From Hysterangium stoloniferum (Eukaryota; Basidiomycota; Agaricomycetes; Hysterangiales; Hysterangiaceae), in NCBI GenBank assembly GCA_015178975.1, contig WHVD01000159.1, forward strand, positions 120,942-184,941: a stretch of DNA of 64,000 bases, in the 5' to 3' direction. The position numbers and the translations under genes are program-made. Below, in pieces: positions 1 through 64,000 of the stretch. Numbering within the stretch: the stretch's first letter is position 1; every line of letters starts with the position of its first letter. Under the pieces are notes generated by a model. That model searched no databases. It was not told the origin of the DNA and was given only the letters and a program-made list of their open reading frames with translations.

Positions 1-172
1 TGTTATAAGTCCCAGTGTTGCATCAGGAGAGGGATAGATATGTATATATAATCCATTATATCACACTAGACTAATAGGTCCATAGCTCAGTGGTTGAGAG
101 CACTGCTTATATAAAGCTAGAGGTCCTTGGTTCAATCCCAGGCTGGGTCAATTCTTTTCTATACCTTTAACA
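1..172. other. Insertion-like segment with a tRNA-like core, left edge of window
   Basis: The segment begins TGTTA and ends TAACA, and directly abuts the protease-coding remnant of the old chromovirus, which resumes at 173 as the codons after the protease active site. It therefore looks like a short insertion in that element. The terminal TGTTA/TAACA match the ends of the LTRs elsewhere in the window, but the body does not resemble those LTRs and holds a pol III-type unit at 77-150. It could be a TRIM- or SINE-like insertion. The left flank is outside the window, so no target duplication can be tested. Confidence 0.3.
77..150 (+). tRNA. Degenerate tRNA-Ile(UAU)-like gene or tRNA-derived SINE head
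   Basis: The stretch is 74 bases, the usual tRNA length. It has a complete internal A box (TAGCTCAGTGG at 83-93) and B box (GGTTCAATCCC at 129-139), a four-pair D stem (GCTC/GAGC), a five-pair T stem and six acceptor pairs, and TTTT at 155-158 as a pol III stop. The anticodon arm is damaged: only three pairs form, and the base before the likely anticodon is not U. The overall sequence resembles tRNA-Ile with anticodon UAU. I read it as a pseudo-tRNA or SINE promoter rather than a working tRNA. Confidence 0.45.
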
Positions 173-3100
173 GATACCACCTTTGCCACAAAACATAATC
201 TGAAACTCCATTCTGTTCCCACAATCTCTTTGTGTCTGTTTGATGGCACTAGCAACATGGCAATTACTCATGCCTGTGACATGTCTATCTGGTTCCCATG
301 TGGAACATCCCAGATGGTTACATTTTTCATAACACAGTTGGACTCTAGCTGTTTGGTTGTTCTTGGATACAACTGGCTTGTTAAGGAGTGTGTGGAGCTT
401 ATCGGAGGGTTTCCAGAGAAACCTGTGGGAAAGCCAGTAGGACTTGGCTTCAGCTTATACATAGGCTGCACCCTCACGAGATTGTGTCATCCAATTTCAG
501 ATGGGCAGATGGGAATCCTGGGGAGTCTCGGAGTGGTTGGTGGGTTGAGAAGTCGGGGAGTCGGCTGTGGGAATTCCACAGAGGTCGAAGGTTCAGGTGG
601 TGATGAGTTGGAGGTTGAGTAATAGATAGGTCGGAGCCCATGGGCCCCAATGAGGTAAATAGCAGTGTGTTTCAAAGAGGAGATTAGAGCAGAAAATGTG
701 CTGAGATTACTGGGGAGAATCTAAGCTGATTTTCTGACTGGATTGTATGTACAACATCTGCCAGACTATATAGACTGTGGAATGTATGTCATACCAAATC
801 CAGTAATAATGAAATACAAACTGGTAATCATGAAACAAGATAAGTAAACACCAAATTGGTGTTAGGAACAGGATGGAGCAGAGCGGAGTCTGAAATGTGA
901 CAGGTCATTAGACCATAGCGGGAATGGGATGGGAGCAGAGTCCAAAATGTGACAGGTCATTTGACCATAATGGGAACAGGGCTCAGTTAGAGAGCTGTCA
1001 GGTTTTCCAAGTGGGGTCCGGTGACTGATGCATGGGATAGGGTCAGAGATAGACAGGTGTGGGTCCCAGCAGGTATTCCAGTGACTGATACATGAAGTAA
1101 CAAAGGTCAGGCAAAGACAGGTCTGATGTCTGGAGTCTGGCAGGTATTCCAGTAAACCGATAACTGGTGCATGTAGGGTGTGGGTGCATATAGGTTAGTG
1201 CCCAGAGTCCAACGGGTTTTCCGGTCATAACATGGCTCACCTGATATAATCCATTGATTGACTGGGTATTGGGCAGTATAACATTCCAAATTCCCAACAC
1301 TTCTGTTCCTCCTGCAGCATCTAATCTGGCCAGCACCTCTTTAATCTCAATGGCATTTCTGGCTTCTACTGAAACCTCCAAACCTCCAAAAATCTCTCAT
1401 CAATGCTGCAGCATTTGTTAGGATGAGTAAACTGGATGGATCAGTGTTTTTTGATCAGCTTAAAAGTTGATGAAGCATCTGGACATTTTGCAACTCCAGA
1501 ATTATCTGAGCTAAAAGCTGACCTGGAAGGAGTTCCTGAGAAATACCATGAGTTTGCAGATATTTTCAGTAAGCAAAAAGCTGACTGGCTTGTACCACAT
1601 AGGCCTTATGACTTAAAAATTGATATTGAGCCTGGTTCAAACCCTCCCTTAGGACCTATTTACCTGTTGTCCCAATCAGAACTTTTGTCTATTCAGGAGT
1701 TCTTGAATGAACACCTGTCAATAGGTTTTATCCACTTCCACTCATTACCAACTTACTTGATGCCCCACATAAAGCTCAAATTTACACCAAAATAGACCTT
1801 AAACATGCATATCACTTGGTCCGAATTTCTGAAGGCAATGAATGGAAGACTGCTTTCTGCACCCACTATGGATCCTTTGAATGGTTGGTTATGCCTTTCA
1901 ACCTTACCAACACACCTTCTGCTTTTCAACATTTTGTTAATGATATATTTTCTGACATGCTTGATGTATATGTTATAGTCTATTTGGATGACATTTTGGT
2001 AATTTCCAAAGATCCCACTCTTCACAATGAACAAGTCCACGAAGTTTTCTGAAGACTCTGAAAAGAAAATGGTTTTTTTACTAAGCTATTTTGACATGGA
2101 CTCTATTGAATATTTAGGTTTCATTATTGGGCCTGATGGTCTCCATATGGTATGGATGAAACTAAAGTTCAAGTTGTCCATGATTGGCCTGAACTACAGA
2201 AAGTCAAGGATATCCAGTTATTTTTAGGCTTTGCAAATTTCTATTGTTGTTTTATTTGGAATTATTCAGATATTACAATACTGCTCACTTGACTTACCCT
2301 GTGAATCTCAACCAGGGGTTTTTAACGAAAAATGCTGTTCCACCTTTCAGACTTTAAAAAATGCCTTCACTTCCACTCCAATTCTCTCTCATTGAAAACC
2401 TGATGTTCCAATTATTTTGGAAACTGATGCTTCCAATTATGCAATTGCCACAATTCTTTCCATTCAAGATTCTGATGGTGAAATTCACCCAGTTGCATTT
2501 CTTTCCTGGGCACTTTCAATTTCTGAACTCAACTATGACATTCATGATAAGGAACTTTTGGCTATCTTTGAAGCTTATTGGCAGTACTATCTTGAAGGTT
2601 CTGCAATTCTGGTTGACATTGTTACTGACCACAAGAATTTGGAATACATTTCAACTACTATACTTTTGACCAGTCACTAAGCCCAATGGTCCAAATTTCT
2701 CTCTGCTTTCAATATGATTATCCATTTCTGACCCAGACATCTTGGTGGAAAACCAGATACCATGACTTGATAATGGGACATCTATCCTAAAGAGGGGGAA
2801 AGTAACCATGCTATTGTTAACCTACACAATATGAAACTGGTCTTTACAATGCAACAACTTTCCCCATCTATCCAAGTGACTTCTCTCTACCATCCAATTA
2901 TGCATAGCATTATGATTATGGACATTGAGCAACTACATCAAGATATCCTCTCCACACTCACTTCCAATCCCACTCTCAAGCCACACCTAGAAGTTCCCCC
3001 AGATTCCAATTAACCCCAGTGGTCCCAAGACTCTCAAGGTTTCATCCATCGTGATGGATGTATCTACATTCCAGATTCTGACAATCTCCAACTGTGTATG

Positions 3101-4404
3101 TCAGTACAAACACAAACATCCAATCTCTGGACATTATGGCATTAACAATACTCTTGGATTAATCCAAAGAGAATATACTTGGCCCAATCTCCAAGATTTT
3201 GTAACCCAGTTCTGTAAGTCATGCACCACCTGCTTATCCTCTAAATACTAGAGACATAAGCTGTATGGCTTTCTCAAGCAACCTCTGATACTGGAAAAAC
3301 CCTGGAATTCAATTTCTATGGATTTCATCAAACAACTTCCATCTTCCAAAGGCTATACATACATCCATTCTTGTTGTTGTAGACCAATTCTTGAAACAAG
3401 GAATTTTCATACCCACTCACAATACAATCACATCCTTGCAACTAGCAGAACTTTTCATCATTCACATATTTTCCAAACATGGTGTTCCATCTCATGTAAC
3501 TTCCAATTGAGGTTCCAAGCTCATTTCCCATTTCTTCAAGACTCTCAGAAAAGCTCTCAATATGAAATTACACTTCACCTCAGGATATCATCTGGAAGGT
3601 GATGGACAAATGGAACATGTCAACCACACCCTGGAACAATACCTCTGCATTTATTGCAACTATCAACAGGACAACTGGAAATCCCTTCTTCCACTCACAG
3701 AATTTGCCTACAATAACTCTCTGAATACCACTACCAGCATCTCTCCCTTCTTTACCAATAAAGGATGCAATCCTAAACTCACAGTACATCCTTAATGAGA
3801 TCTTGCATCCACTCATGCTCAAGAATTCATTACTGACCTCAATGAGTTACACCAGGAACTTTGGAAAGCTATTTCTTCTGTCCAGGAACATTATCAATGT
3901 TCTGTGCATAAAAACAGAATCCTGCCTCCTAACTTCAAGATTGGAGACTATGTTTTTGTAAAAGCTCAATTCTTCTGAACTACCCAACCTTCCAAAAAAC
4001 TTGCCAAGAAATTCTTAAGTCCTTTTGAGATCATAGCACAAGCTGGCTCACTTTCCTGGACTCTCCAACTTCCCAATAGTATGCAAGCAGTTCATCCCAT
4101 TTTCCACATTTCCATGTTAGAGCCTTGTGTTCCTAACAACATCCCAGAATGTACTCAACCTCTGCCTCCTCTGGTCATCATTGATGGAGAACCCAAATTC
4201 AAAGTTTCCAAGATTTTGGACTCTAAAATCAACTATTGCCAATGTACTTGTAAATTGCTTTATTTATTCAAATGGGCAGGCTACGAAGGTACTGACAAGG
4301 AAACTTCATGGACATTGGGTATGGAACTTGGACATGCTATGGAAATTGTAACTGACATCCACACCACTTATCCTAGTAAACCCAGACCTTTATTGGCACT
4401 CTGA
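173..4404 (+). pseudogene. Gag-Pol polyprotein remnant (protease, RT, RNase H, integrase, chromodomain)
   Basis: Recognisable pieces are: the RT core YLDD motif with the first two residues of the Asp pair intact (about 1978-1995); the RNase H segment ending in the DHKNLEY motif (about 2628); the integrase zinc region CKSCTTC (about 3213); and the HLEGDGQ motif near the integrase C end (about 3590). A C-terminal chromodomain follows at 4200-4330 (LLYLFKWAGYEG). Numerous TGA codons stand where the younger copy has CGA arginine or TGG tryptophan. There is no continuous frame, so no product is expected. The protease part is interrupted by the solo LTR at 379-1232. Confidence 0.85.
379..1232 (-). 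repeat. Solo LTR of the chromovirus family with 5-bp target duplication
   Basis: On the plus strand the segment starts TGTTAAGG and ends GGTCATAACA. Read on the minus strand it matches the 5' LTR at 44066-44905, including the tract followed by GGTGCAGCC-type sequence and the terminal CCTAACA. It is flanked by TGGCT at 374-378 and TGGCT at 1233-1237. The protease coding sequence of the older element continues across the insertion. Its length of 854 bases fits the 832- and 840-base LTRs of the full-length copy. A solo LTR normally results from recombination between the two LTRs of one insertion. Confidence 0.9.
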
Positions 4405-4553
4405 TTTTCCATTCCCTGTCTGTCTGTCTGGTTTCCAACCATTTCTAATCATTTCTGACACTTCCGATACTACTCTCTTTCACAGAAGATTTTTAAGTCA
4501 CAACCAAGACATTTCTTTTTGTGCAAGTCAATTAATTTAAAAAAAAGATACAA

Positions 4554-6300
4554 CTACTTCAGTGTTTCCAGTACTCCAAATCCCTCCTCCACTTCTACTC
4601 CCATCTCATTGGTGATCTCCACTCCAATTTCCACTCCCCTCACCATTTCCTGCACCTCATCATCTTCACTTTCCAGCCTTTCTCCTGACACCCACCTCTT
4701 CTCAACCATATCCACCAACAGACCATTCAGCTCATCTTTTTCCTTATCAGCATATCTTTCAGAAACCACAATTATGCTGATACTGACCATTACCTTCTCC
4801 AAGAATTCATTCTGTTTCTGGAAGTTCTGATTCATCATCTGGAATCCCCTTTCTTGGATGTCATTATGGCACTCTAAGGTCTCTCAAGCCTTCATTAATT
4901 CCATCCCAATGAATACCATTGCATTGACAGTATCTCTGAGGAGTATGATGGTGGCATCATCCACACTTGGCCCTACTGTTTCTGTAGGCTTGGTTGTTTC
5001 CATAGGTTTGGTTGTTTCCAAGGTTTCCACAATTGCTATTTTTCCTGCCTTCTCAACCTTTTGAACTTTTTTTCCTTTTGGAGTCCACTTCATGGCAAGA
5101 GTGCATGGAATCTTGTTTACCATGTGTTATGATCTAAGCTAAAAAGGGGAAGGAGGCTCTAAGTTGGAGGTCTAATGATTGGAAATGAGCTAATCAGGGG
5201 GCTGACAATAGAGATTGTACTAGTTGGGAGGTGCAACTCTATAAATGTAGTGGAGCTTGGCTTCAACATATGTGTTGTGCCCTCATACAAACTGTTAGGG
5301 TGCTCTAGTATTTCAAACAGAGTGGATAGTATGATAGAGATGAAGTTCAACACTTAGCTCAATCAGCCAGGGGGCCAAAATACTAAGAGTCATGAAGTAA
5401 GAGTTTGTGGCTTGCCAAGAATGTCATTGAGAGTATCAAGAAGGGAGGAAAAGGGACTGGGAACTAATAGAGGGTAATCTAAGTCAATTTTTGAACTAAA
5501 GAACTGTAGTATACATGTGAAAGATTTATATTATAATGAGACAGATGACTGGAGGGCCAATCAAAGAAGCAAAAGGTGATGCAGATTATGAGAAGTTGAT
5601 GACAAGGCAGGGAGACTAAATGTAATATACTAAACAATGTTAAAGGGGGTCTGAGGTGGCAAGTGATGTGTAAAGGGGAGAATGGTGACAGGGGAGCAAA
5701 TGGAATGGAAAAACCAAAAGGTTAACTACTATAACCAAACAGGTGTCAGGGGCACTGAAAGTGGTAATACTTAGGGCAGGGGTTCTGATAGTGAGTTGAT
5801 GGTGGACTGTGGGCCCAAAACAGATTGCAGTGGTCCAAAATGACAGGATCCTAACACCACACAGATAACAGGTTCCACCCCATTTTACCTTCTGTCTCCA
5901 ACAAGTAATACCCTGGCTCACACATCAGTGACATGGAACCTTGTGTGCAGTCTCCATATGTTCTGGAGCCCTGGTCTTTTGTTTCTGTTTCAGATATTAG
6001 CCATATTCCAGAACTCTTACAAAATAACTCACTTTTGGACTTGAAGGCCCAGCCTCTTCCTCCTCATCCACTTCATTGGCTTTCTGCTGTTGTTTTTCTG
6101 TTATTGGAGACACATGGAATTTTACCAGATCACTTACCTTTCTGTCCCACTTCTCTTTTAGCTTCTGCTCTTCCACCTCAGCAATCTGCCATTTCTTCTC
6201 CACCTCATCCTGCAACCTCTGATCTTCCACCACCTGTAACCACTCCTTCCTTTTCTCTGCCACCTCTTTCTCCACCTTAATCTGCTCCAACTCACATTTT
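4554..6300 (-). pseudogene. Old copy of the antisense coiled-coil/Zn2Cys6 gene
   Basis: On the minus strand a charged coiled coil (6290-6140) is followed by GTAAGT and an intron ending CAG, an acidic exon (about 6072-6022), GTGAGT and a second intron ending ACAG (about 5986). A third exon then shows a cysteine array with spacing C-x2-C-x6-C-x10-C-x2-C (about 5935-5870). The next cysteine lies beyond a nested LTR at about 5110, followed by a Lys/Glu-rich tail to 4554. Both introns fall at the same places as in the antisense gene at 50157-51169. A TGA lies inside the first CxxC pair, and the LTR at 5125-5856 splits the zinc cluster, so the gene is dead. The retained layout is the main value of this copy. 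Confidence 0.7.
5125..5856 (-). repeat. Second, diverged solo LTR nested in the old antisense gene
   Basis: The plus-strand ends are TGTTATGATC and GGATCCTAACA, giving TG...CA on the minus strand. Internal stretches resemble the chromovirus LTR, for example CTTGGCTTCA followed by a pyrimidine-rich tract and TTTCAAACAGA. The segment splits the cysteine array of the antisense gene. Candidate target duplications are weak (CATGG against TGTGG on the minus strand), consistent with old age. It could be a different LTR subfamily from 379-1232. Confidence 0.55.
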
Positions 6301-6507
6301 CGGAGTGATGGTAAATAAAGGATGACAAATTGACATGCAATTTGTGGTTAAAGAAAGAAAAATTGCTAATCAAATATTTTGGAAGTTTTTATACTCAGAT
6401 CAGCAGCCAAAACTCTCCACTTCCAAACAGCCATTTTTTCACAACACATAATGGATAACTGACAGTTCAATGCTCACTACATAATCACCTCTATGGGACT
6501 TCGGCCT

Positions 6508-6720
6508 AACAGGGAGGTATTGTTACAACCTATTCCCAGATACCTCAATCTTTTGTACTTATCTGTAACTTCTGACCCAACTTCCATCCATGGAACATTT
6601 CCAGTTCCCATACTTCCAAACCTGATCCTTGTTCCACATTTGTTAACTTGTCCATTGACAAGTATTCATTCATTTGCTTGTTGGATTCCCATTTCGGAAT
6701 ACCTCCCCTAATCCATCATG
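6508..6720 (+). repeat. Polypurine tract and 3' LTR fragment of the old chromovirus
   Basis: GGGACTTCGG, then a purine-rich AGGGAGGTAT, precede TGTTACAACC at 6521. This matches the polypurine-LTR junction of the younger copy at 51358-51390 (GGGACTTCGG, AGGGAGGGTAC, TGTTATGACC). The LTR body is strongly diverged and fades after about 6718. Just beyond, 6722-6810 can be read as a short acidic C-terminal tail (EDSDSSDDSEE then stop), possibly the end of an unrelated broken gene. Confidence 0.6.
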
Positions 6721-7508
6721 CTATTTTACCATACCCAATTGGTTATTGGAAGGCAGAAGGAAAAAGCTCACATTGAGGACTCAGATAGCTCTGATGACAG
6801 TGAAGAGTAATTACAAACAATGTATATGATAGTACTTGAATATTATTGATTGACATTCAATGATTTGAGAGAATGGTTTAGTACCATCCGCTCAGACTCT
6901 GCTCAGACTCCACCAAGAGCTAAGCTATAAATGGTTCAGAGTGATATCCACTCGGAGTCCATGCAGACTTTAGTCGGACTGATCGGATTGATCGGACTAT
7001 TTGTTGGATAGCTCGGACTTTGGTCGGACTCCACTAAGACTCCACGCGGACTGCTCGGACTCCAATTGGAGTGCACTAGTACTCGTGGGGGAGTGTAAAT
7101 TACATGATTTTGGAGATAAAAGTCAACTTGACTGAGCCTTGTTTGCTTTGCTCCAGTCTGTGACAAGCCCTTAACAATATATCAACCATTTGCCTCAGTT
7201 CCAAAGAAGTTCGAAGAAGTTCATACATACATCTAAAAGGCTTAATGAAATAGATGTCTATACCGATTCTTCTTCCTGTTTGAAACTGCTCGTTGTACCG
7301 TGTCTAACACAAACGCAAGTATATGCCCAAACTACTAGTAGGCAGAAGTCGCTCAAACTTGAAGAGATATTATTGCCTGCTATTATGTCGTTACGTCGTT
7401 ACAAATAATGATGGGTTGTCGCGAATTTTAGCTTTTATTTCTATTTTTCCTCTACCTGGTTACGTGATCGTTTCGCCACTAATATACCTTACTACCTGGT
7501 TATAAGCA
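6721..7508. other. Intergenic; CGGACT-rich stretch and flank of the kinase unit
   Basis: No gene is supported. Between about 6885 and 7075 the heptamer TCGGACT and close variants (CTCAGACT, GCGGACT) recur about ten times at irregular spacing. The LTRs of the chromovirus are also rich in GGACTCC, so this may be a scrambled LTR remnant. From about 7140 the sequence has a diverged duplicate at 14470-14720, so this flank belongs to the repeated kinase-phosphatase unit. Confidence 0.4.
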
Positions 7509-8933
7509 CTATACGGAGGCTGCAGGGGGAGGACGAAGCATCCCCTCTAAATCATCAGCGGAAGGCCGCTTCTCTGCTTGTATACTCCAACATGAGCTCA
7601 TGAAATTCCATAGTGAGTCCTCTAACCCTCGTTCCGTAACTTCCGGACCTGGACGACTAGGTAAAACAGGACCTGATGGCGAAACAATATTCATTAGCAC
7701 CACAAGATCATTGGGATGATAAAAGTAGGGGACCCGATCCGTAAATATTTCAAGCATGGTCATCGCGAAAGCCCATATATCGCTGGTGAGCGTGAATTTC
7801 GAGGGATCGTTGGGTGGGCAAAGAAGTTCTGGAGCCATCCAGCGAATTGTGCCGACGTTTTCCAAAGCGGTGGATGACGAAAGATTCGTCGACCATAGGT
7901 GTGTGGACAAACCCATGTCTCCGAGGACTGCTCGTCTATCTTCGTCGATGAAAATATTCGCCTGTGACTTATGAGACGGGACGGTGCCAATATGAGATCT
8001 GGTAATACTCACGCCCTTGATATCACCGTGTGCTATTGGTGGGCGGTGGTTGTGCAAGTATTGGATTGCGCACGAAACCTCATGAAGCTATCATTATTTC
8101 CAATTAATGTTATAGTGTTCAAGACCCTAGTGAAAACAACATACCAGAGCAATCCGATCGACGGCTTGAGCATCGCTTCTCTTCAGAAAACTGCATGCTG
8201 TGCCATTGACCATCCATTTAGAAACCATGGTATAGACAGTCCAGTCCGGTCCTTCATCCAAAATACCCACAAGCTGGAGAATATTTTCATGACGAAGTTG
8301 GGACCATGTTATTATTTCGCGTTTCCATGCCTGTATCGCGGCCAAAGCAAAACGAATTGAGATAGGTATGACACATACGTTTAAGTCTTTACCCGGTGTT
8401 TCTTTGCTGATACATCTGCCGGCTCTGTGCTGCCCGCAAACCTACGGAAACGCTTTAGGGCGACGACTTTGCCTAAATATTCTGCTTTGTAGATATCTGA
8501 GAAACCGCCATGGTCAACAGGAAACCTTGAGATACAGGTAAAGTCCGATTTTAAAAGGAATATACGGTTCGGCAGAGTGTCCACTGCCAAGGATAGCTTT
8601 CGTAAAGCCTTGTAGGCTGTCTGTTTTAAATCATGTGCATCCTTCATCAGCCGTTCATCCATGTCCGCATGCTGAAACTACACAAATAATGAATCCAAGT
8701 GCTTGGAAACAGAACGTACAGACCTGATACAATTGGTCAACTAGGACCCGTGCAGAAGCACCTCTGAGCTTCATGCTCTGTTCATATTTGCCGTGCAGGA
8801 GGGCACGTCGCACAGTGTGGGCCAGGCGGAGATTCCGGAGGAATATCGCCTCCGAATCCCTGTAGAGCAACAAAGTCAACATGCAGACAATATACCTTGC
8901 AACAACCAAATCAACCTCAGGTGCCAGAATACC
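7509..8933 (-). CDS. Protein kinase, TKL-like (unit 1), readable through six exons
   Basis: Six exons join in frame with canonical GT-AG introns: 8896-8933, 8724-8859, 8393-8677, 8145-8330, 8013-8087 and 7509-7961. They give 390 residues to the stop. A helical N-terminal part precedes the kinase domain. Counting from the first supported exon, the glycine loop is degenerate (HGGFSDIY, about residue 114) and the ATP lysine sits in VALK (133). The catalytic loop is HGDIKGAN (235-242). The metal motif is DMG in place of DFG (255-257), followed by GTIRWMAPE and a late RPSADD. The first exon upstream of 8933 could not be fixed: an open stretch to 9058 is conserved in unit 3 but does not join in phase. 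The gene lies directly downstream of the phosphatase at 9082-10708 on the same strand. Substrate and pathway are unknown. Confidence 0.78.
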
Positions 8934-9081
8934 CTAAGCATACGGCCAATAAACCTGATCTTTGCCCGGATAACGTTACCACGCCTTTTGGTTATCAACG
9001 GCTGATTCAGCTCTTCAGACGTACAACAGTCTAATATCGCCAACACCATCTCTTTCACTGGTTAATTAGTCAAATCCAAAT

Positions 9082-10708
9082 TTAAACATCCATGGCAAAA
9101 CAAAAGGAACAGCTACTCTTTTCTCCTACCAAGGGCAAACTCCATGAAAAGACATCCTGAAAGCCGGGCAACCCATACGGATGGGGGGAAGCACTAAATT
9201 GGCAAATATTCATCACTTGGCCTCCATATTTGAATATCGCTGCGTTGTTGTTATTCACGTCGAGATAATTAGGCGCGGAAAATAACGTGATGACAGCCGG
9301 AAATCCTGTCGCTGCTGCCTTGCGGTACAATCGGTATCTGAAAAATCAGGTCATACGTTCCTCAGCCCCCAAAGGGAAGCTGCAAAGCGGCTTACCCGGC
9401 ATCCTGTGTTTCATGCGCCCTTATTATACAAAGTAAACCAGTTCTTTCCAAGAATTCAGACACTGCATGGTATCTAGAACACCATTAGTTCTCGCATATG
9501 CCACAAATTAACTACATACGTGAAAAAAAAAGAACGTTCCCTGACGTTATTATGGAGAAAACATGCTTGTGGATTTTTCTCCTTTCCAAAATTTTCGACA
9601 GGGTCGGACCAAAGGATATCACACATTAGACCATGTATAGGCGGTTCCTGGAAGCGACTGATCTACAAAAAGACTGAACCTCTGTCCAATCTTTACAGAC
9701 GAGATGACCCACCTTCCCTACATCATCCATAGTCTGTAGCTCTGGCGAAATCCCACCATGAATACATAAAAATGCTTTGTTCAAAATCGATGCCAGAGGA
9801 AGGGCGCAGAAGGACTGCATGCAAGCTTCGTATATACGTTCAGAATATTTGTGCGAACACTCAAGCTTGAATGTAAAATGATCCATTGAATGGTGGGATT
9901 CGTGACTTCCGCGTAGGAGGAAAATGGATTCCGGAAAGCACATTTTTAAAGCCCAAATATATAATACGCACTAAATTCAAAAAGATCAATATGATGACAT
10001 CAACGCTTAGCTTGAGGCACACCTCGATGCTGAAATAGCCGCTATCCACATAATTACCCAGGAATAGATACCTCGTCTCCACTGGATTCCCGCCTATTTC
10101 AAAGACTTTCATGAGATCGTACTAAGAAAAATATTTACATCAAATTAGCATATATTATGCTAGATATCACACTGACATATTGACCACGGATATCACCACA
10201 TACTGTAAGCATATCATCAAATGACCGATTTCGAAAAATGATTACTGATTTACATACTTATTACAGGTGCATCAATCTCTAAAACGTTAGATTCTTCTTT
10301 TAAGACGTTCGTTGCCTTCTCAAGAATGTATAAGGCCTGGCCCTCAGCCAAACGTCCCTCGTTGTAAAAATGAGCCTTCAGAAAATCTAGATTGGGCTTC
10401 GAAGGATCGTTAGGCGAGAAGAACTGCTCGTCTGTCGGGAGCTTTGCCGTAGGAGGGGGGACCTAATAACATAGTGTGCCACAAAGTAGAGAAACAAACG
10501 AATTATGGTACAAATCCCCATTTTTCTCATCGGCACAACGATAAAAGAAAGTAAAAGCAATCATGCCACAGACCTCTTTCATAAACCGTTCCGTTGTCGA
10601 AACGGTCGAGCCACCCCCAAATGGATACAGCGTTGTATAGTCAATCTTTGGAACAGGTGGACGTGGTTTATCTCGTCTTTGAGATACAATACTGTTGAAC
10701 TGGGACAT
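9082..10708 (-). CDS. Calcineurin-A-like phosphatase, likely catalytically dead (unit 1)
   Basis: Eight exons join in frame: 10574-10708, 10258-10462, 10177-10202, 10023-10121, 9713-9970, 9520-9662, 9396-9473 and 9082-9337, encoding 399 residues. The order and wording follow the calcineurin catalytic subunit (PP2B), including [44 protein letters not shown] and FSAPNYLDV. Key active-site residues differ. The GDIHG motif is GDIRG (117-120), GDYVDRG is GNYVDSG (144-150) and RGNHE is RGSHE (175-179), so two or three metal ligands and the arginine are lost. The C terminus stops just after SLPLVGEK, so the calcineurin-B-binding helix, calmodulin-binding site and autoinhibitory peptide are absent. 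It could be a pseudoenzyme or an early pseudogene that has kept its frame. The start is the ATG shared with unit 3; upstream in-frame ATGs exist at 10714 and 10771. Confidence 0.8.
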
Positions 10709-11289
10709 TGGCATCGAATTCAGTGTTGGATTGAACTGGAAGCCACGGAGTATATGCCAACGCTCTCTCATCGCTTTCCTGTGTCCGAGTAAGCGTCTGC
10801 AAGTTTGGCACATGAGCAGGCATTTGAAAGTTTTCCTGGTGACCAAACAATGAGCATAATGTGATAATCTGCCAAATTTGGTCGATATTTGAATATGGGG
10901 TTTAATCCAGATCAAATGTAGAGCTTTTTTTTTCACAATTTAGTCCAAAATCAAATCTGGAAGATTATCACTTTTTTTCACCATTTTGTCACCAGGAAAA
11001 CTTTCACTGTGGGCTGTGTGGACGCTCGCACGCATAGGGAATCACCGCCAATACGTGATCTAATGAATCCCACCTACTGACAGATCATCCAGGACTAAGT
11101 ACAAATAATGTCTCCCTAAGCAAGTAGTAATAATGGGGCAATATGCCAAGCTTGTCGCGTTTGTCATCGAGATTCATTACGGCAGTAGGCAGTACTCAAC
11201 ATCTTCTAGATCCACGTTTCAAATTTGAAATTATTGCACTGCATTTTAATTACACTATCGTTTCGCCACCGATGTATACTATTCTGAGC
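10709..11289. other. Intergenic spacer between units 1 and 2
   Basis: No gene is seen. The part nearest the phosphatase resembles the region before the phosphatase in unit 3, with one-base indels that break the frame, so it is probably 5' leader. At about 11029-11270 the sequence parallels 18730-18990 (for example TACGTGATCTAAT, CATCCAGGACT, CGTTTCGCCACC), which shows that the duplicated unit includes its intergenic DNA. A poly-T run lies at about 10926. Confidence 0.45.
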
Positions 11290-13760
11290 ATTACTAGGAG
11301 GTTGTAGAAAGAACGCAAAGCATCATTTCTACAAGATCAGCGGAAGGTTGCTTCTCTGCTTTACTCCAGCATGCTTTCATAAGCATCCATGGTGAGTCCT
11401 TTACAGCGCTTTCCATTACGTAAGGCGCGCGCTAGATTTGTGCGGAAATATTGCTGAAAGTTGCGAACCTCGTAGCTTGCTCAATAATTGACCAATTGTG
11501 TTGTAACTTAATATACGTATTTTAATACTATATATCTAGTATATTATGATGTTATAACTCCAAAATTTGACCTACAGCATGTTTCCCAAAATTGCAGTCC
11601 ATTTGAGCTTGCGAACCAATTCATGAGCCAACAAATGTGTCACTCCCAATGAGCTTGTAATATGTTGTTTTATATGTATCTAGGTAGTAAAAAATGACAG
11701 CGCCTGGCTTTTGCTGTCTAAATACCAGCTGCAAACCTGTATGAGGGTAGTTGTATGCATTTACTCGGCAACCTCACTCACATTAGCTCTGACCGCAAAA
11801 GCCAGGCGCTGTAATTTTTTACTACCTATATACATGTAAAACAACATATTACGAGCTCATTGGGAGTGACACATCTGTTGGCTCATGAATTGGTTCGCAA
11901 GCTCAAATAGACTGCAATTTTGGGAAACATGCTGTAGGTCAAATTTTGGAGCTATAACATCATAATATACTATATATATAGTATTACAATACGTATATTA
12001 AGTTACAAGACAATTGGTCACTTATTGAGCAAGCTACGAGGTTCGCAACTTTCAGCAATATTTCCGCGCAAATCTAGCGCGCGCCTTACGTAATGCAAAG
12101 CGCTGTAACCCTCTTGCCGTGACTTGCGGACCTGGACGAATGGGTAAAACAGGCGGGATGGCGAAATAGCATTCATTAAAACCACAGCATCACTGGCATG
12201 ATAGTAGAAGGGGACCCGATCCGTGAAAATTTCAAGCATGGTCATCGCGAAAACCCATATATCGCTGGAGAGCGTGAATTTCGAGAGATTGTTGGATGGA
12301 TAAAGACGTTTTGGAGCCATTCAGCGAACTGTGCCGACATTTTACAAAGCGGTGGATGGTCGGCCGGTGGACAAACCCATATCTCCCAGGACTGCTCGTC
12401 TATTTTCGTCGATGAAAATACTCGCCTGTGAGTTTTGAGATAAAACGATGCCTATATGAGATATTTTAATACTTACCCCTTTGACATCACCGTGCGCTAT
12501 TGGTAGGTGGTGGTTGTGCAAGTACTGAATTGTGCACGAAACTTCATTATTGCCAATGTAAGACTAATATCTGTCGCAGATGCAGACAGATAGTGGAATG
12601 ACTGGTGGGAACAAACAACTACTATCAAAAATCCACATATACAAAATGTATGCAAGTGAAGAACAATGGGAACCTATTCCGGTCAACCCCTGCATGTGAC
12701 ACTGTAAGTTTGGTGGCTTACGACATACCGTTTATAGTATCACAGGCACGCATAGTACTATTTTAGATAGATCGTTTTTACTTACCGTCATCATCGTATA
12801 TCGTATTCGCCGTTCTCGAGGAATACAGTTTGGTCCTATCAACGACTGGACCGATGCCAATGTAAGGCTGCATTAAACAAGAGCCAAATATTACCAAATC
12901 ACAGTGCAGGGAGTTACGTCCCCTTACACCAATAAATGTCTAAACGTCACAGTGCCAAAACCCTAGTTAAAAGCATACCATAGAAATCCGATCGATGGTT
13001 TGAGCATCGCTTCTCTTCAAAAAATGGCATGCTGTGCCATTGACCATGCATTTGGAAACCATGGTATAGACAAGCTAGTCCAGTCGTTCATCCAGAATAC
13101 CCACAAGCTGTAGGATATTTTCATGACAAATTTGAAACCATGTTATTATCTCGCGTTTCCATACCTGCATCACGAAAGCACAAGGAATGGTGATTAGCGT
13201 CACTCATACATTTAACATTTACCCGGTGTGTCCTTGCTAAAACATCTGCTGGCCCGGTGTTTACCCACGAAAGTTCGGCAACGCTTATGGGCAACGCCTT
13301 CCCCTAAGTATTTTGCAGTGTAGACATCTGACAAACCGCCATGCTCAAGAGAACACGTTGGGATATGTGCAAAATCCAATTTTGAAAGGAATAGATCACT
13401 CGGCAGTGTTCGCTGCCAAGGAAAGCTTTCGTAAAGCCTTGTAGGCTCTCTCTTTTAAACCATATGCATCCTTCATCAGCCATTCATCCACGTCGGCATG
13501 CTGAAACTGCACAAATAATGAAACCCAAGCACTCGTGAACAAAAATTACGGAGCCGATACAGTTGATCAACTAGAACTCGTGCAGAGACACTCTGAGCTT
13601 CATGATTTGTTCATATCGCCTTGCAGGAGGGCACGTAGGATGGTCTGGGCTGGCAGGAGATTCGGGAGGAATCTCGCCTCCGAATCCCTGAGTGCGACAA
13701 AGTCACACGCAGACAATATACCTTGCAACAACCAAATCAACCTCAGACACCAGAATACCC
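11290..13760 (-). pseudogene. Protein kinase remnant (unit 2)
   Basis: This is a decayed copy of the kinases at 7509-8933 and 15256-16646. Pieces of every exon can be matched on the minus strand: N-terminal helices (13400-13760), the NILQL region (13000-13180), the catalytic loop (12460-12540) and the C lobe with MAPKRL and SDIWVFAMTMLEIF (12020-12330). The final segment lies near 11290-11400. A 702-bp palindromic element (11404-12105) separates the last two parts. About 380 bases of unrelated DNA, containing a direct repeat GCCAATGTAAG, sit in what is an intron in the other copies (about 12550-12930). Frameshifts and lost residues mark it as non-functional. Confidence 0.8.
11404..12105. mobile_element. 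Long-palindrome MITE (foldback) with TA target duplication
   Basis: Two arms of 311 bases (11404-11714 and 11795-12105) are inverted copies of each other with only about a dozen mismatches by eye, separated by 80 bases. The tips read CAGCGCTTT...AAAGCGCTG and are flanked by TA at 11402-11403 and 12106-12107. The empty site in the other kinase copies (GAGTCCTCTAACCC) fits insertion at that TA. There is no coding capacity. TA duplication is the habit of Tc1/mariner-type transposases, so this is probably a non-autonomous relative. The inner ends of the arms repeat the tip motif (CAGCGCCTGG at 11698, ending 11811), so a smaller element may be nested in a larger one. Confidence 0.82.
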
Positions 13761-13844
13761 TAAGTATATGGTTAATAAACTAGATTTTCTCCCGAATAAC
13801 GTTACCACGCCCATCAACGATTGATTCAGCTCTTCAAACATAAT

Positions 13845-14270
13845 CTCAGGCCGCCATCCTGTCGCCGCTGCCTTTTGGTAGGATCGGTATCTGAAAAATA
13901 ATCCTCTTAAGTTCTTCAGCCCAAGGGGAGCCGGAAAGCAGTTTACCCGCTATCCTGTGGCTATGCTAAGTAACATGGCCTCTTCCCAAAATCCCAACGT
14001 TGCACGATACCTGGAATACTCATTAGTTCTCGCGTCTGCCACAAATTCGCTACATACGAGAATAAATAAGAGCATTTCGTGCTATTTTGGAGGAAACATT
14101 CTTGTGGGTTTTTCTCCTTTCCAAAAATTTCGACGAGTCAGCCCAGGAGAAACCGAACATCAGGCCCTGTATGGTTCTTGGAAGCGATTGATCCCCAAGA
14201 GACCGAGCCTTCGTCCATGTCGAACAGACAAGGCAACTCACTACTTAGTAATAGTTGAGTTCATATAGCT
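13845..14270 (-). pseudogene. Calcineurin-A-like phosphatase remnant (unit 2)
   Basis: On the minus strand short stretches match the 3' half of the phosphatase at 9082-10708: the FGKE/ECFL region around 14080-14150, the exon before RAHE (about 13940-14020) and the start of the next exon (about 13860-13890). The N-terminal two thirds and the C terminus are missing, and the surviving parts carry stops and indels. It occupies the same place relative to kinase 2 as the intact phosphatase does to kinase 1. Confidence 0.65.
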
Positions 14271-15255
14271 GGACAGCAGCGGCGTAGCATTGTCTTTCAC
14301 ATACTGTTCCAAGCTATTCCGAGTCGTGTTGATACTAACCTAAGACTGCGGTACAAAAAAACATCTCTCTGGTCGAATAATAATAAGTCATACTGGTTTG
14401 TAGCATTCGTCATCGAGATTCATCAAGCAGTGCTCAGCATCCTACCGATTTGAGACTAAACCTCTGTTACCCTGCCACCAGAGCACCTGGGAGAGCTTCG
14501 TTTGCTTTGCTTTCGTCTGTAACAAGCCCATAACAAGATATCAAACGTTTGCCTCGGTTTCAGAGAAGGTCGAAGAATTTCACACCCAAATCGAAAAGTC
14601 TCGATGAAATAGATATCTATACAGGATTCTTCTACTTAAGTCGGCTCCTTGTTCCCGACACAGACACTAGGCAAAGCCACTCAACCTTAAGGAGATAATA
14701 TTGCTCGCTATCCTGCCACAACACATTGATCAGTCGTCGCAAATCCTAGCATTCTTCTGTATTGTCCCTCTTCCCGGGTCCAATAACGTGTTAATATATA
14801 TTTGCGTAGTTCGATAAGGAACTCTTAGTGAGCGACAACTTCACTAAGAAGTTACACTCTCGATCCTGAACTATGCAGGTGAGCCAACAAGCTGTCATAT
14901 TCCGTTCCAGCTTGCTAACAATGATATAAAGTTTTATATCTCAGCATAGCTTCGGCGAATCAAACATCTCTTCTAACTTCAGCTTCAGTTGGTCAAGTAT
15001 CTCCTGTTGGAAATGATGATAAAACACCCTTCTCCGAGGGGGCGGTTCATCTCCTCCTTCAACTTTTTACATGAAAATGCATATTGTGGACCATGCCCAG
15101 GGAAGTTAATGCATGATTTTACCCACGTACACCTAAACTATCACCAAACCTATCATGTCAGAAGATGTTCACTAACTGACACATTGATTGACACACAAGT
15201 ACTCTTATTACAAGTCTATTAAACCCTTGTAGATTGTGTATTACAATAAGTCAAC
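14271..15255. other. Intergenic spacer between units 2 and 3
   Basis: No gene is seen. The stretch 14470-14720 is a diverged duplicate of 7110-7400, sharing TTGCTTT, ATATCAA, GTTTGCCTC and GAAATAGATATCTATAC-like blocks. The rest (14720-15250) is AT-rich, with short inverted segments such as GGAACTCTTAGTGAG/CTTCACTAAGAAGTT but no open frame of note. Confidence 0.4.
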
Positions 15256-16646
15256 TCATACTATATTTAATATCTCTTCTATAAAATTAGCGGAAGGTCG
15301 CTCGCCTTCTTGTATGCTCCAGCATGCTTCCATAAGCATCCATAGTGAGTCCTCTAACCCTTTTACAACTTCCGGACCTGGACGAGTGGGTAAAACAGGA
15401 CCGGATGGCGAAACAATATGCGTTAAAACAAAAATATCATTTTCAAGATGATGGTAGGGGACCTGATCCGTGAAAATTTCAAGCATGGTCATAGCGAAAG
15501 CCCATATATCGCTGGCGAGCGTAAATTTCGATTTGTCGGATGGACGAAAAAGTTCTGGAGCCATCCAGCGAATTGTGCCGACGTTTTCCAAACCTATGGA
15601 TGACGAAAAATTCGTTGACCGTAGGTGCATGGACAAACCCATGTCTCCGAGGACTGCTCGTCCACTTTCATCGACAAAAATGTTCGTCTAGGATTTTTGA
15701 GATAGAACGACGTCAACTGAGATGTCATAAATACTCACGCCCTTGATATCACCGTGCACTATTGGTGGGCGGTGGTTGTGCAAATATTGCATTGCGCACG
15801 AGACCTCATGGAGCTATATTATTTCCAATAAATGCCATAGTGCTAAAAACACTATTCAAAACAACACACCAAGAAAATCCGAGCTTGAGCATCCCTTCTC
15901 TTCAGAAAACTGCGTGCTGTGCCATGGACCATCCAATTGGAAACCATGGTATAGACGGGCCAGTCCGGTCCTTCATCCAAAATACCCACAAGCTGTAGGA
16001 TGTTTTTATGGCGAAGCTGGGACAATGTAATTATTTCGCGTTGCCATGCCTGCATCGTGAAAGCACAATGAATACGGATTGGTGTCACTCAAACATTCAA
16101 CTCCTTACCCGGTGTTTCCTTGCTAAAACGTCTGCTTCGGTGTTACCCGTGAACGTACGGCAACGCTTCAGGGCAACGTCTTTGCCTAAATATTTTGCTT
16201 TGTAGACATTTGAGAAGCCGCCGTGCTCAACAGGATGCGTTGAGATACAAGCAAAATCAGATTTTGAAAGGACCATATGGCTCGGCAGAGTGTTCTCTGC
16301 TAAGGAAAGCTTTCGTAAAGCCTTGTAGGCTCTTTCTTTTAAATCATCTACATCCTTCATCAGCCGTTCATCCATGTCGGCATGCTGAAACTACACAAAT
16401 AATGAAATTCAAGTACTCGTGGACAGAAGGTACGGACCCAATACAGTTGGTCAATTAGGACCTGTGCAGAGGCACCTCTGAGCTTCATGGCTTGTTCATA
16501 CCTGCCTTGCAGGAGGGCACGTCGGACGATGTGGGCTAGCCGGAGGTTCCGGCGGAATATCCCCTTCGAATCCCTGTAGAGCGACAAAGTTACATATAGA
16601 AAATATACCTTGCAACAACTAGACCAACTTCAGACACCAGAATACC
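15256..16646 (-). CDS. Protein kinase, TKL-like (unit 3)
   Basis: This is a paralogue of the kinase at 7509-8933 with the same exon plan and readable frames. The first supported exon ends at 16646. It has HGGFSNVY and VALK (about 16215-16160), NILQLVGILDEGPDW (about 15990-15950), the catalytic loop HGDIKGTN split by an intron (about 15760-15680), DMG for DFG, GTIRWMAPE, SDIWAFAMTMLEIF, and a short tail ending in EEILNIV. Two codons are missing before the fourth intron relative to unit 1, in frame. One donor reads GTCCGT, a weak but possible site. The catalytic Lys, Asp (HGD) and metal Asp are all present, so activity is possible. It lies downstream of a phosphatase copy broken by a MITE. Confidence 0.72.
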
Positions 16647-16779
16647 CTAAGCATACGGCCAATAAACTTGATCTTCGCCCGAATAACGTTACCACGCCTT
16701 TCGGTTATCGACTGAGTCAGTTCTTCAGACGTGCAACAGTCTACCATAGCCAATACCATCTCTTTCACTGGTTAATTGG

Positions 16780-18608
16780 TCAAAATAAACCTGAAAAACT
16801 ATAGAAAAATAAGAGGAACAGCCTACTCCTTTCTCCTACCAAGGGCAAACTCCACGAGAAGGCATCCTGAAAACCAGGTAACCAATACGGATGGGGGGAC
16901 GCACTAAATGGATGAATATACATCACTTTACCCCCATAGCTGATTATCGCTGCTTTGTTGTTATGCACATCGAGATAATTAGGTGCGGAAAATAACGTGA
17001 TGACAGCCGGAAATTCTGCATCAGGGATTTGGGAATTTTTACACCCATTATATAGACTCCCTAGACTCCCTAGCCTCCCTAGATTTATAGTAAGCTTTTA
17101 TACCGACTAGTAAATAGGGATCTCGCGAAAGTAGTGTGTCTAGCCGAGCTAGCTAGCTCTCCTAGATGGCTCTAGACAATATAGACGACATACTTACTGA
17201 GCTTCCCACGTGCCTGTGTGGCCGCTGGCTTGCGGTAGGATCGGTATCTAAAAAATCAGCCTCATAAATTCCACAGTCTAGGAAGCTGCAAAGCAGTTTA
17301 CCCAGCATTTTGTGCTTCATGCGCCCTTATTATACAAAGTAAATTATTTCTTTCCAAGAATTCAGACGCTGCACGATATCTAGAGTACCCATCAGTTCTC
17401 GTGTGTGCCACAAACATGCTACATACGTGAAAAAATAAGAACACCCCCTGAGGCTATTGGGGAGAAAACATTCTTGTGGGTTTTCCTCCTTTCCAAAAAT
17501 TTCGATGGGGTCGGACCAGAAAATATCGCACATCAGACTCTGCATAGGCGGTTCTTGGAAGCGATTGATCTATGCAAGAGACTGAACCTCTGTCCAATCT
17601 CTACAGAGGAGATGACCCACCTTCCCTATATCATCCATAGTCTGTAGCTCTGGCGAAATCCCACCATGAATACATAAAAATTGTTCATTCAAAATCGATG
17701 CCAGAGGAAGGGCGCAGAAGGACTGCATGCAAGCTTCGTATATACGTTCAGAATATTTGCGCGAACACTCAAGCTTGAATGAGAAATAATCCATTGAATG
17801 GTGGCATTCGTAACTTCCGCGTAGGAGGAAAATGGATTCCGGAAAGCACATTTTTAAGGCCCAAATATATAACACGCACTGAATTCAAAAGATCAATATA
17901 ATGACATCGATACTTAGCTTTAGGTATACCTCGATGCTAAAGTAGCCATTATCCACATAATTACCTAAGAATAGATACCTCGTCTCCACTGGATCCCCGC
18001 CTATTTCAAAGACTTTCATGAGATCGTACTAGAGAAAATATTTACATCAAATTAGCATATATTACGCTAGATACACTAACATATTGACCACGGATATCAC
18101 CGCATACTGTAGACATATTATCAAATGGCCGATTTCGAAAAATCATTACTGATTTACATACTTATGACAGGAACATCGATCTCTAAAACGTTCGGTTCTT
18201 CTTGTAAGATGTCCGTCGTCCCCTCAAGAATATGTAAAGCCTGGTCCTCAGTCAAACGTCCTTCGTTGCAAAAATGGGCCTTCAGAAAATCTAGATTGGG
18301 CTTCCAAGGATCGTCAAGCGAGTAAAACTGCTCGTCTGTGGGGAGCTTTGCCGTAGGAGAGGGAACCTAATGACATAGTATGCCACAAAGTAGAGAAGAC
18401 AAACCAATTATGGTACAAATCCCCATTTCCCGTCAGCACAGCGATAAAAGAAAGTAAAAGCAATCCTGCCACAGACCTCTTTCATATACCGTTCTGTTGT
18501 CGAAACGGTCGAGCCATGCTTGAATGGATACAGCGCCGTGTATTCGATCATCTTAGGAATAGGTGGTCTATCTTGTTTTAGACAGACGACACTCTCGGGC
18601 TGGGACAT
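16780..18608 (-). pseudogene. Calcineurin-A-like phosphatase (unit 3), interrupted by a MITE
   Basis: It has the same exon plan and residues as the unit 1 phosphatase: an N-terminal exon starting at 18608, GDIRGQY (about 18095), GNYVDNG (about 17960), [11 protein letters not shown] (about 17825), [22 protein letters not shown] (about 17320) and FSAPNYLDV (about 16990). The metal-site losses of unit 1 recur (GDIRG, GNY, RGS), with the active-site His of RGNHE also changed to Tyr. The shared changes suggest they predate the duplication. A 190-bp element (17029-17218) interrupts the coding exon between the YRKPAAT and FPAVIT segments, so the product is broken. The C terminus again ends shortly after SLPLVGE. 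Confidence 0.75.
17029..17218. mobile_element. MITE-like element, CATCAGG family, copy a
   Basis: The element begins CATCAGGGATTTGGGAAT and ends near CTTCCCACGTGCCTGTG, giving imperfect terminal inverted repeats. It interrupts an exon that is continuous in the unit 1 phosphatase. Two more copies lie at 19094-19277 and 19770-19943. All share an internal block with TCTCGCGAAAGTAGTGTGTC and repeated AGCTAGCTAG. There is no coding capacity. The target duplication is at most two or three bases and is unclear. Confidence 0.65.
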
Positions 18609-19277
18609 TGAAATCGAATTAATCGTTGGATTGGAAGCTATAGAGTATAACCATTGCTGTGTAATCACTTCCTGTGCTTGGGCAAGCGTCTGCAAGCCTC
18701 ATGGACTAGTACTTCGGGACTTCTACCGTCACAGGTTCTCGCATGTAGGGAATCTCACTGCCAATACGTGATCTAATCAATCTCATATACTGACAGATCA
18801 TCCAGGACTGGAGTACAAATAATGTCTCTCTAAGCAAGCAGTAATAATGGGCCAATTTGCCAGCTTGTCGCGTTTGTCATTACGGGCAATGCTCAGCTGG
18901 ATCCACGTTACCAAATTTGAAATTATCCCACAGCATTTTCATTACACTACCGTTTCGCCACCAATGCACATGATTCTGAACACTAAGCGGATGGTATAGG
19001 AAGAAGGTGAAACATCTCCTTTACCAGATCAACAGAAGGTCGCTTCTCTCGTACACTCCAGCATGAGTTCATAAGCATCCATAGTAGGTCTCCCATCAGG
19101 AAAGTGGGAAGATCAGTAAGTATGCCGTCTATATTGTCTAAAGCCATCTAGGAGAGCTAGCTAGCTCGGCTAGACACGGATAGACACACTACTTTCGCGA
19201 GATCCCTATTTACCTAGTGGGTATAAAAGCTTTAGGGAGTCTACATAATGGGTGTAGACATTCCCAAATCCCTGATG
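18609..19277. repeat. Left arm of a 0.66-kb inverted duplication
   Basis: This 669-base arm is the reverse complement of 19770-20428 with only scattered mismatches and one 10-base indel (GGATAGACAC present here, absent in the other arm). It starts immediately upstream of the unit 3 phosphatase ATG, runs through the intergenic DNA and the far C-terminal kinase segment (about 19000-19090), and ends with MITE copy b (19094-19277). The 492-base spacer holds a kinase fragment. Such high identity implies a recent event or ongoing conversion. Confidence 0.85.
19094..19277. mobile_element. MITE-like element, CATCAGG family, copy b
   Basis: It has CATCAGGAAAGTGGGAAG at one end and TTCCCAAATCCCTGATG at the other, so CATCAGG forms the terminal inverted repeat. 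It sits where other kinase copies read GAGTCCTCTAACCC, close to the last kinase segment. It is the inverted counterpart of 19770-19943, carrying 10 extra bases. Confidence 0.65.
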
Positions 19278-19769
19278 CCTAACCCTTTTGCCGCAACCTT
19301 CGGACATGGACGAGTGGGTAAAACAGGACCGGATGGCCAAATAATATTCACTAAAACCAGAACATCATTGGCATGATAGTGTAGGGTACGTGATCGGTAA
19401 ATATTTCAAGTATGGTCATTGCGAAAGCCCATATATCGCTTGCGGGCGTAAATTTCGGTGGATTATTGGATGGGTAAAGAAGTTCAGGAGCCATTCAGCG
19501 AATTGTGGCAACGTTTTCTAACTTGCTAGGTGATGACTTGTTGGTCGACCACAGGTGTGTGGACGAACCCATGTCTCCGAGGACTACTCCCCTATCTTCA
19601 TCAATTAAAATATTCGCCTGTGATTTTAAGATAGAACGGTGCCAATACGAGATTTTGTAAGTACTCACGCCCTGGATATCACCTTGTGCTATTGGTCGGC
19701 GGTGGTTGTGTAAGTACTGGATTGCGCACGAAACCTCATGGAGCTATATTATTTCTAATAAATGTTACA
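19278..19769 (-). pseudogene. Protein kinase remnant (unit 4) in the loop of the inverted duplication
   Basis: On the minus strand it matches the catalytic loop exon (about 19740-19670) and much of the last exon (about 19620-19290) of the intact kinases, including the MAPEL/SDIWAFAMT-type segment (about 19500-19390). The N-terminal lobe is absent and the copy stops abruptly at both inverted arms. It cannot encode a kinase. Confidence 0.75.
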
Positions 19770-19943
19770 CATCAGGGATTTGGGAATGTCTACACCCATT
19801 ATGTAGACTCCCTAAAGCTTTTATACCGACTAGGTAAATAGGGATCTCGCGAAAGTAGTGTGTCTAGCCGAGCTAGCTAGCTCTCCTAGATGGCTCTAGA
19901 CAATATAGACGGCACACTTACTGATCTTCCCACTTTCCTGATG
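19770..19943. mobile_element. MITE-like element, CATCAGG family, copy c
   Basis: It begins CATCAGGGATTTGGGAATG and ends CCCACTTTCCTGATG. It lies at the inner edge of the right arm, so it was probably copied there as part of the inverted duplication rather than inserted on its own. It carries the family's internal TCTCGCGAAAGTAGTG block. Confidence 0.6.
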
Positions 19944-20428
19944 GGAGACCCACTATGGATGCTTATGAACTCATGCTGGAGTGTACGAGAGAAGCGACCT
20001 TCTGTTGATCTGGTAAAGGAGATGTTTCACCTTCTTCCTATACTATCCGCTTAGTGTTCAGAATCATGTGCATTGGTGGCGAAACGGTAGTGTAATGAAA
20101 ATGCTGTGGGATAATTTCAAATTTGGTAACGTGGATCCAGCTGAGCATTGCCCGTAATGACAAACGCGACAAGCTGGCAAATTGGCCCATTATTACTGCT
20201 TGCTTAGAGAGACATTATTTGTACTCCAGTCCTGGATGATCTGTCAGTATATGAGATTGATTAGATCACGTATTGGCAGTGAGATTCCCTACATGCGAGA
20301 ACCTGTGACGGTAGAAGTCCCGAAGTACTAGTCCATGAGGCTTGCAGGCGCTTGCCCAAGCACAGGAAGTGATTACACAGCAATGGTTATACTCTATAGC
20401 TTCCAATCCAACGATTAATTCGATTTCA
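19770..20428. repeat. Right arm of the 0.66-kb inverted duplication
   Basis: Reverse complement of 18609-19277; it begins with MITE copy c (19770-19943) and ends at CGATTTCA (20421-20428). Transcription across both arms would give a long hairpin RNA. To the right, sequence of the unit 4 phosphatase remnant begins immediately. Confidence 0.85.
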
Positions 20429-21560
20429 GACGCTGCACGGTACCTAAAACAGTTATTAGTTTTGGCATGCACTGTATAATTGCTTGCAACCTACGAAAAA
20501 TAAGAACATTCCCATATATTGTTCTGGAGAAAACATTCTTGTGAGTTTCTCTCCTTGTCCAAAATATTCGACGGGGACGGACTAGAGGAAATCACATCTC
20601 AGCCCCTGCGTGGGCGGTTCTTAAAAGCGATCAATCTACGTGGCGCTGAGCTCAGTCCAATGCTTACAGCCAAGGCAACCCACCTTGCGCAAGTCATTTA
20701 TGGTCTGCAGTTCCGGCGAAATCCCGCCACCAATATATAAGAATTGTGTGTTTAAAATCGATGCCAACGGAAGGGTGCAGAAGGACTGTATGCACGCTTC
20801 ATATACACGTTTAGAATGTTTGTGCAAACATTCAAGTTTAAATGTGAAAAATCTGTTAGTTGGCGACACTTATGATTTCCGCGTAGGAGGAATATAGATC
20901 TGGGATAGCACATCTTTAAAGCCCAAATGTATAATACACACGATATACGGGAGATAAGCTTAATGTTACTATCAAGACTGAACTCTACATACCTCGATGC
21001 TGAAGTGACCGTGGTTGACATAATTACTAGGTTGTCGCCAGCGGACTGCCGCACATTTTTGAAAAGTTTCATAAGATCATACCACAAACATATTCACATT
21101 AAATTAACATCTATTACAGGAGAGATCATGCTGACATATTGACCGTGGATATCGCCGCATACTATGAACATACCACTTGCTTGTCACGGGCGCATCGATT
21201 TTCACAACGCTGGGCTCCTGTTCTAGGACGTTGGTAGCTCCTTTGATAATGCATAAGACCCGCTCCTCAGTCAAACGTCCCTCGTTGAAAAAATAGAACC
21301 TTCAGGTGTCAGGATTGGGCTTTGAAGGATCTTTCGCTGAATAGAACTCCTCGTCAGTTGGCGGCTTCTCTCCAGGCAGGCAGACCTGATAGCAGAAAGA
21401 CATGCGAGTACAGACACACAAAGTACTACCATCAGCACATCAATCGGCAAGACAGAACAGCGACAAACCTGTTTCATAACGCGGTCCGTTGTCGAAGTGT
21501 TCAAGACATTTTGTGCGTACAGGCAGGGCAGAGTCCGAGTCACCTCTTAGAACAGGGTTT
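20429..21560 (-). pseudogene. Calcineurin-A-like phosphatase remnant (unit 4)
   Basis: Minus-strand pieces cover the N terminus (STTDRVMKQV, about 21490), the DIDAP region and GDIHGQY (about 21150), KLF (about 21065), NYVNHGHFSIE (about 21005), the [19 protein letters not shown] segment (about 20930-20860), the SERIYEAC-like segment (about 20800) and the GISPELQT-like segment (about 20720). Unlike units 1 and 3 it retains the His of GDIHG and the Asn of RGNH, so it descends from a less altered ancestor. Frameshifts, a stop after PNPDT and the missing C-terminal third make it non-functional. Confidence 0.7.
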
Positions 21561-24500
21561 TCTCATTTGGAATACTTGTGGGCAAAGTAGTATATTGATT
21601 CTGAGCAAAGTAGCAAAGTAGTATGCAGCCAAGTCGTTATACAGCCTTGGAGACTATATATATACTTACAGTTGTGTATTTGCAAAAAAATGTATTTCAA
21701 AAGCGACCTTGTCGTGATCGTGGGAAAGGCCTTTTATTTTGCTAATATTTCTTAACTGCAAATACACTCAATTCCACTGTTTCATGTTGGACCGCTACCC
21801 TCTTCTTCGGGGAATCCACTAGGTTGTGTAGGAATTATTTTGAATATAGTACGGCTTTTATTCCCACAACGCTTGACAAATAAACCAAATTCAAAGAATC
21901 TGAAACATTGTACATAATCACATAAATGAGCTGTGACATATAACTCCAGAAAAGATAGCCAACTGACACCTTTCATTAACTCAATACGAACATATATCTA
22001 TATCTATAGAGGTTCACAACATTCCTTGCCTCACCTTAGTTAGCACGCTCTTAACCTTAGGCTCGTGGTACTCGCCGAGGATTCAATGTAAGCTCGATGA
22101 AACCAGGTGGAGAGGAAACGCTCGTGGTGCGACGCGCAACATATATTAGCCAGTGCACGCCTGTAAGGCTGTACCTACAAAAGCTGTCTCAAGAAGATGT
22201 ATACCTACAAAACAGCTGGTGAGTTTGCGAGACAAGAAACTGCTAGCACAGAATGTGACCCTCAGTGGACATAAATGACCAAAAAAGAAAGCTCCTCATC
22301 CCTCTCCGAGAATAGGACATATGCTTGTATAAAAGCATCACAGGGTCGCAAACAGAGCAGAGGTATTCACCTGAAGTGGTCCTGCGGGGAAGATGTCGAC
22401 GCGGAAAACTGTCCTGATAAAGAGTCATCAGCCCTTGAAGAGATCAATGACGGAGAATGCCTTCAGCGGGTGGTGTGTTAGCATAGGGCTCATCCGTAGT
22501 TGTCGCCCACTAACGATGGTCGTCACAAGGCCCACGTGGAAAGGTGTGATACCCACCTCCAAAAAAGTAGCACGAAGCAACTAAAATAAGTTGTGTAAGT
22601 CGAGGGCTATCAAACAGTGATAGAAAGTGCTCCGTTGGTAGTGCATGTGAGTGATGGCTCATCCGAGGATCAAGGATCCTGGCGTCACCCATCTCGATTA
22701 TGAAAGATATCTTCACAGCACTGGAGCAGGATACAGATACTCACCTTCACAAGGTTTGCATCTCAGACACAATGCAATGAAAGGTACGCACATCATCTAC
22801 ACAACACCGAAAAGTCAGCGTTATGAAAGACGATATGCAGGGTCAAGAGGAATCAGAAAGCCGATGGTTTCATATTCCACCACCTCACGACCCGCACCCA
22901 CACAGGCCCCACAAGACGTGGAGCTGCATGAATGAAAAGACAGGCCGGTCGATGATTTTGTTCAACGAATGGATTGACTATGTTTTCGTCTTTGAGGCGG
23001 GACATGGACGAAGGACTCACCCACTGGGCACTTGACACGTCAGCGTCCCAATTCCGCTATAAAAGCTGGACGGGTACCTGAAGAATAGAATACACGTGAA
23101 TAAGCACGCCATCGCGAAAAAAAGAGATCAAAAGAAAGAATCAGAAATTGTTTTTTTGGTATGAGTTGTTGTCCACAAGGCCTAAGCCTTTCGGAAGCAG
23201 AACTGATTGAACATCACGAGAGACGATATCGATGCTGATATTCGAATATGAAGCGAGACTCACCATAAGCAAGATAGCATGTGGACAGACGGCATGGTTG
23301 AGATGGTTGGTGGAAGAAAAACTTCTTGTGTCGGCGCCTTTTGTAGGAGCGCGGGAGTTGAATGTCGCGTGAGCCGATTGGCGCCGTTGCTTCACCTCGT
23401 AATCGATAAGAATCCAAGTAACACTTGTCTTTCGCAGATCTACAAAACATGAAAAAAGCAAATAAAATTGACAATTACCATGAGCTCACATAGGTAGCGT
23501 TTCTGCATAAAAAATCACGCGATGACATATCTTTTCAAAAGTACAAACGGTCTCGAAAGTTTAACCGGCCCTAAAGCACCTGGATAGACACAGGCGAAAA
23601 TAATGCCACATGACTCTCGGGGAGGTGCAAGCTTTGGCAAAGCGTCGGAGAGCAGCCTGAATAACATGTAGACAGGAGGATCACAGGCTCGGCAGCTGAA
23701 TTTGTCTCCCTCTTTACAGTGTCAACGCAGGCGTACCACCATCAAGGCGAGCTCATAAAAGGTTTGGACACAACCAACACCGTCGAGAGAAAAAATAACC
23801 GCGAGGGCCGAGATCAGGAACGTCGTGCATATATCCAGAGATTCCCCCGACGAACTGCCACCAAACCCGGCCAAGGAGGACCGAGCCTCGTTCCCGGCGG
23901 ATTCTCTGCTCCGAGAGGAGCGCCAGAAAACGCGGAGGCTTCTATGAACAACGATATCCATCGTGAGGGCCATCGAAAAACGAGCTGTCTCGTTCAGGTA
24001 CAGAACACGTATTGAACATGCAAAAATCACTCCAAAAGTGCCTAGGAACACTAACTCTGTGTGACGCGACATATATTAACACTGCAGCAGGTCAACCAGA
24101 CTGCCAGGTTCGATGCATACGCGGCGTTTCCCTGCGAAGATGAGCGACTTGCTAAATCTGACATTAGGAAACGAGGTTTGAAAAACTAAGCGCTTGTATG
24201 AACAAGGTGCGACAGTATGTCTCAAAAAGACCCAATGAGGGTCATTCACATTCTATCTCCTCCCGAATGTACTATTATATACTTGTAGTTTAGAAAATCT
24301 TCAACGCTGAGAGTAAGTGCTTTCCATTTCTCAGTAACACTTATGATGATGTATATTCATAGCACTAAAGTTGCGATTACAAACACACATGCCGTATCTC
24401 CGAGACTTTAAAATTACGCCACAGCATCACAACGTTCGCTCTGGTGACCAGATGTCTGGCAAATCCAATGACGTTAGCCCAGTGCTATGGGGCTAATAAT

Positions 24501-27500
24501 AAACGATAAAACTACGAGCTGCGGATGGTAAGCCAGGTTATGGCACTCACAATTTATTGCGAATCCCCACACTGTACATTTTTCCTCAGCCCAGGGGTAA
24601 AAAAAGGCACCACATGAGCATAGACCTAAATCCCACATGGGCACTCTCCGAGCCGAGAAAAAAAGAAAAGAAAAGAAAAAAGAAAAAGAAAAAGAAGACG
24701 CATGAACACCACATCACCGTAAGAGATGGAAAATAATCGAAAAGAGGGGAGGATTCTGCTCTTATCTGAGTCGGAGATTCTCCGCTACAGCCGCTACATA
24801 CGCCATTGTTACCCCATGTCTGACAGTGCAAGATAACGTCCTTGACAGCTCGTCCTCCACGTGATGGGGATCCCCATAACACGACACACGTGAGCGGGGG
24901 AGGAGTGCGCTGACGCTGATGGATCGATCACGGGGGGCGATCACATTGCACGCACCTTATCATACGACACTGTTTATAAGGAAACGCGAGCCCACAGCGA
25001 ATTGGAGGCCTGAGCAAAGAAAGAACACCCTGCAGCCACATAGGAGAGTCGAGACTCGACAGACGTGTACAGAATGGAAGCACTCGCACTCGCTCTTTTG
25101 GAAGTGCTTGGTGCTTTGGGAGACTGACCATGGGACGGGACGGCCAACGTTATTCACTCATGTTGCACGGCGGCGGTGGCGGAGGAGGAAGAGGAGGAAG
25201 GGGAGGAGGAAGAGCCAACAAGGGAGGACTCATCGCTGCCACGCAGCGACTTTCATTGCGAGTCTGTAAGCTACCGAGGTGGAGCATGGAGCCCTATTCA
25301 GGTGATCGAATGGTAGAGTATGCAAAGGGGGATTTTTCGGACACGTGCAGGTTGCAGTGCAGAGAGGCATACTTAAGGTGAGCTGGGTCAAGTCCAGTTT
25401 TTTTTCGAAGGTGTCGTGTCTTTTTTTTCTTTTTTCCTCCCTCGACGCGGAGTCGCACTTTACTCCCCCCCTCACTCATCCAAGATTTGTTTATTGGTAG
25501 ATCGTCCTCCCGGGCTAGCATATATCACGTGATAGAGCTGAGGCTTGGTCCCAGACTGGCACTGGGGCTCGTTTGTCTGCTGTCAATGTGTTATGCGTTG
25601 TTTGTCCACACCATATCAACATTGGCCAACACGATTATCGACCGAGACAAGAACGGACACGTACTATGGATAATTTCGGAACTGCCCCGCTAACGCAGGC
25701 TTCCCATCTCTAGGCTCTTGGGGCTTCCTTTCCCACTAACGCCTTCTCCCCCACGCCTGTTCAGTACCTGGCGGGTGATAAACCCACCAATTGCGCCAGG
25801 GGTGCGTTCCCACCTCAGCTTGATTTAATTTCCCAAGCGTCAAAACCTTGGTCTTGGCTATGCTATTTGCCCCGCGCGCGCCTAGTCTGGAATTCTTCTA
25901 CCAGTGCGAGTGCTTGCTCAGAGTCGGCGCTGCTATTCAGGACTCGCGTTGTGCATGTCCCGTCTGTCAATCGCATACTTGATCACCTCCGCATGCCCTA
26001 CGTGTGATGCTATCTGCGAACCATATGTCATATGGTTGTAAGTATGGCCATCTGCTGGGGTGTGTGGTTTACAGGCACAAGGGAACAAGTCAGAAAAAGC
26101 AACAGAGCCCCAAATTGTAGGCGCAGCGAATGGGATTGGACAAAAAGACAAACAGCGGCGTCACAGCTGCACACAGAAGCACACAGACACATACACAGAC
26201 ACATACACAGCCTTCTTTGCAAATTCCTGCTTCCATTTTGTAGTAAATCCATCAAGCACGATGCAAGGGTCACCCAAATATGCGTAATTACTCCCAACAA
26301 TAGACATTCGCCGACTATGCCCCTTTACGAAATCTCTCATGCATCTGCTCCACACGAACCTTGGCTCGCTCCAACACTCCTCTCCGCTGCCAAACCTCCC
26401 CCACCAAAGGCAAAGGAAAGGCAAACAAGACATGTCATATTATGCCAAGTCGCACGCTCGAATTGATCAGCCAAAATTGGCCGTAATATTCCATAATGGA
26501 ACCTACGCGCTTTTTCCCACCTCAATCACCCCGACGTGCCTCGTGCGCTTCCAGGGGGCCTGCCCCTGCCCGGCGATCATTGACAGGCGGGATCGGAGAT
26601 CCGGAGCGTGCGTTTGGGTTTATGTTTGTGGCCGATTCGGTGGCAGAGTCTGGGGGGGAGGCGCCGTAAACGCCCTGTGGTGTGGGGTGTAGTATATGGG
26701 CCCCAAATCCGACCAGCGTCGACCAATGGCGCCGTACTCGGCTCTGTCTCAGATCCGGAGCTTGACTTTTGAAACAGAGCGACAATCCTCCGTGGCCGGG
26801 GATATAAATAATGCTAATATTTCATTATTGTTCATGTTTGTATTTCATATACGGCAAGTGGTAATATCGGCAGCGAATGTCCCGGGACGCACATAAAGTC
26901 GGGTTGGACGTTTAATTAATTACTGGATTTCAGCACGTTTACAGGCGGTCTCACTTGGGGACACAAAGCATTGCCCCCGGCTTGGGTTATCATTGTTCCG
27001 CCGGCGTGTCCCTTTCTCTGGCGTCCTTGGACTGGCCTCGGGACGCCATCCAGTAACGCCGTGCTGTCATCAAATGAGCAGCTTGTTTGACGAAATGAGG
27101 GCATAATTAATAAACGAAATTAAAAACACACGTACCCCCTATTTTCATATATACAATCAGCCACAATTTGAAAGCAGAATTCACTTTTTCAGCGAATACT
27201 AATACTCATCGGTGTCCGATCTATTTCCGCGTTTTCCCAAGTGATAATCCAAGCGCATATACCTATCCTCCACTCGGCTCAGCTGTACATAGTATTTGTT
27301 GCACTTCCGTTCAAGGACAATCGCCTTCACCCAATCCATTGTCAATGTTTTAATTTTATTCCAAATATTCATTATCCTACAAGTTGCGCTTTGTGTGCCT
27401 ATCTGTCTGCGTCTGTGTCTGTCTGCGTCGGCGTTTGTGTCTGTCTGCCCCTGCGTTTAGTGTCTGTCTGCACCTGCGTTTAGTGTCTGTCTGCGTCTGC

Positions 27501-27942
27501 GTTTGTGTCTGTGTCTGTCTGCGTCTGCGTCTGCATCTGTGTCTGAGTCTGTCTGAGTCTGCGACCCGTTGCTATCCCTGTAATCAAGGGTGTCACGGTA
27601 ACTTCGTGTGTGGTATTTGGAGTTGGGGCGTTGACGCCGGAGAGGATGAGGAAAGGGGAGAGAGGGAGAGAGTAGAGGAATGGAAAAGAGAGAGAGAGAG
27701 AGAGAATCAAAGTGCGATAGTGATAGAGGAGAGAAAAAAGTAATGGTAACACAGAGGTAGGTAGGAAAGGATGATAGATGGATGGATGGATGCTCGGGAA
27801 GAAACAGAACAGAGCAGAAACAGACAGACGATTCCCAAAGAGCACAAAAGAAAGAAAGAAAGAAGAAAAAAATAGAGAAAGGGAAAAATCAAACAAGCAA
27901 CGGGGGGGGCATATTTCTCCTCACCTCACATACAACCCGCCC
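21561..27942. other. Long stretch with no confident gene; low-complexity tracts
   Basis: Both strands were read and no recognisable family was found. Weak hints: a hydrophobic open frame on the minus strand at 23722-24072 that looks membrane-like, and a possible short Cys-containing minus-strand gene between about 23300 and 22830 joined by GTGAGT introns. Neither is convincing. Notable tracts are a purine run at 24655-24705, a GGAGGA run at 25150-25215, a 12-base ACACAGACACAT duplication near 26180-26205, GTCTGTCTGCGTCTG-type repeats at 27400-27560 and GA-, GATG- and GAAA-rich repeats at 27640-27900. From about 25.7 kb the base composition becomes GC-richer, up to the bHLH gene. Confidence 0.35.
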
Positions 27943-29832
27943 CTACTCCTCCATCCCATCCCCCTCCTCATCCTCCCCGTCCCCGCGCTCCTTCGATTCT
28001 GGCCCTCCTGAGCCCTCCACACTCGCCTCACTCTCCCGCTTAACTCTCACAATCTCCCGCTCCCTCTTCCTCCCCCTCTCCCCATCCCCACCTCCATCCA
28101 CCTCCACACCCACCATCCCAAAGTCCGACCCCTTCCGTCGGTGGGACGATGGTGATGCCGACATGGCACCGCCCGCGTCGTCGCTCCCATTAGCCAAGCC
28201 ACCCAGGAAGAACAGATCCCCCCCCATCGCCTTCCCCCCATGGCTCTGACTATGGTCCAGCGAAAACCCGTCCTTGTCCAGCGTGAACTCTTGGTCTGCG
28301 TCCACGTCCTGTCCTTCAGGTGGGGAGGTAGACGAGGCGGGGTCGGAGGTATTCGATAGCTGCAGTTGGCTCTCGAGCTCGCGGTTGCGGTCGGCTTGGG
28401 CTGTTACGAGTTGCTGGAGGTATCTGTTGCGGGCACAGGGTCAGGTCAGTCAATGGGCTAAGAAAGAGGGTCGGAGGGTCCGGGTAACAAACGGCGAGAA
28501 CAGACGTACCGGATGTAGTCGACACTCTTCCTCAATATCATTCCCTTGTTGGCCTTGACTGCACCACCATTTGCGGCTGTCTCCTTCCTCTCCTCGACGT
28601 CACCGGGGAATGTGTCTTCTGTTGCGGGACGTCAGGAATGCATAGTGCAAAAAGGATACGTTGAAGGACGGGATGCAACCGCACTCACCTCCGCCCCCAT
28701 TCGGGTCTAGCATACACTCCGGAATCAAGGTCGCCAGCTCCGAGATCTTCTCGTTGATATTATCACGCCTTCGACGCTCGACGGCGTTGTGCGATTCCCG
28801 ACGGCGACGGCGTTTTTCGGATGCGAGCTGTGCTCTGGGGGGAAGGGGCCATAAGCGGGGCGTCAACAACAGGGTATCACTGCCACTCACTGCTTGCTCG
28901 CCGCATCGCCCGGCGGCGGACTTTCCTTCGCACTGACGCTCTTCGGACTCGTGCCCGCGTTCCCAAACGGCGCGTGTACGGGTATGCTGTCCGGTGTCGG
29001 GAGGGAGAAGGGCGAGTCGGCGGTTCTAAGCGAACACAATACAAAATATATGAGTCACATGTGTAAAATAAAAGACAAAAAATAATAAAACGGCAAGTGT
29101 GCCGCACCTGAAGGACTCGCCGCCTCTAAACGGCGAGTCGATAAACCACGCACTGGGGGCGGTCTGCGCAAAGTTCAGGGGGCTGACGGGGTGGTGTCCG
29201 GCAGCATGGCCATTGCTCGTCGGGGGGATGAGAATCGGCGCGGGGCGCGGCGAGATGGGGCTGGGGCCGCGCTTGCTGCGGGGGACCCGCCCGCCGTTCG
29301 GGTCCCGGCCCATCTTGGAGCGCGAGCGCGAGCGCGTGGTGTCGAAGGTGTGGTGGGCGTGCGTCGGGAGGGAGAAGTGGGTCGGGAACGGCCCGGTGCT
29401 CGAGACGTCGAAGATGTTGTGCGGGTGGCTCGCGCTGCCGGGGCTCGCTATTGTGCGGTACGGGATGCTCGTGTCGAAGGGGTTGTGCGGGGGCGGGTGG
29501 GACTGCGGCTGTGGCTGCGGCTGCGGCTGCTGCGGGGGCTGCTGCTGGGGCTGGTGGTTGTGGTTGTGGTTCTGGTGGGTGGTGTCCATCATGGCGGCGA
29601 TCTCATCTGCAAAGTCGGGGGTGGACTTGAAGTGTTGTATTGGGTCTTGCGCGGTGCTGGGGAACATGTGATGGCCGAAGAACATGTTAGATGGGTCGAA
29701 GGAGTCGGCAGACGGAGAGGGCGGGTTGTCGAGATGGGGTTGGGAGTGAGCTTGAGACTGGGACTGGGATTGAGCTTGAGACTGAGGAATGTCGAAGCCT
29801 TCCTGTCTGACTTTGGGATAGAAGGATGACAT
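27943..29832 (-). CDS. bHLH transcription factor, five exons, intact
   Basis: Exons 29108-29832, 28891-29025, 28689-28834, 28510-28618 and 27943-28423 join in phase with canonical introns and encode 531 residues. The N-terminal 280 residues are low complexity: SQ repeats, then an NH/PQ-rich run near residues 85-115. A basic helix-loop-helix follows: the basic region RRRRRESHNAVERRRRDN with the E-box-binding His-Glu-Arg pattern, helix 1 ending LIPE, a long Gly-rich loop split by introns, and helix 2 running MILRKSVDYIRYLQQL. A short leucine-containing extension suggests a bHLH-zipper of the USF/TFE type known in fungi (inference). The C terminus is rich in Ser, Gly and acidic residues. It is nuclear by inference. 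This is the only clean single-copy gene in the window, and it is GC-rich compared with the repeat blocks. Confidence 0.92.
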
Positions 29833-31895
29833 GTTGTGTTGGGGTAGATATAAGTCGTTTCGAAGGATAATCTCTGGCCTAGTCGTAAAAACAAATCAAA
29901 ATCCAAATCAAGCCATTTTCGAATATTACATTATCTAACACGTCCCGGGGTCTTACTTCCCTCCCGGTCCGGCAACGGTCCCATTCCCCGGCGAATTGCC
30001 TTCAGGTACACAACTGCTTTTCATTAGGTAATAACACAGCATGACACACCTCCAAATCCACATTATACGACCTTTGTGCTGATTGTCATTTTAGACTTTC
30101 AAGTCGCTTTCAAACCCGGCGGATCATAGTGGAGGGCGCTCCCAGCCCTGACTCGGCTGTCAAGACGACAACACGCAGCACCGAGTGATCACCGAAGAAA
30201 ACGAGAGCGAGAAAAGAGAGACACAGAGAGCGAGAGAACAAGAATGAATGTATACGAGCGAATCCTGATGGTAACCTCCAGCAATACATCTTCGGTTTAG
30301 TTTCCGGTTGATCATCAAGATCCCACGCGAGCGAAGGTGATCATCATCCCAACCGTTAAAATCTTTAGCTTACGGATATTGCCTCTTTTCCCCGTTTCAC
30401 CCAAGACTTTTGCGTTCATTTGAGACTTGGCCACACCACCTCGGAGTGTGCGCGACCGTTGCTCGCTTTTTCCCATTTTTAAAACTGGCGGATACACCAT
30501 CAATAAGTCAATCGATCTTTCAAGCCTTCCTTTTTCCCCGCATTGGCACTGCGCAGTAGGTGGCCTCTGCTTTCACACTTCTTCAGCCCATACTCATCCC
30601 AGTGCCCCCTGTACTCAGAAGCGAAAAATTGCTGTTAGCCTGAGCGCTGTTAAGTATGCTTCCACCCCCCCGACTATCGCACTAAGAACCATCGCCGATT
30701 CTTATTGCTATATATGATATATGGGTGTAATTCTCCAGGGGGCGGCCATAATAAAGAAAAAAAATTCCGATTGACATCCGTTGAGCTTGATCACGAGGAC
30801 CCATCCTCCCAGATACAGCTTACGATCAGAAAGTATAAATATTCCCTACGAGAATTTGTCTCGGCCAAACAACCTAAACAATATTGAAAAAAAAAAAAAA
30901 CCGATCGGCACGACTTCTTGAGCTTATTTTATGATCTGGAAGTACAAGTTTCCCTTGTACATCGAAATTGACGTGTCGATATCGATCCTGGCCGATGACC
31001 TCTGAGCGTGTCGCTGATTGCACCGATCACATTGCCTCGTTAAATTCACTGTTCTGTCCGAGTAGCCAGCCTAAGATTCACAGCAAGGCAAGAATTTAAT
31101 CATCATGTATAGAGTGATGATGATTTGATGTATACTCAACATCTAGGGAAGTGATGTGGCGTCACCGTGCATGAAGAAGCGAAGCCCTTGATATATATAT
31201 ATATATAGGAATTGAACTGAAGAAGGAACAAAGAATAGAACCAGAGCAGCAGCAGGAACAGGAACAGAAACGACAAACGGGCTCGAACCAATTATACGCG
31301 CCGCTGCATGAATGCCATGGCAAAATCTTCAAAGAAGGATAAAAGAAATTGGGGAGACAATATTCTGCAACAAAAATAGGCATGCATGAGGCGAGGAGAA
31401 TTCGAAGTGCACGCAACTTCAAGTCGTGCGATTAATATTACTACATAAAGCACCTGGACGTCCAGTCTAGCTTCTAGACAAATATCATTAGCACGGCGGA
31501 ACCGAGGCCCATAATATCCTCTAATGGCCACTTTAGCAAGGTCTTCAAGCTCTCTTCTGATCCGATTCGAGAGATCGTGTCTCCCAACTTCCCAACGCTT
31601 CTTCAGGACTATAGGACGAAATTTGCCCGCGGCGTCAGCCCTACTCTCAGCTTTCATGTTTGAATGCACTCTACGAGACTCAGCCCAAAGCATCTAACTT
31701 TGAGCGAGACAAGCTGTCGTCACTGCTGTACGCACGCCCGCTCGAGAAATGTTCATAAATAATAATACTTGCGCAAGGAACTAATAAGAAGGGTGTGAGC
31801 CGTCATCTTTTGAATAGCTTCTTATTAAATACATCAAATCCGAGTCGTGAAGTAACCCGCTACTAGACTAGTTTTCAGCAATTATCCCATATAGC

Positions 31896-31948
31896 CCCAA
31901 ACCCTAAACCCAAACCCAAATCCAAATCCAAATCCAAATCCAAACCAA
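31896..31948. repeat. Telomere-like repeat grading into AAATCC units
   Basis: The run goes from AAACCCTAAACCC through AAACCC to four or five AAATCC units. The first units match CCCTAA-type telomere repeats common in fungi, and the later ones differ by a C to T change. It is about 50 bases, internal, with no chromosome end nearby. It could be an interstitial telomeric seed or a simple hexamer microsatellite. Confidence 0.5.
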
Positions 31949-34051
31949 GCGCTGAGTGCCAACGATTCCGAAGCCTGTGGAAGCGCCGAAATCGACGACA
32001 TCATCTTGGCGAAAATTATGCTCATCTCGGCAGGAGTCAGGTCATCATACGATTCCTTATTGTGGTGAGTTTGTAACTACAGTGCCCCGATTCTGCGGGC
32101 GGGCATTGGCATCTCGAAGTCCGAGGGCCTGAGGTCGAAGCGTTAAGCCATGGTGCGTGCGTATGGTGTATATTGCGAAGAAGCGTACAACCTCGGATAT
32201 ACCAGTCTCGGACCCTGGTGTTATAAATAAATAGCAGCGCTAGGCATGACATTAGTCTCAGCGACGCTTGGCGGAGTTTCTTTTTTGCTTCAGGGCATGG
32301 GAGAGAGAGAGAGAGAGAGAGAGGTTTATTGTAAGTATTAACACTTGTGCATCGTGCAAATGCTACATGCGCTTCGCCTGGTGTAGGCGCTAGCATATAT
32401 ACTGCTCCAGTCTGTACCAGCTCCCGGGCCTTAATTAGAATAGATATGGCAATCCAAGCAATTGAAGGCGCCGCAGATGAATGCACCCGATACCTCCCGA
32501 GTGAGTAATCGTTGCTTTGGAGCTTTTGTCAGCTCTCTAACCCTCCGCCTGATGAAAAAACGCCGCGCACAAAGACGATGTGAATAACAGAAAAAAAAAA
32601 TTCAGTGTCATGACGGGCCTGCGGACGGAGTCCGAGCATGAGCCGAACAAAGCTACTATTATCTAATACGATCACATGAGCCCCCGCCTCGGGCTTACCA
32701 GTAGACTTTTGAATTAGAAGTTGATGAATGCTAATTGTTGAGCCCTCACGCATGATATTGGGGTGTTGACATCGACTTTCTGGCGCAGCGGCGACCAATC
32801 AGTCTGCCCAATGCGGCAGACGTGCCTCGTTATAGCAATGCCCTATCTTTGCCCTGTAGTAGGACTGTCAGCGTGCGTGGAGGTCGGGTATCAATGCATG
32901 TGTAAGCGCTCTGATATTTTTCCGACGCGTGAGATCTGAGTAACGCTCACCAATAATCCACTACGACAAACACTTGCCATCACATCGCAGGTTTCTCCGG
33001 ATGCCGCTTGATGATGTGAGCACGATCAATTATAGCCACCCCGCATCAACGTCGAATTAATAAAATCACCCTAGTCAGTTCTTCAAGAAAAAAAAGGTTA
33101 GATATATTGCTCGTAAGCATAAAAAGAAAGAAGAAATTGTGGTCCGCTCTTTCAAAAAAAGCTACAAAGAGCAAAGTTACACTTTATTGTCTATTATAAA
33201 CGCAGAGGTATTTCCCCGCATAACTGGAGGTGCTGCCATGTATAGTGCATGTATATACGGCACCGCATACACAGGAAGTGACTGTACCGTCCCAGAAGCT
33301 TTTGCCCTCTTACAAAATTGTGTATGGTCGCGCGCTAGGTTCGGAGCAAACCTGCCAGTCGCGGGGTGCAAGCTGAACAGGATAAAGCCTTGTGCCGAAG
33401 CCAGTACATGTGTAATTATCATCATCATCTATAAATCGAGCGAATCTGACCGAGACGGACAGAATGACGTCCTTTTCATCCCCATGAGTGGTGTCTTATT
33501 AATCGAATCACGAAATATTGCAATCACGCCATGCACTCTCGGGGCCGCAGTGTTTCGGGAGATGGCGATCTCCTTGGGTTGACGAGGAGGAAGCGGGCAA
33601 GTGTCGATTGTGGACTAATCTGGGGTCTATATAATTAGAACCTGATGGGAGAGGTATTGTTTCTGATATGGATACCTCATTTCTACATTATCGATGGAAC
33701 AGTGCTACGGCTAGGAGAAAGGTGGTGTGCGTGCCACGGATATCGTAGGCTTTATTCTTATCTTTATCCTGAAGGGCAGACGGAATGATATAGACAAGGC
33801 CATAAAAGGGTGTGGAGTATCATATATCGGGGTTCATGAATGCCAACACTGGATGGAAACTCACCGTGATATTATCCCGACTGTTAAAAATATTGGTGAT
33901 GAACGGGTATAAGCCTTTATGGGGTGGCGATCTACGTGCTTGAATCACTGCAGTGAATTCGAGGCTGGATCGGGATCGTCATGTTGTCACCCAACTTTGG
34001 AGCACGAATGACGTTATCGAAAGGGGCATCGACGGCTTTAGAATAGCTCGG

Positions 34052-34132
34052 AAGCGGCGGCAATTAGATCCAAGGACTGTGGGTTATTGTAATAAGCGGC
34101 GGCAATTAGATCTAAGGGCTGTGGGTTATTGT
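34052..34132. repeat. 42-bp tandem duplication, two units
   Basis: The unit containing AAGCGGCGGCAATTAGATC and ending GTGGGTTATTGTA occurs twice head to tail with few mismatches. It has no evident coding role. Confidence 0.7.
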
Positions 34133-37006
34133 ACCTGTACAAGATGGTGCTAGAGCTTGGAGCACACTTGCTTGTCGAATCGTCCACTTTTTTCGCAAGG
34201 TGATTTGGCACTATTGATGTTATCGCGTACCACATCATTCCAATATGGAAAAACGTTCTTCAGACCCGTTCAAATCTTCATTTGTAAGTACCGTCCTCTT
34301 TCGAGTCGCAACATTCAGCACACAGTGACTTGTCCTAAATTACCACATCCCACCTTCCTACATGGACGTGGCTAGCGACGGGAGAATAAACGGAGACGGA
34401 CCTGGATGAAAAAACTCCGAAGAACTCTTTTTTTTAGCACATACATATTGTGGCGTTCCAAATTCCAGTCTTGCATCCGGATACCCACCGGGCCGCCAGC
34501 TGGCCTATGATTAGCCTTCCCCCTGAAAACTGCAATCTGGATGTATTATTAAGCTTCCAAGTGCGATGCTTGCAATAAAGATGGTGTCAGCAGTCCAGAT
34601 ATGGATGTGTCTATCTATGTCATAACACTTCTGAAGTGTATTGCATTTCGTTGCATGGGTGGTGCGCCAGTATATATTCCGAAGGGCCTTCTACTACACG
34701 ATGTACACCAAAATACAGTCATATGTATATCACTCGACGGCGTTGACTTCGTCCGACTTGGACAAATAGCGAATCTTCGGGGAGTCCTGAAACATAGAAG
34801 CAGTGCTTCCCAGGCTCTTGGGGCAACGGTCATCATTGTCATATTCATGCGCCCTGGAAAACAAAGACATATCGCAAGGAAAATGGAATGGTTAAAATAA
34901 TATCCTGATAACGAGGCAGGAGTGACACCTATTTAAACCACAAAGGAGACGACGCCATCGGCACGAAGCAGGGGCAGGCACCTAGGTCGAATTATGGCTC
35001 TATTGGCCGAGTGCGTGAAATGGGCGATTAAATGGACATCATTGGCCACTCGCATCTTGGATCTCGTAAACTCTAAGGAGCACATGGACCCACGTGCTTG
35101 TGCTTGACACCTCGGACTTGCCCCAGGCGGGCGATGCAATTGTTGTTTGACATGTGTGGCGTATTGTCAGTTACGGCATTTACCATGAATGATTTATCAA
35201 AGATACTGATAAGACGTGTGGTGGTTGGGGTTCTGCTTTTGACTTTGTGACTTGGGTGGTCTGCGTTGTACCTTGAAACAGAGTACATCTTCGTCGGATA
35301 AGCTTCGAAATATGTGATTGTGATAGGGGGCATTATCGTTGATCGCCTGACGACCTCAATACAACAATTATTAGATACGGCCCAAGTCGAGCTCTGCGCA
35401 ATACGCCGAATATACTATGCTTCTAGACTGACAGGGGAGAGACTACTAGTAGCATCCATCCTTCAGCTGAAATGATTAATGATTGGAAGGTGCTGTAATA
35501 AATCAAGACGCGGAATTGGCGACTGGTCTAGAATTTGCAGAAATGGCGCCGATACGGAAAATAGTCCTGGAGAAGATTGACACTTTGGTAACTTGCCGTC
35601 GTATGCGCTGTCTAGCAGGCACAATAGACATAAATAGAGTGTAAGAAGCAATGAGAGCATATGCAAAGTGCATAGTCAACCTATCTCGCGAAATGGTTAA
35701 ACCCGGTAATCGGGAATCAATCACTCGACGTCAGGCACGTCCCTAAGCGCTCTTTGAAGACGCCAAACTTGAAGGCTCCGTCCTTGTACAAGTGTACAAG
35801 TTGGTTTCTCAAAGCACTTCATTGTGAAAGAGGAGGTGAGCCGTTCAATTATACCAAAAGCGATAATTTGAACACAGATATTCGCCCCCTTTTACCATTT
35901 TTGTCAGATCACGTAGTTCCACATGTAACCCATCAAATAAACAAAGGATTAATTGTTGAATCAATTCATATACACGGATATGGACTGGCGTCGAGAGAGA
36001 ATTTTGATCCAGGCGAACTGAGACATTATGGCCCTAAACGTAACTTACCTACCTTCTTTTCAAACTGAAAAAAACATAATTGAAGATAATTGAAGGTGAC
36101 AGGGGGGGGGGGGTTGATACCATTTTGGCTGCCTATTATGACTAGAAGCTTCAAGAATGCTTCCAAGTGATGGAAGAAACTTGCAGATCGGGCCGAGAAC
36201 AATGCGGAGCAGGAACCAGCAAGGTTGAATATCTGCAGTGGTGAGTATATAACTTTAAGCCTCGAAGGATCAACGGGGCAGAATAGAAGAGAGAGCGTCC
36301 GTCTTTCTGCCAACTTGTCACCAAAGAATAATTACATTGATATCGGAAGGGCGAGCTGTGTATGTTTAACCTGAATGGCTTCGATAAACAGGAGGAGGAC
36401 AAACCGAGATCCGGACATGTGAAGGTTTGTTTCCCAGTCCGTACGGCTGGAGTATGGATTCATATATCAAACGCTGTTACGTAGCATGAAATATGGCAGA
36501 GCCTACGAATTCTACCCCGTGTTGTAGCATTCGGGCCGTGGACCACCGTTAATGTTTATCGGCGGTATAACAGAGTACAAGCAGCAAGATCTTGTCGGCA
36601 AATGATGTCCTAATAGCCGATATCAGGAAGTAGAGCGTCGCAACATTCTAGAAGGACTGCTCTTTACCAGATTTATCCTGACAAGCGGCACGTCAATGTT
36701 AAATATTATATATAGGTCGATTTAAGCTCCAGGTATTGCGTGCTGCTTTCAATGAGGCATAGACCTTATTTGGAAGGGCCAACCTTAAGCTTCAAGCTTT
36801 ACTACAATCTCACGGGCCGCAAAGGATTTAGTGAAGAATCTTCGCGAGAATCAATTAGGCAGGATTAATAGGGGTAAAGCGGGACAGTCCATGCAATAAG
36901 ATGTGCGACCACATGTCGATTCCTTATGTCTCTGTGTGGTCCCTATGTTATTTCAACCCTGTGTATTATTGTTCGTCTGTATATGGTAATGGAATTTCTA
37001 CAGTGT

Positions 37007-37143
37007 TATCCAACACTCTTTCTCACTGTAGATACTCCTCCTCACATGGAAGTCCTGTTGTCTAAGACCTAGTAAATATCCAACGCTCTTTCTCACTGTA
37101 GATACTCCTCACATGGAAGTCCTGTTATCTAAGACCTAGTAAA
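37007..37143. repeat. About 70-bp tandem pair at the edge of a copia remnant
   Basis: The block from ATCCAAC[AG]CTCTTTCTCACTG to CTAAGACCTAGTAAAT is present twice, differing by a CTC indel and a few bases. It lies immediately 3' of the copia RNase H remnant, and may therefore be duplicated non-coding or LTR-edge sequence of that element. Confidence 0.65.
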
Positions 37144-37427
37144 TTGCAAAGATAAGTAAACTTGGAAGGTTCCAGTGCTTTAGTGAAGATATCAGCAAGA
37201 TTATTTGCAGTGTTGACATATTGTAAGGCAAAATTGCCAGCATGGACCCACTCATGAAGGAAGTGGTATTTAATATCAATATGTTTGACCTGGGAGTGTA
37301 AGACGGGATCCTCAGATAAGTGGCATTTTATTGCAAAGGATAGTGTGGATTCAGGGTAAGGAAAATGAATCCCCATGAATAATGCCCAGAGCCAGCTAGC
37401 CTCCTTGGGCAAATATACGAGAGACAC
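37138..37427 (-). pseudogene. Ty1/copia RNase H fragment
   Basis: About 90 residues on the minus strand read as the C-terminal end of a copia polyprotein: HIDIKYHFLHEWV, then LQYVNTANNLADIFTKAL and a final LCNLLGL. This parallels HLDLRTYWLRQEV...LPTSEMPADLLTKPL at the end of the intact polyprotein at 57632-61876, but is clearly a different family. The 5' side is lost at about 37430. No LTR could be delimited with certainty. Confidence 0.8.
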
Positions 37428-37589
37428 ACAGGTTGTTCAGCAAGGAGGCAAGAATTTGAGTGCCCAATGACTCAGTCGAACCTGTTAGCACAACAACCTC
37501 CTTGGAGTACAGTGTTTTGGCTGCTCCATTTTCGGGCACTCACATTTCTGGCAGCTGTGCCGTATACTTCGAGACAAATTCTTCCATAC

Positions 37590-38100
37590 GATGAACCTAC
37601 GCAGCATGCCCCCATCCACGTACTGCACGCACGCACCCATATTCGTGCGCCACACCCATACGCCCGCACCTGCGCAGCGCACCTACGCAGCCACATGCCT
37701 GCGCTGTCGCACTCGCATCCATGCACTGCACACCCACGTCCATGCGCCGCAGCCATACACCTGCACTTACGCAGCATACTTGCGCGCCCATGCGACATGT
37801 GAAGTGCTCGCGTAGTGTGCTTGCGCACCCATGCAATGTGTTCGCATGCCCGCACAGTGTGCTTGTGCACTGTGTGATGTGTTCATGCACCCGCACAGCA
37901 TGCTTGTGCACCTGTGCAGCTATGTGCTCATGCACTGTACCCAGCTCTCGACCGTTTCATTGGCGAGACTGGTGACATAGCCATTTACACACTGCCACAC
38001 CCATATCCATGTGCTGCACCCATACTCCTGCACACTTGCGCCTATGTGCTCATGCACTGCACCCCACTCTCGACTGTTCTATCAGCGAGAGTGGTGACAA
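37590..38100. repeat. Low-complexity CA/GC-rich minisatellite-like region
   Basis: Irregular short motifs such as CATGC, CGCAC, GCACC and TGCGC fill the region, leaving long but meaningless open frames on both strands. Towards the right, a block of about 60 bases beginning CTATGTGCTCATGCACTG and containing CTCTCGAC...GGTGACA occurs twice about 122 bases apart (37919-37978 and 38041-38100). Confidence 0.6.
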
Positions 38101-38206
38101 AGTCGTTTGCATGCTCTTGCTGGCAATAGGTGACGATCCTGTATGTGCCTTCTCCTATACCCCCTATACTGCCCCCCTGTTGTGACATTGTTGTTCCAGA
38201 ACAATC

Positions 38207-39660
38207 TCACAACATCACGATTGTCCCCCATACGACATAGATTTTGAGGGAGCGTCCTGGGTCAAATGGGAATGTATCTGTCCTTGGCATGGTCTGTCGA
38301 GAGGTGTCCAGCATGGTGTGTCCGTGATTGCCTTTCATTTGCAGAAACTTCATCAGTGCCCCCCATTCTGGGATTAGGGGTTTATGTCGACAAATTCCCA
38401 GTGGTATCTCCATGGGAAAGCTTTTGTCGAATCCTGCAAGATGGGATGGCTTTACCGTTGGTGAGTTCTGTCCCATGCCTTTTATATCCTTAAAACCATC
38501 ATCTGATTTCTGCTCCCCAGTTCCCAGGCCTCTATCGCAATTCCAATCGTTCAAGTTATTGGATGACTTGTTGGAAGGTCCACTCGGGGAAGTAAATGGG
38601 ATAGGATGGATAGATGATGGATGGTGAGATTCGTCAGGACACTGCGAATCTCGACCTGAGAATGATGGGGAACTGGAGACGACTTTGACTGTGATCTTTT
38701 CCATAGACACATTCGAGGAAGACAACTGTCCCTTTTTGTCAGTTGATCTGGCATGGATCCCAGGACATTCTTCATGAAAGGGACTAGAGCTGGAGGATGA
38801 AGATGTGTGTTCTGGCTCATCAAATCCACTGAGCAATTCCACCATCATCTTGTTACATCTCTCCAGGTTATGCATCAATTTCGACCTGAGAGTAAAGTAG
38901 GTGAAACACACATTCGAGGGTTTACCATATATGGATTCCTTCAACATTTGAATGTATATGAAATCTGTATCGACCTTTGGCACGATGTGGTCTCCTCCGA
39001 GCAATACATGCATAATCTGTAGCAAATCATCATGCACACAAAGTAAATCGGAGAGCAGAATGAACAATTCCATCTTGATACCCGCTATTCCCTTTTCTCA
39101 GAAAAGCATCACTTCATTTGACCACCTTGGGATTAACTTTGTTACCTCATTGAGAGTTCCAGGCCAAGTGAATAAGTCCTGTGCCGATATGATGCCATGG
39201 TACCTTCCCAGCCAGATGGCTATTCTCGTAGGCATGGATGGGTACTTTGTCTTGTAATCCTTTGTGGCAATGACAACCTTATCCCTCGAAACTCGAGAAG
39301 CATAATAGGAGCTCCACTTCACATTGACAGGCTCCGAATAAAGTAGTTGGCCACAATGCTCGAGCATAACTTGTCTTGGCGGGAAGACCAGGGTATCCTT
39401 CATGAAGATGCGAGCATTTTGCCTTTCCAAGGGACTCGACTGCTCGAAGTTCGAGTTACCTTTTATTTGACCAGATTCACAATGCTCAGCGTGCAAGAAG
39501 TTCCAGACAGCGTTTTGCGAAGTTGTGGATGTTGACAGCTTGCAGCTGTGTAGTTAGAATTTCGTATTGAATATAAAAAGAGATTTTCTTCGTAGGGAAA
39601 GTACGGTCCAGCCCGGATCACCACTGTGAAGAGTGGCGGAAGTTCTGACCATTCTATATA
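38207..39660 (-). pseudogene. Unknown protein gene, one frame with a single internal TGA
   Basis: A minus-strand frame from 39496 to 38207 is open for about 430 codons except one TGA at 39098-39100. An original CGA arginine would restore the frame. The product would have an N-terminal part with GRYHGIISAQDLF, then a hydrophobic helix (MELFILLSDLLCV) and a Ser-rich linker with a seven-serine run, and a basic tail. Upstream, an exon with ATG at about 39655, a GTACTT donor and an ACACAG acceptor may lead in, but a frameshift separates it. I do not recognise the family. It could be a transposon accessory gene or a lineage-specific gene; codon usage and CpG content look like its repeat-rich surroundings. 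Confidence 0.4.
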
Positions 39661-40112
39661 CGAAGAAATGAGTAGAAAGGAAGGATATTGACCTATTCGG
39701 TGCAATATAGGAGAAAGTGAGAGAAAGAGCACGAGATGACGAAGGAGTCAACGAGTGCAATGGTTCGAGTGGAGGCCTCGACTATTACAGTTCGAGGCCA
39801 GAAGTGCTCAGTAGTTCAGATACTGCTACTTATGTAGTAGCTGACACATTACCCTGATCACCGCTTGTAGTAGACCTAGTTTGTGTCTTATGAGTGGTGG
39901 TTCTTGGGTTAAAGTGTGTCTGAGTTCTAATTGGTGCTGAGTGCACCCACAAGTATACACAATGCTTCGAACTAATGAAATATGCAATATTCGAAGAATA
40001 TGAAAGATAGAAAAATATGAATAGAATATGTAAAATATAAATAAAATAAAAGGAGTGTTTTACCACAATGAAACTGTGGTAAAAGCATACTCCTCACACA
40101 CCGATGCCGATG
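39661..40112. other. AT-rich spacer without a gene
   Basis: No frame or family was recognised. Sequence around 39990-40055 is A/T-rich with AATATG and AATAAAAT motifs; no other structure stands out. Confidence 0.3.
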
Positions 40113-40540
40113 CCCTACCACACTCCCCCAGCCCCACCCCATCTCTCCCGCCTGCCTGCCCCCTCTTCCGGCATTCTCGCCTGTCACAGTACCCCCGTAT
40201 TGCCCATCTCCACTCCAAGACAGACACCACATCATGATCGAGGACATGGCAGCGGATGCACCAGCGCCCTACTGCACCCTCCAGCCAGCCCACCAGCCCC
40301 ACCCCATATCTCTCTCATCTCCCCCTCTTCCAGCATTCTCGCCAGTCATGGTACCCCCGTATCGCCCATCTCCACTCCAAGAAAGACATCACATTGTGAT
40401 CGAGGATGCAGCGGTGGATGCACTGATGCCCTACCGCACCCCATGTCTCTCTTTCTCTCTCTCCCCCTCTTCTGGCATTCTCGCCTGTCTCGGTACTCGT
40501 ATCATCCATCTCCATCCCGCTGCACCACCAAGACAAAGAG
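40113..40540. repeat. Three tandem units of about 155-162 bp
   Basis: Units begin at 40113, 40267 and 40429 with CCCTACNNCACC and share CCCCTCTTC[CT][GA]GCATTCTCGCC, a run ending CCATCTCCACTCC, and GATCGAGGA...GCAGCGG. The third unit is partial. The plus strand is open across them and would encode a Pro/Ser-rich repetitive segment, so they might lie in the 5' exon of the gene read further right; this is not established. Confidence 0.65.
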
Positions 40541-40813
40541 TCCCAGTTTACACCACCATCAACCCCGCCAAGCCACGCTGTCGTACAGTCAGGACTGCCT
40601 ATATCCCAGCACCACATTTGGTGGCACACAAGAGAGTGGGAGGAGCAGCTATGAGGTGTCTGTCACCATCATGGTGCGTATTCTCCACTTCTACAAAAAG
40701 CAGTTGAAGTTGAACCACGATGACTGCCTCTGAATGCTTGTCATTTCTTATCATGCTATGTATATATGTCAACATTATATTTACAGTACTAATGCTCGGT
40801 TTTACTTACATAG

Positions 40814-42060
40814 GATGTGGACTTTTAGCTCCTCATTCCTATGTGGGCTACCTCTGCATTCACGGTCTAACTGATGACTGGACACAATATGCCTTCATCA
40901 TGGAAAACTGGAGTGCATCTGAAATGGAAGATATGACCCACTGGGGGCGACACCAGGTCAGGTTGTTACCATGAATTGCCTTGCTCTCTCTCTTGCTGTG
41001 GGTGAGACTGCCACAATGTAGTTGTGAGTTTCTTGACCCTGTTTTGGAAATGTGACTGGATTCTAATGGTATTTTATTAGGTTCCAAGCATTATGGACAC
41101 ATCTACCAACCCTACTACTGCATCTTCTGTTCCATCAGCCTGCCCCCATCCCAGAAAGCTACAGATACCGCTTCTGAGGATTCCTCTGTCCCAGCATCAT
41201 CATTGTCCTCTTTTGCCCTCTTCAGGACAATGTCCTCTTCCGATGCCAAAACCAACGCCGCCCACCACCAAACCATCACCATCAGCAGCAAAAGGATCAG
41301 GCCTAGGAAGCATATCTGCAAGCACTTGGGTATTGACAAGGAATGCGGGTGCAATACATAGTGCATGTAACTACTTGAACTACTATCTCACTAGTCAAAA
41401 TGGTGATCGTCAACAGGTCATGTTTGCTTATTGGTGATGTCCTGTTTTTTCCTCTTACATGGTGGCAAAACAACGGTCTTAAGGGCCTGAGTTAAACAGC
41501 ATGTATGCAGGACATACATGGTACGTTTCCTCCAAATACAGTTTCTTTCGATGATTACTGACCCCTATAATATAATCATTTTAGTGGCAAAGCATTTGCA
41601 TGAGAAACAATGTCTGACAACGTAACACCTTACCAACCCACCACTACCACTACTACCGTCACTATAACAAATGTGATATGGTATGGGTGGTGAAGTCAAA
41701 GAGGAGCTCCCACCCATTTTCCTTCTGCATCATCAATGAGGTGGCAATAGATAAGAGCTGGACTTGATTCTGGGGCAGGGTGGGATCAATGGGGAAAAGA
41801 AGGGGTAGAACCAAATCACAGTATTTTTCTTGTGTATGTAGTTAAATATTGCCACATTGGATGTATTTTAAACCAATCTATGTGAATGATCACTTTGAAA
41901 AAGTCACTGTATTCGTGTATTGTCTCAGATTGATTTATTGAGTAACAAGGGCAAAGTTTGCCTCTGCCTTCTCAAGGTTTGTCAAAGGGATGTTGCCAAA
42001 GTTGAAGCACATGCATACAACTACTTCAACAAAGAAATGTGGCTGTTCTATGACAAAAAA
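40814..42060 (+). pseudogene. Coding remnants upstream of the tyrosine recombinase gene, function unknown
   Basis: Exon-like stretches: 40814-40956 (acceptor ACATAG, donor GTCAGG) reads YVGYLCIHGLTDDWTQYAF and ends MTHWGRHQ; it joins at 41081 to VPSIMDTSTNPTTASS. A frame change is needed after about 41150 to continue as a Ser-rich segment ending KECGCNT at 41360. A further stretch at 41932-42060, after an acceptor-like CTCAG, reads IDLLSNKGKVCLCLLKVC and stops at TAA, overlapping the recombinase ATG by a few bases. No family was recognised. These could be exons of one decayed gene carried by the same transposon, or a fused 5' part of the recombinase. Confidence 0.35.
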
Positions 42061-44065
42061 TAAGCCAAAGCCGGCAAGACTGTCCGTTGCTGAGTTAAAA
42101 ATGGTCAAAGACATCTCAGTGAAAGAGCATGGATTTGCCAAAACTACAAACATTAAATATAACCAACGGGTTCGTGAGGCAAGAATGTGGTTGAAGGAGC
42201 TGGTGGAAACCGAACAATCCCTGACTATTCCTCCAGGGGCTAATGAACTAGGTTGCCACCTAGGCAGTTTTGACTGGACACCAGGAGAGCTAGAAGGCGC
42301 TTTCAACAATATACCAACTCAGGCTTCACCTTGGATTCTTGGATTATTCATTGCATACAAGTGCTTCACCCAGAAGACTAAAGTGACAACAGCATGGCAG
42401 ATACATACAGCATTCAAACAGGTGTGGGAAACTGTGTATGTAAAAATAAAACTACTCGTGTCTTCTTCTACTGATGTTGTATGGTACATATATACATAAT
42501 TAGGGACCCTAACGGAAGATGGTCTGGCCCCTGGCGGTGGGATCATGAGAAAGGGACTGGTTGTGGCAATCCAGCAATTCTCGAGATGTTGAACGCATCA
42601 TTGATGCCATCAAATGGTGTGACGGAAATGAGGGAAGCCGTTCACACTCCATGGCAATGACGAAACAGGATATGGACAAAATAATTCAATGGTCAAATCA
42701 ACTCTGTCCAGATTCGATGCTAGAAGAACTGGGGAAGCTATCCCAGGGAGAATACTGGAAGCAACTTCCCTTTGTAGTGAAGCACTTTATGATGCATTTG
42801 CTACAAGTGGATTCACCCTATGGACCCGGTGTGTCTTTGTAGCTACATATTAATAGAAGTGAAATGCCCATGAATTTGAACTATTTAATTTATTTCAGAA
42901 ATTTCAAACTTGCCAAGCTACAGTATAAACATATCACCCTAGACCTCAAGACAAATGACGATTACAAATACACCTACTTCAAGGTCTCTTTATTCAATAG
43001 GAAGAACTGGGCTCACCATCAAACCAGGGATGAAATTATACACAGTTAGTTCACTCTCTCTTTGAATGACCCACTCTGATGTATATATTTTAATTTGGAA
43101 ATGAATTACAAAAAAAGGGCACGAATATCATATATACGAGCAGCCGGAGAATCCAAATATCGACATGCACTTCCACTTTCTTCGATGGTTCCAATTTTCC
43201 AACCAATTCATCTACCACTGTCTGCTGGAAGTGGACGACTATATTTTCCCTGCCATAGGCTCAAATGGAATTGCCCGGATCGAGACTCCCATTCCCCATG
43301 ATACCATTCAAAAATGGCTTGACAAGTTTTTTGAGGCATGTGAGATCAATTTAGGTCGAGGCCGGCTGACCACACACTGTTTTCGCCGAGGTGGAGCGCA
43401 GTATTGTTTTATGTATGCACACTTTGGGAAGCGATGGAGTCTGGCAATCATTCGATGGTGGGGAGGGTGGGCTGAAGGAGAACATGTATGTAGGCTTGAT
43501 TTTTTTTATGTTTTGGAATGGATATCTAACCAACCTCTAACTAAACCCCCTAACCCAACCCCTAACCCCACAATAATCACAGTGGGACACCCTGATTCGG
43601 TACCTTTTGTATGAACTATACCATTATGAAGAATCACACGGTGATGCACTCTGGCCAATCTCTCATGAAGCCGATAAGTCCTTTCTCAGTGAACACGTTG
43701 AGTCACGGCCACCTTCCAAATCTGAGCTACATGAGATGATGGTGGCACAGGCAAAAGCACTCGAAGAAAAAATCCTCACTTCTTTAACTGCTGCCCCCAT
43801 CATCTTTGCTGCTTCAGGCGACACAAATACCGGCCATGCAGCAGCAGGGGACAATCCTGGCCCACACTCTCGAACATCCCAAATGACACCAAACGAGATC
43901 AATGCAAACACAAACACAAAAAACCCTGCCATGCTCACCTTGCCAGAAAACCACAGGCTGTGTATCCCCTCAATCACACGGAAAGGCCCACTCCATTTGT
44001 GCTGGAAACAGATAATTCACGATTGGGAAAGTGCTGATCCATCCTGTGGCCATTATGTCCCACTC
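42050..44065 (+). pseudogene. Crypton-type tyrosine recombinase gene, 5' part
   Basis: Five exons are visible: 42050-42435, 42504-42828, 42899-43044, 43118-43485 and 43583-44065, with canonical introns. Exon 1 gives a helical core-binding domain. Exons 3-4 give the catalytic domain: an early Arg in FNRKNW, YEQPENP, THCFRRGG with the HxxR signature, and RWWGGWAEGEH. Exon 5 begins WDTLIRYLLYELYHY with candidate nucleophile tyrosines. A Ser/Asn-rich linker and the start of a C-terminal domain (PLHLCWKQIIHDW) follow, resembling the GCR1-type DNA-binding domain of fungal Cryptons. A one-base deletion near 42578 shifts the frame between GNP and SRDVERIID, and an 8.1-kb retrotransposon interrupts exon 5 at 44065. 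Terminal sequences of the element cannot be set; Cryptons lack long inverted repeats. Confidence 0.75.
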
Positions 44066-44905
44066 TGTTACGACCGGACAATCCCGCCGGACTCCGGGCA
44101 CTAACCCGTATGCCCCCACGCACTACAAGCACCAATTGTCTGTTTATAGGATTTCCCGCCCGGACTCCGTTATATCAAGACTTGTTACATTTAACCTCAT
44201 TACGACACATATCAGTCACCAGACTTCCCCCGGACTCCATCTCTGTCTATGTCTGTCTTCGTCCCACGCATCAGTCACCAGACCCCGCTCAGAATCCCAT
44301 CACCGCTCTAATCGAGCCCCGTTCCCGTTTTAGTCAAATGACCTGTCACGATTTAGGACTCCACTCCTGCTCCATTTCCCGTTATGGGTTATGCTTTGTC
44401 ATGATTCGGACTCTGCTCCGTTCCGTTCCGTTCCTAACACCAATTTGGTGTTTACTATTCCCGTTTTATGTTTTGTTAGTTTCGTTTTGTCATTACTGGA
44501 TTTGGTATGTCATTCACTCCATGGTCTATATAAACTGGCAGATGTTGTACATACAATCCAGTCAGAAAATTAGCTTAGATTCCCCCCAGTAATCTAATAA
44601 CATTTTCCGCTCTAAAACCTTACTTGATTCACATCGCTCGCACTAGTTGGAGCCCATGGGCTCCGGCGCATCTATCTCTCTCAACTATCTCGACTCACGA
44701 CCCACAACCTCTGACTTATGACCCACGACCCCCGACTTATGACCTACGACCCATGAACCCTGCCCGGACTCCCCGGGATTCCTGTCCGTCTGTTTGAAAT
44801 TGGACAACATGATCTAGTGAGGGTGCAGCCTATAAGCTGAAGCCAAGTCCTACCGGATATCCCGCAGGTTTCTCCGGAAACCTGGCCTGTGTGTGTATCC
44901 TAACA
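44066..44905 (+). repeat. 5' LTR of the chromovirus
   Basis: 840 bases, TGTTACGACC...TCCTAACA. It is rich in GGACTCC motifs and in a run of ACGACC/TATGACC repeats around 44695-44755. A TATATAA-like box (GGTCTATATAAAC, about 44523-44535) is a plausible promoter. Confidence 0.92.
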
Positions 44906-44941
44906 GTATTTTCTGACTAATACTCGCAGATTGTTTTTATT

Positions 44942-46234
44942 ATGCCACCAAGAAGAAGTACACGCACACAGTCATCATTACCTGGACTGTCGACTCTTCA
45001 TTCCCCATTAACTCTGTATGCCAGTCAGACGCTTGCGAACCAGTTGGAAACCATGGAAGAAGCCCGTATCGAAGAAGTCCTGGAAAATCAGGACGAATCC
45101 AAGCACAAGGACGATTCCGTGGCCCCCAACAAGGGCAAAGGTGTTGAAATTCCTCTCGAAAATCCTCCGCCTATTCAACGACCACACTTGGGGGATCCTA
45201 CTTCTGAATTTTTAGCAGGTACTATAGATAAATTCATGATGCACCTGCTTGAAGAACGAAAGAAAAAGGAACAAGAATCTCCACGGTCAAAAGTCAATGC
45301 TCCAGAACCCTTCACGGGTTCCAACCCAAACAAACTCTCTACTTTCCTCATGCAATGTCGCTTCAATTTCTGTGATTGTGCCACTGCATTCTCCACGGAC
45401 TCCCGAAAAGTCAACTATGCACTTTCATATTTGTCGGGATCCGCGTTGAAATGGTTCGAACCGGCTTTTAGTGGGATTTCCGAGGAAGAGCCGCTCTGGC
45501 TTGAAAATTGGGAGGCTTTTGTTGAGGAGCTTGAAACCAACTTCAGCCCATATGACCCGACAGGAGAAGCCGAGAATAGTCTCACAAATTTTCATATGAA
45601 GGACATGCAGCGTATCACGGACTACATCGTCCAATTCAATAATCTTGCAGCTCGTTGTCAGTGGGGTGATCCCGCTCTCCGCCACCAATTCTCCACCAGT
45701 CTGCCGTCCCACCTTAAAGACAAAGTCTCAAAAGGAGAAGATGGCAAGCCAAAAACCCTGTCCCGTATGTTCCTCAAAGCTCAAAATGTGGATGCACTTT
45801 ATTGGGAACGTCGTGCGGAAGTTGCCCGCGAGACCTCCACAGACAAAGTAAACAAGTCCACGGCCAATAAAAACAACAACAATAATTTGTCAACCAGCAA
45901 CCAGAACTCCATGCAATCCGACAAGAAGAACGATAAAAAGTCTTCAAACAACAACAACAATAAGGACAATAAGGACAATAACAAGGGTCAACAGTCTGGC
46001 AAGCAAGCTGGAAAACCCAACCTCTCAGGCAAACTCGGACCCGATGGCAAATTGACCCCACAGGAAAGACAATGTCGTATGGACAACAACCTCTGTCTCT
46101 TGTGCGGGAAACCCGGTCATCGAGTCCCGGAATGTCCGCTGGCAAAAGCAAACTCTTCAAAGGGTCAAACAGCCAAGGCCTCCACGGAAACCCCGTCGAA
46201 GGACAAACCAGCTTCCGACTCGAAAAAAGAGTAA
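44942..46234 (+). CDS. Gag protein of the chromovirus
   Basis: An ATG 36 bases after the LTR opens a 430-residue frame with no interruption. The N-terminal third is charged. A retrotransposon-gag core follows (about residues 115-290, with FLMQCRFNFCDCA and LSGSALKWFE), then an Asn/Lys-rich linker (about 310-365). One zinc knuckle CLLCGKPGHRVPEC (C-x2-C-x4-H-x4-C) sits at about 385-398, and the C-terminal tail is basic. Its role is formation of the particle that packages the element RNA. It ends at TAA 46232-46234, just after an A6 run that could shift ribosomes into pol. Frame integrity contrasts with the broken pol. Confidence 0.92.
   Translation: MPPRRSTRTQSSLPGLSTLHSPLTLYASQTLANQLETMEEARIEEVLENQDESKHKDDSVAPNKGKGVEIPLENPPPIQRPHLGDPTSEFLAGTIDKFMMHLLEERKKKEQESPRSKVNAPEPFTGSNPNKLSTFLMQCRFNFCDCATAFSTDSRKVNYALSYLSGSALKWFEPAFSGISEEEPLWLENWEAFVEELETNFSPYDPTGEAENSLTNFHMKDMQRITDYIVQFNNLAARCQWGDPALRHQFSTSLPSHLKDKVSKGEDGKPKTLSRMFLKAQNVDALYWERRAEVARETSTDKVNKSTANKNNNNNLSTSNQNSMQSDKKNDKKSSNNNNNKDNKDNNKGQQSGKQAGKPNLSGKLGPDGKLTPQERQCRMDNNLCLLCGKPGHRVPECPLAKANSSKGQTAKASTETPSKDKPASDSKKE
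46221..46234 (+). promoter_or_regulatory. Candidate -1 ribosomal frameshift site between gag and pol
   Basis: Six A residues (46223-46228) lie in the gag frame as AAA AAA, followed by GAG and the gag stop TAA. Pol is in the -1 frame, is open upstream of this point, and continues after it as KRVSNPADSM into the protease. The site is homopolymeric rather than a textbook heptamer; no downstream pseudoknot was assessed. Confidence 0.5.
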
Positions 46235-49200
46235 GCAACCCTGCGGACTCCATGCGGGTTGGGGGTTGCGTTGCCTCTCCACGCATTCAAGAGTTTACTC
46301 GCCTCAACGCATCTGCTCTTTCACATTCTGATTCATTTTTTGTTAAACTTATGTCTAATATGATTCCGAAATTCATTTTTTCAGCTCTCATAAATTCTGG
46401 CTCGACTCATTGTTTTTTAGATACAAAATTCACGCAAAAAAATTCTTTGTCAACTTATTCGATAAATCCCGTCACTCTCCACCTCTTCGATGGCACAAGT
46501 AATTCAGTTGTTACCCAAGCTTGTGATTTACCCATCAGTTTCCCTTGTGGAACATCTCAATCGGTCATGTTCTATGTGACCCAGTTAGACTCAAGTTGCT
46601 CGGTGGTCCTAGGACTCAACTGGCTTACCCACTACAATCCGTTGATTGACTGGATAGCTAACAGTATAACATTCCAGACTCCCGTGGCAGCCGAGGAAAC
46701 TGCACCTGTCTCGGCCTCCCCGGCACCCATGACCTTCCCGGCACCTGCAGTCTCGAGGACTCCTGTGATCCCTACGGCACCAATGGCTTCCCCAGAACCC
46801 ACGGCACCTCCGTCCATTTCTCTGATTAATGCTGCAGCTTTTATTAGGGCTTCAAAAATGGATGGGTCCCAGGCGTTCACTATCAACTTAAAAATTGATG
46901 AAGCAACTGGACGTTTTTCAACCCTGGTATCTGAATCTGAGCAAGCTGCTGACCTAGAAGGCATCCCAGAGAAATATCATGACTTTGCAGATGTTTTTAG
47001 CAAGTGGAAAGCTGACCGGCTTCCACCTCACAGAGAATATGACTTAAAAATCGATCTTGAAGATGGCACCTAGCCACCCCTAGGACATATTTACCCACTC
47101 TCGTCCACGGAACTTTCCGCAATCCACGATTTCCTGGATGAACATTTGTCCATAGGTTTTATCTGACCCTCAAAGTCTCCTTTTGGAGCACCTGTTCTGT
47201 TTGTCAGAAAAAAGGGTGGATCCCTTCGACTATGTGTTGATTTTAGAGGACTCAATGCTGTCACCAAGAAGGATAAATATCCACTCCCACTTATATCTGA
47301 TCTGCTCGATGCTCCGTGGAATGCCCGGATTTACACCAAAATAGATCTCAAACATGCCTATCATTTGGTCTGGATTGCCACGGGCGACAAATGGAAAACC
47401 ACTTTTAGAACCCATTATGGGGCCTTCGAGTGGTTGGTGATCCCCTTTGGACTCACCAATGCTCCGTCTGTTTTTCAGCATTTTATCAACGACATTTTCT
47501 CCGACATGCTCGATGTATGCATCATTGTTTACTTGGACAACATTCTTATCTACTCCGAGAATCCCACGGAACACGACAAACAAGTCCGTGAAGTTCTCCG
47601 GAGGCTCAGACAACATGGTTTATTTGCAAATGGTAAAAAATGTACTTTTGACACGGACTCCATGGAATACCTAGGTTTCATGATGGGACCCGATGGACTC
47701 CGAATGGACAAAACTAAAGTGCAAGTCATCAAAGATTGGCCTGAACCCTGAAAAGTTAAAGATATACAATCCTTCCTCAGCTTTGCCAATTTTTACAGAC
47801 GTTTTATCCATGGATATTCCGACATTACAGTACCCCTTACCCATCTTATGTGTAAGGGTACTCCATGAAACTTTAACGATAAGTGTCAAAAAGCTTTCAA
47901 TATTTTAAAAAATTCTTTTTCTACAGCTCCTATTCTGTCACATTGGAAACCGGACTTCCTGCTCATTGTTGAAACGGACACCTCCAACTATGCACTTGGA
48001 GCCATTTTGACTATCCAGGACTCTGACGGAGAAGTCCACCCCATAGCTTTTCTGTCCCGGACTTTTACCGGAGCAGAGCTCAACTACGATGTTCATGATA
48101 AAGAACTTCTGGCAATCTTTTCAGCTTTCAAAGTGTGGCAACACTATTTGGAAGGCTCAGGAGCTCCTATTGATGTTGTAACAGATCACAAAAACCTGGA
48201 ATACTTTTCTACCACAAAACTTTTGACCTGCCGGCAGGCCCACTGGTCTGAATATCTATCTGCCTTCAACATGATTATCCACTTTCGACCCAGCCGTCTC
48301 GGTGGCAAACCCGATGCTTTAACTAGACGATGGAACATCTATCCTAAAGAGGGGAACAACGACTATGCAACGGTAAATCCGCAAAACCTGAAACCTATTT
48401 TCACGAATCAACAACTTACCGCATTGGTCTGCGCAACTTTCCTCATCAATCCCATTGTCCGTGGAATTATCATTATGGATATTGAGAAGTTACATCAAGA
48501 TATTCTATCGGCAATTATGCTAGACCCAATTACTAAAGCTCACCAGGACAATCCCGTGGACCCCGGTCAACCCCGGTGGTCTCTTGACCAGCATGGTTTC
48601 ATTAGACTTGACGATCGTATCTATGTACCGGACTCCGACGGCCTCCGCCTCAGGATCCTTCAATACAAACATGATCATCCACTCTCAGGACATTTCGGGT
48701 ACAACAAAACTCTATCATTAATAAGAAGAGAATATAATTGGCCCAGACTCCGTGGATTCATTAAGCACTATTGTAAATCTTGCACTACTTGTCCCCACTT
48801 GAAATCTCAGTGACACAAGCCATACGGCCTTTTGAAACAACTCCCGGTACCGGAACACCCGTGGAATTCTATCTCTATGGATTTCATTGAACACCTACCG
48901 GATTCCGAAGCCTTTTCTGCTATTCTAGTCGTTGTTGACAGATTCTCAAAACAAGGTATATTCATCCCTACTTATGACACAATTACGTCCGTGCAGTTAG
49001 CAGAACTTTTCATTATCCACGTATTTTCCAAGCACAGAGTTCCGTCCCACGTGACTTCCAATCGAGGATCAGAGTTCGTGTCTCACTTCTTTAGATCCCT
49101 TGGAAAATCCTTGGACATGACATTACATTTCACGTCCGGACATCACCCAGAAGGTGACGGACAAACCGAACGCATCAACCAGACATTGGAACAATACCTC

Positions 49201-49959
49201 CGCGTATATTGCAACTACCAACAGGACAATTGGAAATCCTTGTTACCACTTGCAGAGTTTGCTTACAACAATGCACCCTCGGCCACTACTGGCATTTCCC
49301 CGTTCTTTGCAAATAAAGGATATAATCCAAATATTACAGTACATCCAGAATGAAATCTTGCCTCTGTTGGTGCTCAAGAGTTCACCATGGACCTCCACGA
49401 GCTCCACGAGGAACTCCGGACTGCAATATTGTCTGCCCAAGAGCAATACCAACATTCAGTGGACAAACACCTGATCCCACCACCAAACTTCAAGATTGGC
49501 GACCGTGTTTATGTCAAAGCTCAATTCTTCTGGACTACCCGTCCATCAAAGAAGCTTGCTGAAAAATATTTAGGTCCGTTTGAAATTATTGCACAAGTAG
49601 GTTCAGTCTCTTGGACTCTACGGCTTCCAGATAGCATGCGCACGGTACACCTGGTATTTCATGTTTCTATGCTAGAACCTTGTACTGCTAACACTATTCC
49701 GGATCGTGTGCAATCTCTGCCTCCTCCTGTCATTATTGACGGAGAACCCGAGTTTGAAATCTCACAGATTTTAGATTCAAAAATTGATAAGCGTCGATGC
49801 ACTTGTAAACTGCTTTACTTGGTCAAGTGGGCGGGTTACGAGGGCACCAATGAAGAGATCTCATGGATTTTGGCCACGGAACTTGGTAATGCCATGGAAA
49901 TCGTTACTGACTTTCATACAGCTTACCCACTCAAACCTGGACCATTATCGTCCCTATGA
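46229..49959 (+). pseudogene. Pol polyprotein of the chromovirus, with six in-frame stops
   Basis: One frame runs from the gag overlap to 49959. Domains: protease with LINSGSTH, where families usually have D-S/T-G; a Pro/Ala-rich spacer; RT with KIDLKHAYH and YLDN in place of YLDD (about 47530-47545); RNase H with DHKNLEY; integrase with CKSCTTC, MDFIE, SNRGSEF in place of SDRGSEF, and GDGQTER; and a C-terminal chromodomain with LLYLVKWAGYEG (about 49812-49850). Stops lie at 47071, about 47164, 47749, 47866, 48811 and 49351. Four are TGA where arginine is expected, consistent with CGA to TGA. The two upstream stops fall before the RT core. No active enzymes are expected from this copy. Confidence 0.9.
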
Positions 49960-50156
49960 CCACACTCCACAGGCCCCGTGTTACGTTTGGACTCATTTTC
50001 ATTATTCCCTGTCACCCTATGTCTCTCTTTGCTTTTACAGGTTCTGACATGTCTTGTCAAGTCTTTAAGCGGACTCTCTGTGGACTTTGGCTTTGACTTT
50101 TATTTTTATGTTTTTCACACTTTACTTTTATGTTCAATTATTATTAAGTTTTATTT

Positions 50157-51169
50157 CTATTCTTCATCTACATTGATGGGGCTATCCTTTTTCCCCGCCT
50201 CTTTTTCCACCTCAGCTTTTCCCGCCTCATTCATCTCCTTGGGTAGCTCCGCGATGTCCACAGGCACCTCCTCCTCATCTGAACTGGCTTCCTTGGAACT
50301 CCCAGCCTCCAGCTTCTCATAAACAAAGCTGGCATACTCCATCAGGAACCTAAAATGGTCCCCACGGAGTGCACGGAGATCGTTCACCATCACAACACTG
50401 ACCTTGTTGCTCTTCTGGAGCAACTCATTCTGGGCTTCTATGCCCTCGGCGATCCGTCCCAAAACTTCCTCCAGACTGGAGTATCCATCCGACCCACCAT
50501 TCTCCTGTGAACCGGACCCCGCAGCCTGCTTGTGAACGAGCGAGCACCTCGCCTTGAGGTGCGTGCACTGGTAACAGCCCGGGCCCCGGCCGGACTTCCA
50601 ATTACACTCAGTGTTCTGGTCATTACAACCGGAACACTGTGGGTCATTCCGAGTCGGTAGGCGGACTGGCGCCGCCTTCCTTGCTTTCTGTTGATACGGT
50701 TAGCTCCACGGTATACCCACAGACCCGAGACTCACTTTGTTGGGGCTTTCTGGCTCCCCCTCGGACTCGGACTCGACTTCCACTGCCTTGCGCTGAAAAC
50801 GCCAAGTCAAAAAAAAGCAAGAAGTTGAACTATGGGACTTACCTTTCCTGCAACAACCGTGGCTCTATCCACGGCCACCCGGGCTTTCTCTGCTGCCACC
50901 CTGGCCTTCTCCGCAGCCACCCATGCAGCCTCCTCCTCCTCCCTCTGCTTCTGCCTCGCAGCCTCTTCCTCCGCAGCCACAGCCACCTGGTATTCCCTAT
51001 TCAGGGCCTCCTCGACCTCCCGGGCTTCTCGCTCTGCCTCTTCTCGCTGTTGATGTTGCTCGTCCCACTGTGCCAAGATTTGGGCAGCAGACAGCAGCAC
51101 CCGGTACTGACTGCCCGTGGAGGGCCCGGCGGTTGGCATAGGCTTGCGCGGCATGGGCTTTGGTCCCAT
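50157..51169 (-). CDS. Antisense gene of the chromovirus: coiled coil plus Zn2Cys6-like cluster
   Basis: On the strand opposite gag-pol, exons 50843-51169, 50736-50792 and 50157-50687 join in phase with GTAAGT/CAG and GTGAGT/CAG introns, giving 304 residues. Residues 1-25 are basic and Pro-rich (MGPKPMPRKP). Residues about 35-108 form a strongly charged Ala/Glu/Arg coiled coil. Exon 2 is acidic. Exon 3 carries CSGCNDQNTEC, then nine residues, then CYQCTHLKARC: the spacing C-x2-C-x6-C-x9-C-x2-C-x6-C fits the fungal binuclear zinc cluster. A Glu/Lys-rich tail ends PINVDEE. There is no stop or frameshift, unlike pol. The same design is visible in the old element at 6300-4554. It may bind DNA or RNA and act in regulation or targeting of the element; this is inference. 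Transcription would start near the 3' LTR. Confidence 0.8.
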
Positions 51170-51367
51170 TTTTTTCAATGATGGGGGTAATAAAGAAGAA
51201 GAAATTTCTATTTTTTCAAATTTATATATAGGCTCGTCGCGTTTGAACCTTACCTTCCAGATCACATGACTCTTTGACACATACGTGTAACCGACATGAC
51301 TTTTGACACATGCGCGTAGCCAACAAGAACCTTATCTAGGTCTAGAGCCTTTTTGAGACTTCGGCAT

Positions 51368-51380
51368 AAAGGGAGGGTAC
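51368..51380 (+). other. Polypurine tract before the 3' LTR
   Basis: AAAGGGAGGGTAC immediately precedes TGTTATGACC. It matches the junction of the old copy at 6508-6520, and is the expected plus-strand priming site for reverse transcription. Confidence 0.75.
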
Positions 51381-52212
51381 TGTTATGACCGGACAATCCC
51401 GCCGGACTCCAGGCACTAACCCGTACGCCCCCATGCACTACAAGCCCCAATTGTCTGTTTATAGGATTTCCCGCCCGGACTCTGTTATGTCAAGACTTGT
51501 TACATTCGACCTCATTACGACACATATCAGTCACCGGACTTCCCCCAGACTCTGTCTCTGTCTATGTCCGTCTTCGTCCCACGTATCAGTCACTGGACCC
51601 TGCTCAGAATCCTGTCACCGCTCTAATCGAGCCCCGTTCCCGTTTTAGTCAAATGACCTGTCACGATTTAGGACTCCGCTCCTGCTCCGTTTCCCATTAT
51701 GGGTTATGCTTTGTCACGATTCAGACTCCGCTCCGTTCCATTCCATTCCTAACACCAATTTGGTGTTTACTATTCCTGTTTTATGTTTTGTTAGTTTCAT
51801 TTTGTCATTACTGGATTTGGTATGTCATTCACTCCATGGTCTATATAAACTGGCAGATGTTGTACATACAATCCAGTCAGAAAATTAGCTTAGATTCCCC
51901 CCAGTAATCTAATAACATTTTCCGCTCTAAAACCTTACTTGATTCACATCGCTTGCACTAGTCGGAGCCCACGGGCTCCGGTGCATCTATCTCTCTCAAC
52001 TATCTCAACTCATGACCCACGACCTCTGACGTACGACCCATGACCTCCAACTTATGACCTACGACACACGAACCCCGCCCCGGGATTCCCATCCATCTGT
52101 TTGAAATTGGACAACACGATCTAGTGAGGGTGCAGCCTATAAGCTGAAGCCAAGTCCTACCAGATATCCCACAGGTTTCTCCAGAAACCCGGCCTGTGTG
52201 TGTGTCCTAACA
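51381..52212 (+). repeat. 3' LTR of the chromovirus
   Basis: 832 bases, TGTTATGACC...TCCTAACA. It differs from the 5' LTR by scattered substitutions and by loss of 8 bases in the GACTCCCCGGG region. Several differences are CG in one LTR and TG or CA in the other, in both directions, for example ACGACC against ATGACC at the start. Confidence 0.92.
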
Positions 52213-52217
52213 CACTC

Positions 52218-52636
52218 AAGGATTGGGATCCTGAGTGGTTGAGGGGAGAAAATCAAATGATGTTTGGCATAAAGTACCGCCAAAGAAAGCTCGTCGCAAT
52301 GGAATATATCGAAAGGCGAGTCAGGTCTCACAGTTTATCTCTATCTATCTACAGTATCTCACTCAGTGCCATTCCTTGCTTGATTTTCTCAATTCACCAC
52401 ATTCACCGTTGCGCAGATGCCAGCAAGACGACACTGTATTTCTCACCAAATGGCCAGCCGCCCATGAAGGTCCCAAGAAATTGCTCGAAGCAATCACGGA
52501 TGATCTGAAGGACAGGGAGGTCATCAAGTCGCGAAAAAGCCATAAAGGTCAAATCAAAATCAAAAAAAAAATTCATGACATGATATACACAACAACACCA
52601 CCCATCATTTCAATCTCCATTCGATACACACTGTAA
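52218..52636 (+). pseudogene. Crypton-type tyrosine recombinase gene, 3' part with GCR1-like domain
   Basis: After the second CACTC the reading frame of 44065 resumes directly as KDWDPEWLRG and NQMMFGIKYRQRKLV, then EYIER at 52315. This is the C-terminal DNA-binding-like domain typical of fungal Crypton recombinases. An intron with a GC donor (AAAG|GCGAGT) and a GCAG acceptor spans 52316-52416. The last exon reads CQQDDTVFLTKWPAAHEG and KKLLEAI, then a Lys-rich stretch to a stop at 52634. The true stop may be elsewhere, since the last 15 codons look non-coding. Confidence 0.7.
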
Positions 52637-53364
52637 GACTCAATATTTATTTATTACACTAAGTCATTTCAGTCTCAGTGTCAATTTTATACACCCAGTC
52701 ACAAACACAAGCCGTTTCAATCCAAATTTATTTATACTATTTTAATATACGGACAAAACAGTCGATTATATACCACGACGATAAAGTTTGGTTGAGGGGA
52801 AAGGGGGGGGCATGCTCACTAAGGCAGGTTGAAGGTGGGGTTGGATTGGAGAGGAGGGTGCAGTAGCGGCAAGGGGAGCGAGTGGAGGGGAGCAGAAGTG
52901 AAAACCCAAAAACACCAGGAGGAAGAAAAAAGGGAGAGAGATCAGTAATTGGCATAATAATCAGCAGATAATCACTCATCACTGGCTGGCAAAAGCAAAC
53001 ACATTTCTCATCGACAAATAGGACCAAAGAAACCGGGCGAGTTGAAGATGGGGTGTGGCTCAAGTAGTCGAGTACAGCCTGTAGAAAAGGAGACCGTGTG
53101 GAGTGTGCATGGTTGCTTAAACGAGAAAGTATGCACTAACAATGTGAACGAGAGAATGTGTGGAAAGTCTTCAGCCATCCGTGATTAGCTCCGCTGCATT
53201 TGGGGCTGAGGCAGGGAGTGAATGTAACAGAACTGGGGAGAACCTTGGCTGCTCATGGACATTTGTGTAGCAGGCAGACATGGTGCAATTATGTGTTCAA
53301 GTTGCTTAAATGAGAGGAGAGTTGTTTTGTGCGAGAAGAGGAGTGATGTGACCTTTGCCTCCCT
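52637..53364. other. Spacer without a gene
   Basis: No gene is supported. An ATTTCAATC/CATTTCAGTCTC-like AT-rich part (52600-52760) is followed by a G-rich part (52795-52935, with a GGGGGGG run). Whether the 3' end of the Crypton lies here could not be seen. Confidence 0.3.
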
Positions 53365-53501
53365 TCATTCCAGCCGACCGTGTTCTGATGACGGACACGG
53401 TACCGCGAGCATGCTGGAACTGTGATATCCTTGAGGAAGAGGGAGAGCAAAGATTTCGAGCTGTCGTGGGTGAGATCAAGCGGGCTTGTGCCACTCTCTG
53501 A
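53365..53501 (+). pseudogene. C-terminal fragment of the small PD-(D/E)XK-like gene, copy C
   Basis: After an acceptor-like TTCCAG, the frame reads PADRVLMTDTVPRACWNCDI, then EEEGEQRFRAVVGEIKRACATL and a stop. This parallels the C termini of copy A (about 54256-54136, minus strand) and copy B (62905-63036). The sequence after the stop, with GACCCGCCTGTATATATGGTC, also resembles the sequence after copies A and B, so the copies were duplicated with their 3' flank. The rest of the gene is missing. Confidence 0.6.
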
Positions 53502-54135
53502 AACTATTGCTATGTCGTGGTATGTTGCGGACCCGCCTGTATATATGGTCTATATAGAACTTCAAAGGAATAGCGACTGCATCCAGATAATTTGATCCAC
53601 TGCGGAAAAGACAATATTAACTCAAAATATGGTATAACTTGATAGACGCTGACCTTTTGCACTGTTGCATAGGCCCCATGCGGCGGCTCCAGAGACTTCA
53701 AATCTGGATCAGCCCCAAGGGGCGTCAGCAAGGTCAGCTTCCAATATTTTTTTATTTCGAGTACATTTCTTCTTGTGTTTAACCTGTGATACCTGTATGT
53801 CTTCTATCGACGTTTTCGTACTGCTTGGGCTACCCCTTTTTCCGCGTGAGTGTTTCAACCTAATCCCCATCATCATCTCAATTCACGTATTCACTTTTAT
53901 TCAACCTCGGCTTGCTCTGATAAAGGCCGATTACAACATCGACAACAAGCGATGCTCATACTTCTATTGTCAAATCTCGTCGTCTCAAATATAGTATATA
54001 TGAACGCTGGATCAAGGGTAGCAATACCCAATAACACTTGTTGCATCTTAAGCATCATACGTGACGCATGAAATTCCGCACATCAGAGTTTCTCTATGGC
54101 CCATTTACAGACGGGTCATCAGCATACCAAGCATA
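53502..54135. other. Spacer between facing copies C and A
   Basis: No gene is seen. Both ends resemble 3' flank of the small gene family, because copies C (plus) and A (minus) face each other. The middle (53740-54000) is T-rich with no usable frame. Confidence 0.3.
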
Positions 54136-54740
54136 TCAGAGAGCTGCACAACCCTGCTTGATCTCGTCCACTACAGCTTGAAATCTTTGCTCTCCCTCAT
54201 CCTGAAGGATATCACAGCTCCAACGTGCTCGCGGTGCCATGTCCGTCAACTGATCAGGGTGGGCTGGAATGGAACGAGGCACAATGACTCGATTGCAAAC
54301 TTTATAAAAGCAGAGCTGGGTTCTCATTGCGCTGACAGCGTGGGAAACAGGCAGAGGACAGTCAGCTATCGAGTCGAAGGCAGTGAGCATCCAAGCCTGA
54401 ATAAAATGACTACGACCGACCATACAAATCCGGGAGACGAGATCGGATCTGTTTGTCGGCGGCTTCACGAGTAGAAGCGTATCGAAGGTCACCAGGTGGC
54501 TTCAGCTGCAAAATAAAGACCGGTTTGTCTTCGAGGAAGACTTCGTACAAGATAAAAAAGTCCACTGGCTCCGATGGACCTGGAAAGTACTGGGGAACAA
54601 CCGTAAATTCGGTGTCAGGTGGAAAGAGAAGGTTCAAGAGCTTGTTATAAGCACCGTGGAAGTCGGTCTCAGAGGGCGTGGGGAGGGTCTGTTCGAACTG
54701 GCGAAGGACATCGGGTAGCCATAGTTGCGGCAGGTTTCAT
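54136..54740 (-). pseudogene. Small gene with PD-(D/E)XK-like motif, copy A
   Basis: On the minus strand a first part (54720-54430) reads LPDVLRQFEQTLPTPSETDF, then GAYNKLLNLLFPPDTEFTV, with VDFFILYEVFLEDKPVFILQ LK. The Asp followed by Q-x-K resembles a PD-(D/E)XK nuclease core (inference). A second part (54430-54136) in another frame ends EGEQRFQAVVDEIKQGCAAL. Relative to copy B the start region lacks four bases, so the aligned ATG is out of frame. The two parts need an intron or a frameshift around 54415-54430, where a 24-base GT...AG segment is too short to be a normal intron. The full product would be about 195 residues. I recall similar short multicopy proteins in mushroom genomes, but the function is not known to me. 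Confidence 0.55.
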
Positions 54741-56968
54741 GTTGTTCATGCGGCCATACAAATATGCAACTCCGCTATATGCTGCCGTGATATGCAAAGG
54801 GGGTAATGTAGTTGCGTATTTCGTTCTACGTGCGTCAAGGTTTCTACAACTCGGGCTGAAGCCCCCTATTAGACACCACCCAAATTACAATCGCCCATCA
54901 TGACGTACGGCGGGAGGCTATTTGCCTGATGTCAGCAGCGAAGTTGTTTTAATTGCGGATGCGTTTCGCCGTTAAATCTTATGACTTCAAATGGTACGAG
55001 AGGGTTGTGCTTTCTGAAGTAGAACAGAAGGAGTGTCGTCGTTGTTGGCTGAAGGTAAATTTTTCGAGGAGAAACTAGTCTCCCAATTCAGCCTGATATC
55101 TTATTGAAATCTTTGAGAGATTTCGATGTACGTAGTTCCGTTGTAACCACTGCACGGCAGGTTCTCTTGGTAGGTGGCCCATGTGATTCCCTTTTCTCCA
55201 AAAATTTCATGATGGTGTAACACCATAGCAAAAAGGGTCAATGTAGACATTTAAAGCAATAATTTCACTTATTTCGGTGGGGCGACGGTGGAATAATGAT
55301 AAAACTATCAGCAGCGAGTCCGAGGGTTGAGCCGCCAAACAGACATAAGATAGTGGGACTCTCGAGGATGTGGATGCGAGAAATAATTCGTAAGGAATTG
55401 AGGACGGACTATGATTGAAGATATGATCCGTGTAAGTATGTCGCGAATGCATTATGGTTCACTCACCCTTGTGTTAGACAGAGAATGCAGTGTTTTCAAA
55501 AGGATCTACTGAGGAATGAATATTCGGATATTCTGAATGCCCTGCAAATATAAATCTACCAAAAATGCAGCACCATTTACTGCAGCTGAAGCGCTGAGGT
55601 GAAATTGGATGAACTCACGTAATTTGGGGAAGGTGAGGTTGGATTAACTGCCGGTTTAGCGAACGTCAGAGACCATAGAAATCGTGAAAGATGAGAATCG
55701 TGTAGTATATAGAAATATGAACACGTACCTGGGCGGTATTTGGGCAGCCTTTGTGACCGGAACTTGAAACAACATTACGGCCCTTGTGCATGCTCTCCTG
55801 CCACATGACCCGGTAAATGTTGTCAATTGTCAGAATGTCATATTCATATATACATATCCATAATGGTGTTCAAATGCTTACCCCACAGGACGGTGTCAGT
55901 GGGCTTGAGAAGTTGATGCGGTGGAAGCCAACAACCAAGCTGGTGAATACGGCTCAGGCTGGTCTGGCCATAAATATGTTCTATTGGCTCCGATAGACGT
56001 GTTCTCATGGCTTTCAAGGAAACCCTTCAGGTATTGGTGTATGCATTTGCGTATCAGCATATATCTGACTGCTACACACCCCTGTCTCGCGCCTTCCTTG
56101 CTATTTCTGAAGCTTCTAGGTGAAGCAATAACAACGGACTAACTATCAAGTCAATATACTCATTTTACGGCATATTCCACATTCTTTATTTTCATCTTTT
56201 TTCATCTTTTAGTCTTTTGGTGGCTGCAAACGGTTCCTAAGCGGACACATCAGAAGCCCAACCACACCACAATCGAAGGGTCACTTATTGCATAAAGTCT
56301 TATGATACATTGATGATCAACAAAACTTTCTTTCTTGATACATTGACAGGTTTGCTTCGGACTCGTCTCGGGTAACCGAACCATTATCTTCACAAGTGGT
56401 CAATGGCGCATTGATGTAAGTATTGAATGAACAAATTGTTTATTGAACGACTTATGCTCAGACATAAACAGAAGCGTCACCACCGACCAAATCATTACGA
56501 ATATTGGTTCCGATAATGCCGGGGGATACCCCCAGCATAACTGGGACACTCGGCAACGGACTGGCAGGCGGAGAAGCGTTCACTAATGTTCTTTACATAA
56601 AAGTATCATTAGATATTATTTTCTAGGTACATAATTTCTGTTAGTTGAGTCCAATAGACTGAGGTATATGATTTTCTAGTTCCCACTCGCTTCAATTCAA
56701 TTACTATAATTTTGACACTTTCTAATGATAACTAGCTATTAATGTTGTTTTATTTCCGCTTACAGGTCACAGCTGTGACCGCGGTGGACGCAAGGACGTC
56801 ACGTGGCACAGATGCGTCACGCTGCAATCTGACACGTGACTCGGTGGCTTTAAGGAAACATGTTAGGTATTGGTATTTACATTTACATCGAGTACATGAA
56901 CGGAGTTTTAAATTTGAAAGGCTCTGGGAAATTGTCCTTAAAATCTGACGGTGTCGACTGCCGCAACT
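54741..56968. other. Spacer with gene-like scraps only
   Basis: No gene can be supported. Minus-strand scraps at 55970-55740 (CWLPPHQLLKPTDTVLW, then GHKGCPNTAQ before a GTACGT donor) and plus-strand 56341-56410 (FGLVSGNRTIIFTSGQWRID before GTAAGT) look like exons but do not extend. The stretch 56005-56060 resembles 56840-56900 (GGCTTT, AAGGAAAC, AGGTATTGGT), so part of the leader of copy B is duplicated. Confidence 0.3.
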
Positions 56969-57300
56969 ATGCCTTGGCCACCCAAAGTCATCAGTGAATT
57001 CAAAACTATGCCTGGGCGACCCGAAGAGACCGACTTATACGGACCTTATAACAAGCTCCTGTGCACCTTATTTCCACTCGACACCGATTTCACCGTCGTT
57101 CCCCAATACAAATGTAAAGAGTCAGGGAAGATAGTGGATTTCGTTGTCACGCATAAGAAGAAACCGGTTTTTATTTTTGAGCTGAAGTCACCCGTTAAGC
57201 TTCGGCTTATCTCTACTCGTGGGGAGGCCGACGACCAGATACAAGATCGCGTCCAAGAATTGAGCGGTTTGTTATAGTAATTCTTTTCAGGTTTGGGGTA
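56969..57300 (+). pseudogene. Small gene with PD-(D/E)XK-like motif, copy B, 5' part
   Basis: From ATG 56969 the frame reads MPWPPKVISEFKTMPGRPEE, then TDLYGPYNKLLCTLFPLDT. VDFVVTHKKKPVFIFELK follows, in which Asp, then E-x-K, fits the PD-(D/E)XK core better than copy A. After RGEADDQIQDRV the frame ends at 57277, as in copy A, suggesting an unresolved intron or an old frameshift there. At 57300 the gene is cut by a Ty1/copia element and resumes at 62788. Confidence 0.6.
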
Positions 57301-57305
57301 CTCAC

Positions 57306-57610
57306 TGTTGAAACAGTTGAATAACTCTTGACAAACACCCTGTGAGTGTGAGGAAAGTAAACACTTAATGTATTCAACTGTGAAATAACTACATACCTGT
57401 GAGTGTGAGGAAAGTAAACACTAAGGAGACTTTCCCACACCCACAGCGGAGTATACTACAGGGTGCTTACCTAAGCACCTACACATCAGTTACCTTACTA
57501 GGTAACTCACTCAATACTGCACCTACAGTGCTGGGAAAAATACTACAAATATCAGAAAAATATAGGGAACATCATAGACTATGTAAGAGCTGTAATATCA
57601 TACTCTAACA
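57306..57610 (-). repeat. 3' LTR of the copia element
   Basis: 305 bases, lying only 21 bases beyond the polyprotein stop. A CTCCCACCT stretch (57611-57619), a purine tract on the minus strand, is the likely polypurine primer. Within the LTR a block CTGTGAGTGTGAGGAAAGTA occurs twice about 64 bases apart. Confidence 0.93.
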
Positions 57611-57631
57611 CTCCCACCTGATGAGACAGCT

Positions 57632-60600
57632 CTATGCTAGTCCCAGTAGTTTTCGTAAGTATTCTACCTTTGGCTTAGCCAATGGTTTTGTCAATAAATC
57701 AGCAGGCATCTCTGAAGTAGGGAGATGAACAACTTTGATCTTCCCACTATCAACTTCCTGCCTTAACCAATATGTTCTCAAATCCAGATGCTTCATACGG
57801 CCATGATGTTCAGGATCTCTGGCAACTGCAATAGAAGATTGGTTGTCAAGATACAAAGTGGATGCAGTCTTTTGAGGATATCCCAATTCCTCAAATAAGT
57901 TTCGCAACCATAGCACTTCCTGACCAGCTGACACTGCTGCAATATACTCTGCTTCAGTAGTAGAGAGAGTTACAATAGTCTGGAGTTTGCTCTGCCAGCT
58001 AATGGCTCCAGTACCCATCTTAACCACATAAGCACCAGTAGATTTTCCAGTCGACTTATCACCTCCATGGTCAGCATCTGAATAAGACACAAACAATTCC
58101 CTGTCATTACTAGGGCCAAAGGTCAAGCCCAAGTCAAGGGTGCCTTTGAGATATCGAAAGAGATGTTGTACTGCTAGCCAATGAGCCTTTCCTGGATTGT
58201 GATTAAATCTGGCTAATACTCCAACAGTATAGGCAATGTCTGGACGAGTGGCAACAGCCAAATACATAAGAGAACCAACAGCATGGATGTATGGAATGTC
58301 CTTCATGTATGCAATCTCTTCAGGAGACACTGGAGCCTGGTCTTTACTCAATTTTGAGTTAGGTATCATAGGTGTACCAATGGGATTGCAGTCAGCAAGA
58401 CCATAACGCTGTAACATGTCCAAGATGTATTGACGCTGTGATAGAGTAATAGTATGCTTTGTCCTGTCTCTTTCAATGCCAACACCTAACAAGTAAGAAG
58501 TAGGACCAAGATCATGCAATTTGAAGTGGCTCTTTAGATCATCTTTGAGCTTTTTGATAGCCTCCTTGGATTTAGATGCAATAGTCATGTCATCTACAAA
58601 TACTGGTATAATGACTTTGACATCACCCTTTTGGAAGACCCAAATGCTATGATCACATAGCACTTGTTTGAAACCCAAACTGAGCAGGACAGCATTCAAC
58701 TTCTTGTGCCAGATACGAGGTGACTGGCGTAAACCATATAGTCCTTTCAGAAGAAGTAAGAACTCATCACGAGCACCTTGGTGAAAACCTTCAGGCTGCT
58801 GCAAGTATACTTCCTCTTCAAGTTCACCATTCAAGAATGCAGAGGAGATATCTACACTCTCAAGTTCCATGTCCTCCAGTGCAGCCAATGCTAGGACAGC
58901 ACGCAAAGTGGCCCATTTGGCAGTAGGAGCAAAGGTATCAGTGAAGTCAAACCCTGGTCGTTGTGCATAGCCTTTTGCAACAAGACGAGCTTTGAACTTG
59001 TCAATTGACCCATCCTTCTTACGCTTGATCACAAACACCCAACGAGAGCCAATAGCTTTACGACCCTCAGGTAGTTTAGCAAGGCGAAAAGTGCCATTTT
59101 CAAGCAGGGATTGCATTTCTGCATATGCAGCGTCATACCACTTGTCAGCATCAGGACTTTGTAAGGCCTCTTTGAGAGTTCTCGGTGCATCATCATGAGC
59201 ACTGGCCTTGTAGGCAAACTCAAAGGCTTCATCCACACCAATGTAAAGATCTCCCTCACTGGCAGCTAGGGCTTCTTCCTCAGACTCAACTGGAGGAGGA
59301 GAATGTAGTGGAGAATCCTCTGCCTCATCACTGGACTCAACTACAGGAGTAGATTCTCTATAGTTGTGGATGTGAGCAGGGTCAACTTGCCAGAAACGCT
59401 TAGGAGGAACTCTGTTTCTGGGTGGATTGCGACGTGGTTGAGGAGGAGGACTCGGTGAACGTTCAGAATGTTCAGAATTAGAATCAGAGTTGGAACTAGG
59501 ACCAGGAGGCAAAGCATTATTCTGACCATCTCCCACTGGATTTGGTTCCTGTGGAGCTTCCATCTGATTAGGCTGGGCTCCCACCTGAATAGACCTAGAG
59601 GGTCCAGGAATAAACAAATCAATAAATTGTGGAGTATCAGGAAGAACATCAGGAGCAGTAGGAGTAGAAGGTATGGCAGGTTTAGACAAGCCTGGTAAGA
59701 CTCTCTCATCAAAGACAGCATTATTACTGATAATAGTCTTCTTAGTCAAGGGATTGTAAAACATCCAACCCTTATAATCTGGAGGATATCCAATAAAGAC
59801 ACATTTCTGTGTATGAGAGCCAAGTCCAATACGTTGATCCTTCTGTACATGCACATAAGCAGTACAGCCAAATACCCTAAGATGTGATACTTCTGGTTTC
59901 CTACTATGCCAAACAGTATAAGGCACAGAATGCTTAAGAGCAGTGGTAGGTGAGCAGTTGTGCACATGAGTAATGGCAATGACAGCATGTCCCCAGAATG
60001 AGGGAGGGAGGTGGGATTCAGCCATAATTGAAGTAGCCCCTTCTTCCAATGTTCTGTTGAAGCGTTCAGCAACCCCATTCTGATGTGGTTCATTCCGCAC
60101 AGTATGCTGCCGGCTGATGCCAGCAGTGGAAAGGAAGGTATCAAACTCCTTAGACATATATTCTCCACCCTTGTCATCTCTGAATATCTTGATCTTCTGA
60201 CCAAGCAAGTTCTCCACTTTAGCCTTATATTGCTTAAATGCCTGAAAGGCATCACTCTTATTTTTGAGTAATGCAATCGAAGCATAGCATGAGGCATCAT
60301 CAATGAAAGTGATCCAGTAGCGAAACCCTTCCACAGTTTGTGTAGGCAAGGGACCATGAACATCACTGTGAATGAGTGCAAGTGGTTTAGTATAGCGTGT
60401 TGTTGCTATTTTATTAATCACTCTGTTCTGTTTTCCAGCCAAACAAGGTTCACAAATAGGATCAGGAGACGTGTGAGAGTCAATCTTTATCCCACCAACC
60501 AAATCACCTTTGAGGAGCTTCTGGATATCGGCATGATTGAGATGATTAAAGCGACGATGCCAAAGTGTGGAGTCCAAGGGACAGGTTGTAACAAGACCTG

Positions 60601-61876
60601 CATAATCCGTCATAGGTACCGTCATTCCATCCAAATAGGCCTGGTTATGTTCATTGACTGTGGCAGTGAAACGCAAGACCTTTCTCAAATAGAAAGACAT
60701 GGTGGAATGAAAGATAGAGACACAGAAATTCTTTCTCTTTGTCAAATACAAGACGGAGAGGAGGTTACTTGTGAGATGGGGAACATGGAGAACCCTTTCA
60801 AACTCTATTATTACATTTCCATTCCCTTTAGGCTTAAACCGCACTGCTCCTATCCCTGCAGACATAACTATTTGTCCATTTGCAACTTGGATAGGTGTTT
60901 GAAACGGGGTATAACTTGAAAACCAATGACGATGGGGAGTCATGTGCGAAGAAGCACCTGTGTCAGCAGTCCAGTCAGAACTAGCATTGACAAGGAGAGC
61001 ACAAGATGGATCGGTAGAGTCAGGGATAGAAACACTTGCATTTCCAGCACTCTCTGGTTTCTTCTCCTCTGATACCTTGTCAGACGCATTAGCTTTGTCA
61101 GCCTTAGCAGTCTTTCTTTCTTTATACTCCTTTTTCTTCTGCTCAACTTTGGCCTTTGCCTGTTTCTGTGCATTTGCATACTCGTAACAATTGTCTTGGG
61201 TGTGGGTGGAACCATTGCAGAATGTGCAAGGAACTTTACCAGAAGTGTTGGAAGTCTTTGACACAATTTTGTTCGCCATCTCTAAACTTCTGGCAGACTG
61301 CAAACTCTCTTGTGATGCAAAGTGAGTTTTGACATCAGAGAATGTGATAGCAGTATTCATCATTAAAGATGAAGTCCACACAGAGTCAGATTCAGGCAGA
61401 GAACGAAGTAAAGTGAGAGCAGCAAGCTCATCATCCAGCATGGCAAGAGTGTACCCCTTTGGACGCAAGTTCTGGACACGTGCACAAACCTTGTCAACAC
61501 GACTCATTAATGAAGTCAGAGATTCATCAGGTTCCTTCCGAATATTAAAGAGGTCATTGTAGGCACTAAAACGAACTGCAGGGAGTTGTTTATTATGTGC
61601 CTTTTCAATTTTAGACCACATATCATCAGGACCGTCATCAATGTCAACATGGATGCGCTGTGTAGGTCCAAGAGAGCGCCATATGATACCAGCTGCTTTA
61701 TTGGAGCGTTCCAACCAGGCAGACTGTAAACTAGTATCACTAGGTTGTTTTTCTTTGCCAGTGGCAATAGAGAGACAGTTCTCCATACGCAAAAGACCAA
61801 TTACGTCATGTCTCCAATCCTCATAATTATTCTCTCCCAATATGACACTACGTTTGTAAGTATCACTGGATGCCAT
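57632..61876 (-). CDS. Copia Gag-Pol polyprotein, 1414 residues, intact
   Basis: A single uninterrupted frame. Residues 1-200 are the copia Gag (UBN2-like) domain. A zinc knuckle CTFCNGSTHTQDNC lies at 217-230. The protease active site is WTADTGASSH, with the Asp at about 305. The integrase HHCC region is at about 440-478, and the catalytic triad is D505, D568 and E604, with the DD35E spacing intact. An acidic, Pro/Ser-rich linker follows at 740-900. RT covers about 930-1170 with FVDDM at 1093-1097 in place of YVDDM. RNase H covers about 1270-1400 with DADHGG and LSTTEAEYIA. The end is LTKPLAKPKVEYLRKLLGLA. All key residues that I can check are present, so the element may still be active. Gag and Pol share one frame, as in many fungal copia elements. 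Confidence 0.96.
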   Translation of the reverse strand: MASSDTYKRSVILGENNYEDWRHDVIGLLRMENCLSIATGKEKQPSDTSLQSAWLERSNKAAGIIWRSLGPTQRIHVDIDDGPDDMWSKIEKAHNKQLPAVRFSAYNDLFNIRKEPDESLTSLMSRVDKVCARVQNLRPKGYTLAMLDDELAALTLLRSLPESDSVWTSSLMMNTAITFSDVKTHFASQESLQSARSLEMANKIVSKTSNTSGKVPCTFCNGSTHTQDNCYEYANAQKQAKAKVEQKKKEYKERKTAKADKANASDKVSEEKKPESAGNASVSIPDSTDPSCALLVNASSDWTADTGASSHMTPHRHWFSSYTPFQTPIQVANGQIVMSAGIGAVRFKPKGNGNVIIEFERVLHVPHLTSNLLSVLYLTKRKNFCVSIFHSTMSFYLRKVLRFTATVNEHNQAYLDGMTVPMTDYAGLVTTCPLDSTLWHRRFNHLNHADIQKLLKGDLVGGIKIDSHTSPDPICEPCLAGKQNRVINKIATTRYTKPLALIHSDVHGPLPTQTVEGFRYWITFIDDASCYASIALLKNKSDAFQAFKQYKAKVENLLGQKIKIFRDDKGGEYMSKEFDTFLSTAGISRQHTVRNEPHQNGVAERFNRTLEEGATSIMAESHLPPSFWGHAVIAITHVHNCSPTTALKHSVPYTVWHSRKPEVSHLRVFGCTAYVHVQKDQRIGLGSHTQKCVFIGYPPDYKGWMFYNPLTKKTIISNNAVFDERVLPGLSKPAIPSTPTAPDVLPDTPQFIDLFIPGPSRSIQVGAQPNQMEAPQEPNPVGDGQNNALPPGPSSNSDSNSEHSERSPSPPPQPRRNPPRNRVPPKRFWQVDPAHIHNYRESTPVVESSDEAEDSPLHSPPPVESEEEALAASEGDLYIGVDEAFEFAYKASAHDDAPRTLKEALQSPDADKWYDAAYAEMQSLLENGTFRLAKLPEGRKAIGSRWVFVIKRKKDGSIDKFKARLVAKGYAQRPGFDFTDTFAPTAKWATLRAVLALAALEDMELESVDISSAFLNGELEEEVYLQQPEGFHQGARDEFLLLLKGLYGLRQSPRIWHKKLNAVLLSLGFKQVLCDHSIWVFQKGDVKVIIPVFVDDMTIASKSKEAIKKLKDDLKSHFKLHDLGPTSYLLGVGIERDRTKHTITLSQRQYILDMLQRYGLADCNPIGTPMIPNSKLSKDQAPVSPEEIAYMKDIPYIHAVGSLMYLAVATRPDIAYTVGVLARFNHNPGKAHWLAVQHLFRYLKGTLDLGLTFGPSNDRELFVSYSDADHGGDKSTGKSTGAYVVKMGTGAISWQSKLQTIVTLSTTEAEYIAAVSAGQEVLWLRNLFEELGYPQKTASTLYLDNQSSIAVARDPEHHGRMKHLDLRTYWLRQEVDSGKIKVVHLPTSEMPADLLTKPLAKPKVEYLRKLLGLA

Positions 61877-62465
61877 GACACGTCAATATCCACCAAGAAT
61901 TTAACTTAAAAAGAACTAAGTAATTGGACTCGCAGTTGTAACACCGCCTTGCTCAACAGGGTTACCGTGATATTGCAAGGAAGGTAAAAACAAAGGCCCA
62001 CTGAAGAGCACAATGCCAACAGTTCAAGTTCAATGTATCTAAAAGACCGTGTTAAAAAGGGAAAATGACGTGGCACAGACCCAGATGATACTGTGAAGTG
62101 CTTGAGGTGTGAGGGAAGAGTGTGACTGGAGAGAGAGGTGACAGGGTGTGACAGGGTGAGTCACAAGGGTGATAAAAATGAAGTTGCCCAAAAAAGGGAA
62201 ATTGAGCGACGACAAGCGATTTGGAGCGTGGGAATATATTTCCTTTTATGGACGCGGGCGCCTAAATGGGCGAAAAATGCGCACAATCACAGGTGTGAGA
62301 TGTGAGTCCAAAAAGCGACCAAATCAGGCCAAAATCCAAGGAGATATAACCAAAATAAAATCCAAACGCAATGTAGAGTGTTTTGGACAAGTAGAAGTTG
62401 TCAGAAAAGATGTGCAAAGTGATGGATTGCGCAGATGACAACTGGATGTACCGGTTTAGAAGCCG

Positions 62466-62477
62466 GGGCCCATAACC
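62466..62477 (-). other. Candidate primer binding site of the copia element
   Basis: On the minus strand GGTTATGGGCCC directly follows the 5' LTR. Copia-group elements such as yeast Ty5 prime from an internal (anticodon-arm) part of initiator tRNA-Met, whose complement has this kind of GGTTATG...CCC sequence. The call rests on this resemblance only. Confidence 0.5.
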
Positions 62478-62782
62478 TGTTGAAACAGTTGAATAACTCT
62501 TGACAAACACCCTGTGAGTGTGAGGAAAGTAAACACTTAATGTATTCAACTGTGAAATAACTACATATCTGTGAGTGTGAGGAAAGTAAACACTAAGGAG
62601 ACTTTCCCACACCCACAGCGGAGTATACTACAGGGTGCTTACCTAAGCACCTACACATCAGTTACCTTACTAGGTAACTCACTCAATACTGCACCTACAG
62701 TGCTGGGAAAAATACTACAAATATCAGAAAAATATAGGGAACATCATAGACTATGTAAGAGCTGTAATATCATACTCTAACA
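62478..62782 (-). repeat. 5' LTR of the copia element
   Basis: 305 bases, identical by eye to 57306-57610 apart from one C/T difference. The promoter for the polyprotein must lie here. Confidence 0.93.
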
Positions 62783-62787
62783 CTCAC

Positions 62788-63036
62788 TGCCTTCGACCCA
62801 TAGCTGAGTGCCTCCTGCATGTTCTCCGTGGCGCCAGTGCTATGGGAACACAACTTTGCTTCTATGAAAAGCCCCTCAATCAACCGACTGTGCCCCTCCA
62901 TACTCCAGCCGACCCCGAAGTAATGATAGACACAGCACCGCGGACACGTTGGAATTATAACATCTTTACAGATGAGGGGGAACAGAAATTTCGAGCTGTA
63001 GCAGACAAGATCATGGAGGATTGTGAATCTCTCTGA
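62788..63036 (+). pseudogene. Small gene with PD-(D/E)XK-like motif, copy B, 3' part
   Basis: This continues copy B after the copia insertion: TAFDP, a one-base deletion relative to copy A (CCCATAG against TCGATAG), then AECLLHVLRGASAMGTQLCF, APRTRWNYNIFTDEGEQKF and a stop after IMEDCESL at 63036. The C-terminal segment is better preserved than the middle in all three copies. The 3' flank (GACCCGCCTGCACGCATGGTC) matches the flanks of copies A and C. Confidence 0.6.
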
Positions 63037-64000
63037 AACAATTGGTACGTTGTTGACCCGCCTGCACGCATGGTCCATATAAAAACGCAATGATATACAG
63101 TTACAGGATTTCGTGTGACGTTACCTGAATGTCTTATCTTATTCAAAGGTGTGTCCTTCAGAAAACTTGAATGTATGCAACTATGACTACATCACTCACT
63201 CTCGCTAGAAAACAGCCTCTCGATTTGTTGCGGCAGAATGAAAAATGCGCATGTCACCAACTCCGCATAGTCCCTTACCTCCGCATTAACCCCACCGCCG
63301 GGTCTCTTGTCAAAGGTCCACTTGATGTTTGTGGGACAACGCAATCCGCTGGATTTTCCTGAGGACAGTGTTAGATTTTGTGACTTGGCACGTTCGATAA
63401 CGTTGGTGAATCTTCGTCTTAGCTGTGCGTGTGCATGTCTGTGTCCAAGAAATATTTACTATCAGGCTTATTAAAGAGCTATTGAAGAAAGATATATTAG
63501 CACAGCGAGCTGAAAGACTGGAGGGTGGCATAGCAAAGGAATTGTATTGATAATGGTGTGAGGCTTAGGTATCTGCATGTATGTCGTCAACCTTCTGATC
63601 CAATTTGGAATCTTCGGTGCCAAAGCGGTGTAGGATGACAGGTCCTTGAATGTATGAGAACTCGTCTGTGACAACTCTTAACCGTGCACATCTGTGTATC
63701 CATATTGCATGTATTGAGAGTGTAAAGAAGGCACAAACATCACACTATGTAACATTCGGAGGATTTTAACTAGCAGATCTTCTGAGAAATTACAATAATA
63801 ATGATTGTAAACAACAGCCCAAGGAGAACATACAGCTCAAGGAGAACATTCAGCGTTTCTAGCGTGAGAACGGTCGTCACAAGAACCAGAAGTAAAAGAA
63901 CCATGAGACGGGCCATCTGAGAAGTCCACAACGGTTCGTCGGAATACAGCGAATAAACCACTCATAAGAGATATCCAATGTCCCCATTGTTAAAATCGAG
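63037..64000. other. Right edge, no gene recognised
   Basis: The first 60 bases are the duplicated 3' flank of the small gene family. No family was recognised in the remainder on either strand. A minus-strand hydrophobic frame at 63770-63961 (about 63 residues, Leu/Val-rich) could be a membrane-protein scrap but has no support. Confidence 0.3.

What the first reader, a model, noticed from the sequence alone, without database searches (positions are those of the whole stretch)
50157..51169. Antisense spliced gene in a chromovirus encodes a coiled-coil/Zn2Cys6-type protein
Seen: on the strand opposite gag-pol, between pol and the 3' LTR, three exons with canonical introns give an uninterrupted 304-residue frame. 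It contains a charged coiled coil and the cysteine spacing C-x2-C-x6-C-x9-C-x2-C-x6-C. Known: some plant gypsy elements carry antisense frames, and Zn2Cys6 clusters are a hallmark of fungal DNA-binding regulators. Inference: this retrotransposon family may carry its own regulator or targeting protein, transcribed against the element. Six stops in pol but none here argue for selection or late loss of pol.
Basis: partly seen in the sequence, partly recalled or inferred. Interest (0 to 1): 0.9.

Follow-up and report, generated by a model that had tools for sequence, protein, structure and literature searches.

The report
Retrotransposon's own antisense zinc-cluster gene
A mushroom's jumping gene carries, on its opposite strand, a real and selectively maintained spliced gene for a DNA-binding-type protein, and the jumping gene is strewn with the kind of DNA sites such proteins bind, which suggests that it carries its own self-recognising regulator.

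Summary
The three-exon antisense gene is real (window 51169-50157, minus strand, 304 aa). In 40 scored copies from the same genome, ATG and acceptors are kept in 40 and donors in 40 and 39; variants shared between copies are depleted of amino-acid changes in this frame. A young subfamily carries an intact version; one copy has identical LTRs and open gag and pol. dN/dS is 0.12-0.21 between subfamilies. A related branch has the same intron positions and cysteine array at 29% identity. The cluster has Zn2Cys6 spacing, but its halves look swapped and it misses Pfam's cut-off. New here: (1) a young copy is packed with CCRYGG (41 vs 9 expected), including TCCGCGGA/TCCGTGGA, the sites of yeast zinc-cluster factors Pdr1/Pdr3; host DNA in the window is not. 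(2) The antisense coding cassette differs strongly between elements whose flanks are about 90% or more identical, pointing to cassette exchange. Best reading: a nuclear, self-recognising regulator of the element; whether it activates, counters silencing or represses is open. Antisense genes at this place are known (Grande, Retand, Boty): a new variant of a known kind. No RNA or binding data.

The parts
44066..44905 (+). 5' LTR (target duplication CACTC at 44061-44065)
44519..44534 (+). CCRYGG-type site (here CCATGG) two bases before the LTR TATA box TATATAAA; CCACGG in the young copy L067
44942..46234 (+). gag, open, 430 aa, with zinc-knuckle motif
46072..49959 (+). pol frame with six internal stops; protease and chromodomain recognised
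49753..49917 (+). chromodomain at the end of pol
   Evidence: PF00385, E 9.7e-6
50843..51169 (-). antisense gene exon 1: N-terminus and long charged, presumably helical segment (residues 27-108 at 50846-51091)
   Evidence: helix by eye
50793..50842 (-). intron 1 (GTAAGT...CAG)
50736..50792 (-). exon 2: acidic segment; candidate nuclear signal KKARK spans the exon 2/3 junction
   Evidence: signal by eye
50688..50735 (-). intron 2 (GTGAGT...CTAAC...CAG)
50157..50687 (-). exon 3: cysteine cluster, presumed helix (50322-50480), acidic tail, stop TAG
50544..50636 (-). six-cysteine cluster, residues 146-176
51222..51230 (-). TATA box (TATATATAA) of the antisense gene, about 60 bases before the ATG
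   Evidence: 21 of 21 copies with upstream sequence
51368..51380 (+). polypurine tract
   Evidence: by eye
51381..52212 (+). 3' LTR (target duplication CACTC at 52213-52217)

Best explanation
The element is a Ty3/gypsy chromovirus of an Agaricomycete (almost surely Hysterangium stoloniferum). Between pol and the 3' LTR, on the opposite strand, it carries a two-intron gene with its own TATA box. Because the gene is antisense, splicing cannot remove its introns from the genomic RNA, so they survive retrotransposition (inference). SHOWN: the frame, splice signals and cysteine cluster are kept by purifying selection, and the gene travels with recently inserted copies. INFERRED: the product is a nuclear protein with a zinc-cluster DNA-binding unit and helical dimerisation segments; it binds the everted CGG repeats (CCRYGG, best TCCRYGGA) dispersed over its own element, one of which abuts the LTR TATA box, and so marks and regulates the element's own copies. 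I think counter-silencing or activation more likely than repression, because sites run through gag and pol and not only at the promoter; the sign of the effect is not shown. Exchange of the coding cassette between near-identical elements would change which protein type a backbone carries.
For: Gene and selection: 40-copy test, ATG 40/40, donors 40 and 39, acceptors 40/40; shared non-CpG variants at 0.35 of the expected N/S, 0 of 2000 simulations, shifted frames above 1; dN/dS 0.12-0.21 between subfamilies; introns diverged to 65-67% with splice signals kept. Mobility: identical intact protein in 5 of 5 young loci, L067 with 822/822 identical LTRs and open gag and pol. Promoter: TATA in 21 of 21. 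Cluster: six cysteines invariant in 18 of 18 aligned open exon-3 sequences of both branches. Sites: CCRYGG 41 vs 9.0, TCCRYGGA 12 vs 1.3 in L067; host part of window 30 (expected 40) and 1 (3.5); synonymous shuffles exceeded in 0 of 1000 for CCRYGG in gag and in pol and 0 of 300 with codon-boundary dinucleotides kept; top-word z 10.8 against 3.7-6.1 in seven host segments. PDRE1/PDRE2 bound by zinc-cluster factors (PMC11111045 passages). Cassette mosaic.
Against: No RNA, protein or binding data. Pfam Zn_clus stays below its cut-off, the second half of the cluster alone and the L074 protein give no Zn_clus match. Sites in coding parts favour one codon phase (5 of 6 in gag, 14 of 20 in pol). Site conservation between young and old copies (0.66) is not above control words. 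Other CGG arrangements (inverted N5, N3) are enriched as much or more, so the recognised unit is uncertain. The second branch (L074, L077, L078) does not show CCRYGG enrichment in the 1-3 kb held. Shared stop variants are not depleted (11 vs 5.9 expected), probably recurrent CGA-to-TGA decay. No fold could be predicted.
Confidence: 0.5

Rival explanations
1. Self-repressor or copy-number control: the protein binds the LTR site next to the TATA box and lowers gag-pol transcription, much as HBZ of HTLV-1 lowers sense transcription; cassette exchange would let an element escape the resident repressor.
For: CCRYGG site two bases before the LTR TATA box, kept as CCRYGG in 27 of 28 old contexts with an intact TATA; cassette exchange; HBZ and APH-2 precedent (PMC3185765 passages).
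Against: Most sites lie in gag, pol and the antisense region, not in the LTR (3 of 41); selection on an element to limit itself is weaker than to promote itself (argument).
Confidence: 0.2
2. Accessory protein for a later step (nuclear entry, integration targeting or particle assembly); the enriched words have another cause, such as a codon-context habit or an RNA-level signal of this element family.
For: Codon-phase preference of the sites; strand-biased CGGACTCC words, 10 on + and 1 on -; sites no better conserved than controls.
Against: Enrichment survives synonymous and codon-boundary-preserving shuffles, is also seen in the antisense coding sequence (8 vs 3.2), and is absent from the host part of the window and from copia-like pol frames.
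Confidence: 0.2
3. Regulation by the antisense RNA alone (double-stranded RNA with the genomic RNA), the frame being incidental.
For: Convergent genes that would overlap as RNA; considered for plant elements in the review.
Against: Frame-specific selection and conserved splicing require a protein, though an RNA effect may come on top.
Confidence: 0.05
4. Chance open frame without function.
For: 33 of 40 scored copies have a stop or frameshift.
Confidence: 0.01

Closest known systems
Boty-like elements of Botrytis cinerea with the antisense gene brtn (Zhao et al. 2011; not held, known here from the review PMC7264820 and passages in PMC8365987 and PMC4227169)
   Same: Fungal gypsy element with chromodomain and an additional antisense gene
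   Different: I could not compare the protein sequence or gene structure; no relative outside Hysterangium was found here
Plant antisense additional ORFs (Grande gene23, RIRE2, Retand ORF4/TRP28, PvRetro13)
   Same: [quoted passage not shown] Grande's is transcribed from its own promoter and nuclear (review); Retand's TRP28 is predicted to bind DNA (PMC11963269 passages)
   Different: Here a two-intron gene with a six-cysteine cluster, candidate sites in the element and cassette exchange; no TRP28 match among Pfam hits
HBZ of HTLV-1 and APH-2 of HTLV-2
   Same: Spliced antisense gene near the 3' end coding for a regulator type protein (PMC3185765 passages)
   Different: HBZ transcripts start in the 3' LTR; here the TATA box is internal, and the protein has a cysteine cluster instead of a bZIP domain
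VANC anti-silencing proteins of Arabidopsis VANDAL elements
   Same: Element-encoded factor; short motif at high density in its own element and rare elsewhere (PMC5735166 passages)
   Different: VANDAL is a DNA transposon; VANC motifs sit in tandem repeats of non-coding parts, while here the words run through gag and pol and are not tandem; binding unproven here; homology not tested
Fungal Zn2Cys6 factors (PF00172), e.g. Pdr1/Pdr3
   Same: Six-cysteine spacing; cluster followed by a linker and a presumed helix; the element is rich in the Pdr1/Pdr3-type site
   Different: Below the Pfam cut-off; halves appear swapped (the basic half second, by eye)

Membership tests
Antisense additional ORF between pol and 3' LTR (aORF-3R) | lies between pol and 3' LTR, antisense to gag-pol | tested here: met
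Antisense additional ORF between pol and 3' LTR (aORF-3R) | present and conserved in most copies of the family | tested here: met
   present in every scored copy by construction of the search; conserved by selection; copies lacking it were not systematically sought
Antisense additional ORF between pol and 3' LTR (aORF-3R) | antisense transcription from its own promoter | tested here: inconclusive
   TATA box in 21 of 21 copies; no RNA data
Fungal Zn2Cys6 (PF00172) | C-x2-C-x6-C-x5-12-C-x2-C-x6-8-C spacing (range recalled) | tested here: met
Fungal Zn2Cys6 (PF00172) | score above Pfam's gathering cut-off over the whole profile | tested here: not met
   8.1 bits in the whole protein and 16 bits in a fragment, cut-off 21; only profile positions 16-32 matched; no match for the L074 protein
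Fungal Zn2Cys6 (PF00172) | binds two zinc ions and DNA | not testable with these tools
   needs the protein
Chromovirus (Ty3/gypsy with integrase chromodomain) | chromodomain at the end of pol | tested here: met
   PF00385 25.9 bits, cut-off 25.1
VANC-type self-recognition | short motif dense in the element and rare in the host | tested here: met
   host control is the rest of the window only
[quoted passage not shown]
   26 of 41 CCRYGG sites fall in gag or pol, spread singly
VANC-type self-recognition | protein binds the motif and lowers methylation | not testable with these tools
   needs experiments
Boty brtn | sequence homology to brtn | not tested
   brtn sequence and paper not at hand

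The most novel reading that the evidence does not exclude
Ty3 chromoviruses of this fungus encode on their antisense strand an exchangeable zinc-cluster protein that recognises its own element through everted CGG sites written into the synonymous positions of gag and pol and next to the LTR TATA box: a self-recognition or anti-silencing system of an LTR retrotransposon. Different branches use different protein types and different CGG words (CCRYGG against CCGACG), so that cassette and sites co-evolve.
Probability: 0.33. Interest if true: 0.9.

Novelty: new variant of a known kind. Interest (0 to 1): 0.75.

Why it matters
The function of antisense genes of LTR elements is still unknown (stated in the 2020 review). 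Here one comes with a recognisable DNA-binding type, a candidate binding site enriched in its own element, intact young copies and a natural cassette exchange, so the question of what these genes do becomes directly testable. It also shows how a retroelement can keep an intron-bearing gene: by placing it antisense.

Tried and rejected
Chance open frame: rejected by the 40-copy test with frame controls. Coding on the sense strand: one of three sense registers also shows excess synonymous change (66 vs 43.7 in shared non-CpG variants, ratio 0.45), weaker than the antisense frame (0.35); its third positions coincide with those of the antisense frame; the other two registers give ratios above 1. 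RNA-only function: disfavoured. Captured host gene: no progenitor seen; only three relatives, all annotated in H. stoloniferum, in three protein searches (limited by shared words and length, 8000 candidates scored), none among viral contigs; host progenitors in this genome were not separately sought. Solved structures: four weak matches, none convincing. Structure prediction never ran. Site conservation between young and old copies: not above controls, dropped as evidence. Literature: searches found no paper with the terms, one each that by its listing is not about this, another the genome paper; led to the related cases. The library lacks most subscription papers, including Zhao 2011.

Multiple looks: the word enrichment was found by scanning all 6- to 8-mers and only then tested with host, other-element, Markov and synonymous controls. 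The L074 word CCGACG (z 6.4, simulated maximum 4.9, 2 kb) is exploratory. The seven other stretches used as controls are 3-kb pieces downstream of integrases; five look copia-like and L075 Ty3-like by eye, and the end of L073 holds part of a copy of the present family, so it is not a clean control. In one search the combined LTR-plus-promoter column misleads for L018: one search shows a window-type promoter (94%) and LTRs of another type (77-78%).

Full report
WHAT IS THERE. The window lies in a 111 Mb, 554-contig genome. A relative of the antisense protein, P0001, is annotated in Hysterangium stoloniferum on a contig of 1,976,920 bases, the same length as contig C334 here; the fungus is therefore almost surely that ectomycorrhizal Agaricomycete. 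The element spans 44066-52212 with 840- and 832-base LTRs (93.5% identical, 51 of 54 differences transitions) and a CACTC target duplication. gag is open and the pol frame has six internal stops; pol ends in a chromodomain.

IS IT A GENE? A DNA search of the genome scored 40 of 736 candidates; all 40 were aligned. ATG is present in 40 of 40, the intron 1 donor GT in 40, the intron 2 donor GT in 39, both acceptors in 40. Six of 40 are open from start to the usual stop (window, L010, L011, L018, L037, L046); L047 has no internal stop but no stop at the usual place; the other 33 have stops or frameshifts. Of 52 stop codons in the aligned codons, 37 are TGA, and 31 of the 52 stand at five codons (39, 40, 42, 47, 83) where other copies have CGA, as CpG decay gives. 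Exon indels are more often multiples of three than intron indels (16 of 31 against 1 of 12 distinct events; one-sided P 0.009). Non-CpG variants shared by three or more copies are depleted of amino-acid changes (ratio 0.35; 0 of 2000 simulations), those shared by two give 0.42, private ones 0.85; frames shifted by one and two give 1.05-1.96 for shared variants. Shared CpG variants look neutral (0.88). Shared stop variants are not depleted (11 vs 5.9 expected), which fits recurrent CGA decay. One sense-strand register shows a weaker signal (0.45) because its third positions coincide with those of the antisense frame; the other two do not.

YOUNG COPIES. A search with exon 3 scored 150 of 1252 candidates, at 65-100% identity. 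Nineteen of these loci were fetched: ATG 19 of 19; intron 1 donor GT 17 and acceptor AG 18; intron 2 donor 19 and acceptor 19; the five young ones (L048-L052) encode one identical intact 294-aa protein. Of 40 scored rows for the young type (2485 candidates), 24 are 99-100% identical, one of them partial. L067 has 822/822 identical LTR bases, a 431-aa open gag and a 1304-codon open pol frame; the second young copy looked at, L068, has LTRs 97.7% identical and a broken pol. So the gene moves with recently inserted elements. dN/dS of intact genes: 0.24, 0.31, 0.34 and 0.44 for four pairs in the window group, 0.19-0.21 for three pairs against the young type (dS 0.83-0.96), 0.12 for L074-L077 (dS 1.9, near saturation); deeper pairs are saturated.

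A SECOND BRANCH. An integrase search (150 of 2851 candidates scored) led to eight 3-kb stretches downstream of integrases. One of the eight, L074, ends pol with a tail 79% identical over 34 positions and has an antisense gene that tblastn with the window protein missed even at E 10. By the cysteine pattern and a splice search it is the same gene: charged exon 1, intron before RKA, acidic exon 2, intron after SPK, exon 3 with the cluster; 298 aa, 29% identical to the window protein. Its type gave 151 matches, 150 of 606 candidates scored. L077 from that list has it too (292 aa); in L078 the splice search found no full frame. The six cysteines are invariant in 18 of 18 aligned exon-3 sequences, which were chosen because exon 3 is open.

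THE PROTEIN. The cysteine spacing is that of Zn2Cys6. Pfam matches stay below the cut-off and align the first half of our cluster to the second half of the profile; the second half alone matches nothing, nor does the L074 protein match Zn_clus. By eye the second half (CYQCTHLKARC, CQECASQKLGC) resembles the basic first half of Gal4 (recalled). I read it as an apparently swapped zinc cluster that may work like the fungal family without being shown to belong to it. KKARK beside the cluster is a candidate nuclear signal (by eye). No structure could be predicted.

EXPRESSION SIGNALS. A TATA box lies 58-62 bases before the antisense ATG in 21 of 21 copies with upstream sequence; AATAAA lies within about 60 bases after the stop in 19 of the 22 copies listed. 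The stretch between gene and LTR is 91-96% identical to the window's in the 20 longer copies. No transcript data were available.

SITES IN THE ELEMENT. In L067 (5' LTR plus internal part, 7282 bases) the word CCACGG stands out (z 10.8; largest simulated 5.8; top words of seven host segments 3.7-6.1). CCRYGG: 41 against 9.0 expected (largest of 200 simulations 21); TCCRYGGA: 12 against 1.3; the rest of the window has 30 in 55.9 kb (expected 40) and 1 (3.5). Control words CCYRGG 5 vs 4.9, GGYRCC 10 vs 4.3, GGRYCC 13 vs 9.4. Synonymous shuffles: gag 6 vs 0.75, pol 20 vs 4.3 (0 of 1000 each), antisense CDS 8 vs 3.2 (P 0.003); with codon-boundary dinucleotides also kept: 6 vs 1.2 and 20 vs 7.6 (0 of 300 each). 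Seven other fetched stretches have 0-4 (expected 0.9-2.7). The window's own decayed copy has 28 (expected 7.1) and 20 related copies 15-38, but these share sites by descent. TCCGCGGA and TCCGTGGA are the PDRE sites bound by the yeast zinc-cluster factors Pdr1 and Pdr3 (PMC11111045, passages). One site stands two bases before the LTR TATA box and is CCRYGG in 27 of 28 old contexts that keep the TATA word. Against this: coding sites favour one codon phase; site conservation between young and old copies is 0.66, not above control words; inverted CGG-N5-CCG (25 vs 4.3) and CGG-N3-CCG (22 vs 4.5) are enriched as well, so the true recognition unit may be larger or different. L074 lacks CCRYGG enrichment (1 vs 1.9) but shows CCGACG, 11 against 1.8-2.0, another CGG word; 2 kb is too little to lean on.

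CASSETTE EXCHANGE. The young L067 and the window element are 90-96% identical in 300-base windows of LTR, gag and pol (one LTR window 88%), with gag dS 0.146 and pol dS 0.139, but 73-82% in the windows of the antisense gene, whose dS is 0.87. In 40-base windows the diverged block (58-88%) begins and ends within about 40 bases of the stop and start codons, while the stretches beside it are 88-100% identical; transversions show the same step against 21 old copies. The introns are the most diverged part (65-67%), so this is not amino-acid selection. Transversions per 100 sites, upstream against cassette: window-L065 0.6 and 10.0, L026-L065 0.3 and 10.4, L065-L063 1.1 and 10.4; many other pairs show ratios of only 1-2. 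L018 has window-type internal sequence between LTRs of another type, so exchange is not confined to the cassette. Recombination between element lineages, with the antisense coding unit as one exchanged module, is the simplest reading.

MECHANISM. Most likely a nuclear, dimeric zinc-cluster protein that binds CGG-repeat sites on its own element and regulates its copies. Shown: gene, splice signals, selection, co-mobility, site enrichment, mosaic. Inferred: nuclear location, zinc, DNA binding, self-recognition. Open: activation or anti-silencing (as VANC, whose motif is dense in its own element; PMC5735166 passages) against repression (as HBZ; PMC3185765 passages). The transition-rich decay of LTR pairs and CGA codons suggests that the host methylates these elements, which makes anti-silencing plausible, no more.

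COMPARISON AND NOVELTY. Antisense extra genes between pol and the 3' LTR are known in plants and in the fungal Boty elements (PMC7264820, parts 1 and 2 of 3 read; passages), so the kind is known. I found no description of the two-intron structure with conserved splicing, the zinc-cluster type, the dispersed candidate sites or the cassette exchange; the key Boty paper is not held and could change this.

Noticed in passing
window 41990-44065 and 52213 onward: The element sits in coding-like sequence that resembles a tyrosine recombinase by eye (R..H..R-like stretch near 43360-43440); two of its frames gave no Pfam match.
   Followed up: partly
L067 whole element, also the window element: The word CGGACTCC occurs 10 times on the sense strand and once on the other in the young copy (8 and 0 in the window element, 2 and 1 in the rest of the window); such a strand bias could point to an RNA-level signal.
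   Followed up: partly
L018: A copy with window-type pol, antisense gene and promoter between LTRs of another type (77-78%).
   Followed up: partly
window 44066-52212 and older copies: LTR pairs differ almost only by transitions (51 of 54 in the window copy) and many stops arise at CGA codons, a sign of cytosine methylation or a RIP-like process.
   Followed up: partly
window 46072-46234: gag and pol overlap in different frames, so pol is probably made by a -1 shift or an equivalent.
   Followed up: no
window 43545-43570: Short run of CCCTAA-like telomere-type words in the interrupted stretch.
   Followed up: no
P0001, P0002, P0003: Public gene models of H. stoloniferum that look like mis-modelled pieces of this antisense gene.
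   Followed up: partly
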